A stretch of 41,361 nucleotides of DNA, taken from assembly GCF_913776565.1 (NCBI RefSeq), contig NZ_CAJYPF010000156.1, forward strand, positions 1 to 41,361, read 5' to 3'. The stretch is from an uncultured Microbacterium sp. GTDB taxonomy: Bacteria; Actinomycetota; Actinomycetes; Actinomycetales; Microbacteriaceae. The translations under genes and the position numbers were made by a program. Within the stretch, counting starts at the first letter, position 1; each line of letters begins with the position of its first letter. The notes under the pieces are model-generated. The model was not told the origin of the DNA. It did not search any database and saw only the letters and a list, made by a program, of their open reading frames with translations. Positions 1-41,361 of the stretch are shown here, one piece after another.

Positions 1-667
1 TCTCGCGCGTGACGTCGCCCAGGACGATGTCCGAGCCCGACCACACGAGCCGACCGTCGTCGCGGCGGTGCACGGCGAGCGGCATCCGCTGCACCTTCGT
101 GGCGTCGACGCGACCCGCGTCCACCGCGGCCGAGAGGCGCTCGCGCACGATCTCGCCGAAGGGCGCCGCGTCGAACGCGTCCCGCGTCACCCCCAGCAGG
201 CGGTCGCCCTCGTCGAGGAGCTCGTCGAGGTCGTCGAGGAAGGCGATGCGCTCGCTGTCGTTGGGCCGCGGGCACGCGCCCGTCCAGTGCGCCGCCATGC
301 CGCCGACGTTGCTCGACATCGCGGCGACGGGCATCCCGTCCTCGCCCTCGAAGGCGTAGCCCTCGTCGAGGAGGAACGTGCCGGGGCGCGCCCCCCGCAC
401 CCCGGCACGGGCGGCCCCGGGGCTGGCGACCTTCTCGCCGCGCTCCCCCGGGCCCTCCGACGCCACCTGCGCGCGAGCGCGTTCGGCGGTGTCGGAGATG
501 TTCTTCACGTGCGCGCCGGGCGGGTTCGACACCGTCGGCCCCACCTCGAACATCGCGATGCTCGCTCCGGGCACCCGCTCCGAGAGGATCCGGGCGTACG
601 CCGAACCCGTCGGCCCGCTGCCGACGATGACGACATCGACGGATGCCGGGTACTCCCGGGCGCTCAT
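1..667 (-). CDS. GMC-family FAD oxidoreductase, pyranose-oxidase / C-glycoside 3-oxidase-like (5' part only)
   Basis: This is the N-terminal ~222 residues of a flavoprotein; the gene runs off the left edge. It is missing from the ORF track because it has no stop inside the window. The ATG at 667 overlaps the stop of the upstream isomerase gene (ATGA). The protein opens with an FAD Rossmann segment, VDVVIVGSGPTGSAYA. Around residue 125 it has NVGGMAAHWTGACPRP, which resembles the pyranose 2-oxidase segment whose His carries the flavin. Relatives include sugar 2- or 3-oxidases and the CarA-type C-glycoside 3-oxidases described from Microbacterium. Their role is to make the keto-sugar that lets the glycosidic bond be broken. 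Its place as last visible gene of a sugar-uptake operon beside deglycosidase-like genes favours a glycoside 3-oxidase, but substrate and regiochemistry are inferred. A plain GMC sugar dehydrogenase is the alternative. Confidence 0.8.
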   Translation of the reverse strand, partial: MSAREYPASVDVVIVGSGPTGSAYARILSERVPGASIAMFEVGPTVSNPPGAHVKNISDTAERARAQVASEGPGERGEKVASPGAARAGVRGARPGTFLLDEGYAFEGEDGMPVAAMSSNVGGMAAHWTGACPRPNDSERIAFLDDLDELLDEGDRLLGVTRDAFDAAPFGEIVRERLSAAVDAGRVDATKVQRMPLAVHRRDDGRLVWSGSDIVLGDVTRE

Positions 668-1458
668 GCCGCGCGCGCGATCTCGACGACGTGGGCGACC
701 GAGGCCTCCGACGCGGTGGTGGGGTAGTACTCCAGGCCGACGGGCCCGTCGTAGCCGCTGTCGCGGAGCAGGCGGAAGCGCTCGGCCCAGTCGAGCGAGC
801 CCGTTCCGGGCTCCCCCCGACCGGGAGCGTCGGCGAGCTGCACGTAGTGGATCAGGTCGCCCGCGTTCACGAGCTCGGCCTCCATGTCCTCGCCCTCGAC
901 GGCCGAGTGGTAGATGTCGTACAGCACCCCGAAGTGCGGCGAGTCGACGCCGCGGGCGACGTAGACCCCCTCGGCGGTGCGGTCCAGCAGCGAGCCGGGG
1001 TGGTCGACGCGCACGTTGACCGGCTCGAGCACGAGACCGACGCCCGATCCCTCGATCTGGGCGATCGCCGTGCGGTAGATCTCGATCAGCTTGTCGAGCT
1101 GCACCTGGCGCTTCCACCCGCCGAAGCCCGTGCCGCTTCCCACCACGATGCGGGGGCAGCCGAGATCCCGCGCGATCGCGACGCCCTCGTCGAGCTTGCG
1201 GAAGAACTCGGAGTGGTCCCACGGCGGGATCATGAACTGCGTGCGCGGCTCGCTCAGCTGCGCGGTGAGCTGCACGCCGGTCTCCTCGAGCGCGGCCTTC
1301 AGCGCCGGCAGGTCCTTGGGCGTCGCCGGGGCGTCCACCCCGGTGGGACCCCACATCTCGACGGCGTCGAAGCCCGCGGCCGCGGCCGCGCGCACGCGGT
1401 CGTGGTAATCGCCGGCCTCGGTGAAGAGGAGTTCGATGTTGGGAGCGAGTCGGTACAT
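664..1458 (-). CDS. Hydroxypyruvate isomerase-like sugar isomerase/epimerase (TIM barrel)
   Basis: A 264-residue xylose-isomerase-like TIM barrel. The metal site of the Hyi/IolE group is complete: E145 (LVLEPVN), D181 (VLYDIYH), Q207 (HYVQLADAPGR) and E243 (VGLEYYP). The signature PGRGEPGTG is typical of hydroxypyruvate isomerase relatives. I chose the ATG at 1458 rather than the ORF-track start at 1521 because AAAGGA lies 8 nt upstream and the family starts at this point. The gene sits between permease genes and the flavin oxidase in one operon. A role in isomerising or epimerising a sugar or keto-sugar derivative is therefore likely. True hydroxypyruvate isomerase activity is possible but less likely in this context, since no glyoxylate genes are near. 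Confidence 0.85.
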   Translation of the reverse strand: MYRLAPNIELLFTEAGDYHDRVRAAAAAGFDAVEMWGPTGVDAPATPKDLPALKAALEETGVQLTAQLSEPRTQFMIPPWDHSEFFRKLDEGVAIARDLGCPRIVVGSGTGFGGWKRQVQLDKLIEIYRTAIAQIEGSGVGLVLEPVNVRVDHPGSLLDRTAEGVYVARGVDSPHFGVLYDIYHSAVEGEDMEAELVNAGDLIHYVQLADAPGRGEPGTGSLDWAERFRLLRDSGYDGPVGLEYYPTTASEASVAHVVEIARAA

Positions 1459-1496
1459 GGGGTGTGTCCTTTCGACTGCGGGGCGCGACGATCGAC

Positions 1497-1519
1497 GGAT
1501 GCCGCGCTTCGCGGCATCC
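1497..1519. terminator. Intra-operon hairpin built from GGATGCC repeats
   Basis: GGATGCCGCG, a 3-nt loop (CTT), then CGCGGCATCC form a perfect 10-bp stem in the 93-nt gap between the second permease and the isomerase gene. There is no T-tract, so it may attenuate read-through or stabilise the upstream mRNA rather than end transcription. Both arms contain the heptamer over-represented in this window. Confidence 0.5.
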
Positions 1520-1551
1520 ATCTGGGCAGGCTCAGCCCGTGAGAAGAGGGG

Positions 1552-2388
1552 TCAGCCCTTCAAGCCGCCGGCGAAGCCCTGGATGAAGCGCTTCTGGGCG
1601 AACAGGTAGAAGGCGAGGATCGGGATCATCGAGACGATGACGATCGCGAAGATCTGGTTCCAGGCCGAGACCAGCGAGCCGATGTAGTAGTACATGGCGA
1701 CCGGGAGGGTCTGGTTCGCGGAACCGCCGAGGAAGATCAGCGACGTGAAGAAGTCGTTCCACACGATGAGGCCGGCGAGGATCGCCACGGTCCCCGTCGC
1801 GGGCGACATCAACGGGAGCACGATGCGGAAGAAGATCTGCGTGCGGCTGGCGCCGTCGATGGTCGCCGCCTCCTCGTACTCGGTGCCGAGCCCGCGGAAG
1901 AACCCCGCGTAGAGGAAGATCGCGAGCGGCAGGAGCATCCCGGTGTAGAGGATGATCATGCCCCAGGCCGAGCCGGTGAGTCCGAGCGCGCGCGCCCCGA
2001 TGTACAGCGGCACGGTGCCGAGCTGCGTGGGGAGCACGATCGCCACGAGGAACAGGTAGTAGACGACGCGGCTCCACCGGCGCGTGCTGCGGGCGATCAC
2101 GTAACCGGTGAGCGAACCCAGGAGCACCAGCAGCACGATGCTGCCGGCCGTGATGATGATGCTGTTGACGAGCCCCATCACGACGTTCGAGTTGCCGGTG
2201 GCGGTGAGCACCTTGAGGAAGTTGCCGAAGTCGGGCGCCGTCGGCGGTGCCAGCGTCGACGAGGTGATGACCTCGCGGTCCGACTTCAGCGAGGTCGTGA
2301 CCAGGAAGTAGAACGGCAGCAGGAAGACGAGCGCGGCGATCCAGAACAGGAACTCGCGCAGTCCCGTGAGCTTGGTGTAGCGGAACAT
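1552..2388 (-). CDS. ABC sugar transporter permease, MalG type
   Basis: A 278-residue inner-membrane permease with about six transmembrane helices. It carries the cytoplasmic EAA loop that docks the ATPase (EEAATIDGASRTQIFFRIVLPLM). Its size, single TM segment before the first periplasmic loop and KRFIQGFAGGLKG end are those of the CUT1 carbohydrate family. Only one nucleotide separates it from the upstream permease stop, so the two are co-translated. No ATPase gene is in the visible operon; CUT1 systems in actinobacteria often use a shared MsmK/MsiK-type ATPase encoded elsewhere. Confidence 0.93.
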   Translation of the reverse strand: MFRYTKLTGLREFLFWIAALVFLLPFYFLVTTSLKSDREVITSSTLAPPTAPDFGNFLKVLTATGNSNVVMGLVNSIIITAGSIVLLVLLGSLTGYVIARSTRRWSRVVYYLFLVAIVLPTQLGTVPLYIGARALGLTGSAWGMIILYTGMLLPLAIFLYAGFFRGLGTEYEEAATIDGASRTQIFFRIVLPLMSPATGTVAILAGLIVWNDFFTSLIFLGGSANQTLPVAMYYYIGSLVSAWNQIFAIVIVSMIPILAFYLFAQKRFIQGFAGGLKG

Positions 2389-2389
2389 G

Positions 2390-3364
2390 TCAGTTCTCCT
2401 CCGAACGGTCGGCGGTGACGCGCTGCTGGATGACGGCGAAGACGAGGATGATCAGGGTGAGCAGCAGCGCGAGGGCGGCGCCGTAGCCGAAGTTGCCGAG
2501 CGCGAAGGACTGCTTGTAGACCTGCGTCGCGAGCGTCTCGGTCGCCGCGGCGGGGCCGCCGCCGGTGAGCGCCATGATCTGGTCGAAGACGCGCAGTCCG
2601 TTCACCAGCCCGAGGGTGGTCGCGATCGCGACGGCCGGGCGGATGGAGGGGAGCGTGACGTGCCAGAAGCGCTGCCACAGGTTGGCGCCGTCGATGGCTG
2701 CGGCCTCCTCGATCTCGACCGGGACGGCGGCGAGGCCGGCCATGTAGATCACCATCGAGAAGCCGATGTTCTGCCAGACGAGAACCACGAGGATGGTCCA
2801 GATCGCCCACGTGGGGTCGGCGATCCAGGCGCGGGCCATCGAGTCCAGGCCGATCCCGCGCAGCACGAGGTTGAGCGGCCCGTTGAAGTCGAAGATGAAC
2901 TTCCAGATGTACGAGGTCGCCAGCGGGCTCAGCACGACCGGCATGAAGAAGAGCGTGCGCAGGATGTAGCGGCTCTTGAGCCCCCGGTTGAGCCCGAGGG
3001 CGATGCCCAGGCCCAGGATGTTGCTGAGGATCACCGATCCGAAGGCGAGGAACAGCGTGTTCCACAGGGCCCCGATCTTCGTCGGGTCCTGGAAGATGCG
3101 CGTGAAGTTGTCGAGCCCGATCAGCTCGAAGGCCCCGATGCCGGTCCAGTTCGTGAAGGCGAAGAAGCCGCCGACGCTCGTGGCGACGTAGTGGATGCCG
3201 ATGACGAAGAGGATGCCCGGCAGCGCCCACCACCAGTAGCCGAACTTCAGCAGGCCCTTGCGCCGCGGGGCGGGAGCCTGTCGGCGGCGTCCGCCGCGGC
3301 GCGGCAGGACCACGCGCTCGGTCTCGGTGGCGGCGACCTCGCCGGCTCGGAAGGTGGTGCTCAT
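2390..3364 (-). CDS. ABC sugar transporter permease, MalF type
   Basis: A 324-residue permease with an Arg-rich cytoplasmic N-terminus (about 40 residues) and six predicted helices starting near FGYWWWALPGILFVIGI. The EAA loop is EEAAAIDGANLWQRFWHVTLPSI. It is the heterodimer partner of the MalG-type permease encoded next. It lies 70 nt behind the binding-protein gene, and that gap is filled by a strong hairpin. The substrate is not readable from sequence; the neighbouring oxidase and deglycosidase-like genes suggest a glycoside or the sugar released from it. Confidence 0.93.
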   Translation of the reverse strand: MSTTFRAGEVAATETERVVLPRRGGRRRQAPAPRRKGLLKFGYWWWALPGILFVIGIHYVATSVGGFFAFTNWTGIGAFELIGLDNFTRIFQDPTKIGALWNTLFLAFGSVILSNILGLGIALGLNRGLKSRYILRTLFFMPVVLSPLATSYIWKFIFDFNGPLNLVLRGIGLDSMARAWIADPTWAIWTILVVLVWQNIGFSMVIYMAGLAAVPVEIEEAAAIDGANLWQRFWHVTLPSIRPAVAIATTLGLVNGLRVFDQIMALTGGGPAAATETLATQVYKQSFALGNFGYGAALALLLTLIILVFAVIQQRVTADRSEEN

Positions 3365-3396
3365 GGCGTCCTCGTCATCCTCGATGGGGTGCGGCT

Positions 3397-3428
3397 CCGC
3401 CGCCCGGGTCCAGGGGCCCGGGCGGCGG
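3397..3428. terminator. Strong hairpin after the binding-protein gene
   Basis: CCGCCGCCCGGG, an 8-nt loop, then CCCGGGCGGCGG make a perfect 12-bp GC stem directly behind the binding-protein stop codon and before the first permease. In binding-protein transport operons such hairpins protect the upstream mRNA or attenuate transcription, so that binding protein exceeds permease. No T-run follows, so partial read-through is expected. Confidence 0.6.
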
Positions 3429-3434
3429 ATTCAC

Positions 3435-4724
3435 TCAGTTGCCCCAGGCCGCATCCATGTTCTGGAGCACCTGGTCGATGCTGCTCTGGCCGGTCAGCAG
3501 TCCCTGGACGCCCGTCGAGAGCGCGTCGTACACGGCCGGGTTGGGCCAGACGTTCGAGGGCAGGGTGGTGTACGAGCCGTTCGAGATGTCATCGACGACC
3601 TCGGAGTAGATCGTGTTGCTCAGGTCGAGGTTCTTGTACTCCGAGATGGGCAGCAGACCCGAGGCCTCGTAGAACTTCTCCTGCGCGTCGGGGGTGGCGA
3701 GCCAGTCGAGGAACTTCTTCGCGGCGTCCTTCTTCTGGGACTTCGCGTTGATCGACGCGGCGTAGTTCGAGCTGGCGAGCACGAAGGGCTTGCCGCCGCC
3801 CGCGGCCGGGAAGGGCTGCACCTTGAAGTCGGCCTCCGCGGGAGCCGCCGCGGCGATCTCGACCGCCGAGCCCGAGGGGATGAAGCTGCCGACCGAGGTG
3901 CCCTGCGCGAGTCCGTTGGTGATGGCGTCGAAGCCGCCGCCCTCGGCGCCGGCCTGGAAGCAGCCCTTGTCCTTGAGGTCGATGATGGTCTGCAGCGTGT
4001 CGGCCCAGCCCTTGCTCTGGGCGAAGGTGGTCTTGCCCTCGGCCCGCTCGGTGTTGAAGTTCGGGTCCGATGCGTAGACGCGGGTCGCCGCGATGCCCTG
4101 AGCCGTGAGGCCCGCGTTCGGGGCGGCGGCGCCGGCGAGGGCGAGCATCGACTTGCCGTCGCCCGCGAGCTTGCCGCATTCGGCGTAGAAGTCGTCCATG
4201 GTGGTGGGCCAGCTCGTGATCCCGTTCATGCCCGCCGTGCCCATGCTGGCGACGACGGCGCCGATGGTGAAGTCCAGCGGCTGTCCGTAGGTCTTGCCGT
4301 CGATCTCGAAGAGCGTGTCGCTGCCGGTCGGCACGAGCGACGTCGCCGTGTCGCCGAGCGGCTCGAAGAACCCGGCCTGGGCGAGGGCGCTGAGACCGCG
4401 TGCGTCACCCGCGCCGGGCGCGGTGATGATCACGTCGGAGGCGTTCCCCGCCTGCAACTGCGTGCGGATGGTCTCGCCGTACTTGTCGTTCGGGGTCGGG
4501 TTCGAGGTGATCGTGACGCCGGGGTTCGCCGCCATGTACTCCTTGGCGAGCGTCTCGTACGGGCTCTCGAGGTTGTTGGAGGTGGCGAACGTGAAGGTGA
4601 ACGATTCGGCGTCGCCCCCGGAGTCCCCCGCGCTCGAGCCCGAGCAGCCCGAGAGGGCGAGAGCGGCGGTGACGGGGAGGGCGAGAAGACCTGCGATGCG
4701 CGTGACGCGGCGTTGCGGAGCCAT
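3435..4724 (-). CDS. Extracellular sugar-binding lipoprotein (SBP, CUT1 family)
   Basis: A 429-residue substrate-binding protein. The signal peptide ends in the lipobox ALSGC (Cys at about 27), so it is lipid-anchored outside the membrane. A Gly/Ser linker follows, then the type-I SBP core (FTFATSNNLESPYETLAKEYMAANPGVTIT). The ATG at 4724 is preceded by AAAGG at good spacing and directly begins the signal peptide; the ORF-track start at 5180 would run through the divergent promoter. It delivers the sugar ligand to the two permeases downstream. It is first in the operon, with a palindromic operator candidate in its promoter. The ligand is unknown. Confidence 0.93.
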   Translation of the reverse strand: MAPQRRVTRIAGLLALPVTAALALSGCSGSSAGDSGGDAESFTFTFATSNNLESPYETLAKEYMAANPGVTITSNPTPNDKYGETIRTQLQAGNASDVIITAPGAGDARGLSALAQAGFFEPLGDTATSLVPTGSDTLFEIDGKTYGQPLDFTIGAVVASMGTAGMNGITSWPTTMDDFYAECGKLAGDGKSMLALAGAAAPNAGLTAQGIAATRVYASDPNFNTERAEGKTTFAQSKGWADTLQTIIDLKDKGCFQAGAEGGGFDAITNGLAQGTSVGSFIPSGSAVEIAAAAPAEADFKVQPFPAAGGGKPFVLASSNYAASINAKSQKKDAAKKFLDWLATPDAQEKFYEASGLLPISEYKNLDLSNTIYSEVVDDISNGSYTTLPSNVWPNPAVYDALSTGVQGLLTGQSSIDQVLQNMDAAWGN

Positions 4725-4949
4725 GGGCCAGCCTTTCTGACGACGTTGTCGGCGAGCCCTTCGGTGGGAGCGCCTGTGCTGTGTGACCCAGTATCGGCGC
4801 GTTGCGCCGAAAAAGCACATAAGTCTTCGCGATGCGGCGCATAAGGCCGCACGAACGCGGCCGCATCGCCGAGAGATATGCGTCCTGGCGCCTGCATAGA
4901 TGCCGTTGATACGATGCGAGCACAGCTTCCCCGAGCGAAGGATCACGCC
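4725..4949. promoter_or_regulatory. Divergent promoter region SBP operon / lysR with dyads and repeated CATAAG boxes
   Basis: This 225-nt region holds several clear elements. A 17-bp palindrome, TCGGCGC-GTT-GCGCCGA, lies at 4794-4810. It sits just upstream of a plausible leftward -10 (GATACT on the minus strand), so a bound protein would block or shape the SBP promoter. GCACATAAG (4815-4823) and GCGCATAAG (4837-4845) are direct repeats 22 bp apart, that is, on the same helical face. The second overlaps the dyad ATGCG-G-CGCAT (4832-4842). A further dyad, GCAT-AG-ATGC, lies at 4894-4903. A possible rightward -10 for lysR is TACGAT at 4910. The LysR product next door is the natural ligand for the CATAAG/ATGC elements; this assignment is inference. 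Confidence 0.5.
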
Positions 4950-5891
4950 GTGGTGACCGACCATGCGACACTCTCGCGCCTCGATCTCAACCTCCTCGTC
5001 GCCCTCGACGCACTGCTCACCGAGCGTAGTGTGACGCGCGCCGCCGAGAGCCTGCACCTGAGCCAGCCCGCGTTGAGCGCGTCGCTCGCGCGCCTGCGCG
5101 CGCACTTCGACGACCAGATCCTCGCCCGCCGCGGCAACACGTACGAGCTCACCCCGTTCGCCGTGCGCCTGACCGATCACACGAGCACCGCCCTGGAGGC
5201 GGCGCGGCGCGTGTTCGAGAGCCAGGCGTCGTGGTCACCGGCCGAATCCACGCGCGAATTCTCGATCTACGGCTCGGACTACGGCTTCGTCACGGTCGGC
5301 ACCGTGGTCTCGCAGCTCGCCGCCGAGCAGGCGCCGGGAGTGCGGTTCCGCTACATGCTGCACAATCCCGGGATCGTGGAGGAAGCCGCGAACCGGCTGC
5401 GCTCGGCGGACGCCATGGTCATCCCCCACGGCCCGGTCTCGGAACTGCCCCATCTCGATCTCTGGCAGGACGACTGGCTCGCCGTCGTCGCCGAGGACAA
5501 CGCCGAGGTCGGCGAGGCTCTCACCATGCAGAATCTCGCCGACATGCCGTGGGTGCTGACCTTCCAGTCGCGCTCGGCGTTCACGTCAGCCGCCCGACAG
5601 ATCCAGCAGCTCGGCGTCGAACCGCGCATCGAAGTCGTGCTCGAGAGCTTCCTGTCGGTCGGCCACTTCGTCAGCGGGACGCGCCGCGTCGGGCTGGTGC
5701 AATCGGCCCTCGCGCCGCATCTACTGCGCATCGGCGGCATCCGCGTGGTGCCCCTGCCCTTCGCGGCGACCCCGATCGTGAGCGCGCTGTGGTGGCATCC
5801 CTCGCACACGCGCGATCCGGAGCACGAGTGGATGCGGGGGCTGTTCGCCGAGGCCGGGCGACGCATCGCGGCCGGCCACCCGCCGCACTGA
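4950..5891 (+). CDS. LysR-family transcriptional regulator
   Basis: A 313-residue LysR regulator. The N-terminal winged helix-turn-helix is textbook: LSRLDLNLLVALDALLTERSVTRAAESLHLSQPALSASLARLR. The effector domain spans about residues 90-300 and resembles the NodD/LinR-type subgroup (FSIYGSDYGFVTV...). I chose GTG at 4950 because GAAGGA precedes it by 8 nt and the next codons lead directly into the DNA-binding domain; a second GTG at 4953 is possible. It is divergent from the transport/oxidase operon and convergent with the deglycosidase-like pair, so it probably activates one or both in response to the glycoside or its aglycone. Confidence 0.93.
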   Translation: MVTDHATLSRLDLNLLVALDALLTERSVTRAAESLHLSQPALSASLARLRAHFDDQILARRGNTYELTPFAVRLTDHTSTALEAARRVFESQASWSPAESTREFSIYGSDYGFVTVGTVVSQLAAEQAPGVRFRYMLHNPGIVEEAANRLRSADAMVIPHGPVSELPHLDLWQDDWLAVVAEDNAEVGEALTMQNLADMPWVLTFQSRSAFTSAARQIQQLGVEPRIEVVLESFLSVGHFVSGTRRVGLVQSALAPHLLRIGGIRVVPLPFAATPIVSALWWHPSHTRDPEHEWMRGLFAEAGRRIAAGHPPH

Positions 5892-5899
5892 GCGGCGGG
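5879..5899. terminator. Hairpin at the lysR 3' end (convergent junction)
   Basis: CCCGCCGC, loop ACTGA, GCGGCGGG form a perfect 8-bp stem that contains the lysR stop codon in its loop. It lies 29 nt from the stop of the oppositely oriented deglycosidase-like gene and could work for both strands. It lacks a T-run. Confidence 0.45.
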
Positions 5900-5928
5900 C
5901 GCCGGCCGTCATCGCGCCACGGTCGCCC

Positions 5929-7407
5929 TCAGACCCCCGCGGTCACCGCCCGCATCGACGCACGGATGAGGTCGTGCTGGCGACGCACGAGCAGCAGCGG
6001 GTCGACCTCGCCCAGCTCGGCGAACGCGTGGCCCTCCCACTCGCTCGACCAGAAGCCGCGATAGCCGCCCTCGACGAACACGCGCACGAGCTCGGGATAG
6101 TCGATCGCCGGCTCCTGTCCGGCGTCGTCGATGTCGTAGAACTTCGCGTGCACGTGCACGATCTGCGGCATGATGTCGGCCCACTCGCGCGGATCGACGT
6201 GTCCGTGCATGTTGAAGGCCAGGTGCGCGAAGGCGCCCAGCCGACCCGGGTCGAAGTCCCGCCCGCGGAGGTACGCGAGGAACTCCTGCTGGCGCGCCTG
6301 CATCGCGGCATCCGTCGCCCAGATGCTCTGCAGCGTCTGGACCGCCTCGTCGTCGAGGCCCGCGCGGCGCACGGCCCGCAGCAGGGTCGGCGACATCGCG
6401 TGCATGGTGGAGGAGAAGTCGGCGACGAAGCCGAGAAGCGGGGAGTCGAGCTCGGCGTAGGTCTCGCGCACGCGCAGAATCGGTTCGGCGTTCGGACCCA
6501 TCGGCGCATGGATCTCGTACGCGAGTTTCAGCTCGAGGTCCTCGGCGATCGGCAGCAGGCGACGCAGCAGCTCGGGCTTGGCGCTCTGGATGCGCACGAG
6601 GGGGAAGCCGAGCTTCTTCGCCCCCTCGAACATGAGCTTCGAGAACGCGAACTCCTCGTCGGGCGTCATGTCGCGATCGCGGCGGCGCCCCATGTCGAGG
6701 TTCGCGCCGAACGAGCTCTCGACGAACCCGTGGCGGTCGAACGCCGCGCGCCACGTGCGCACGAAGTCGTCGCCGACCACCGGGTAGGTCGGCACCATCT
6801 GGGATGCCACGATCTCGATGCCGGGGCCGATACCGAGCTGGGCGACCCGGTCGAGCAGGCCGTCGAAGTCGAAGTACCCCGCGCGGAACTCCGCGCTGGC
6901 CGAGTACAGCGTCAGGCCGAGCTGGAAGGGGTCCTCCTCGGCCGCGGGCGGCGGGGGCGTGACGTCCGACACGAGCGCCGGGATGCCGGCATCCGCGTCG
7001 ACGACGTCGAGGGTGCGGACGTCGTGCGCGACGTTGGGCACGTACATGCCGGGCCCGCCGTCCTGGCCCGGGGCGATCTGCATGTACGGCAGGCGCAGCT
7101 CGCCGTGCAGCACGACGTCGTGGGTCTCGCCGAGCACGACGGGCCGGGCGCGGCGGGCGACCAGCCGGGGGTGCTCCTGCAGGAACCACAGCCGTTCGCT
7201 GTGCTCCGGCAGCTCGTCGAGCCGGTACGAGGCGTCGGCGAACTCGAGGCGCAGGTCGTCGGCATCCACCTGCTCCCCGTCGACGGTCAGGGCGAGGGTC
7301 GACACCGACGACAGCCAGAGGCTGCGGTACCAGGGGATCGTCAGGCGCAGCGCCAGCCCGTCGGGGTGCGTGCGCAGGCTGTCGTCGTGGATGAGTCCGT
7401 TGGGCAT
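5929..7407 (-). CDS. Fused C-glycoside deglycosidase-like protein (beta-like domain + TIM-barrel alpha-like domain), paralogue 1
   Basis: A 492-residue two-domain protein. Residues ~1-150 resemble the small beta subunit of C-glycoside deglycosidases (DUF6379 type): ALRLTIPWYRSLWLSSVSTLALTVDGE, then YRLDEL and a predicted beta-rich stretch. A Pro-rich linker (PPPPAAEED, ~151) leads to a xylose-isomerase-like TIM barrel. Its metal ligands by eye are E298 (AYEIH), D330 (GFVAD), H420 (HVHAKFYDID) and E456 (SSEWEG). Compared with the neighbouring paralogue it has an extra helical insertion of about 40 residues between the D and H strands. Known enzymes of this kind have separate alpha and beta chains and break the C-C bond of 3-keto C-glycosides. 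It follows the paralogue by 9 nt in one operon. The family call rests on remembered consensus, not a search. Confidence 0.7.
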   Translation of the reverse strand: MPNGLIHDDSLRTHPDGLALRLTIPWYRSLWLSSVSTLALTVDGEQVDADDLRLEFADASYRLDELPEHSERLWFLQEHPRLVARRARPVVLGETHDVVLHGELRLPYMQIAPGQDGGPGMYVPNVAHDVRTLDVVDADAGIPALVSDVTPPPPAAEEDPFQLGLTLYSASAEFRAGYFDFDGLLDRVAQLGIGPGIEIVASQMVPTYPVVGDDFVRTWRAAFDRHGFVESSFGANLDMGRRRDRDMTPDEEFAFSKLMFEGAKKLGFPLVRIQSAKPELLRRLLPIAEDLELKLAYEIHAPMGPNAEPILRVRETYAELDSPLLGFVADFSSTMHAMSPTLLRAVRRAGLDDEAVQTLQSIWATDAAMQARQQEFLAYLRGRDFDPGRLGAFAHLAFNMHGHVDPREWADIMPQIVHVHAKFYDIDDAGQEPAIDYPELVRVFVEGGYRGFWSSEWEGHAFAELGEVDPLLLVRRQHDLIRASMRAVTAGV

Positions 7408-7416
7408 GTCGATCCC

Positions 7417-8718
7417 TCAGAGACGGTCGGCGATCTGGCGGATGAGCGTGTGCTGGCGGCGCACCTGCTCGATCGAGCGCCACGGTTCGCGTTCGCCCTC
7501 GTACTCGCTCGAGAGGTACCCGGTGTAGCCGGCGTCCTTGAGCGCCCGCAGCACGGGCTCCCACGGAATCTGCTGGTCGTGCAGGTCGGCGTCGATGTCG
7601 TGGAACTTCGCCTGGATGAACACGACGTTCTCGATGACGTCGAACACGTCGTTCGGGTCCACGTGGATGCCGTCGAGGAACGCCGGACGCTGACCCGGCA
7701 GCTCGCCGGGCTTGAGCGGAATGGGGCGGTCCTGGAAGATGCCGGTGTCGAGCAGGAGTCCGAAGTGCTTCGTGCCGGTGCGGCGGATGAGGGCGATGTA
7801 GTCGTCGACGACCTCGTGCTTGATGGGGGTCGGCGAGTGGATCTCGGGGCAGATGATCACGTCGAGCTCCTCGGCGAGCGGCAGGGACGCCTCGACGACC
7901 TCGGTCCAGATCGGGTGCGGGATGAGGTCGCTGGAGACGACGCCGATCTTGGGCCGCACGAAGCGGAAGCCGAGGCGCTTCGCGAGACGCAGATCGCGCT
8001 GCAGCGCCGCAGCCCCCTCCTCCACCGTCATGTCGCGGCCGTTCGGGCCGCTCGAGTGCAGGCGCGTGTCGATCCACGAGCCCATGTTGGTCGGCTCGAG
8101 GCCGTACTTCTGCAGGAGGGCGAACCACTGCGCGACCCACTCGTCCGAGGGGTGCGGGTAGTTCGGGACGTGCGCCTCGCCGAGGATCTCGATGCCGGTC
8201 GCGCCGAGGTCGGCGATCGAGGCCATCGCGGTCTCGAGGTCCATGACCGTGCCGAAGTCGGTCATGTAGCTGTAGAGCGAGACGCCGTAGCGGAAGGGGG
8301 CACCGGATGCCTCGGGCGCGAGCGTGACGTGCTTGGTGACGCGGTAGGTGCTCGGCTGGTGCTCCTGAGGGATGTACGACATGCGCAGGCGCAGTTCGAT
8401 CGACAGCTCGTGCACGCCGTCGGGGAGGCCCCCGGGCAGCGGGACGGTGACGATCGCCGCGTCCTCGAGCGGCCAGCGCACGCCGTCGCCGTCCCAGAGC
8501 TGGGCGAGCGTGTACTGCCGCCCCTGGAGCGTCCACAGCGGCACGTCGGGTGCGACGTCGACCAGGCCGGGGATGTTGACGGCGATCCCGTCGATCAGCG
8601 AGGCGGCCATCCCGCGGTACGAGGGCATGCGCACGCGGAACTGGAAGCCGGTGATCTCGCCGCCCTCCCGGACGTTGCGGAATCCGACGGACTGGATGAG
8701 GTCTCTTTCGAGAAGCAT
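7417..8718 (-). CDS. Fused C-glycoside deglycosidase-like protein (beta-like + TIM-barrel alpha-like), paralogue 2
   Basis: A 433-residue protein and first gene of the leftward pair. Residues ~1-135 match the beta-subunit pattern well: SVGFRNVREGGEITGFQFRVRMPSYRGMAASLIDGIAV, RQYTLAQLWDGDGVRW, and a final strand LRMSYIPQ. Residues ~143-433 form a TIM barrel with metal ligands E292 (CPEIH), D324 (LLLDTG), Q369 (VFIQAKFHDID) and E405 (SSEYEG). The third ligand is Gln here and His in paralogue 1. The ATG at 8718 has GAAGGAG 5 nt upstream; the track start at 8778 lies in the promoter region. Deglycosidation of a 3-keto C-glycoside is the best guess; a plain sugar epimerase fused to a DUF6379 domain is the alternative. 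Confidence 0.75.
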   Translation of the reverse strand: MLLERDLIQSVGFRNVREGGEITGFQFRVRMPSYRGMAASLIDGIAVNIPGLVDVAPDVPLWTLQGRQYTLAQLWDGDGVRWPLEDAAIVTVPLPGGLPDGVHELSIELRLRMSYIPQEHQPSTYRVTKHVTLAPEASGAPFRYGVSLYSYMTDFGTVMDLETAMASIADLGATGIEILGEAHVPNYPHPSDEWVAQWFALLQKYGLEPTNMGSWIDTRLHSSGPNGRDMTVEEGAAALQRDLRLAKRLGFRFVRPKIGVVSSDLIPHPIWTEVVEASLPLAEELDVIICPEIHSPTPIKHEVVDDYIALIRRTGTKHFGLLLDTGIFQDRPIPLKPGELPGQRPAFLDGIHVDPNDVFDVIENVVFIQAKFHDIDADLHDQQIPWEPVLRALKDAGYTGYLSSEYEGEREPWRSIEQVRRQHTLIRQIADRL

Positions 8719-8928
8719 CGTCGCTCCTTCTGTGTGGGGTCGCTTCGACGCTACTCGGCTTTTGCAGATTTGCGACATAAGGGGATGTGATGCCGCGCAT
8801 CATCGAGGCGAACGTCGCTCGCTTGCGGGGCGGTACCGACGACGCCTAGGTTCAGAATCCGAATCACCGTTTTGATTTTCCGTCCGACGCGTCGAGGCGG
8901 TTCCGACCGCTCGAAGAGGAGCACACGC
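8719..8928. promoter_or_regulatory. Divergent promoter region, deglycosidase pair / monooxygenase operon
   Basis: This 210-nt region has two operator-like elements. Near the leftward promoter, GCGACATAAGG (8772-8782) echoes the CATAAG boxes in the SBP/lysR promoter. It is followed by the dyad TGATGC-CGC-GCATCA (8788-8802). Nearer the monooxygenase gene, AATCA-N6-TGATT (8862-8877) is a short dyad of the kind TetR proteins bind. TAGGTT at 8847 could be a rightward -10. TAGCGT on the minus strand near 8750 could be the leftward -10. LysR control of the left side and TetR control of the right side is the simplest reading, by inference. Confidence 0.45.
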
Positions 8929-10092
8929 ATGGCCCACCCGTTGAGGATTCTCGTCGTCGGCGCCGGAATCGGAGGCCTCAGCGCCGCCTCGGCACTCGCC
9001 CGCATCGGCGCGACGGTCGACGTGATCGACGACAAGCCCGAGATCAGCGTCGCCGGCGTCGGCTTCGGCTTGCGCATCAACGGCCTGCGCGCCGTGCGCG
9101 AGATCGGCCTGCTCGACGAGGTGCTCGAGATCGGGCATCCCGCACCCGGGATCGACAATCACGACGCCGAGGGGAACCTGCTCAGCACGATGAGCTACGG
9201 CACGCAGGACGAGGGCCTGCCGGGATGCGTGACGATGTCGCGCATCGCCTTCCTCGAGCTCGCCGCCCGGCACGCCCGCGAGAACGGCTGCACCTTCCGC
9301 ATGAGCACGACCGTCGCCGACATCGCGCAACACGATGACACCGCGACGGTCACTTTCAGCACCGGCGACCGGGCCGACTACGACCTCGTCCTCGGCTTCG
9401 ACGGCCTGCACTCGCAGATCCGCCGCGACTACTTCGGCGAGAAGTACGACCCCCGGCCGGTCGGCGGGGTCGCGTGGCGCGTGGGCCTTCCGAACCGCCG
9501 CAAGATCATGCAGCCGATCATCTGTCAGGGCTACGGCGGCAAGATCATGCTCACCCCCCTGTCCGAAGACCTGATGTACATGGTGCTCACCGTGGCCGAA
9601 GAGGGGCGCCCCCGCTACGACGCGAGCAAGATGGCCGAGATCATGCACGACCGCGCCGCGGCCCTGACCCGCGGGTCGGACTTCCTCGCCGACGCGCTCG
9701 ACGACGTCCGCCTCGCCGAGAACGTCGCCTACACGCCGTACTCGACGGTGTGGGTGCCCTATCCCTGGTTCCGCGGCCGCGTGATGATCCTGGGCGACGC
9801 CGCCCACACGATGACCCCCTACCTCGGGTCCGGAGCGGCGATGAGCATCGAGGACGGGGTGGTTCTCGCCCAGGAGCTCGCCCGGAACGACTCGGTGCTC
9901 GACGCCCAGCTCGATGTCATGAAGCGCCGCCTGCCGCGCGTGCGCGCCGTGCACGAGCGCTCGATCGAGTCGATGCTCGAGGAGTTCGACTCCGTCACCG
10001 ACGAGGCCTACCGGGCGCGCATCGAGCACCTCCGCCACGACGAACCGATCGCCAACGAGTACGCCAACCGCCTCCTGCGGATGCCCTACTGA
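8929..10092 (+). CDS. FAD-dependent aromatic monooxygenase (group A flavoprotein hydroxylase)
   Basis: A 387-residue single-component flavoprotein hydroxylase. The three family motifs are present: GAGIGGLSAASALARIG (FAD ADP-binding, residue ~11), GFDGLHSQIRR (DG motif, ~160) and GDAAHTMTPYLGSGAAMSIEDG (GD motif, ~290). Such enzymes use NAD(P)H and O2 to hydroxylate phenolic or benzoic substrates in the cytosol. The ATG at 8929 has GAAGAGGAG at ideal spacing, so the longer track start at 8872 is rejected. It heads an operon with the GH39-like and TetR genes and is divergent from the deglycosidase pair. A role in hydroxylating the released aglycone is likely; the substrate is not identifiable and it is not PobA, which is present separately. 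Confidence 0.9.
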   Translation: MAHPLRILVVGAGIGGLSAASALARIGATVDVIDDKPEISVAGVGFGLRINGLRAVREIGLLDEVLEIGHPAPGIDNHDAEGNLLSTMSYGTQDEGLPGCVTMSRIAFLELAARHARENGCTFRMSTTVADIAQHDDTATVTFSTGDRADYDLVLGFDGLHSQIRRDYFGEKYDPRPVGGVAWRVGLPNRRKIMQPIICQGYGGKIMLTPLSEDLMYMVLTVAEEGRPRYDASKMAEIMHDRAAALTRGSDFLADALDDVRLAENVAYTPYSTVWVPYPWFRGRVMILGDAAHTMTPYLGSGAAMSIEDGVVLAQELARNDSVLDAQLDVMKRRLPRVRAVHERSIESMLEEFDSVTDEAYRARIEHLRHDEPIANEYANRLLRMPY

Positions 10093-10107
10093 GACCGAGG
10101 ACACGAC

Positions 10108-11571
10108 ATGCCGCACCCCGACGCCCCCGCCGCACCCCCGGCATCCCGCACCCGGACTTTCGTCGTGGATGCCGCGGACGAGAGCGCCTTCCGATCGCTG
10201 AACGGCGTCGGCGGCGTCCCCGGACCCGTCGACGATCACCCCGAGTTCCCCGACATGACGCCGCTGTGGCGCGAGGCCGGGGTCACGGTCGTCCGCTCGT
10301 TCGACTGGGTCTCGCGCCTGGACACGCGAAACGACCCCTCCAGCCTCTTCCCCGACTGGAGCGCCGACGTCGACGACCCCGCGAGCTACAACTTCGCCGC
10401 GACCGACCAGTGGGTCGAGTCCGTGCACGCCCTCGGCGCCGAGGTGATGTTCACGGTGGCCAGCTCGATCCCGCGCAACAAGCTCCCCGCCGCCGACGTC
10501 GAGGTGTACGGCCGGGTCGTCGAGCGCATCGTGCGCCACTACTCGCACGGGTGGGCCGGCGGACCGGCGAAGCCCGTGCGCATCTACGAGTTCGGCGACC
10601 AACCCGACTTCGGCCCTCTGCACTTCGCCGGCGAGCCGCGGGAGTTCTACGCCATGTACCGCGCCTTCTGCGAGGCGGTGCAGCGCGTCGACCCGTCGCT
10701 GACCGTCGGAGGTCCTTCTCTGGCGTTCTCCCTCGAGGCGGACGCGCCGTACCGCGAGGGGTTCCTGTCGTTCGTCCGCGAGAACGCCCTCCCCCTCGAC
10801 TTCTTCTCGTTCCTCTGGTTCACCGACGGCACCCGCGATCCGCTCGACTACCGCTACGTCGCGCGCGAGCTGCGGACCCTCCTGGACGACCACGGGTTCA
10901 CCGACACCGATCTGACGCTCAGCTACTGGAACTACCTCGCGGTGCCCAGCAGCTCCGCCCCCGCCGAGGAGAAGGGCGCGTTCATGGCGGCGACCGCCAT
11001 CGCTCTGCAGGACACCGTGATCGACCACGCGTTCTTCTTCCGCGCCGACAGCGGTCGCGATCCGCACTACGGCTTCGTGGACCCGGGCGGGGTCGGCGAC
11101 GTGGACGGCCGACCCGACGAACGCTCCCGTGCACTCGCCCTCGCCGGGCGCGCGATGCGCGGCCGGAGGCTGGCCGTCACCGGTGGCGACGAGTCGGGTC
11201 TCGTCGGCATCGCCGGTCGAGACGGCGACCGTGTGCGCGTGCTCGTGGCGAACTACGCCGCCCCCGACAGCGCGCTCGCGCCGCGCGACGAGGATCGCTT
11301 CACCTTCCGCATCCCGATCGGCGAGCAGCGCATCGAGCTGAGCCTGACCCTGCCTCCGCAGCGCGCGGACCTCGCCTCGGCACGGGTGGAGTCGATCGTC
11401 CTCGACCTGCACCGTCTTCCCTGGGCCGGGCGCACCGTCACCGTGTCGGCCGCCTCGATGACGGGAGCGGTCGACACCTCGCGCGACATCGAGGTGTCCG
11501 CCGACGGTAGCCTTCAGCTGGAGTTCGCCCTGCCGCCGCAGTCGGTCCTTCTCGTGGAGCTGACGGGCTGA
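10108..11571 (+). CDS. GH39-like (beta/alpha)8 glycosidase-fold protein lacking the usual catalytic glutamates
   Basis: A 487-residue protein, 15 nt behind the monooxygenase gene with a GAGGA ribosome site. The barrel (about residues 20-350) follows the GH39 pattern: FRSLNGVGGVPG at the start, VTVVRSFDW, VRIYEFGDQPDFG at the acid/base strand and LTLSYWNYL at the nucleophile strand. A C-terminal beta domain (~370-487) is also as in GH39. By eye the acid/base position, normally WNEP, reads GDQP (Glu to Gln). The nucleophile position, normally TEWN, reads SYWN (Glu to Tyr). There is no signal peptide, so it is cytoplasmic. It may be a binding pseudoenzyme or use other chemistry, for example on a keto-sugar. 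GH39 membership is a moderate-confidence call. Confidence 0.65.
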   Translation: MPHPDAPAAPPASRTRTFVVDAADESAFRSLNGVGGVPGPVDDHPEFPDMTPLWREAGVTVVRSFDWVSRLDTRNDPSSLFPDWSADVDDPASYNFAATDQWVESVHALGAEVMFTVASSIPRNKLPAADVEVYGRVVERIVRHYSHGWAGGPAKPVRIYEFGDQPDFGPLHFAGEPREFYAMYRAFCEAVQRVDPSLTVGGPSLAFSLEADAPYREGFLSFVRENALPLDFFSFLWFTDGTRDPLDYRYVARELRTLLDDHGFTDTDLTLSYWNYLAVPSSSAPAEEKGAFMAATAIALQDTVIDHAFFFRADSGRDPHYGFVDPGGVGDVDGRPDERSRALALAGRAMRGRRLAVTGGDESGLVGIAGRDGDRVRVLVANYAAPDSALAPRDEDRFTFRIPIGEQRIELSLTLPPQRADLASARVESIVLDLHRLPWAGRTVTVSAASMTGAVDTSRDIEVSADGSLQLEFALPPQSVLLVELTG

Positions 11572-11597
11572 CGGGGCGCGAGGAGCGAGGTGCAACG

Positions 11598-12248
11598 GTG
11601 GCGACACGATCGAGCGGCGCCGGCCTGTCGGAGCCGAAGCAGCAGCGCAGTCGCGACTCCTTCGCGAAAGTGCGCCAGGCGGCGCTCGCGCTGCTCCGGG
11701 AACGCGGGACCGGGCAGTTCTCACTGGCCGAGGTGAGCGCGCGGGCCGAGGTGTCGATCGGGTCGATCTACGGCCGGGTCGCGGGCAAGACCGAGCTGCT
11801 GCGTCTCGTGCAGAGCCAGGAATTCGACCGCCTCGACGACGAGACCGCGCTCCGGGTCGGTGCGGCGGGGCTCGGAGCGCCGAGCTTCGCTCAGGCGACG
11901 ACCCGGATCGTCGGCGCCTACGCCGAGATCTTGCGGACCAACCGCGACCTGCTGTCGCCGTTCTTCCTGCTCGGCGTGGACGACGAGGCCATCCTCGAGA
12001 GGGGGCATCGCTCCGGTGACGCCGGGCAGGCCGCGTTCGTGCGGGCCCTGCTCGCCGCGGCGGCGGAGCACGGCGTCGACCTGCCGCCGCAGACGGCGGA
12101 CTGGGCGTTCGAGGTCTTCTACAGCCTCTGCGTGCGCTACCTCGGGTTGGGCGTCGCCGCGACCGCGACTCCCGACGGGGCGTACGGCTGGGACGACCTG
12201 CTCGAGCGGCTCGCGCGCACGGTGTCGCTCATCGTCACCCCGGCCTGA
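11598..12248 (+). CDS. TetR-family transcriptional regulator
   Basis: A 216-residue TetR protein with GTG start; GAGGAGCGAGG precedes it. The helix-turn-helix is at about residues 20-65 (AALALLRERGTGQFSLAEVSARAEVSIGSIYGRVAGKTELL). The remaining helical domain should bind a small ligand and dimerise. It is the last gene of the monooxygenase/GH39-like operon, 26 nt behind it, which suggests autoregulation of that operon through the dyad near 8862-8877. The ligand is probably an aromatic aglycone or degradation product, by context only. Confidence 0.92.
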   Translation: MATRSSGAGLSEPKQQRSRDSFAKVRQAALALLRERGTGQFSLAEVSARAEVSIGSIYGRVAGKTELLRLVQSQEFDRLDDETALRVGAAGLGAPSFAQATTRIVGAYAEILRTNRDLLSPFFLLGVDDEAILERGHRSGDAGQAAFVRALLAAAAEHGVDLPPQTADWAFEVFYSLCVRYLGLGVAATATPDGAYGWDDLLERLARTVSLIVTPA

Positions 12249-12288
12249 CCGCACCGCGGAGCGTCACGACGACGAGACGGCGTCCCCC

Positions 12289-12338
12289 GAACAGAAGGGT
12301 TCCGCGCCGATCCCCTGTTCCCGCCGCATCCCCTGTTC
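12289..12338. terminator. GAACAG/CTGTTC hairpin between convergent tetR and pcaF
   Basis: GAACAG at 12289 can pair with CTGTTC of TCCCCTGTTC (12311-12320); an inner GGG/CCC extends the stem with a 2-nt bulge. The ATCCCCTGTTC element is repeated 18 bp on (12328-12338), giving an alternative partner. The position between two convergent 3' ends suggests a bidirectional terminator, although the direct repeat is unusual for one. Confidence 0.35.
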
Positions 12339-12366
12339 TCATGAGGCGGATGCCGTGGCGGCACCG

Positions 12367-13533
<1,167 letters not shown>

Positions 13534-13536
13534 GGG

Positions 13537-14175
13537 TCAGTCCTCCAGCTTCAGGCCGAGCAGCGCCTCGACCTCGGCGTGCGTGTTGTCGCCGAACAGC
13601 TCGCGCACGCGGAAGCCGTCGGGGGTGACGTCGAAGACGCCGTGGTCGGTGTAGACCCGCGAGACGCATCCGATCCCGGTCAGCGGGTAGGTGCACGACG
13701 CCACGAGCTTGGGCTCGCCGCCCTTGGTGAGCAGGTCGGTCATGACGTAGACGTCCTTCGCGCCGATCGCGAGGTCCATCGCCCCGCCGACCGCGGGGAT
13801 CGCGCCGGGCTCCCCGGTCGACCAGTTCGCGAGGTCGCCCCCGGCCGACACCTGGAACGCGCCCAGCACGCAGACGTCGAGGTGTCCGCCGCGCATCATC
13901 GCGAACGAGTCGGCGTGATGGAAGTAGGCGGCCCCGGCGAGCGCGGTGACGGGCTGTTTGCCGGCGTTGATGAGGTCGGGGTCGACGCTGCCGCGGGCGG
14001 GGGCGGGGCCCATGCCGAGCATGCCGTTCTCGGTGTGCAGCACGATCTCGAGCCCCGCGGGCAGGTAGTCGGCGACCAGGGTGGGGGCGCCGATGCCGAG
14101 GTTCACCACGGCTCCCTCGGGAATGTCGGATGCCACGCGGGCGGCGAGCTGCGTGCGCGAGATGCGGGTGGTCAT
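13537..14175 (-). CDS. pcaJ: 3-oxoadipate CoA-transferase subunit B
   Basis: A 212-residue beta subunit of a class I CoA-transferase. The catalytic Glu lies in HTENGMLGMGP and the chain starts with the subunit-B pattern TRISRTQLAARVASDIPEGAVVNLGIGAP. With PcaI it moves CoA from succinyl-CoA to 3-oxoadipate. The ATG at 14175 overlaps the pcaI stop (ATGA), ensuring balanced synthesis of the two subunits; the track's longer start at 14664 runs through pcaI in another frame. Confidence 0.95.
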   Translation of the reverse strand: MTTRISRTQLAARVASDIPEGAVVNLGIGAPTLVADYLPAGLEIVLHTENGMLGMGPAPARGSVDPDLINAGKQPVTALAGAAYFHHADSFAMMRGGHLDVCVLGAFQVSAGGDLANWSTGEPGAIPAVGGAMDLAIGAKDVYVMTDLLTKGGEPKLVASCTYPLTGIGCVSRVYTDHGVFDVTPDGFRVRELFGDNTHAEVEALLGLKLED

Positions 14176-14915
14176 CGATCCTCCTCGGATGCCAGGGCGC
14201 GGCCTTCGATGTCGACTCCGCCGACGAATTCCCCGTCGCGCAGCCACGCCCGCTCCCCCACCGCGACCACGCGGTCGACGTAGAGCCCCGGCGTGACGAC
14301 GGCCTCGGGGTCGAGCGAGCCGAGCTCGACGATCTCGTCGACCTGCGCGACGGTCGTGGTGGCCGCGGCGGCCATGATGGGCCCGAAGTTGCGAGCCGTC
14401 TCGCGGTACACCAGGTTGCCCCAGCGGTCGGCCGCGCGGGCGCTGATGAGGGCGACGTCCGCGCGGATGGGGTACTCGAGCACGTAGTCGCGCCCGTCGA
14501 TCTGCCGGGTCTCCTTGCCCTCGGCCAAGTGCGTGCCGACGCCGGTGGGGGTGAAGAACCCGCCGATCCCGGCTCCGGCGGCGCGGATGCGCTCGGCCAG
14601 GTTGCCCTGCGGGACGAGCTCGAGCTCGATCTCTCCGGCGCGGTACAGCCGATCGAACACCCACGAGTCGCTCTGCCGGGGGAACGAGCAGATCATCTTG
14701 CGCACCTGTCCGGCCGCGAGCAGGGCCGCCAGGCCCGTGTCGCCGTTGCCGGCGTTGTTGTTGACGACGGTCAGCCCCGCGGCCCCGTGGGCGATGAGGG
14801 CGTCGATCAACTCGACCGGTTGGCCCGCGCGGCCGAAGCCGCCGATCATCACGGTCGATCCGTCGCGGATGCCGGCCACGGCCGCCGCGACGTCGGGAAC
14901 GGTCTTGTCGATCAT
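14172..14915 (-). CDS. pcaI: 3-oxoadipate CoA-transferase subunit A
   Basis: A 247-residue alpha subunit of the class I CoA-transferase. The glycine-rich GSTVMIGGFGRAGQP and the GAGIGGFFTPTGVGT segment are typical of subunit A. It forms a heteromer with PcaJ. Its start overlaps the pcaC stop and its stop overlaps the pcaJ start, both by 4 nt. Confidence 0.95.
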   Translation of the reverse strand: MIDKTVPDVAAAVAGIRDGSTVMIGGFGRAGQPVELIDALIAHGAAGLTVVNNNAGNGDTGLAALLAAGQVRKMICSFPRQSDSWVFDRLYRAGEIELELVPQGNLAERIRAAGAGIGGFFTPTGVGTHLAEGKETRQIDGRDYVLEYPIRADVALISARAADRWGNLVYRETARNFGPIMAAAATTTVAQVDEIVELGSLDPEAVVTPGLYVDRVVAVGERAWLRDGEFVGGVDIEGRALASEEDR

Positions 14916-15325
14916 CGGGCGTCCTCCTCGGCGGGGACGTCCGCGGCCTCCGGCTCGGCGAACACCGTCGCGGCGATGCGGAAGGCCGTGTTGGCCGCCG
15001 GGACGCCGGAGTACACCGCCGACTGCAGGATGACCTCGCGGATCTCGTCGATCGTGAGGCCGTTGCGGATCGCCGCGCGCAGGTGCATCGCGAGCTCCTC
15101 GTGGTGGCCGTGGGCGATGAGCGAGCTCAGCACCGCGATCGAGCGCGACCGGCGGTCGAGACCCGGGCGCGACCAGACGTCGCCCCAGGCGACGCGGGTG
15201 ATGAAGTCCTGCCAGTCGGCGGTGAGGTCGGTGGTCGCGGCGCGCGCGCGGTCGACGTGCGCGTCGCCGAGTACGGCGCGCCGCACGGCCATGCCCTGGT
15301 CGTGGCGTTCCCGGTCGGTGGGCAT
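14912..15325 (-). CDS. pcaC: 4-carboxymuconolactone decarboxylase
   Basis: A 137-residue AhpD-fold protein (MAVRRAVLGDAHVDRA..., SRSIAVLSSLIAHGHHEELAMHLRAAIRNGLT) that converts gamma-carboxymuconolactone to 3-oxoadipate enol-lactone. The length is that of stand-alone PcaC, so unlike PcaL of many actinobacteria it is not fused to PcaD. The ATG at 15325 is placed by the TGATG junction with pcaD; the track ORF at 16009 is a shadow continuing upstream. Confidence 0.95.
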   Translation of the reverse strand: MPTDRERHDQGMAVRRAVLGDAHVDRARAATTDLTADWQDFITRVAWGDVWSRPGLDRRSRSIAVLSSLIAHGHHEELAMHLRAAIRNGLTIDEIREVILQSAVYSGVPAANTAFRIAATVFAEPEAADVPAEEDAR

Positions 15326-16101
15326 CAGGAGTCTCCTCGGGTGACGGAAGCGAAGAACGAGCGCAGCAGGGCCGCCACGGCCTCGGGCTGCTCGGCGGGG
15401 GGCAGGTGACCGGCGTCCGCGATGCGCGCGACGCGACCGTCGACGACGCCCTCGGCGATCTCGACGGCCTTCGCCTCGGGGGCGACGGCGTCGTGGGCGC
15501 CCCACGCGGCGAGGACGGGGACGTCGATGCCGGCGAGGGTCGAGCGCACGTCGTACGCGGCGAGCGCCTCGCAGCACCGGGCGTAGCCCTCGTCGTCGGC
15601 GTCCTGCAGCGCGTGCAGCAGGCGGCCGCTCAGGTCGGGGCGGCGGGCCATCGAGTCGGGGGCGAACCAGCGCTGCGCCGAGCCGACGATCAGGCTCGAC
15701 GTGCTCTGGGACCGCGCCTGCGCGGCCCGCTCGGCCCACGACACGGGGTCGCCCAGAACGGCTCCGGATGCCACGATCGCGGCCGCGCGCACGCGGTCGC
15801 CGTGGCGCCGGGCGAGCTCGAGCCCCGTGGCCCCGCCGAGCGAGACGCCGGCGTACAAGAAGGTGTCGTCGGCCACGGCGGCGGCCACGGCATCCGCGAG
15901 GTCGGCGACGGTGAACGCGTGCGAGACGCGCGGCCCCGCGCCGTGTCCGGGCAGGTCCCACGCGGCGACGCGGTAGTCGTCGGCGAGAAGCGGGATCACG
16001 TCCTCCCACAGGATCGTCGAGGTTCCGAGCGAAGGGCCGAGCACGACGAGGGGCGCGTTCTCCGGTCCGACCGGTTCGTTCAGGCGGATGAGAGTCGTCA
16101 T
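15325..16101 (-). CDS. pcaD: 3-oxoadipate enol-lactonase
   Basis: A 258-residue alpha/beta hydrolase. The nucleophile Ser is in GVSLGGATG, the acid Asp in WGAHDAVAP and the His in DAGHLPPAEQP; GPSLGTS near residue 18 provides the oxyanion region. It hydrolyses 3-oxoadipate enol-lactone to 3-oxoadipate. The ATG at 16101 overlaps the pcaB stop (ATGA) and its TGA shares one base with the pcaC start. The long track ORF (to 17358) is a reading-frame extension into pcaB. Confidence 0.95.
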   Translation of the reverse strand: MTTLIRLNEPVGPENAPLVVLGPSLGTSTILWEDVIPLLADDYRVAAWDLPGHGAGPRVSHAFTVADLADAVAAAVADDTFLYAGVSLGGATGLELARRHGDRVRAAAIVASGAVLGDPVSWAERAAQARSQSTSSLIVGSAQRWFAPDSMARRPDLSGRLLHALQDADDEGYARCCEALAAYDVRSTLAGIDVPVLAAWGAHDAVAPEAKAVEIAEGVVDGRVARIADAGHLPPAEQPEAVAALLRSFFASVTRGDS

Positions 16102-17471
16102 CGGTTCTCTCCGTTCCCGCCCCGAGCGGTGCCGCGGCCGACGTGGGTCGTGCCCCGCGCGAGCCGAGGCGCCAGCCCCAGGTAGCCGGCCGGGTCCACC
16201 AGGGACTCGATGTCGAGACCGGTCGTCTCGGGCAGGGCGCGCAGGCGCGACGCCAGATCGTCGTCGCCCGAGAGCAGCTCGGCGAACCGCTCGGCGCCGA
16301 TGAGCGGCACGAGCACTCCGCGCAGACGTTCGCTCACGAGCCGGCCGCGGGTCAGGGCGGCGTTGTCCGCCGCGGCGCCGACGTCCACGCGCAGGTGGGC
16401 CAGCAGCGACGACCCGTGCGCCGACGCGCCGACGGCGAGCCGCAGCAGCTCCCGCAGGGTCGGCCACTCGGCGTGCCAGGCGCCGTCGGGGCGCTCGTCG
16501 ACGGCGAGGGCGGATGCCAGGTGCAGCGTCGCAGCCAGCTGCGGCGCGCGCAGGGCGGCGGAGCAGATCAGCACCGCCTCGGCGGGGTTCTGCTTCTGGG
16601 GCATGGCGGACGATCCCCCGCCGATCGCCTCGGAGACCTCGCCGATCTCGGTGCGGCTGAGGGTCGCGACGTCCCCGGCCACCTTGCCGAGCGCGTCGAT
16701 CGCGCGGACGAGGGCGTCGCCGATCTCGGTCACCGGACCACGCGAGACGTGCCACGGGGCGTCGGGGGCGTCGAGTCCGAGTGCCCAGGCGAAGGTCGCG
16801 GGCAGGGCGTCGGCGGCATCCGGGGATCCGGTCGCCTCGACGAACGAGGCGAGGGTCCCCCCGGCCCCGGCGAGCTGCGCGGGGAAGGTCAGGGTCTCGA
16901 GCTGCCGGGCGGCGCGTTCCAGCCCGCGCGCCCAGGTCGCGGCACGCGCACCGATCGTGGTGGGCACCGCGTGCTGCGTGAGGGTGCGCGCCGCGGCGAC
17001 GTCGTCGGCGTGCCGCTCGGCGAGCTGTCGCGCCCACGCGGCCGCGTTGCTCGTGGACCGCCGCGTCTGCTCGACGGCGCGGCGCGCCACGACCATCAGC
17101 GCGGTGTCGAGGATGTCCTGGCTCGTCGCGCCGCGGTGGATCCACCCGCGATGGGCGAGATCGACCTGGGCCCGCAGCATCCCCACGAGGGGGATGACGG
17201 GGTTCCCCCCGGCGACCGCGTCGCGCACGATCCGGGCGATGTCGAGCGCGCGGATCGACGTCCCGCCCTTCTCGTCGCGCCCGAAGACATGATCGATGTG
17301 CGCACGCGCCTCGCGGGGGGCTGCGCCCACCTCGACGTAGGCCGCGACGAGCGCGCACTCCACGTCGACGAGCGTGCGCAGCACGAAGGCGTCCGACAGC
17401 AGGTCGTCGTGCCCGACGCTCACGGGCGAGAGAAGGCCGATGTCGAGGACGGACGGAGTGTCAGAAGGCAA
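16098..17471 (-). CDS. pcaB: 3-carboxy-cis,cis-muconate cycloisomerase
   Basis: A 457-residue member of the fumarase/aspartase superfamily. The signature loop is GGGSSAMPQKQNPAEA, and WIHRGATSQDILDTA is the second conserved block. It lactonises beta-carboxymuconate to gamma-carboxymuconolactone. The length is normal for PcaB. Its start lies inside the 3' end of pcaG (11-nt overlap), which argues for translational coupling. Confidence 0.95.
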   Translation of the reverse strand: MPSDTPSVLDIGLLSPVSVGHDDLLSDAFVLRTLVDVECALVAAYVEVGAAPREARAHIDHVFGRDEKGGTSIRALDIARIVRDAVAGGNPVIPLVGMLRAQVDLAHRGWIHRGATSQDILDTALMVVARRAVEQTRRSTSNAAAWARQLAERHADDVAAARTLTQHAVPTTIGARAATWARGLERAARQLETLTFPAQLAGAGGTLASFVEATGSPDAADALPATFAWALGLDAPDAPWHVSRGPVTEIGDALVRAIDALGKVAGDVATLSRTEIGEVSEAIGGGSSAMPQKQNPAEAVLICSAALRAPQLAATLHLASALAVDERPDGAWHAEWPTLRELLRLAVGASAHGSSLLAHLRVDVGAAADNAALTRGRLVSERLRGVLVPLIGAERFAELLSGDDDLASRLRALPETTGLDIESLVDPAGYLGLAPRLARGTTHVGRGTARGGNGENR

Positions 17472-18018
17472 GGAACACCGTCTCGTTCTCGCCCTGCAGC
17501 CGGATGTCGTGCGTCAGGTACCCCTCGGGCGTGCGGGTCGCGATCAGGCTGGCGCGCTCGGTCTCGTCGAGCGAGGCCAGCAGGGGGTCGGCGGCGAGCG
17601 CCGCGGCGTCGGCCGGCGAGTAGATGCGGGTGTGCAGCTTGTCGGGCAGGCCGCGCGCGAACACGATCGCGGCGAAGAATCCCGCGCGACCGGACTGGAT
17701 GCCGGGTTCCCTCGTCCAGAACGTGTAGCGCCCCTCGTCGTCGGTGAAGGCGCGACCGAAACCGGTGAAGGTGTGGTCGTCGCGGCGGAACGCCCCGCGC
17801 GCCCGCGGCACCGAGCCGTCGGCATCCGCCCCGAAGATCTCCACCAGCGCGTCGGGGATCGGCGCCCCTGCTCCGTCGCGCACCGTGCCCGACAGCACGA
17901 TCGCGCCGGGCGAATGGGGGAAGACGACCTCGTGCTGCTTCGGGTACTCCAGGCCGTAGGCGAAGAACGGCCCGACGGTCTGGCCGGGTGTCGCGCGATG
18001 CGTCTTGGCGGGGATCAT
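17461..18018 (-). CDS. pcaG: Protocatechuate 3,4-dioxygenase alpha chain
   Basis: A 185-residue alpha subunit of the Fe(III) intradiol dioxygenase. It has the family start ATPGQTVGPFFAYGLEYP and the core IVLSGTVRDGAGAPIPDALVEIF...GRAFTDDEGRYTFWTREPG. Two starts are possible. ATG 18018 has AGGAGG 7 nt upstream and leads straight into the conserved N-terminus. ATG 18084, used by the track, also has GGAGG but adds 22 residues encoded partly by a repeat-like sequence. I prefer 18018. The alpha chain lacks the iron ligands and completes the active site with PcaH. It overlaps pcaB by 11 nt. Confidence 0.93.
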   Translation of the reverse strand: MIPAKTHRATPGQTVGPFFAYGLEYPKQHEVVFPHSPGAIVLSGTVRDGAGAPIPDALVEIFGADADGSVPRARGAFRRDDHTFTGFGRAFTDDEGRYTFWTREPGIQSGRAGFFAAIVFARGLPDKLHTRIYSPADAAALAADPLLASLDETERASLIATRTPEGYLTHDIRLQGENETVFLAF

Positions 18019-18036
18019 GCCCGGCCCTCCTGCGCG

Positions 18037-18058
18037 CCCTTCGACCGGCTCGGAGACC
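18037..18058. repeat. REP-like fragment in the pcaH-pcaG junction
   Basis: On the minus strand the sequence reads GAGCCGGTCGAAGGG preceded by GGTCTCC. This matches the dispersed GAGC(C/T)TGTCGAAGGG-type palindromic repeats often seen between genes in actinobacteria and proteobacteria. It lies in the 67 nt between the pcaH stop and the preferred pcaG start. No second copy was seen in the window. The resemblance is from memory of the repeat family. Confidence 0.4.
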
Positions 18059-18085
18059 GCATCGTGCCTCGATGTGCTCGTCATC

Positions 18086-18895
18086 TCACTCGTCCTCCGC
18101 CTCGAAGTACGTGCGGTCGGGTCCGTCCACGACGATGTCGAAACGGTATCCCGTCGCCCACTCGGGCGAGGTCAGGTCGTGGTCGTACACGCCGACGAGG
18201 GCGTCGCGGTCCTTCTGCCGGTGGATGCTGTTGTAGATCGGGTCGAGGGCGAAGAGCGGGTCGCCCGGGAAGTACATCTGCGTCACCAGGCGCTGCGTGA
18301 AAGAGGACCCGAACACCGAGAAGTGGATGTGGGCGGGCCGCCACGCGTTGCGGTGGTTCTTCCAGGGGTACGGGCCCGGCTTGATCGTCGTGAAGCGGTA
18401 CTCGCCGTTCTCGTCCGTGATCGCGCGACCGGCGCCGGTGAAATTCGGGTCGAGCGGGGCGGGGTGCTGGTCGCGCTGGTGGATGTAGCGACCGGCGGAG
18501 TTGGCCTGCCAGATCTCGATCAGCTGGTTCGCCACCGGGCGCCCCCACGAGTCGAGCAGTCGGCCCTGCACCGTCATCCGCTCGCCCAGGGGCTCTCCGG
18601 CGTGCTGCAGTGTCAGGTCCGACTCGATCGCGGCGACGTCGCGCTGCCCGAACGCGGGCGAGAACAGCTCGATCGTCTCGGGGTCCACGAGCTTCGGGTT
18701 CTTGGTGGGATGCCGCAGCACGCTCGACCGGTAGGCCGGGAAGTCGTGGGCGGTCGCCGGCACGTCCTCGCCCGCGGCATCGGCGCGGTCGAGTTCGGCG
18801 TGACGGGCCCGGATCTCGCGGACGATGTCGTCCTGCGTCGCCTGGTCGGGCGCGGCGAGCAGCGATTCGGGTGCTGCGGCGGGGCGGTTCGTCAT
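18086..18895 (-). CDS. pcaH: Protocatechuate 3,4-dioxygenase beta chain
   Basis: A 269-residue beta subunit holding the non-heme Fe(III). The ligands are visible as Y137 (AGRYIHQRD), Y176 (GPYPWKNH), H189 and H191 (RPAHIHFSVFG). With PcaG it opens the protocatechuate ring to beta-carboxymuconate. It is the promoter-proximal gene of an eight-gene operon that holds the full branch from protocatechuate to succinyl-CoA and acetyl-CoA. The start at 18895 has GAAGGAG at good spacing. An IclR-box candidate lies 56 nt upstream, shared with the divergent regulator. Confidence 0.96.
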   Translation of the reverse strand: MTNRPAAAPESLLAAPDQATQDDIVREIRARHAELDRADAAGEDVPATAHDFPAYRSSVLRHPTKNPKLVDPETIELFSPAFGQRDVAAIESDLTLQHAGEPLGERMTVQGRLLDSWGRPVANQLIEIWQANSAGRYIHQRDQHPAPLDPNFTGAGRAITDENGEYRFTTIKPGPYPWKNHRNAWRPAHIHFSVFGSSFTQRLVTQMYFPGDPLFALDPIYNSIHRQKDRDALVGVYDHDLTSPEWATGYRFDIVVDGPDRTYFEAEDE

Positions 18896-18950
18896 GGGTC
18901 TCCTTCGACCCCTCCATGCTCGGACATGCGACGGGGCTGCGGCAGAGCGT

Positions 18951-18966
18951 TCCCGCTGAATGGGAG
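18951..18966. promoter_or_regulatory. Candidate IclR-regulator operator between pcaH and the iclR gene
   Basis: TCCCGCTGAATGGGAG contains the dyad TCCC-N7-GGGA. It is 13/16 identical to a site in front of pobA (19876-19891). It lies 56 nt from pcaH and 19 nt from the iclR GTG, so one bound dimer could serve both directions. Confidence 0.55.
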
Positions 18967-18984
18967 TCGTGCCATGGTGGTACC

Positions 18985-19737
18985 GTGGCGAACTCCTCCT
19001 CGGGCGACTCCGTGACGGACCGTCTGGTGCGCATCCTCGAGACCTTCACGCCCACGCGCACGGCGCAGACGACGGCCGAGATCGGGCGCCGGGCCGGTCT
19101 ACCGAGCTCGTCGGCGCACCGGATCGTGAACGAACTGGTGGATGCCGGACTCCTCGAGCGCGACGAGGAGCGTCGCGTCCGCGTGGGCATGCGGTTGTGG
19201 GAGCTGGCCACCCGTTCGTCCCACGCGCTGCGCCTGCGGCAGGCGGCGCTGCCCGCCATGGAACGCGTGCAGCAGCGCGTGCGCGAGCACACGCAGCTCG
19301 CGATCCTCGAGAAGGACGAGGCGTTGTTCCTCGAGCGCCTGAGCGCCCCCGACTCGGGCGCCAACGTCACGCGGGTGGCGGGCCGACTGCCCCTGCACGC
19401 GTCGTCGTCGGGACTGGTGCTCCTCGCTTTCGGACCGCGCGATCTGCAGGAGCGCGTCCTCGCGGGCCCGCTCGCCGCGGTCACGCCGTCGACGATCGTC
19501 GATCCGGCCGCCCTGCGTCGCGCCCTCGCCGAGATCCGCACGCTCGGCCGGGTGATCGCCCCGGGCTACGTCGACGAGGTGTCGACTGGCGTCGCGGTGC
19601 CGATCCGCGACGAGACGGGGGCGGTCATCGCCGCCCTGTCGGCTGTGCTGCCGCGAGACGCCGAGACGCAGTTCGCCCTCGTCGAGTTGCACCGCGCCGC
19701 GCGCGACACCGAGCGCGCCCTCGGCTACCGGCGCTGA
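18985..19737 (+). CDS. IclR-family regulator, probably PcaR/PobR-like
   Basis: A 250-residue IclR protein. The N-terminal winged HTH is DRLVRILETFTPTRTAQTTAEIGRRAGLPSSSAHRIVNELVDAGLL. The effector domain (~80-245) has ASSSGLVLLAF and GYVDEVSTGVAVPIRDETG. I chose GTG at 18985; no Shine-Dalgarno is visible and CATGGT sits 6 nt before the GTG, so a leaderless mRNA is possible. IclR proteins in this position usually respond to protocatechuate, 4-hydroxybenzoate or beta-ketoadipate. The twin operator sites suggest it governs both the pca operon and pobA. Activator versus repressor mode cannot be told. Confidence 0.92.
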   Translation: MANSSSGDSVTDRLVRILETFTPTRTAQTTAEIGRRAGLPSSSAHRIVNELVDAGLLERDEERRVRVGMRLWELATRSSHALRLRQAALPAMERVQQRVREHTQLAILEKDEALFLERLSAPDSGANVTRVAGRLPLHASSSGLVLLAFGPRDLQERVLAGPLAAVTPSTIVDPAALRRALAEIRTLGRVIAPGYVDEVSTGVAVPIRDETGAVIAALSAVLPRDAETQFALVELHRAARDTERALGYRR

Positions 19738-19781
19738 CGCGCCTGGTCCCCGGCCCCGCCCGGCCGCCGACGTCGCACGCC

Positions 19782-19858
19782 CATCTGCATGATCCGTGGG
19801 GCGTGTGGCACCCGAAGTGCCGCACGGGGCGCCCCGCGGCCGCCCGGTCCTGCAGATG
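19782..19858. other. Nested inverted-repeat element between iclR and pobA
   Basis: Outer arms CATCTGCA (19782) and TGCAGATG (19851) enclose GGGGCG...CGCCCC and an inner hairpin GTGTGGCAC-CCGAA-GTGCCGCAC (19803-19825, 9 bp with one G-T pair). As RNA this would fold into a multi-tier stem. It could be the iclR terminator, but it has no T-run and is far larger than one needs. It could also be an RNA element or an operator array. Confidence 0.4.
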
Positions 19859-19875
19859 AACCACGTCGAGCCACA

Positions 19876-19891
19876 TCCCGTTCAATGAGAG
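19876..19891. promoter_or_regulatory. Candidate IclR-regulator operator before pobA
   Basis: TCCCGTTCAATGAGAG differs at three of 16 positions from the box between pcaH and the iclR gene and lies 62 nt before the pobA ATG. The shared box ties pobA to the same regulator as the pca operon. Confidence 0.55.
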
Positions 19892-19953
19892 CCCCGCGGC
19901 AGCGCGTCTGCGGGAAAGGCACCATCGACACAGCCACCGTCGAAGGAGACGCC

Positions 19954-21135
19954 ATGACCACCACCCTCCGCACCCGCGTCGCGATCATCGGCGCGGGCCC
20001 CGCCGGACTCCTGCTCGCGCACCTGCTCGATCGCGCCGGCATCGCCTCGGTCGTGATCGACCGGCGTTCGCGCGACGAGATCGAGAGCACCATCCGCGCC
20101 GGCATCCTCGAGCAGGGCACCGTCGAGCTGCTCGACACCCTCGGCCCGCACTCCCGCGCGCGCACCGTCGGGCACCGGCACGACGGCATCGAACTGCGTT
20201 TCGAGGGCGAGGGCCACCGCATCGACTTCGCCGAGACCGTGGGCCGCGCCGTGTGGCTCTACCCGCAGCACGAGGTGCTGAAGGATCTCATCGCCGCACG
20301 CCTCGCCGCCGGGCAGGACCTGCGCTTCGGCGTCACCGCCGAGGGCGTCGAGGATGCCGACACGACCCGGCCCCGCGTGAGAGCCCGTGACGCGGACGGC
20401 GACGTTCTCGAGATCGAGGCCGACGTGGTCGTGGGGTCCGACGGGTCGCGCAGCGTCGCGCGCGCCGCGGTGACCGGCTCGAGCCAGGGCGGGTTCTTCC
20501 GTGAGTACCCCTTCGCCTGGTTCGGCATCCTGTGCGAGGCGCCGCCGAGTGCGGACGAGCTCATCTACAGCAACTCCCCCGACGGCTTCGCGCTGGTGAG
20601 CCAGCGTTCCCCCACCGTGCAGCGCATGTATTTCCAGTGCGCCCCCGACACCGACACCGCGGCGTACAGCGAACAGCAGCTGTGGGACGAGCTGCAGAAG
20701 CGCGTCCCGGGCACCGAACTCCTGCGCGGGCCCATCTTCCAGCGCGACGTCCTGCGCTTCCGCAGCTTCGTCGCCCACGAGCTGCGCCGCGGCCGCGTCG
20801 CGCTCGTCGGCGACGCCGCGCACACGGTCCCCCCGACGGGTGCGAAGGGGATGAACCTGGCGATCGCCGACGTGCGTCTGCTCGCCGAGGCCCTGCGACG
20901 TCTGCTGCTCGAAGACGACGAGCGCGCGTTCGACGCCTACCCCGAGCGGGCGCTCGCCCGCATCTGGAAGGCGCAGCACTTCTCATGGTGGATGACGAGC
21001 CTGCTGCACGTGGCCCCGGATGCCACCGCCTTCGACCGTCGGCGGCAGGTCGGCGAGTTGCGCTCGGTGGTGGATTCCGCCCACGGCCGCGCCTATCTGG
21101 CCGAGGCCTACTGCGGCTGGCCGTTCGACGACTGA
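19954..21135 (+). CDS. pobA: 4-hydroxybenzoate 3-monooxygenase
   Basis: A 393-residue group A flavin hydroxylase that makes protocatechuate from 4-hydroxybenzoate. It has VAIIGAGPAGLLLAHLLDRAGI (FAD), RAGILEQGTVELL (a PobA hallmark), VVVGSDGSRSVAR (DG motif) and RVALVGDAAHTVPPTGAKGMNLAIADV (GD motif with the PobA-specific PPTGAKG). The length equals that of characterised PobA. The ATG at 19954 has GAAGGAG upstream. It stands alone after the regulator gene, feeds the pca operon and probably shares its control. Confidence 0.96.
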   Translation: MTTTLRTRVAIIGAGPAGLLLAHLLDRAGIASVVIDRRSRDEIESTIRAGILEQGTVELLDTLGPHSRARTVGHRHDGIELRFEGEGHRIDFAETVGRAVWLYPQHEVLKDLIAARLAAGQDLRFGVTAEGVEDADTTRPRVRARDADGDVLEIEADVVVGSDGSRSVARAAVTGSSQGGFFREYPFAWFGILCEAPPSADELIYSNSPDGFALVSQRSPTVQRMYFQCAPDTDTAAYSEQQLWDELQKRVPGTELLRGPIFQRDVLRFRSFVAHELRRGRVALVGDAAHTVPPTGAKGMNLAIADVRLLAEALRRLLLEDDERAFDAYPERALARIWKAQHFSWWMTSLLHVAPDATAFDRRRQVGELRSVVDSAHGRAYLAEAYCGWPFDD

Positions 21136-21150
21136 CCTCCGCCCCACCCC

Positions 21151-21228
21151 CGCCCGCGCCCGCGCCCGCGCCCGCGAGTGTCCAGAACACCCGGACGGTT
21201 CTCGAAATCACCCGGGTGTCCGGGATAC
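21151..21228. terminator. Hexamer tandem repeat plus imperfect hairpin between convergent pobA and ansP-like genes
   Basis: The stretch starts with four perfect copies of CGCCCG (21151-21174). It continues with a 17-bp stem having three mismatches: GTGTCCAGAACACCCGG (21178) against CCGGGTGTCCGGGATAC (21212). The hairpin is nearly symmetric and sits between two 3' ends, so it is probably a bidirectional terminator. Nothing else is seen between 21136 and 21304. Confidence 0.45.
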
Positions 21229-21304
21229 TCCATCGCCCTCGCCGCGCGTACGACGGCGGCGCCCGAGCCGGAGCACGAGCGCCGCCGCGAGAGGACGTCC
21301 GAAC

Positions 21305-22810
21305 TCAGTCCTCGCCGTCGCGCGACCGCGGGAACGGGCTCGGCACCACCGGCACCGTGCCGGTGTAGCCCTCGCGCTCGGCGGCGAGAGCGGCGATGCG
21401 CTTTCGGCATGCGAACCAGCCGGCGGTGATGAGCAGGCTCGCCACGATCGCCACGACCAGCGTCGCGGGTGAGTCGATGAAGACCAGCACGAGCACCACC
21501 AGCAGGAACGCGAGGGTCAGGTAGCTCGTGTACGGCGCCCAGAACAGCCGGAACGACGGCCGGACCAGCTGTCCGCGGTCGGCGAGCTGCTTGAGGCGCA
21601 TCTGGCAGACGATGATCGTCGCCCAGGTGACCAGGATGCCGACGGCGGCGACGTTCAGGACCGTCTCGAACGCGTCGGACGGGTTGACGTAGTTGATCAC
21701 GACGCCGAACAGCGCGACGAAGGCCGTGATCGCGATACCGCCGTAGGGCACGCCGGCCTTGTTCATGCGTGCGGCGAACTTCGGCGCGGAACCGGCGACC
21801 GCCATCGAGCGCAGGATGCGACCGGTCGAGTACAGTCCGGCGTTCAACGACGACAGCGCCGCCGTCAGCACGACGAGGTTCATGATGACGTCCACGCCGG
21901 GCACCCCGATCGAGGCGAAGAACGTCACGAAGGGACTCTCGTCCTTCGAGTAGGCCGTGAACGGCAGCAGCAGCGAGAGAAGCAGCACCGACCCGACGTA
22001 GAACACCGCGACGCGGAAGATGACCGAGTTGATCGCGCGCGGCATGACCTTCTCGGGGTTCTTCGTCTCGCCCGCCGCGGTGCCGATCAGCTCGATCGAG
22101 GCGTAGGCGAACACCACACCCTGCATGAGGATGATGGCGGGCAGGATGCCGTTGGGGAAGAACCCGCCGTTGTCGGCGATCAGCGAGAAGCCGGTGGGTG
22201 CCCCCGTCGGCGTGCCGAAGACGACGAAGTAGATGCCCACGAGCAGGAACGCCACGAGGGCGGTCACCTTGATGAGCGCGAACCAGAACTCCAGCTCGCC
22301 GAACACCTTCACCGACACGAGGTTGACCGCCAGCACGGTCACGAGCGCGGCGAGCGCCCACACCCACTGGGGAACGGCGGCGATCCACGGCACGTATTTG
22401 CCGAAGAAGTTCATGTACAGCGCGGCCGCGGTGATGTCGACCATCGTCGTGGTGGCCCAGTTGATCCAGTAGAACCAGCCCGAGACGAACGCCGCCTTCT
22501 CACCGAAGAACTCGCGCGCGTAGGACACGAACGACCCCGAGGTGGGGCGGTGCAGCACCAGCTCGCCGAGCGCGCGCAGGATGAAGAACGCGAACAGTCC
22601 GCATACGGCGTACGAGAGCACGATCGCGGGCCCCGCCTGGGCGAGACGACCTCCGGCGCCGAGGAACAGGCCGGTTCCGATCGCACCGCCGATCGCGATC
22701 ATCTGCACCTGCCGCGACGACAGACGCTTGTGGTAGCCGCTGTCCTCCAGCTGCACGGTCGAGGTGGTGGGCGGCTCGGCGTCGCCGCGACGCGAGGGAG
22801 TGTCGGTCAT
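21305..22810 (-). CDS. ansP: Amino-acid permease, AnsP-like (APC/AAT family)
   Basis: A 501-residue, twelve-helix APC permease. The first helix has IAIGGAIGTGLFLGAGGRLAQAGPAI. Segments such as RALGELVLHRPTSGSFVSYAREFFGEKAAFVSGWFYWINWATT and ADNGGFFPNGILPA are close to the asparagine permease AnsP pattern as I remember it. It imports an amino acid, probably asparagine, with protons. It is a single gene facing pobA. GABA or another neutral amino acid remains possible, so the symbol is provisional. Confidence 0.85.
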   Translation of the reverse strand: MTDTPSRRGDAEPPTTSTVQLEDSGYHKRLSSRQVQMIAIGGAIGTGLFLGAGGRLAQAGPAIVLSYAVCGLFAFFILRALGELVLHRPTSGSFVSYAREFFGEKAAFVSGWFYWINWATTTMVDITAAALYMNFFGKYVPWIAAVPQWVWALAALVTVLAVNLVSVKVFGELEFWFALIKVTALVAFLLVGIYFVVFGTPTGAPTGFSLIADNGGFFPNGILPAIILMQGVVFAYASIELIGTAAGETKNPEKVMPRAINSVIFRVAVFYVGSVLLLSLLLPFTAYSKDESPFVTFFASIGVPGVDVIMNLVVLTAALSSLNAGLYSTGRILRSMAVAGSAPKFAARMNKAGVPYGGIAITAFVALFGVVINYVNPSDAFETVLNVAAVGILVTWATIIVCQMRLKQLADRGQLVRPSFRLFWAPYTSYLTLAFLLVVLVLVFIDSPATLVVAIVASLLITAGWFACRKRIAALAAEREGYTGTVPVVPSPFPRSRDGED

Positions 22811-22890
22811 GCCCCCATCGAACCACTCGATTCGCGCAATCGGCGTCCGACAAGCGCGAAGAGATCGGCGTGCCGGGCGCCGCGCGGGGG

Positions 22891-23889
22891 TCAGAGCCAG
22901 TGTTTGCGCTTGAACGTCAGCCAGAGTCCGTACGAGGTGGCGGCCATCAGGCCGAGCGCCATCGGGTATCCGAACGTCCAGTTGAGCTCGGGCATGTTGG
23001 TGACGTTCATCCCGTAGATCGCCCCGATCAGGGACGGCCCGAACAGGATCGCCGCCCAGCCCGAGATCTTCTTCACCTGCTCGTTCTGCTCGAGCGAGGT
23101 CTCGGTCTGACGCTGTGTGACGAGCGTGGCGTTGACCGTGAGCGCGTTGTCGAGGATCGCGCGCAGGGCCGTCAACTTCTCGCACTGACGCAGTACGTGG
23201 TCGAGCACGTCGCGAAGGGAGCGCTGCAGCTCGATGTCGACGCCGTACTTGCCGGCTCCGCGCAGCAGGGCCTCGAGCATGTCGCGCAGCGGCTCGACCG
23301 CGCGTTGGAAGTGGATGACCTCGCGGGCCAGCTCGTAGATGCGCTGGGTCAGCTCGGCGCCCTCCGAGCTGAACAGCTGATCCTCGATCTCGTCCACGTC
23401 GTTCTGGATGCCGCGCGCCACCGGGTCGTACTGGTCGACGACCTCGTCGAGGATGGCGTAGAGCACGGCCTCGGGCCCCCGCGCGAGCAGTTCGGGGTTC
23501 TTCTCGAGCCGCCGCCGGACCTCGGACAGGTCGGGGACCTCGGCGTGGCGGACCGTGACGACGTAGTCGGGTCCGATGAACACGTGCAGCTCGCCGAACT
23601 CGACCGTCTCGCTCGAGTCGACGTACCGCGCCGGGCGAAGGACGGCGAACAGATTGCTGCCGTAGCGTTCGAGCTTCGCGCGCTGGTGCCCGGTCAGAGC
23701 GTCCTCGACAGCGAGCGGATGCAACGAGAACTCGGCGGCGACGCGCTCGAGTTCGTCGGGCGACGGGCGCAGCAGGCCGATCCAGGCCATGCCCCCGTGC
23801 GCCTCCATGTACTCGAACGTCTGGTCGAGGCTCGCCGGATTCTCGATCCGTCGGCCGCCGACGTACACAGCGCTGTCGATGATGGGCAT
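22891..23889 (-). CDS. corA: CorA-family magnesium/cobalt channel protein
   Basis: A 332-residue CorA-like protein. A large cytoplasmic N-terminal domain (MAWIGLLRPSPDELERVAAEFSLHPLAVEDALTGHQRAKLERY) is followed by a long helix and two C-terminal transmembrane helices. The selectivity signature is YGMNVTNMPE. The C-terminus KRKHWL is basic as in the family. It works as a homopentamer in the inner membrane for Mg2+ entry. No Shine-Dalgarno is evident; TACAAC lies 7 nt before the ATG, so the mRNA may be leaderless. Confidence 0.93.
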   Translation of the reverse strand: MPIIDSAVYVGGRRIENPASLDQTFEYMEAHGGMAWIGLLRPSPDELERVAAEFSLHPLAVEDALTGHQRAKLERYGSNLFAVLRPARYVDSSETVEFGELHVFIGPDYVVTVRHAEVPDLSEVRRRLEKNPELLARGPEAVLYAILDEVVDQYDPVARGIQNDVDEIEDQLFSSEGAELTQRIYELAREVIHFQRAVEPLRDMLEALLRGAGKYGVDIELQRSLRDVLDHVLRQCEKLTALRAILDNALTVNATLVTQRQTETSLEQNEQVKKISGWAAILFGPSLIGAIYGMNVTNMPELNWTFGYPMALGLMAATSYGLWLTFKRKHWL

Positions 23890-23952
23890 GTCTACCGTTG
23901 TACCGTGCGCGGCTATGACGAGAGGGCGATCCTCACGACATCCTGACGGCCG

Positions 23953-24279
23953 TCACTTCTTCGGGTCGTTGCCCCAGTTCATCAGCGAGTACCGCCAGTC
24001 GGTCTCGGTCACATCGCCCTTGGGTCGCTGGGCGCTGTGCCGCTTGACGTAGCCCACGACCTTCCGCATGTGCGCGTAGTCGTCGTCGGTCAGGTCGGAC
24101 GCCTTCTTCTCGAGGATGCGCACGATGTGTCGCCCGCTCTCGTGCCCGGTGGACTCCCCGCCGTCCTTCTTCTGCCCGACCGATTTCGATTCGTCCGTGT
24201 CGAGCCACTTCTTCAACTCGCTCGCGGTCATGTTGACGGCCTCGTCGAAATCCTCGCGGGTCTGATCCTCATCGCTCAT
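23953..24279 (-). CDS. DUF3140 family small protein
   Basis: A 108-residue soluble, charged protein. The conserved family pattern is easy to see: EAVNMTASELKKWLDTDESKSVGQK, GHESGRHIVRILEKK, LTDDDYAHMRKVVGYVKRHSAQRP and a C-terminal WRYSLMNWGNDPKK. The function is unknown; it is often found in actinobacteria as a single gene and its name recalls plasmid- or DNA-interacting small proteins only weakly. The ATG at 24279 has GGGAGG upstream, so the track start at 24345 is rejected. It lies 63 nt before corA on the same strand. Confidence 0.88.
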   Translation of the reverse strand: MSDEDQTREDFDEAVNMTASELKKWLDTDESKSVGQKKDGGESTGHESGRHIVRILEKKASDLTDDDYAHMRKVVGYVKRHSAQRPKGDVTETDWRYSLMNWGNDPKK

Positions 24280-24360
24280 GCCGCCATCCTCCCGGCCCCG
24301 GACGCGCGCCGCGGCCCCCTTGCACGCGCGCCGCCGCGATGGCATCCCGCTCGAAGCGGA

Positions 24361-25269
24361 TCAGCCGACGGGCTCGCTGAGCGGCTCGTCGATGTCGGGG
24401 CCGGCCTGCCGGGCGCCTGTGCCGCGGCGGGCGGCGGCCAGGACCGCGCCGATGCTGGCGGTGATCACCAGCGCGATGCCCAGGATCTCCAGCCACGACA
24501 ACCGCTGCCCGAGCAGAAGGAACCCGGCGATCGACGCGGTCGCGGGGCCCAGGCTCATGAGGATCGCGAAGGCGGATGCCGCCAGTCGCCGCAGCGCCAC
24601 GAGCTCGAGCGCGTAGGGGATGGTCGACGACAGCAGCGCGACCGCCGCGCCCAGGGCGAGGATGTCCAGGCGCAGCAGCGCCGGACCCGCCTGCCAGATG
24701 CCGAAGGGCAGGGCGACAGCGGCGCCGATCGCCATCGCGAGGGCGAGACCGTCCAGGCGGGGGAATTCGCGGCCGACCCGGGCGGACGCCAGGATGTACA
24801 GCGCCCAGCTGACCGCCGCCCCCAGCGCGAACGCGACGCCCAGAGGGTCCAGCCGGTCCCATCCGCCCGCGCCCAGGGCGACGACCCCGGCCAGCGCCAG
24901 GCCCGCCCAGAGCCAGCGCGCGAGTCCGGTCGCGGTGAGGATCGACAGCGTGAGGGGCCCGAGCACCTCGATGGTCACGGTGACGCCCAGCGGCAGCCGT
25001 TCGAGGGCCAGGTAGAACAGAGCGTTCATGGATGCCAGCACCAGCCCGAACCCGACGACCGACCGCCAGGCGGGGCCCGAGTGTCCTCGCAGGCGCGGGC
25101 GCGCGATCACCAGCAGCAGTATCGCCGAGAAGAGCAGCCGTAGCATGACGATGCCGAGCGGCCCCGTCTGCGGGAACAGCATGACGGCGAACGACGCGCC
25201 GACCTCTTGGCACACCAGCCCGACCAGCACGAGGGATGCGGCCGAACCCGGGCCGCCCCGCCCGGTCAC
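24361..25269 (-). CDS. DMT-superfamily exporter, RhtA/EamA type
   Basis: A 302-residue transporter with ten predicted helices in two EamA repeats (first ~12-140, second ~145-285). The segment LLSSTIPYALELVALRRLAASAFAILMSLGPATASIAGFLLLGQ is characteristic of RhtA-like threonine/homoserine exporters. The GTG at 25269 follows the upstream lipoprotein gene by only 7 nt, so the two are probably co-transcribed. The substrate is inferred from the subfamily pattern only. Confidence 0.87.
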   Translation of the reverse strand: MTGRGGPGSAASLVLVGLVCQEVGASFAVMLFPQTGPLGIVMLRLLFSAILLLVIARPRLRGHSGPAWRSVVGFGLVLASMNALFYLALERLPLGVTVTIEVLGPLTLSILTATGLARWLWAGLALAGVVALGAGGWDRLDPLGVAFALGAAVSWALYILASARVGREFPRLDGLALAMAIGAAVALPFGIWQAGPALLRLDILALGAAVALLSSTIPYALELVALRRLAASAFAILMSLGPATASIAGFLLLGQRLSWLEILGIALVITASIGAVLAAARRGTGARQAGPDIDEPLSEPVG

Positions 25270-25276
25270 CGGCGGA

Positions 25277-26548
25277 TCATCCCGCGGGCGGAGCGCAGAT
25301 CGCGTTGCCCGCGATGTTGTCGCGCATCTGCTCGGCGGTCCACGGCAGCCCCGCCTCGGGCATCGTCTGTCCCGCCGCGGCGGGAGCCTTCGAGGCGATC
25401 GCTGCGAGCTGCCAGGCCAACCACGCGCCGGTGTTCTTGTTGCCGGCCGAGTTGTTCAGCACGACGGCGACCGACATGCCGGTCTGGGGGTCGGCGAACG
25501 CGCCCGCGAGGTAGCCGGGCGTCCAGCCGTACTGTCCGATGAGCGAGCCGGCCTGGTAGGCACCGCCCGCCGCGGTGAACCACGTGGGCTGGTCGCCGCC
25601 GACCGGGACGGGCGCGGCGAACCGGTCGTTCTCGGACGGCAGCAGCGCACCCGTCGCGAGCGCCTGCGCGTACCGACCGAGGTCGTCGATGTCGGTCACG
25701 GCACCGGCGGACGCCCCGCCGTAGCTCGACGACATCGTGCTGAACTCGAGCGGGGCGGAGCAGTCGAACGCGCCCTCGGCGTTGGGCTGCGACCAGTGAC
25801 CGGTGAGCGACGACGGCCCCGGGGTGGCGGCGGCGGGGGCGGGGATGCCGGTGGCCGACAGACCGAGGGGCCCGGTGACCCGCTCGGCGATGACGGTGGC
25901 GAGCGGCTCCCCGGTCGCCCGCTCGACGGCCAGGCCCGCCAGATCGGCGTTGGTGGCCGAGGCCGAGAAGGCTTCTCCGGGCGCGTTGCGCCGCGGCTGG
26001 GAGATGCCGTAGGCGACGAGCTCGCGAGGGTTCCATACGCGGTCGGGGTTGTTCAGGACCATGCGGTCGAGGATCGTCGTGTACGACCCCAGTCCCGAGG
26101 TGCCGTCGCAGAGCTGGCGCAGCGTGATGTCCTCGTAGCCGGGCAGACCGCTCACCCAGGTGGTGACGGGGTCGTCCATCGACAGGGTCCGGTCGGCCTC
26201 GAGGGTGTAGAGCGCGTCGCAGGTCATCGCGCCGGTGACCTCACCCGCGCGGAAGGTCAGGTCGGGGGTCACCTCGGCGCCACCGGGGGATTGCGTGCCC
26301 ACGCCCGACACCCAGCTGCCGCTCCACGGGGCCCACACGCCCACGATCGCGCCGGTGGACCCGGTCGCGGCGATGGCGGCGGTGACCGCGTCGCGCATCT
26401 CGGCGACCGTCTCGTCGGGGAGGGGCCCGTCCACCTGGGTGGGGACGTCGATCGTGACGGACCCCTGGGACGTGCAGCCGCTCAGGACGACGGCGAGCAT
26501 GCTCGCGCCCGCGATCGCGATGGCCGCGGAACGACGCCATCCGCGCAT
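25277..26548 (-). CDS. Lipoprotein with serine beta-lactamase/PBP-like fold, catalytic residues lost
   Basis: A 423-residue secreted lipoprotein; the signal peptide ends in VVLSGC (lipobox). The body follows class C beta-lactamase/DD-carboxypeptidase-like proteins: LTFRAGEVTGAMT, LCDGTSGLGSY, FSASATNADLAG and IGQYGWTPGYLAG. In active members these would be FRxGSVTKxxT (SxxK), HTSGL, YSNTNY (YxN) and HGGxxPG. Here Ser and Lys of SxxK read Glu and Gly, and Tyr and Asn of YxN read Ala and Ala. I infer a binding or structural role at the cell surface. Start 26548 has a GGGGGT ribosome site; 26563 is the alternative. Confidence 0.82.
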   Translation of the reverse strand: MRGWRRSAAIAIAGASMLAVVLSGCTSQGSVTIDVPTQVDGPLPDETVAEMRDAVTAAIAATGSTGAIVGVWAPWSGSWVSGVGTQSPGGAEVTPDLTFRAGEVTGAMTCDALYTLEADRTLSMDDPVTTWVSGLPGYEDITLRQLCDGTSGLGSYTTILDRMVLNNPDRVWNPRELVAYGISQPRRNAPGEAFSASATNADLAGLAVERATGEPLATVIAERVTGPLGLSATGIPAPAAATPGPSSLTGHWSQPNAEGAFDCSAPLEFSTMSSSYGGASAGAVTDIDDLGRYAQALATGALLPSENDRFAAPVPVGGDQPTWFTAAGGAYQAGSLIGQYGWTPGYLAGAFADPQTGMSVAVVLNNSAGNKNTGAWLAWQLAAIASKAPAAAGQTMPEAGLPWTAEQMRDNIAGNAICAPPAG

Positions 26549-26698
26549 GTGTACCCCCAGCATTTCCGAGCGCGACGAAGCCCGCTCCCGAAAGATTCAA
26601 ACACACGGCACCTGAACGCGACCGCCCCTTGCGCCGATGCGGCGTCACGGGTGCATCACGACTGTCGCTCGAAAGCGCCCCGGCGGCGGAAAGAGGGG

Positions 26699-26727
26699 TT
26701 AGGCGATCCTAACTTTCTGCGTATGAT
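26699..26727 (+). promoter_or_regulatory. Iron-box (DtxR/IdeR type) and leaderless promoter of the heme oxygenase gene
   Basis: TTAGGCGATCCTAACTT has the perfect dyad TTAGG-CGAT-CCTAA and fits the DtxR/IdeR consensus TTAGGTTAGCCTAACCTAA at about 14 of 19 positions. TATGAT (26722-26727) is a good -10 and lies exactly 6 nt before the ATG, so the transcript should start at the start codon. The iron box covers the -35 and spacer, which predicts repression by the iron-loaded regulator. Confidence 0.72.
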
Positions 26728-26733
26728 GGCCGC

Positions 26734-27387
26734 ATGAACGCCGTCGCCCCGTTCTCCACGGCTCTGCGCGAACGCTCCAGCGCGGCGCACTCCGCGCGCG
26801 AGTGCGACGGATTCATGACCGACCTGCTCACCGGGGCCGGCACACGCGAGGACTACATCGCCCTGATCGCGCAGCACTGGTTCCTCTACGCCGCGCTCGA
26901 AGAGGCGGCGATCCGCATGCGCACCGACCCGGTGGCATCCGTCTTCGTCCGAGATCACCACTCCCGACTCCCGGCCCTCGAGGCCGACCTCGCTTTTCTG
27001 CGGGGTCCCGACTGGCGCGAGCTGATCCATCCTCTGCCGACCACGCAGGCGTACGTCTCGCGCATCCGCCGGGTCGCGGCGACGTGGCCGGGCGGCTTCG
27101 TCGCGCACCACTACACGCGCTTCGTGGGCGACCTGTCCGGCGGACCCTCGATCGGGCGCCTGATGCAGCGCCGGTTCGGGTTCGAGACCAACGGCATCGG
27201 GTTCCTGCTCTTCGGCGACATCGCCGACCCCAAGGCCTTCAAGAGCATCTACCGCGAGCAGCTCGACGCCGCCCCGTGGGACGACGACGAGAAGGAGCGG
27301 GTCATCGCCGAGGTCCTCGTGGCCTACCGTTTCACCACTGAGCTGTTCGCCGATCTCACCCGCGCCAAGGCCGCGCGCGTCGCCTGA
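26734..27387 (+). CDS. hmuO: Biliverdin-producing heme oxygenase
   Basis: A 217-residue all-helical heme oxygenase that opens heme to biliverdin, CO and Fe2+. The proximal His is probably H19 (RSSAAHSARE). The distal helix reads HYTRFVGDLSGGPSIGRLMQRRFG, where most relatives have GDLSGGQ. The length is that of HmuO of corynebacteria. It serves iron acquisition from heme, which fits the DtxR/IdeR-type box overlapping its promoter. No heme transporter is nearby. Convergent with the helicase gene, with only 3 nt between the stops. Confidence 0.93.
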   Translation: MNAVAPFSTALRERSSAAHSARECDGFMTDLLTGAGTREDYIALIAQHWFLYAALEEAAIRMRTDPVASVFVRDHHSRLPALEADLAFLRGPDWRELIHPLPTTQAYVSRIRRVAATWPGGFVAHHYTRFVGDLSGGPSIGRLMQRRFGFETNGIGFLLFGDIADPKAFKSIYREQLDAAPWDDDEKERVIAEVLVAYRFTTELFADLTRAKAARVA

Positions 27388-27390
27388 GGC

Positions 27391-28764
27391 TCACGCCTGC
27401 GCCGCATCCTGTCGCGCGAGCCAGGCCTGCTTCATGAAGCGGCGCACGTCCTCGTCGACGCGGATGTCGGCGGGCCGCAGCGGCCGCGTCAGGTACAGGC
27501 CGTCGAGCGAGGTCAGCCGGCTGAGTGCGACGTAGGTCTGCCCCGGGGCGAACGCCCCCGCCCCCAGGTCGACCACCGCGCGGTCGTAGGTCTTGCCCTG
27601 CGATTTGTGGATCGTCACGGCCCAGGCGAGACGCAGCGGGAACTGCGTGAACTCCGCGACGATCTCGCGCGAGAGGTTCTTGGTCCCCGGGTCGTAGGCG
27701 TAGCGATACCTCTCCCACACGGCCGGCTCGACGTCGTGGGCGATACCGTCCACCTCGACCCGCACGCTGTCGCCCGCGATGCGGGTGACGGTGCCGATCG
27801 TGCCGTTGACCCACCGCGGCGCCTCGCCGAACTGCGCGCTGTCGTTGCGCAGGAACATGACCTGCGCGCCCACCTTGAGGGTGAGCTCCATCTCGGCCGG
27901 GTAGTTCGCCTCTCCGCGACCGAAGTCCCCCGAGATCTCGGCGTTGGCGGTCTGCGTGCGGCCGACCAGCTCGTCGAGATGGCGGCGGTTGATGGTGTTG
28001 ACCCGGTCGTTGCGCGTGGCCAGCGTGATGATCGGGTGCTCGCCGTCGGTGGGGTGCGGCGGCGTCCGCGCCCCCGCGGCGTTGAGCACGCCCGCCATCT
28101 CGGCCGTCACGCGTCCGTAGCGCACCGCGTTGAGCAGCTGCTTGAACCCGGGATCGGACTGCCGGTGGATCTCGACGAGCTCGTTCACGTGCAGATCGGC
28201 CCCGTGCCGACCGATGTCGATCAGCCCGTCGGCGGCTGCCTCGCCCGACCACACCTTCGCGTCGAAGAACCAGAACGAGCGGTAATGGTCGCGGATGTAG
28301 CGCATCTCGTCGCCGCGGGGCGGGACGGGGGCGAGCTGGTACGGGTCGCCGAACATGACGATCTGCGTCCCGCCGAACGGCTCGGCGCGCCGACCCCGCG
28401 CCTGGCGGAGCGAGCGATCGATGGCATCCATCAGATCGGCGTTGACCATCGAGATCTCGTCGATCACGAGGGTGTCGATGGCGTTCAGGATCTTGCGGGT
28501 GGCGTCGTTCTGATCGATGTCGCCGTTCGCGATCAGGCCGATCGGCAGGCGGAAGAGGGAGTGGATCGTCTGGCCCTCGACGTTGAGCGCCGCCACACCC
28601 GTCGGCGCGCAGACGGCGATCTGCTTCTTCGTGTTCCAGGCGAGGTGCTGCAGCAGGGTCGATTTACCGGTGCCGGCGCGGCCCGTGACGAAGACGTGCT
28701 CACGCGTGTCCTCGATCAGCCGGAACAGCGCCTGCTGCTCGGCGGAGAGGGGCGGCGTGGTCAC
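27391..28764 (-). CDS. Pif1/RecD2-like SF1B DNA helicase
   Basis: A 457-residue helicase. Walker A is GRAGTGKST (residues 28-36), Walker B TLVIDEISM, motif III GDPYQLAPV, and the C-terminal motifs LAWAVTIHKSQGKTYDRAVVDL and YVALSRLTSLDGLYL are those of Pif1-like enzymes. It is the minimal helicase core without extra domains, and is usually involved in replication-fork or G-quadruplex processing (family knowledge). The GTG at 28764 has no ribosome site but TAGCAT lies exactly 6 nt upstream, a leaderless arrangement. Confidence 0.92.
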   Translation of the reverse strand: MTTPPLSAEQQALFRLIEDTREHVFVTGRAGTGKSTLLQHLAWNTKKQIAVCAPTGVAALNVEGQTIHSLFRLPIGLIANGDIDQNDATRKILNAIDTLVIDEISMVNADLMDAIDRSLRQARGRRAEPFGGTQIVMFGDPYQLAPVPPRGDEMRYIRDHYRSFWFFDAKVWSGEAAADGLIDIGRHGADLHVNELVEIHRQSDPGFKQLLNAVRYGRVTAEMAGVLNAAGARTPPHPTDGEHPIITLATRNDRVNTINRRHLDELVGRTQTANAEISGDFGRGEANYPAEMELTLKVGAQVMFLRNDSAQFGEAPRWVNGTIGTVTRIAGDSVRVEVDGIAHDVEPAVWERYRYAYDPGTKNLSREIVAEFTQFPLRLAWAVTIHKSQGKTYDRAVVDLGAGAFAPGQTYVALSRLTSLDGLYLTRPLRPADIRVDEDVRRFMKQAWLARQDAAQA

Positions 28765-28781
28765 CGGTTCATGCTAGTTCG

Positions 28782-28799
28782 CGCCGCCCGAGGGCGGCG
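28782..28799. terminator. Hairpin behind merR / before helicase gene
   Basis: CGCCGCCC, GA, GGGCGGCG form a perfect 8-bp stem in the 76-nt gap between the MerR stop and the helicase GTG, both leftward. It probably ends merR transcription; no T-run follows. Confidence 0.45.
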
Positions 28800-28840
28800 G
28801 CCCCGTGTGGATCGGTGCTCTCGTCGACCGCCCTCTTCCA

Positions 28841-29308
28841 TCACGTGGGAGCGGACCCGGATGCCGCGCCGACCGGGCCGCCCCTCGGCTCGGTGCGGTC
28901 GAGCAGCCAGCGCGCCTCGCCCGACAGCACGTCGCCGACGTGGCTGCGGAAGCGCGGGCACTGCGTGATGTCGTGCGAGCGGCAACGCAGCGCATGCTCG
29001 GTCATCGCACGCGCCTCGGCGATGTCGGCGGCGCGCCGGTCGAGCTCGGCGATGTGCTCCTCGAGCACCCGGTGCCGGTCGGGCGCCGCCTCGTCGAGCA
29101 GCACGCGGATCTGCTCGAGCGACATCCCCGCCGCCTTGTTGCGCAGGATGACCGCGACACGCACGACGTCGTCCTCCGCGAAGAGGCGTCGTCCGGCGCC
29201 GTCGCGCGCGGGGCGGAGCAGCCCCTCGTCCTCCCAGTACCGCAGCACGTGGGTGTCGAGGCCGAACCGTGCCGCGGCGTCTCCGATGGACTCACCGCTT
29301 GACTTCAT
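28841..29308 (-). CDS. MerR-family transcriptional regulator
   Basis: A 155-residue MerR regulator. The HTH/wing domain is IGDAAARFGLDTHVLRYWEDEGLLRPARDGAGRRLFAEDDVVRVAVIL, followed by a coiled-coil (~85-115). The C-terminal part has two Cys in ALRCRSHDITQCPRFR, a feature of a MerR subgroup where they could sense redox state or metals. It is divergent from a thioredoxin-reductase-like gene, and a 22-bp perfect palindrome covers its start codon and the partner's promoter. It likely controls both genes. The signal is unknown; a redox or electrophile signal is plausible given the partner. Confidence 0.92.
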   Translation of the reverse strand: MKSSGESIGDAAARFGLDTHVLRYWEDEGLLRPARDGAGRRLFAEDDVVRVAVILRNKAAGMSLEQIRVLLDEAAPDRHRVLEEHIAELDRRAADIAEARAMTEHALRCRSHDITQCPRFRSHVGDVLSGEARWLLDRTEPRGGPVGAASGSAPT

Positions 29309-29328
29309 GTCGACATGAAGTCACACCA
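29299..29328 (+). promoter_or_regulatory. MerR-type promoter with 22-bp perfect palindrome
   Basis: GACTTCATGTC and its exact reverse complement lie back to back (29301-29322). Upstream TTGACT can serve as -35 and CACCAT, 19 nt further, as a weak -10. A dyad in a 19-bp over-long spacer is the classic MerR-activated architecture. The promoter would drive the flavoprotein gene at 29360, while the same dyad overlaps the merR start and allows autoregulation. Confidence 0.65.
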
Positions 29329-29359
29329 TGGACGCGAACACAAGCGGAAGGAGCTCATC

Positions 29360-30193
29360 ATGTACGACGCGATCATCATCGGGGGCGGCCCGGCGGGCCT
29401 GCAGGCGGCCCTCACGCTGGGGCGCATGCACCGCAGCACCCTCGTGCTGGACTCGGGCGAGTACCGCAACGCCACCGTTCGCCACGCGCACAACCTGCTC
29501 ACCAACGACGGACGCGATCCCGCCGAGCTGCGCCGGATCGCCCGCGCCGAGATCGCCGCGTACGAAACGGTCGAGATCCGGGATGCCGCCGCAACCGCCG
29601 TCTGGCGCACCGACGGCGCGCTGACGGTCGAGACCGCGGGCGGACGGCTCCGCGCCCACGCGGTGATCCTCGCCACCGGGGTCACCGACGACCTCCCGCC
29701 GATCCCCGGTCTCGCCGCGCACTGGGGCGACACGGTCGCCAACTGCCCCTTCTGCCACGGGCACGAGTTCGCCGGTCGCCCTGTCGCGGTCCTCAACGCC
29801 TCGCCGCACGCCGCCGTCCTCTCCCGGATGCTCGAGCCCGTGGCATCCGAGGTCCAGGTGATCGACCCGGCCTCCGTGCGCGAGGTCCTCGGCATCGAGG
29901 GCGGACTGCGCCTGCACCTGACCGACGGCTCCGCGCCCGAGGTCGCCGGGGCGTTCGTCGCGCCCACCTGGAGCGTGCGGGGCGCCTTCCTCGACGGTCT
30001 CGCCCTGCTGCGCCAGGACAGCGGGGCCCTGCGCACCGATGCATTCGGCCGCACGAGCGTCGAGGGCGTGTACGCGGTCGGCGACATCGCGCAGCCCGAC
30101 CACCTTCCCGGCCCGTTGTTCTCGCTGGCCGCGGCCATCTCCGGCGGCCAGCTCGCCGCCGTCGCCGTGGTGCACTCGCTCGTCATGGACTGA
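29360..30193 (+). CDS. Thioredoxin-reductase-like NAD(P)/FAD oxidoreductase with CPFC motif
   Basis: A 277-residue flavoprotein. The FAD site is YDAIIIGGGPAGLQAALTLGRM and the C-terminal FAD motif TSVEGVYAVGDIAQPDHLPGPLFSLAAAISGG. The redox pair sits in NCPFCHGHEFAG, as in the low-molecular-weight thioredoxin-reductase-like family rather than the CATC of true TrxB. The second Rossmann motif is degenerate (RPVAVLNASPHAA instead of GxGxxA), so NADPH use may differ. ATG 29360 has GGAAGGAG upstream; an in-frame ATG at 29315 lies in the palindrome and is less likely. Controlled by the divergent MerR protein by inference. Confidence 0.88.
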   Translation: MYDAIIIGGGPAGLQAALTLGRMHRSTLVLDSGEYRNATVRHAHNLLTNDGRDPAELRRIARAEIAAYETVEIRDAAATAVWRTDGALTVETAGGRLRAHAVILATGVTDDLPPIPGLAAHWGDTVANCPFCHGHEFAGRPVAVLNASPHAAVLSRMLEPVASEVQVIDPASVREVLGIEGGLRLHLTDGSAPEVAGAFVAPTWSVRGAFLDGLALLRQDSGALRTDAFGRTSVEGVYAVGDIAQPDHLPGPLFSLAAAISGGQLAAVAVVHSLVMD

Positions 30194-30223
30194 CGCGCGG
30201 GGGCACCGCACAGGTGCCGTTCC

Positions 30224-30229
30224 TAGACT
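30224..30229 (+). promoter_or_regulatory. -10 box of a leaderless promoter
   Basis: TAGACT lies exactly 6 nt before the GTG at 30236, and no Shine-Dalgarno is present. The spacing predicts transcription starting at the start codon. Confidence 0.6.
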
Positions 30230-30235
30230 GGGTCC

Positions 30236-31306
30236 GTGGACATTGCCGGCGGGGGCCCCGCGACGCCCAGGGGTGTCGGGGCCGCACGCGCGCGCGCCCT
30301 CGTGACCATCGCGCTGATCGGCGTCCTGCTGATCGCCGCGATCGGGGCGGGCGCGGCCTCGCTGTACCGCGAGTTCTACAGCCCCCGCGCCTTCGTGCTG
30401 CACTACCTCGAGCTGCTGCAGGATCGCCGCAGTGCCGAGGCCCTCGCCGTCCCCGGCGTCGCCGTGGACTCGGCGGAGCTCGAGGCCGCCGGCCTGCCCG
30501 CGACCGCCTCGGAGGCGCTGCTGCGACCCGAGTCCCTGACGACGCTCACGGATGCCGCGGTCACCGGGGAGCAGGTCGACGGCGACCGCACGCGCGTCAC
30601 GGTGTCCTACCGCGCCGGGGACTACGCCGGCACCACCACCTTCGACGTGCAACCCGACACCACGGCCGGGCTGCTGCCGCGCTGGAGGTTCGCCCGCAGT
30701 CCGCTCGCGGTCGTGAAGCTCTCGGTCGAGGGCTCGATGCGTTTCGCCGTGAACGGCTTCGAGGTCGACAAGCGCCAGGTCTCGATCGACGGGGCGGATG
30801 CCGATCCCACCGCCGCGCTCCCCCTGCTGGTCTTCTCGCCCGGGCTGTACTCGGTCGCCGTCGACACCGCCATCTCGTCGACCCCCGGCGTCGCCGTCCT
30901 GGCCGATGCGCCGATGACCGGCATCCCGGTCGATGTGCAGGCCCAGCCCACGAGCGAGTTCGTCGGCGTCGTGCAGCAGCGGGTCGAGGAGTTCCTGAGC
31001 GCGTGCGCCGAACAGAAGGTGCTGCAGCCCACCGGCTGCCCCTTCGGCTTCACCGTGCGCAACCGCATCGACGACGCCCCCACCTGGTCGATCGTCGCTC
31101 AGCCGCAGGTCACCGTCGTCCCCGACGGGGCGGGGTGGCGCATCCCCGACGCCGCGGCGGTCGCGCACATCGACGTCGACATCCGTTCGATCTTCGACGG
31201 CACCGTGCGCACCGTCGAAGAGGATGTCGCCTTCACCGTCAACGGCCAGATCTCCGTCCTGCCCGACGGGTCGGCCTCCATCCTCATCGGCGGCTCGGCC
31301 GACTGA
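30236..31306 (+). CDS. Membrane-anchored extracytoplasmic protein of unknown function
   Basis: A 356-residue protein with GTG start. A cytoplasmic tail of about 20 residues is followed by one transmembrane helix (LVTIALIGVLLIAAIGAGAASLY, ~22-45). The rest is an extracytoplasmic, Val/Asp-rich, probably beta-rich region of ~310 residues with repeated motifs around DGADAD and FSPGLYSVAVD. Two cysteines (SACAEQKVLQPTGCPFGF) could form a disulfide. I do not recognise a named domain; similar proteins in actinobacteria are annotated as hypothetical. It has its own leaderless promoter and faces the CopD-CtaG gene. Confidence 0.85.
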   Translation: MDIAGGGPATPRGVGAARARALVTIALIGVLLIAAIGAGAASLYREFYSPRAFVLHYLELLQDRRSAEALAVPGVAVDSAELEAAGLPATASEALLRPESLTTLTDAAVTGEQVDGDRTRVTVSYRAGDYAGTTTFDVQPDTTAGLLPRWRFARSPLAVVKLSVEGSMRFAVNGFEVDKRQVSIDGADADPTAALPLLVFSPGLYSVAVDTAISSTPGVAVLADAPMTGIPVDVQAQPTSEFVGVVQQRVEEFLSACAEQKVLQPTGCPFGFTVRNRIDDAPTWSIVAQPQVTVVPDGAGWRIPDAAAVAHIDVDIRSIFDGTVRTVEEDVAFTVNGQISVLPDGSASILIGGSAD

Positions 31307-31346
31307 CCCCTCACCGGCGGCGGGACGGGGCGCCGGGGGAGCAGGG

Positions 31347-33329
31347 TCAGCCGCGGCGCTCGGCCAGGCGGGCGTCGCGCGCGGCCAGGCGGGCGAGCTC
31401 CTCGTTGTACGCGTCCAGCTCGGCGTCTCCGACACGATCGACGTGGCGGTCGCGGCGCTTCTGCTGGCGCTCGTCGCTGCGGCTCCACTGGATCGCGACC
31501 GCGATCGCGAGGATCAGGGTCGGGATCTCACCCACCGACCACGCGACACCTCCGCCGACATACTGGTCCTGCAGCGGAGTCGCTCCCCACGTGCGCCCCA
31601 TCGCCCCGAACCACTCCGCCACCATCAGGCCGGAGTTCATCATGATCGCGATGCCGAAGAACGCGTGCATCGCCATGATCGCGATGAGCACGAGCAGACG
31701 CAGCGGATACGGCAGCCGGTACGGGACGGGGTCGATGCCGATGAGGCTCAGCACGAACAGGTACCCCGTGACGAGGAAGTGCGCGACCATCCAGATGTGG
31801 CCGACGTGGTCGTACAGCGACCAGCGGAAGAGGTCGGTGTAGTAGAACGCCCACAGCGAGCCGATGAACAGCCCGGCCGCGACGTAGGGGTTGGTCAGCA
31901 CCTTGGCGACCGGGTTGTGCACGGCCCAGAGGATCCACTCGCGACCGCCGCGAGTGCCGTCGTCGCGCTTGCGGATCGCGCGGGCCGCGAGCGACACCGG
32001 AGCCCCCGCCACCAGCATGAGCGGGATCGCCATCGACAGCAGCATGTGACCGATCATGTGCATGCTGAACAGGTAGTCCTGGTACACGTTGATCGGACCG
32101 GACGTCACCCAGAACACCCCGAACAGACCCAGGGCCCACAGGACCGTGCGGTAGATCGGCCACGAGTCGCCGCGACGCAGCAGGCGCCAGACACCCGCGA
32201 GGTAGAAGAACAGGGCGAAGGCGACCACGAGGGTCCACAGCAGGTCGACGTCCCACGCGGTGAACCAGCGTTCGGGGGTGAGGTCGAGGGGCAGCGGCGA
32301 GCCCGTCAGCACTTCGGCCGGCGTGCGACCGACCAGCGGCGCCTCGACCGGAGGAGGTGTACGGGCCAGGGCCGCGGCGACGCCGCTGGCGATGCCCATG
32401 AAGACCAGCTCGAGCGAGATGACACCCCAGAAGCGACGCGAGCCGGTTTCGTCACCCATGCGCGAGATGAGACGTCGGCGATACCAGGCGCCGAGCACGC
32501 CCATCGCGATCAGGGCAGCCACCTTGACCAGGACGAGCACGCCGTAGGCCGACCAGATGTTCTGCAGCCCGAGCAGGCCGATCGAGGCGCGCACGGTGCC
32601 CGACACGGCGACCACGATGAACGCCACCAGCGCGATCGACGAGTAGCGCAGCAGCGTCTTCTGCAGGTCGGTCCGCGACATGGCGGGGCGTACGACGACG
32701 AGCAGGATGAGCCCGCCGAGCCACACCGCCGCGGCGATGATGTGCAGCACGAGAGAGGTGACGGCGGCGTTGTGGCTCGCCTCGTCGCCCGCGTGCCCCT
32801 GGGTGCCCATCGGGACGAGCGCCGCGAGAGCGAGGATCGCCACGATCAGGGTGGGCACCCACGAGCGCACGGCGAAGGTCAGCACGGTCAGCACCGCTCC
32901 GGCGATCGTGGTGATCAGCCACGCGGGCCCGACCTCGCTCTCGACCAGGAACCGCCCGAGCTGCTGGCCGAAGACCGCGTCGAGGGTGGGAGAGGCGGGG
33001 ATCACGTTCAGGAACGTGAGGAATCCCGTCACACCCGCCGAGACGGTGAAGATCGCCGCGCCGATGGATGCCGTGTCCAGGGCGATCTCGAACGGTCGCT
33101 CCCCCGCGCGCAGCGCGAAGAGCGCGAGAACGAGCGATCCGACCATGGTCGCCGCCGACAGGTTGACCACCACCGTGGCGATCGGCAGCCCCCAGCGCAC
33201 GAACGGCCCGGGGTCGGCGAGCTGCGCTTCGGCCGCGCCCCCGCCGTACGCGAGCCCCGCGACGACGGCGATCAGCGAGACCACGATCAGGATGACGGGT
33301 CCCGCGACGCGCAGGAGTCGGGGATTCAC
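31347..33329 (-). CDS. CopD-CtaG fusion, copper handling / cytochrome c oxidase assembly membrane protein
   Basis: A 660-residue polytopic membrane protein. The N-terminal half (~1-310, eight or so helices) is CopD-like with SLVLHIIAAAVWLGGLILLVVVRP. The C-terminal half (~340-620) is CtaG/caa3-type: FSMHMIGHMLLSMAIPLMLVAGAP, DHVGHIWMVAHFLVTGYLF and MAMHAFFGIAIMMNSG, with several His/Met that can bind copper. A charged cytoplasmic tail ends the protein. It is expected to supply copper to the CuB/CuA centres. The fusion is known in actinobacteria. GTG start, with TAGGCT exactly 6 nt upstream (leaderless). Confidence 0.93.
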   Translation of the reverse strand: MNPRLLRVAGPVILIVVSLIAVVAGLAYGGGAAEAQLADPGPFVRWGLPIATVVVNLSAATMVGSLVLALFALRAGERPFEIALDTASIGAAIFTVSAGVTGFLTFLNVIPASPTLDAVFGQQLGRFLVESEVGPAWLITTIAGAVLTVLTFAVRSWVPTLIVAILALAALVPMGTQGHAGDEASHNAAVTSLVLHIIAAAVWLGGLILLVVVRPAMSRTDLQKTLLRYSSIALVAFIVVAVSGTVRASIGLLGLQNIWSAYGVLVLVKVAALIAMGVLGAWYRRRLISRMGDETGSRRFWGVISLELVFMGIASGVAAALARTPPPVEAPLVGRTPAEVLTGSPLPLDLTPERWFTAWDVDLLWTLVVAFALFFYLAGVWRLLRRGDSWPIYRTVLWALGLFGVFWVTSGPINVYQDYLFSMHMIGHMLLSMAIPLMLVAGAPVSLAARAIRKRDDGTRGGREWILWAVHNPVAKVLTNPYVAAGLFIGSLWAFYYTDLFRWSLYDHVGHIWMVAHFLVTGYLFVLSLIGIDPVPYRLPYPLRLLVLIAIMAMHAFFGIAIMMNSGLMVAEWFGAMGRTWGATPLQDQYVGGGVAWSVGEIPTLILAIAVAIQWSRSDERQQKRRDRHVDRVGDAELDAYNEELARLAARDARLAERRG

Positions 33330-33357
33330 CCCTCCAGCCTACGTCGCACGCGCATGG

Positions 33358-33390
33358 CAGAGGGGGGATGCCGATGGCATCCCCCCTCTG
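33358..33390. terminator. Terminator hairpin of the HU gene, made of GGATGCC repeats
   Basis: CAGAGGGGGGATGCC, loop GAT, GGCATCCCCCCTCTG form a perfect 15-bp stem, 16 nt beyond the HU stop. It is the most stable hairpin in the window and must be the HU terminator. Each arm holds the over-represented heptamer. Confidence 0.85.
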
Positions 33391-33406
33391 AAGACTCGCG
33401 GTCGAA

Positions 33407-33694
33407 TTACTTGACGGCGGCCTTGAGCTTCGAGCCCGCGGTGACCTTGACGCGCTTGCCGGCGGGGATGGAGATCTCCTCACCCGTCTGCGGGTTGCGG
33501 CCGGTGCGAGCCGAGGTCGCGACCTGCTCGAAGGCGATCCAGCCGGGGATCGAAACCTTGCTGCCCTTGGCGACCGCCTCGGAGACGGTGGAGAAGAGGG
33601 AGTCGAGCACGCCCGACACGGCGGACTGGCTCTGCCCGGTCGCGCTGGCGATGCTCGCGACGAGCTCGGTCTTGGTGATGGACTTGTCGGCCAT
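33407..33694 (-). CDS. hup: HU-family DNA-binding protein
   Basis: A 95-residue histone-like protein that bends and compacts DNA as a dimer. It has MADKSITKTELVASIASATGQSQSAVSGVLDSLF, the beta-arm GRNPQTGEEISIPAGKRVKVTAGSKLKAAVK. It is the short type without the Lys/Ala-rich tail found in mycobacterial HupB. ATG 33694 has GGAGG at good spacing. It is monocistronic with a strong terminator. Confidence 0.96.
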   Translation of the reverse strand: MADKSITKTELVASIASATGQSQSAVSGVLDSLFSTVSEAVAKGSKVSIPGWIAFEQVATSARTGRNPQTGEEISIPAGKRVKVTAGSKLKAAVK

Positions 33695-34050
33695 GTGGTT
33701 GTCCTCCAGGCGACGGCGCGCGTCGCCTCTCGTTACGCGGACGAGGAGGAATTCTCCTCGGTGGTCGGGAGACCGCCTCGACAGTATCAACCGAACCGCG
33801 GAATTACGCGGATTCTGACCGATTTGGTCCGTTTCTGCGCGGCGTGTCGCGTCGGTGACGACCCCCGGAGGCGGCCTCTCCCTCCCGAGAGCGCCGTGGC
33901 TCTCGCGTCGCGCACCGTTCGACCCGCGGTGAGCACACGACGCGTGCCCTCACCCGGGTGAAGAAGAGGGCGAGGCGCGCATTAGAATGACCGCCACCAC
34001 GTATCCTCACCCGACGGACGAGGAGCTCCCGGCACGAACGGAGACCCGTC
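33695..34050. promoter_or_regulatory. Intergenic region between divergent hup and the luxR pair
   Basis: This 356-nt stretch holds no credible gene. On the left, GATACT (minus strand of 33783-33788) is a plausible hup -10; GAGGAGGAATTCTCCTC (near 33747) is an imperfect palindrome in the hup leader. CGCGGAATTACGCGGATTC near 33797 is a short direct repeat. On the right, TAGAAT (33983-33988) is a good -10 for the luxR pair, giving a leader of about 55 nt with a GGAG ribosome site 8 nt before the ATG. The 88-aa track ORF here is not supported. Confidence 0.45.
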
Positions 34051-35511
34051 ATGACTTCGGCCCTGGACATCTCCGAGGTGGGGGGAGACCTCCGTGCCGC
34101 GGCGGCGCGGACGGCGGCCCGACTCTCACCCGGTAACGGCCTTCCCCCCGCTCGCGACCTCGCCCTGCTCGCGGAGTGCGAACCGCTGAGTCCGCCGGCG
34201 CTGTGGACCGACGACGCGGCCGGCATCCTCGCCGCCCAGCTGACCGCCCGTGCACGCCAGGACGCCCTCACCCTCGGGTCGGGACTCGTCGACCGCTTCT
34301 TCGACGACGTCCGCCTCACCCGCCCCGCCTCCCTGTCGGCGGGCGCTCGCTCGCTGCTGTACTCCAGCGTCTCCGAGTACACCTGCAGCCTCGCGCTCGC
34401 CGACGTCGCGGCGCGGTTCGCGGACGAGGCCCTGCTGTTCGCCGATACTCCCGGGCTGACATATCGCGCGCTGGCAGCGGGCGCTTTCGCGGCGGGTCTG
34501 GACGGCGATGTCGACAAGACCGAACGCCTGCTGCAGGACGCCGACGAGCTGTACCGCGCGCAGGGGTGGCCGTCGACAGAGCGCATGCTCGTCACCTTCT
34601 TCGCGCGCATCACCGTCGCCGCCGCACGCGCGGACGCGGACGCGTTGGAACAGATCGCGGCCGATCTGCGCGCGACGCAGCCCGGTGACGCCTTCTGGGA
34701 CTTCACGGCCGGGATGGCCGACGTGATCGCGCGCCTCTTCCGCGGCGACATCGCCGGCGCCCTCGCCGGCAGCGCGCACCTGCTGCACAGCAGCGGCATC
34801 CACAGCAGCTGGAGAGGGTGCCGACTGCATGTCGTCTGCATGCACGCCGACCTGCTCGTCGCCAGCGGACAACTCGAAGAGGCGCTGGCGCTGCTCGCGC
34901 CGTGGCAGAGTCCCGAGGGGCACGGGGTCTGCTTCCCGACGCACCGGGCGACCGTTCTGCTGCACCTGCGTCGCGATCGCGAGCTCATCGCCGACACCGA
35001 CCTCTGCGCCGCGGACGAAGCGGGGCACAACCCGCGTACCCTCGGCCCCCTGCTGGTTCGCCGCGCCCTCGCGTTCCAGCGTCTGGGGGCGCACCGACGC
35101 GCGCTGAGGTGCATGGAGGCGGTCGTGCTGCTGACGGAACGCATCGGCGCGTCCGCCGTCCCCTTCCTCTCGCTGCCGCTCGACGAGCTGCGGTTCCTCT
35201 TCGACGCCGTCGCGGCGGAGCGCGCGTCGGCCCGCCCGGTCGTCGACGAGCTGCTGACCCTGCTCGAGAACGCCGTCCCGGCGACCGCGGACGGGACGGA
35301 GAACACGTGGGCCGCCGGGCTCACGCCGACCGAGCGCACTCTCGCGTCCGCGTTGGCGACCCCCTCGAGCCTCGCCGAGATCGCCCGAGACCGAGGCGTC
35401 TCGCTGAACACGGTCAGGAGTCAGGTGCGCTCCATCTACGTCAAGCTCGGCGTGAACGGGCGGGCCGAGGCGGTCCAGAGGCTCACCTCCTCATCGATGA
35501 CCGATCGATGA
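34051..35511 (+). CDS. LuxR-type regulator with N-terminal helical-repeat domain, paralogue 1
   Basis: A 486-residue cytoplasmic protein. Residues ~1-410 are alpha-helical with TPR-like pairs (ARFADEALLFADTPGLTYRALAAGAFAAGLDGDVDKTERLLQDADELYR; LLAPWQSPEGHGVCF). The C-terminal LuxR/GerE helix-turn-helix spans ~425-480 (LTPTERTLASAL..., EIARDRGVSLNTVRSQVRSIYVKLGVNGRAEAVQRL). There is no ATPase or receiver domain, so it looks like the sensor arm and HTH of a LAL regulator without its NTPase. The ligand is unknown. It overlaps its paralogue by 4 nt (ATGA), which suggests coupled synthesis. Confidence 0.88.
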   Translation: MTSALDISEVGGDLRAAAARTAARLSPGNGLPPARDLALLAECEPLSPPALWTDDAAGILAAQLTARARQDALTLGSGLVDRFFDDVRLTRPASLSAGARSLLYSSVSEYTCSLALADVAARFADEALLFADTPGLTYRALAAGAFAAGLDGDVDKTERLLQDADELYRAQGWPSTERMLVTFFARITVAAARADADALEQIAADLRATQPGDAFWDFTAGMADVIARLFRGDIAGALAGSAHLLHSSGIHSSWRGCRLHVVCMHADLLVASGQLEEALALLAPWQSPEGHGVCFPTHRATVLLHLRRDRELIADTDLCAADEAGHNPRTLGPLLVRRALAFQRLGAHRRALRCMEAVVLLTERIGASAVPFLSLPLDELRFLFDAVAAERASARPVVDELLTLLENAVPATADGTENTWAAGLTPTERTLASALATPSSLAEIARDRGVSLNTVRSQVRSIYVKLGVNGRAEAVQRLTSSSMTDR

Positions 35512-37052
35512 CCCCCTGGCCGCGGCCCCCCGGGGACGACCAGGCCCCGTCCCCGATCGTTCACCTGCGTGCGGCCGGGGCGAAGGGACGCCGCGAGCCC
35601 GCGGACACCACCCCGGATGCCGTCCCCTCACCGCCGATCGGAGCCACGCTGCGGGCCGCGGCCGCCGCCACGTCCGCGCGGCTCGTCCCCGGACGGGGCG
35701 TGCCGCTCGCTCGTCACCTGACGCTGCTCGCCGAGTGCCTCCCGCCGACCGCGCCGCGCGTCTGGACGGACGCCGAGGCGCTGACTGCAGCGGCGTGCTT
35801 CTCGGCCCGAGCGCGACGGGATGCCCTGTCGGACGGCGCCGACCTCGTTCGCCGCGCCTTCGACGGCGTGCGCCTGCGCCGTCCGGCCCAGCTGTCCTCG
35901 GCCGCACGGTCGCAGCTGTACGCCGGGGCGGGCGAGTACTGCACCGCCGCCGGCCGACCGCAGATGGGTGCACGCTTCGGCGCCGAGGCGCTGCTCTTCG
36001 CCGATACGCCCGCTCTGCGCTACCGCGCCCTCTCGGTCATGGCCCTCGGCCGAGCGCTCAACGGCGAGATCCGCGCAGCGCAGGCCAGCATCGACGAGGC
36101 GCTGACGCTGTTCCGCGACAACGGGTGGGACGCATCCGAGGTCGCCTACGCCGAGATGACCGCGAGAGGCACGATCGCGGTCATCCGCATGGACGCCGCG
36201 GGGCTGAAGGGCGTCGCCGATCAGCTGCGCGCGGTCCATCACGACGACGCGTATGCCCTCTTCACCGCCGACGCGCTCGAGGTCGGCGCGATGATGTTCA
36301 CGCACGATTTCGCGGCCGCCCTCGCCGCGGGGCGCAATCTGCTGCTCAGCGGACGTCGTCGCAGCAGTCACCGCATGCTGCGGTACTTCGTCGTGTCGGT
36401 GATGTCCGATCTCATGGTCGCTCACGGCGATCACCTGGGCGCTCTCGATCTGCTGCGTCCCTACGACAGCCCCGAGGGACACGGCGCGTGCTTCGCGATG
36501 CAGCGCTCGGCGGCTCTGCTCGCCCTCGGGCGCGAGCAGGAGCTCCTCGACGGCACGGAGGGCTGCGTGTCGGCCGACCTCGATCACTGCCTGCGCACAC
36601 TGGTACCCGTGCTCGCGCGACGGGCGATCGCCCTGCTCCGCACGGGCAACGAGCGGTCGGCGCGAGAGAGCATGCGCACCGCTCTCTTGCTCGTCGCCCG
36701 CAACGGGATGTCGGCGGCGCCCTTCCTCATGCTGCCCGGTGAAGAAGCCGGAGCGCTCGTCGACGACGCGCTCCGCTCGCATCCCGAGTTGGCCGGACCC
36801 CTCGCTCCCGTGCTGCGGCAGCTGCATCTCGTCACGGTGAGCGACGTACGGGGGGATTCCCCGGTCGCGCTGACGCCGACGGAGCACGAACTGGTGCAGC
36901 TGCTGCGTCGCGGGCGGACCAATGACGAGATCGCGCGCGCACGAGGCGTGTCACCGAACACGGTCAAGAGCCAACTGCGATCGATCTACCGCAAGCTGGG
37001 GGTCGCCACGCGCGCCGAGGTGATCGGGCGGCTCGACGGGACGGACGACTGA
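35508..37052 (+). CDS. LuxR-type regulator with N-terminal helical-repeat domain, paralogue 2
   Basis: A 514-residue paralogue of the preceding gene. It has a Pro-rich N-terminal extension of ~45 residues, then the same helical-repeat region (FGAEALLFADTPALRYRALSVMALGRALNGEI; LLRPYDSPEGHGACF). The HTH is at ~455-510 (LTPTEHELVQLLRRGRTNDEIARARGVSPNTVKSQLRSIYRKLGVATRAEVIGRL). The recognition helix is nearly the same as in paralogue 1, so they may share sites or form heterodimers. I chose ATG 35508 in the ATGA overlap. The function is unknown beyond transcription control. Confidence 0.87.
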   Translation: MTPWPRPPGDDQAPSPIVHLRAAGAKGRREPADTTPDAVPSPPIGATLRAAAAATSARLVPGRGVPLARHLTLLAECLPPTAPRVWTDAEALTAAACFSARARRDALSDGADLVRRAFDGVRLRRPAQLSSAARSQLYAGAGEYCTAAGRPQMGARFGAEALLFADTPALRYRALSVMALGRALNGEIRAAQASIDEALTLFRDNGWDASEVAYAEMTARGTIAVIRMDAAGLKGVADQLRAVHHDDAYALFTADALEVGAMMFTHDFAAALAAGRNLLLSGRRRSSHRMLRYFVVSVMSDLMVAHGDHLGALDLLRPYDSPEGHGACFAMQRSAALLALGREQELLDGTEGCVSADLDHCLRTLVPVLARRAIALLRTGNERSARESMRTALLLVARNGMSAAPFLMLPGEEAGALVDDALRSHPELAGPLAPVLRQLHLVTVSDVRGDSPVALTPTEHELVQLLRRGRTNDEIARARGVSPNTVKSQLRSIYRKLGVATRAEVIGRLDGTDD

Positions 37053-37060
37053 CGGACGAC

Positions 37061-37096
37061 GAAGGGCGGGGGCTCCTCTCGGAAACCCCGCCCTTC
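37061..37096. terminator. Bidirectional terminator hairpin between luxR pair and rpsN
   Basis: GAAGGGCGGGG and CCCCGCCCTTC form a perfect 11-bp stem with a 14-nt loop between two convergent 3' ends, 8 nt after the luxR stop and 17 nt from the S14 stop. Confidence 0.75.
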
Positions 37097-37113
37097 GAAC
37101 GGGTGTCTGGTGC

Positions 37114-37419
37114 TTACCAGCTCGACTTGGTCACACCGGGCAGCTCGCCACGGTGGGCCATGTCACGGAAGCGGACGCGCGAGACGCCGAACTTCGTGAG
37201 GACACCACGGGGGCGGCCGTCGATGACGTCGCGGCTGCGCACGCGCGCGGGCGACGCGTTGCGGGGGAGCTTCTGCAGGCCCACGCGGGCGGCCTCGCGG
37301 GCCTCGTCGGTCGCGTTGGGGTCGACCAGGGTCTTCTTCAGCTCGGCGCGCTTCGCGGCGTAGCGCTCGACGACGACCTTGCGCTGCTCGTTGCGCGCGA
37401 TCTTGCTCTTCTTAGCCAT
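37114..37419 (-). CDS. rpsN: 30S ribosomal protein S14, zinc-independent type
   Basis: A 101-residue uS14 ([28 protein letters not shown]..., [51 protein letters not shown]). It is the long form without the CxxC zinc ribbon (no Cys at all). It is the last gene of the L28-L33-S14 operon, 4 nt behind L33. Such C-minus copies often replace zinc-binding paralogues when zinc is short. Whether a second, zinc-binding S14 exists in this genome cannot be seen. Confidence 0.96.
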
Positions 37420-37423
37420 GTGC

Positions 37424-37594
37424 TTAGCGCTCCTCTCGGAAGTCGACGTGCTTGCGGACCACGGGGTCGTACTTCTTGAGCACGATGCGGTCGGGGTTGT
37501 TGCGGCGGTTCTTGCGCGTCACGTAGGTGTACCCCGTGCCGGCGGTCGAACGCAGCTTGATGATCGGACGGACGTCCTGAGCCTTCTTCGCCAT
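37424..37594 (-). CDS. rpmG: 50S ribosomal protein L33, cysteine-free
   Basis: A 56-residue bL33 that is too short for the ORF track. It reads [20 protein letters not shown]..., then [22 protein letters not shown] and ends VDFREER. It has no cysteine, so it cannot bind zinc (C-minus form). Its ATG shares one base with the L28 stop (TAATG). It is followed by S14 in the same operon. Confidence 0.95.
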
Positions 37595-37830
37595 TACAGC
37601 TTCACGCCCTTCGCCTGCAGGTCACGCACGACGGACTCGATGCCGCGAGCGTCGATGACCTTGATGCCCTTCGCCGAAACGTTGAGCTTGATGTTGCGAC
37701 CCAGCGACGGAACGAAGTAGGTCTTCTTCTGCACGTTCGGGTCGAAGCGGCGCTTCGTCCGGCGGTGCGAGTGCGAGATGTTGTGACCGAAGCCGGGAAC
37801 CGCTCCAGTCACCTGGCACACTGCTGCCAT
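37594..37830 (-). CDS. rpmB: 50S ribosomal protein L28
   Basis: A 78-residue bL28 ([78 protein letters not shown]; only parts are diagnostic: [17 protein letters not shown]). It has one Cys only, so no zinc ribbon. First gene of the ribosomal operon, with GAAGGAG 7 nt upstream of ATG 37830. The upstream leader has an 11-bp long-range inverted repeat. Confidence 0.96.
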
Positions 37831-37976
37831 GGTGATGTCTCCTTCTGTACCGTGACACCGGACGGTGCCACCCAAGATCCCTTGTCTGCACCCCGTCCGA
37901 GCGCGACCGAAGGCCGTGATCAGGGTGTGGGATGCGAACTGCGTGCTGGAGTGCGCGCAGACAAGGGGTCAGTCTA
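37831..37976 (-). promoter_or_regulatory. Promoter and structured 5' leader of the L28-L33-S14 operon
   Basis: TAGACT on the minus strand (37971-37976) is a good -10, lying in the end of the DNA-glycosylase gene. The expected mRNA starts near 37964 within the arm CCCTTGTCTGC. That arm is perfectly complementary to GCAGACAAGGG (in mRNA sense) encoded at 37879-37889, 67 nt on. A second small hairpin, GGCACCG-TC-CGGTGTC, at 37854-37869 sits just before the ribosome site. The mRNA 5' end would thus pair close to the translation start region. A ribosomal-protein autoregulatory leader is a reasonable guess. I see no AT-rich Zur-type box. Confidence 0.5.
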
Positions 37977-38667
37977 GCACGGGCGGCGTGTCGGCTTGAC
38001 GGGCCGCCGCTTCGGCGGCCCCGCGTCCCCATCGGAACGGCGAGACCGTGGCATCCCCCTCGATCCAGAACCGCCAGGGGAACGCCGAGGTCCCGGCGAT
38101 GCCCGCGACACCCACGCGCGGGCCGGTCGCCACCCCCGCGGCCGGCGTCTCCGGCAGCAGCAGCCGGGCTCGCGCCCCCGCCCGCTCCGCGCCGGCGACG
38201 GCGTCGATACCGTCGTGGACGGGATGGCGCAGACCCACCGCATCACCCAGGCGGCCCGGGCCCCGGGCGATCTCCCGGCGCGAACGCACCACCCCGCCGC
38301 GCGCGAGGCGGCGCCGCTGGGCGATGTCCGCGCCCTCGACCACCTCGGCCCCGCGCAGCAGCACACCCCCCGCGACCCCCTCGGGCCCGCAGACGACGTT
38401 GACGCACGAGTGGATGCCGTGGCTCAGGTACACGTACAGATGACCGGGTTCGCCCCACATCGTCGCGTTGCGCGCGGTCGGTCCCATGCGGGCATGCGAC
38501 GCCGGGTCGGGTCGATCGCCGGTGCCGAGCCCGTGGTACGCCTCGACCTCGGTGAGGCGGACGACCACGCGCTCCCCCGCGACGACCGTCTCGAGCAGCC
38601 CACCCAGCAGCAGGGGGGCGGCCTCGACGGGCAGCAGCGACAGGTCCGCGCGGGTCGCCGGTCGCAT
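37969..38667 (-). CDS. 3-methyladenine DNA glycosylase (AAG/MPG family)
   Basis: A 232-residue alkyladenine glycosylase of the mammalian AAG type, which removes alkylated purines from DNA. It has VRLTEVEAYHG with the catalytic Glu, DPASHARMGPTARNATMWGEPGHLYVYLSHGIHSCVNVVCGPEG, and GPGRLGDAVGL. ATG 38667 shares one base with the upstream stop (TGATG), so the track start at 38856 is rejected. Co-transcribed with the propeller-like protein gene upstream; no functional link is obvious. Confidence 0.94.
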   Translation of the reverse strand: MRPATRADLSLLPVEAAPLLLGGLLETVVAGERVVVRLTEVEAYHGLGTGDRPDPASHARMGPTARNATMWGEPGHLYVYLSHGIHSCVNVVCGPEGVAGGVLLRGAEVVEGADIAQRRRLARGGVVRSRREIARGPGRLGDAVGLRHPVHDGIDAVAGAERAGARARLLLPETPAAGVATGPRVGVAGIAGTSAFPWRFWIEGDATVSPFRWGRGAAEAAARQADTPPVLD

Positions 38668-40073
38668 CACTGCGGGGGGACCTGGCACCACGACAGGTCG
38701 AAACCCTGCAGCGCCGTGACCTCGCGACCCGTGTCGATCTCGACCAGGTGCGTGAGCAGGCGCTCCGGCAGCGGCAGCTGATACCGGTCGAAGGGGTTGT
38801 CGACGGCGCGCGGCGCGACCAGCACCGCCGCGTAGCGGCCGCTCGGCGAGACGCACGTCTGCAGCGCGGTGTCCGAGCCCGGAACCTCGAGAAGGGGGCG
38901 CACCGCCCCCGCCGTGTCGACGTGGGCGATCGTCGTCGAACGCGACACCCCGTCGGTGCTGATGTCGGCGAACGAGCGGATGGTTCCCGCGCCCGCCCCC
39001 GGCACCGGGGTCGCCCGGCCGGCAAGCCCCGGCGGGTCCACGGGAGTGACGAGCCCCGTCTCCGACCCGTCGGTCAGGTCGATCTCGCGAATGCCCTCCA
39101 GTCGTTCGACGATCGCGACCGAGGAGCCGCGCGCGATCCCGTCGATCGAGACGGCGCTTCCCAGTGGGGCCGCGTTGCCGCCCTGCGCATCGGTGAGCAG
39201 CAGACGGGAGTCGAACGTCAGCACGAGCATGCTGTCGGTGTCGGGGACGAAGCGGTAGTCCGCGATGCGCACGTCGCCGCCGTTCAGGCCCACCTCGGTG
39301 GGCGGCGCGTCGTCGGCCGCCGACGCCGTGAACAGGCGACTCTCGCGGCCTCCCGCGGCGCTCAGGTCGGCATCCGAGAAGGTGAAGCCGATGCGTTCCC
39401 CGCGATCCGCCGACTGCAGGTTGGTGACGTACCCCGGCCCCGGCAGGGCGATGTCACGCTGGTTGCCGCCGTCGGGATCGGTCACGATCACGCGCGCGGT
39501 GTCGCCGTCGCGCACCGAGATGACCAGGTGGTTCGCCGTCGCCCGGAAGTCCTCGATGTGCGGGTGGACGAACACCGGCAGTCCCGCCTCCCCCTGCAGG
39601 TCGGTGCGGAAGATCGTGTCGCCCTCAGGGGTGCCGCGCTGCATGAGATAGGCCTGCAGGGGTGGCGTGCGGAACGTCTCGGTGAGCGTCGACGACGGCC
39701 CCGCGCCCAGACCGCTCACCCCGTCGATCGTGATGCGGTAATCGGTGTCGTCGCGCAGCGGCAGGGTGAAGCGCACGCCGACGCTCCGGCCCGCCGTGTC
39801 GACCGTGAACGGCGTCGCCGGGTCGACCTCGACCTGCGCGGGATCCACGCTCTGGAGCGACTGGGTCGTGGTGAGGATCACGCGGGATCCGGATGCCGCG
39901 ATCGCGGCCGCGGGGTCGACCTGCACGTCCGTGACGCGCGGTCCCTGCGCGACGGCGACGACGCCGCCGAGACCGCCGACGACCACGAGCGCCACGAGCA
40001 CCGCCGCGAACGCGACCGCGAAGCCGCGACCGCGCCGCTTGCGTGCGCGCGAGCGGCGGGAGTCAGTACTCAT
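38667..40073 (-). CDS. Membrane-anchored Ig-like/beta-propeller protein of unknown function
   Basis: A 468-residue protein. A basic N-terminus (RRSRARKRRGRG) and a signal-anchor helix (FAVAFAAVLVALVVVGGLGGVVAVA, ~19-43) are followed by an Ig-like domain (~45-125, RVTDVQVDPAAAIAASGSRVILTT) and a TolB/WD40-like propeller (~135-460) with repeated blades such as GGNQRDIALPGPG and SPSGRYAAVLVAP. It should face the outside. Probable start ATG 40073 lies inside the end of the TIGR03943 gene (11-nt overlap). I do not recognise a function. Confidence 0.82.
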   Translation of the reverse strand: MSTDSRRSRARKRRGRGFAVAFAAVLVALVVVGGLGGVVAVAQGPRVTDVQVDPAAAIAASGSRVILTTTQSLQSVDPAQVEVDPATPFTVDTAGRSVGVRFTLPLRDDTDYRITIDGVSGLGAGPSSTLTETFRTPPLQAYLMQRGTPEGDTIFRTDLQGEAGLPVFVHPHIEDFRATANHLVISVRDGDTARVIVTDPDGGNQRDIALPGPGYVTNLQSADRGERIGFTFSDADLSAAGGRESRLFTASAADDAPPTEVGLNGGDVRIADYRFVPDTDSMLVLTFDSRLLLTDAQGGNAAPLGSAVSIDGIARGSSVAIVERLEGIREIDLTDGSETGLVTPVDPPGLAGRATPVPGAGAGTIRSFADISTDGVSRSTTIAHVDTAGAVRPLLEVPGSDTALQTCVSPSGRYAAVLVAPRAVDNPFDRYQLPLPERLLTHLVEIDTGREVTALQGFDLSWCQVPPQ

Positions 40074-40920
40074 AGGGGTCCGCCGGTTCGTCGATCGCCG
40101 CCACCTGCTCCGCCTGCACCTCGAGCTTGCCGTCGCCGCTGGAACGCACGGTTCCGGTGACGGTGACCCATTGGCCGGTCGAGGGGGTGCTCCCCGAGGC
40201 GGCGATGGGCAGTCGCGCGGTCTGCGCGTCGATGACGCAGTGCGTGATGACCAGGCGCGTGAGGTCGAAGCTCGCACCGTCGCCGCCGGGCGTGATGAAG
40301 CCGGTCAGGGTGACGGGTTTGCCGTCGAAGGTCTCGGGGTTGGTGGCGTGGGCGAACACCGCCGACCAGTCGCCGATGCCGAACTGCGAGGTGTCGCCGG
40401 AGGCGGCCAGGGTCACCACGTCGCTGCCCGCGAACAGCGGCGGTGCGCCCACGTCGCGCGAGACGGCGAGCTCGGTCGACAGCGATGCCGCCGGGGTCAA
40501 CAGCACGGCGATGACCGCGCCCGAAGCGATCACCCCGCCCGTGAACGCGGCGATGCCGCCGGGGGTGAGCCGCGGTCGGGCCGCGAGGTGCTCGTGCGCG
40601 GCGCGATCGTGCGCGTCGAGGGGGTCGGAATGCTCGTGGTCGGCGTGCGCGAACGCCTCGCGCCGCGCCGAGGCGGCGGCCGGGGCGTGGCCGTGCTCGT
40701 GGTCGTGTCCGTGGTCGGCCTCGGCGCCCAGGGGGAGCGCGAATGACGCGATCGCGCCGATCAGCGCGACGATCGACATGCCCACGGCGAACCACGCCGA
40801 GTCCGGGTTGATGTACAGCGACATGCGGCCCGTCAGCCACAGCGTGACCGTGGTGATCGACAGGCAGGCGGTCAGGCCCACACCGAGCCAGCGGGTCGCC
40901 AGTGCTCCGGTCCTAGACAA
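40063..40920 (-). CDS. TIGR03943/DUF1980 family permease-associated membrane protein with His-rich loop
   Basis: A 285-residue protein. Two N-terminal helices (~10-65) are followed by a His/Asp-rich segment (DHGHDHEHGHAP... HADHEHSDPLDAHDRAAHEH, ~68-115), a third helix (~122-145) and an outside C-terminal domain holding the family motif RLVITHCVIDAQTARLPI. The family is the constant partner of the ArsP/DUF318-type permease encoded just upstream, with which it overlaps by 8 nt. The His cluster suggests a divalent metal such as zinc. The TTG start at 40920 is taken from the coupled overlap; a downstream GTG is possible. Confidence 0.88.
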   Translation of the reverse strand: MSRTGALATRWLGVGLTACLSITTVTLWLTGRMSLYINPDSAWFAVGMSIVALIGAIASFALPLGAEADHGHDHEHGHAPAAASARREAFAHADHEHSDPLDAHDRAAHEHLAARPRLTPGGIAAFTGGVIASGAVIAVLLTPAASLSTELAVSRDVGAPPLFAGSDVVTLAASGDTSQFGIGDWSAVFAHATNPETFDGKPVTLTGFITPGGDGASFDLTRLVITHCVIDAQTARLPIAASGSTPSTGQWVTVTGTVRSSGDGKLEVQAEQVAAIDEPADPYEY

Positions 40921-41361
40921 GCAGATTCACCACCGTTCCCAGGGCGAAGGCGAACAGCACCACCACGACCGTCATGCCCGCGAGCACCCGCGTGGTGAAG
41001 GTGGTGCGCAGCAGCGCCATCATCTTCAGGTCGACGATCGGGCCGACGACGAGGAACGCCACGATCGAACCCGGCGTGAAGGTCGACGCGAACGACAGCG
41101 CGAAGAACGCGTCGACGTTCGAACACAGCGACACCACGATCGCGAGCACCATCATCGCCGCGATCGACAGGGCGGGGTCCGATCCGATCGCCAGCAGGGC
41201 GCTGCGCGGTACGAGCACCTGCACCGCCCCCGCGAGCAGCGAGCCGATGATGAGCGCCGGCATGACCGAGCGCAGCTCCACCACGAACTGCGCGAGGGTG
41301 CGCCGCCCGCGGTCGCCGCGCTCCTGCACGACGATCTCGCACGTCTCGAGGAAGCGCTCGG
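40913..41361 (-). CDS. Permease, ArsP_1/DUF318 family (3' part only)
   Basis: The C-terminal ~148 residues of a polytopic permease whose 5' end lies beyond the right edge. The open frame continues upstream of the track's start (ERFLETCEIVVQE). Conserved family features are SNVDAFFALSFASTFTPGSIVAFLVVGPIVDLKMMALL and helices LIIGSLLAGAVQVLV and VVVVLFAFALGTVVNLLV. It works with the TIGR03943 protein; the transported compound is not established. Confidence 0.9.
   Translation of the reverse strand, partial: ERFLETCEIVVQERGDRGRRTLAQFVVELRSVMPALIIGSLLAGAVQVLVPRSALLAIGSDPALSIAAMMVLAIVVSLCSNVDAFFALSFASTFTPGSIVAFLVVGPIVDLKMMALLRTTFTTRVLAGMTVVVVLFAFALGTVVNLLV

Follow-up and report, generated by a model that had tools for sequence, protein, structure and literature searches.

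A GH39-like barrel with both catalytic glutamates replaced and its conserved FAD monooxygenase partner

What does a glycosidase barrel do once both of its catalytic glutamates have been replaced? The question is raised by a gene from an uncultured Microbacterium sp., carried on a stretch of 41,361 nucleotides (contig NZ_CAJYPF010000156.1; 71% GC) that is called the window here. An earlier note on this DNA had picked out its product, which we call GH39L, as a relative of glycoside hydrolase family 39 (GH39) with unusual residues at both catalytic positions. We propose that GH39L is a functional, non-classical enzyme that acts with a monooxygenase on a glycosylated aromatic compound. To this reading, in which we infer both substrate and chemistry, we give a probability of about 0.45. 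The gene and its partners, referred to below as the module, lie among the following features.

5929 to 7407, minus strand: the second of two fusions of C-glycoside deglycosidase beta (CGDB) with a TIM domain
7417 to 8718, minus strand: fusion of CGDB with a xylose-isomerase-like TIM domain, a divergent neighbour with its own promoter motif
8852 to 8881, plus strand: operator-like site TCAGAATCCGAATCACCGTTTTGATTTTCC upstream of the monooxygenase gene, identical at 22 of 30 positions to the site of TetR-bearing loci
8929 to 10092, plus strand: group A FAD monooxygenase, 387 amino acids, starting at the ATG at 8929; the conserved partner of GH39L
10108 to 11571, plus strand: GH39L, a GH39-like protein of 487 amino acids, almost certainly of the CmGH1 type, recognized by profile, PDB match, composition and predicted fold
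10594 to 10605, plus strand: GDQP codons (G163-D164-Q165-P166); the GH39 counterpart is W-N-E(acid/base)-P
10921 to 10932, plus strand: SYWN codons (S272-Y273-W274-N275); the GH39 counterpart is T-E(nucleophile)-W/F
11038 to 11070, plus strand: FRADSGRDPHY, codons 311-321, at and after strand 8; R312, D314, D318, H320 and Y321 are invariant in 18 homologues
11598 to 12248, plus strand: TetR-family regulator, the third gene of the module in eight loci including the window

Is GH39L a real gene product with the fold of its family? It is: the reading frame has a coding-type composition (GC of 0.72, 0.50 and 0.92 at the three codon positions) and its product has a GH39 barrel fold. The Pfam GH39 profile scores 34 bits against a cut-off of 26 (E 1.9e-8) in a match to residues 94-236 only; an NCBIfam search assigned no family. 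The structure predicted by AlphaFold with 16 sequences (mean pLDDT 79.8, pTM 0.83) is a (beta/alpha)8 barrel plus a beta-sandwich. Similarity to clan GH-A, on which the earlier note had staked its proposal, is clear: in a Foldseek search of the PDB the model matches 5z3k best (TM 0.90), followed by GH39 xylosidases and alpha-L-iduronidase. The GH39 beta-xylosidases (1PX8, 2BS9, 4EKJ) and alpha-L-iduronidase (4KGJ) have the same barrel and sandwich and belong to Pfam GH39, but they are about 13-17% identical to GH39L in structural alignment, and both catalytic glutamates and most residues of the -1 subsite are replaced in GH39L. A signal-like N-terminus is not visible, in agreement with the cytoplasmic location first suggested. 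The nearest orthologues come from Microbacterium and other Microbacteriaceae.

Replacement of both glutamates, the core of the earlier note, is confirmed by alignment with 5Z3K and with nine genuine GH39 proteins of the window's phylum. The acid/base motif reads WNEP in eight of the nine and ANEP in the other, whereas that of GH39L reads GDQP. At the nucleophile strand all nine have glutamate, in the form (T/N/D)E(W/F), and GH39L has SYWN; the 'TEWN' originally taken as canonical was right in kind, since GH39 relatives read TEW or TEF. In place of N-E-P after strand 4, then, stands D164-Q165-P166, and in place of the glutamate at the end of strand 7 stands Y273. The predicted structure puts Q165 and Y273 at the C-terminal ends of barrel strands 159-162 and 268-273. 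Alignment with canonical GH39 reveals no compensating glutamate at strand 4 or strand 7. E161 was rejected as a replacement: it lies inside the strand ahead of the motif, and canonical GH39 proteins commonly have it as well (the FE of FEVWNEP). Other parts of the -1 subsite have changed as well. The His-x-Tyr stretch after strand 6 has become Trp-Phe, and the canonical strand-8 motif has given way to FRADSGRDPHY, which is absent from canonical GH39.

Do these substitutions mark a site in decay or a site maintained? D164 and Q165 are conserved in all 18 homologues, and Y273 is tyrosine in 17 and serine in one. Also invariant are R63, D66, W237, R312, D314, D318, H320 and Y321, and the pocket residues of GH39L are unchanged across homologues at 46-84% identity. 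In barrel enzymes the active site is formed by the C-terminal ends of the strands, and the invariant residues are enriched there (35/70 versus 74/231, one-sided Fisher p 0.005). This is the pattern of a maintained site, not of decay. Conservation alone does not tell catalysis from ligand binding.

The best PDB match of GH39L, at full length and with an E-value of 4e-145, is CmGH1 from Croceicoccus marinus (5Z3K, WP_066849948). The two proteins share 46-51% identity over the chain and the fold; both have Asp-Gln and Tyr at strands 4 and 7, with Q165 aligned to Gln157 and Y273 to Tyr264; and both have an FAD monooxygenase of the same group encoded directly upstream. These are the features of a CmGH1-type protein, and GH39L almost certainly is one. 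The loci differ in their surroundings: that of CmGH1 has a GntR regulator and an MFS transporter and no C-glycoside-deglycosidase genes nearby, whereas the window has a TetR regulator and an ABC transporter. The double substitution, which the earlier note had implied to be novel, is already known: Gln157 and Tyr264 of CmGH1 were reported in 2019 to stand for both glutamates of XynB (PMC6933502).

The same paper describes what CmGH1 does in vitro (PMC6933502). It hydrolyses pNP-glucoside with a kcat of 2.15 per min and also cleaves cellobiose, and it has no xylosidase activity. The Q157E mutant is 15-fold more active, Q157A is unchanged and Y264E is inactive. The authors proposed a slow, genuine retaining beta-glucosidase with a tyrosine nucleophile, of which there are precedents in some GH families (cited in PMC6933502); if GH39L works likewise, the monooxygenase would handle the freed aglycone. 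The two substrates and the dead Y264E mutant favour this explanation, but the kcat is very low, Q157A equals the wild type, nearly all of the GH39 -1 subsite residues are replaced, and there is no obvious use for an enzyme that fails on pNP-xyloside and barely works on pNP-glucoside. We consider it unlikely. With enzyme at 100 uM in the assay and incubation for up to 5 h, contamination by a glucosidase is possible. The slow p-nitrophenyl-glucosidase activity may not be the native reaction. CmGH1 also retains 10% activity in 10 mM EDTA (PMC6933502). After strand 8, residues 311-325 of GH39L (window 11038-11082) include an invariant R/D/D/H/Y/D cluster that sets the protein apart from canonical GH39 and might be a metal site given this EDTA sensitivity; the loop at 313-328 is poorly modelled in the predicted structure.

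The second question is what the flavin hydroxylase, noted earlier as co-operonic, has to do with GH39L. Its gene stops at 10092, leaving 15 bases to the GH39L ATG (the TTG start at 8872 given by the ORF caller is probably too early), and the pairing is much stronger than the window alone could show. The monooxygenase lies directly upstream of GH39L in 15/15 fetched Actinobacterial loci, split by an apparent frameshift in L008, and the C. marinus monooxygenase gene, as annotated, shares 1 base with that of CmGH1. Six of 400 Microbacteriaceae genomes encode GH39L, and a monooxygenase orthologue (E below 1e-140) occurs in exactly those six; apart from these, a single monooxygenase match passed the threshold, at 36% identity. 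The pairwise identities for GH39L and those for the monooxygenase are correlated (Spearman 0.91); the p-value is not to be taken at face value, the pairs not being independent. The spread of the pairing partly reflects shared ancestry; outside the Actinobacteria the distribution of GH39L comes from a plasmid collection only. With these counts in hand, we hold it very probable that the two proteins are functionally coupled. The closest solved relatives of the monooxygenase are tropone 2-monooxygenase and 6-hydroxynicotinate 3-monooxygenase, which hydroxylate aromatic or tropone rings. A role as a sugar 3-oxidase is unlikely, since these relatives are ring hydroxylases.

One homologue departs from the rule that the partner is an adjacent FAD monooxygenase of a single orthologous group. 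This most distant homologue, from Novosphingobium humi (L019, 15142-16437), has no monooxygenase partner on its plasmid, the one replicon searched for this single case. It also has an RR-containing, export-like N-terminus and is, from its sequence, possibly a periplasmic offshoot with another role. Because it carries the serine, the tyrosine is not universal in the homologues.

How might the module be controlled? In the window, and likewise in L002, L003, L004, L005, L007, L010 and L012, GH39L is followed by a TetR gene. At all eight loci a site similar to TCAGAATCAGAACCAACGTACTGATTCTGA lies 66-93 bases upstream of the monooxygenase gene, with 19-29 of 30 positions matching; the p-value of about 0.002 is the floor of 500 shuffles, and the consensus comes from two of these related loci. 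The site is absent from loci lacking this TetR (L006, L009, L011, L014, L015 and L020). L013 and L016 have distant TetR matches only, and there the site is missing or weak; at L008 it is present, and the contig ends before any TetR could show. Gene and putative operator thus occur together, which supports a regulatory pairing but does not prove it, because the consensus was drawn from two of the loci and the sequences are related.

These observations bear on one of the roles first suggested, that of a pseudo-glycosidase binding a glycoside or sugar as a sensor, a carrier or a subunit of the monooxygenase. Both catalytic glutamates are gone, this state is stable across species and GH39L always adjoins the monooxygenase, all as expected of such a protein. 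But TetR is already encoded as a regulator, FAD monooxygenases of the single-component kind normally work without a subunit, and pure ligand binding is further weakened by the slow glucosidase activity of CmGH1 in vitro, which depends on Tyr264 (PMC6933502). We find this explanation distinctly unlikely.

The other role suggested was non-hydrolytic chemistry on a keto-sugar or C-glycoside, and it directs attention to the genes around the module. Both CGDB fusions adjoin it in the window (the start of the nearer was set at ATG 8718 by orthologue length), with a sugar ABC transporter beyond them. In this the window resembles the Car, Pur and Dgp C-glycoside clusters, with their CGDB and isomerase-like TIM domains. 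About 10 of 15 loci have CGDB genes within 8 kb of the module, and the arrangements are of at least three kinds (upstream and divergent, downstream, and upstream in the same direction). We argue for a functional association because the proximity survives rearrangement. No CGDB gene was found near the module in C. marinus, L007, L008, L013, L014 or L016. The known clusters, for which the literature as searched reports no GH39-like component, use a GMC or Gfo/Idh/MocA oxidase, but none stands beside the GH39L module: GMC oxidase has no match on the window contig, and a scan of the genes at 5929-12248 assigned them to other families.

Several observations were made in passing in these neighbourhoods. 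A conserved promoter motif, CTTATGTC..GCATAAG / GGGTAGCGTCG, precedes the nearer deglycosidase fusion (8719-8790) and stays with its gene where that gene sits away from the monooxygenase; before the monooxygenase the motif is TCAGAATC..GATTCTGA. Joint regulation of the two operons is unsupported, the motifs being different. The deglycosidase fusion upstream of the module in Naasia aerilata (L006 5310-6631, complete genome) and in L029 (56-1377) is split by an apparent frameshift, either a pseudogene or a sequencing error; L029 may be the same species as L006. On another contig of the window's genome, C19 (L042 1-7462), a GMC oxidase fragment, CGDB, isomerase-like genes and a Gfo/Idh/MocA-like oxidoreductase make up a more canonical C-glycoside catabolic cluster. 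Downstream of the module, a beta-ketoadipate-type aromatic pathway lies at window 12367-18895: a thiolase, a CoA-transferase and two dioxygenase-domain genes, of which one has the protocatechuate 3,4-dioxygenase beta N-terminal domain. Among the neighbours at other loci are an alpha-rhamnosidase gene (L015) and genes of arabinose catabolism (L014). The theme common to these neighbourhoods is plant glycosides and aromatics.

Could GH39L then be a 3-oxo-glycoside lyase or hydrolase of a C-glycoside pathway, in which Tyr and Asp take a proton from C2 and beta-elimination expels the aglycone? Loss of the glutamate pair would fit elimination chemistry, and the CGDB neighbours, like the cluster on C19, give circumstantial support. 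Against this, CGDB is missing at the several loci named, the promoter motif of the CGDB operon is separate from that of the monooxygenase operon, the window has no adjacent sugar oxidase, and the partner flavoenzyme is of the ring hydroxylase type. The interpretation in the earlier note is partly supported; this version of it we think rather unlikely.

Our preferred reading is that GH39L would be catalytic, not merely ligand-binding, and would have the dedicated FAD monooxygenase, a single-component enzyme, as its partner. The two would serve to break down a glycosylated aromatic compound, probably from plants, and in most cases a TetR repressor encoded with them would control the pair. In the CmGH1-type branch, Gln165 occupies the place of the acid/base glutamate, Asp164 that of the preceding asparagine and Tyr273 that of the nucleophile. 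Because the acid/base is Gln and Q157A is no worse than the wild type, the leaving group would need no protonation; the bond would be broken without a proton donor, as in plant myrosinases. The myrosinases, which belong to GH1, carry a natural Glu-to-Gln change at the acid/base position, but they keep the nucleophile glutamate where GH39L has Tyr. The tyrosine is a candidate nucleophile or base because it is required in CmGH1. In clan GH-A the asparagine before the acid/base normally touches the sugar 2-OH, so that its replacement by Asp makes a new carboxylate available; Tyr273, Asp164 or both could serve as nucleophile or base. The monooxygenase would act on the aromatic half before or after cleavage. 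Together, the changed site and the aromatic hydroxylase suggest as substrate an aromatic glycoside from which the sugar departs readily or through non-hydrolytic chemistry. One specific form, a two-enzyme oxidative deglycosylation in which ring hydroxylation of an aryl glycoside by the flavoenzyme comes first and GH39L then frees the sugar by glutamate-independent Asp/Tyr chemistry, we consider rather unlikely.

CmGH1 was published as a beta-glucosidase on the basis of very slow activity, with its missing glutamates left as an oddity, and its paper makes no mention of a monooxygenase or an operon (PMC6933502). We found no GH39 and monooxygenase system in the open-licence literature, where the monooxygenase partner and the C-glycoside neighbourhood appear undescribed so far. 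Conservation of the pairing in two phyla points to a glycosylated aromatic as the probable real substrate. Should the two proteins together cleave a glycoside, they would represent a kind of sugar removal that the usual sequence-based labels, xylosidase and glucosidase, misname. The monooxygenase partner and the C-glycoside context turn an odd crystal structure into a testable question about a pathway.
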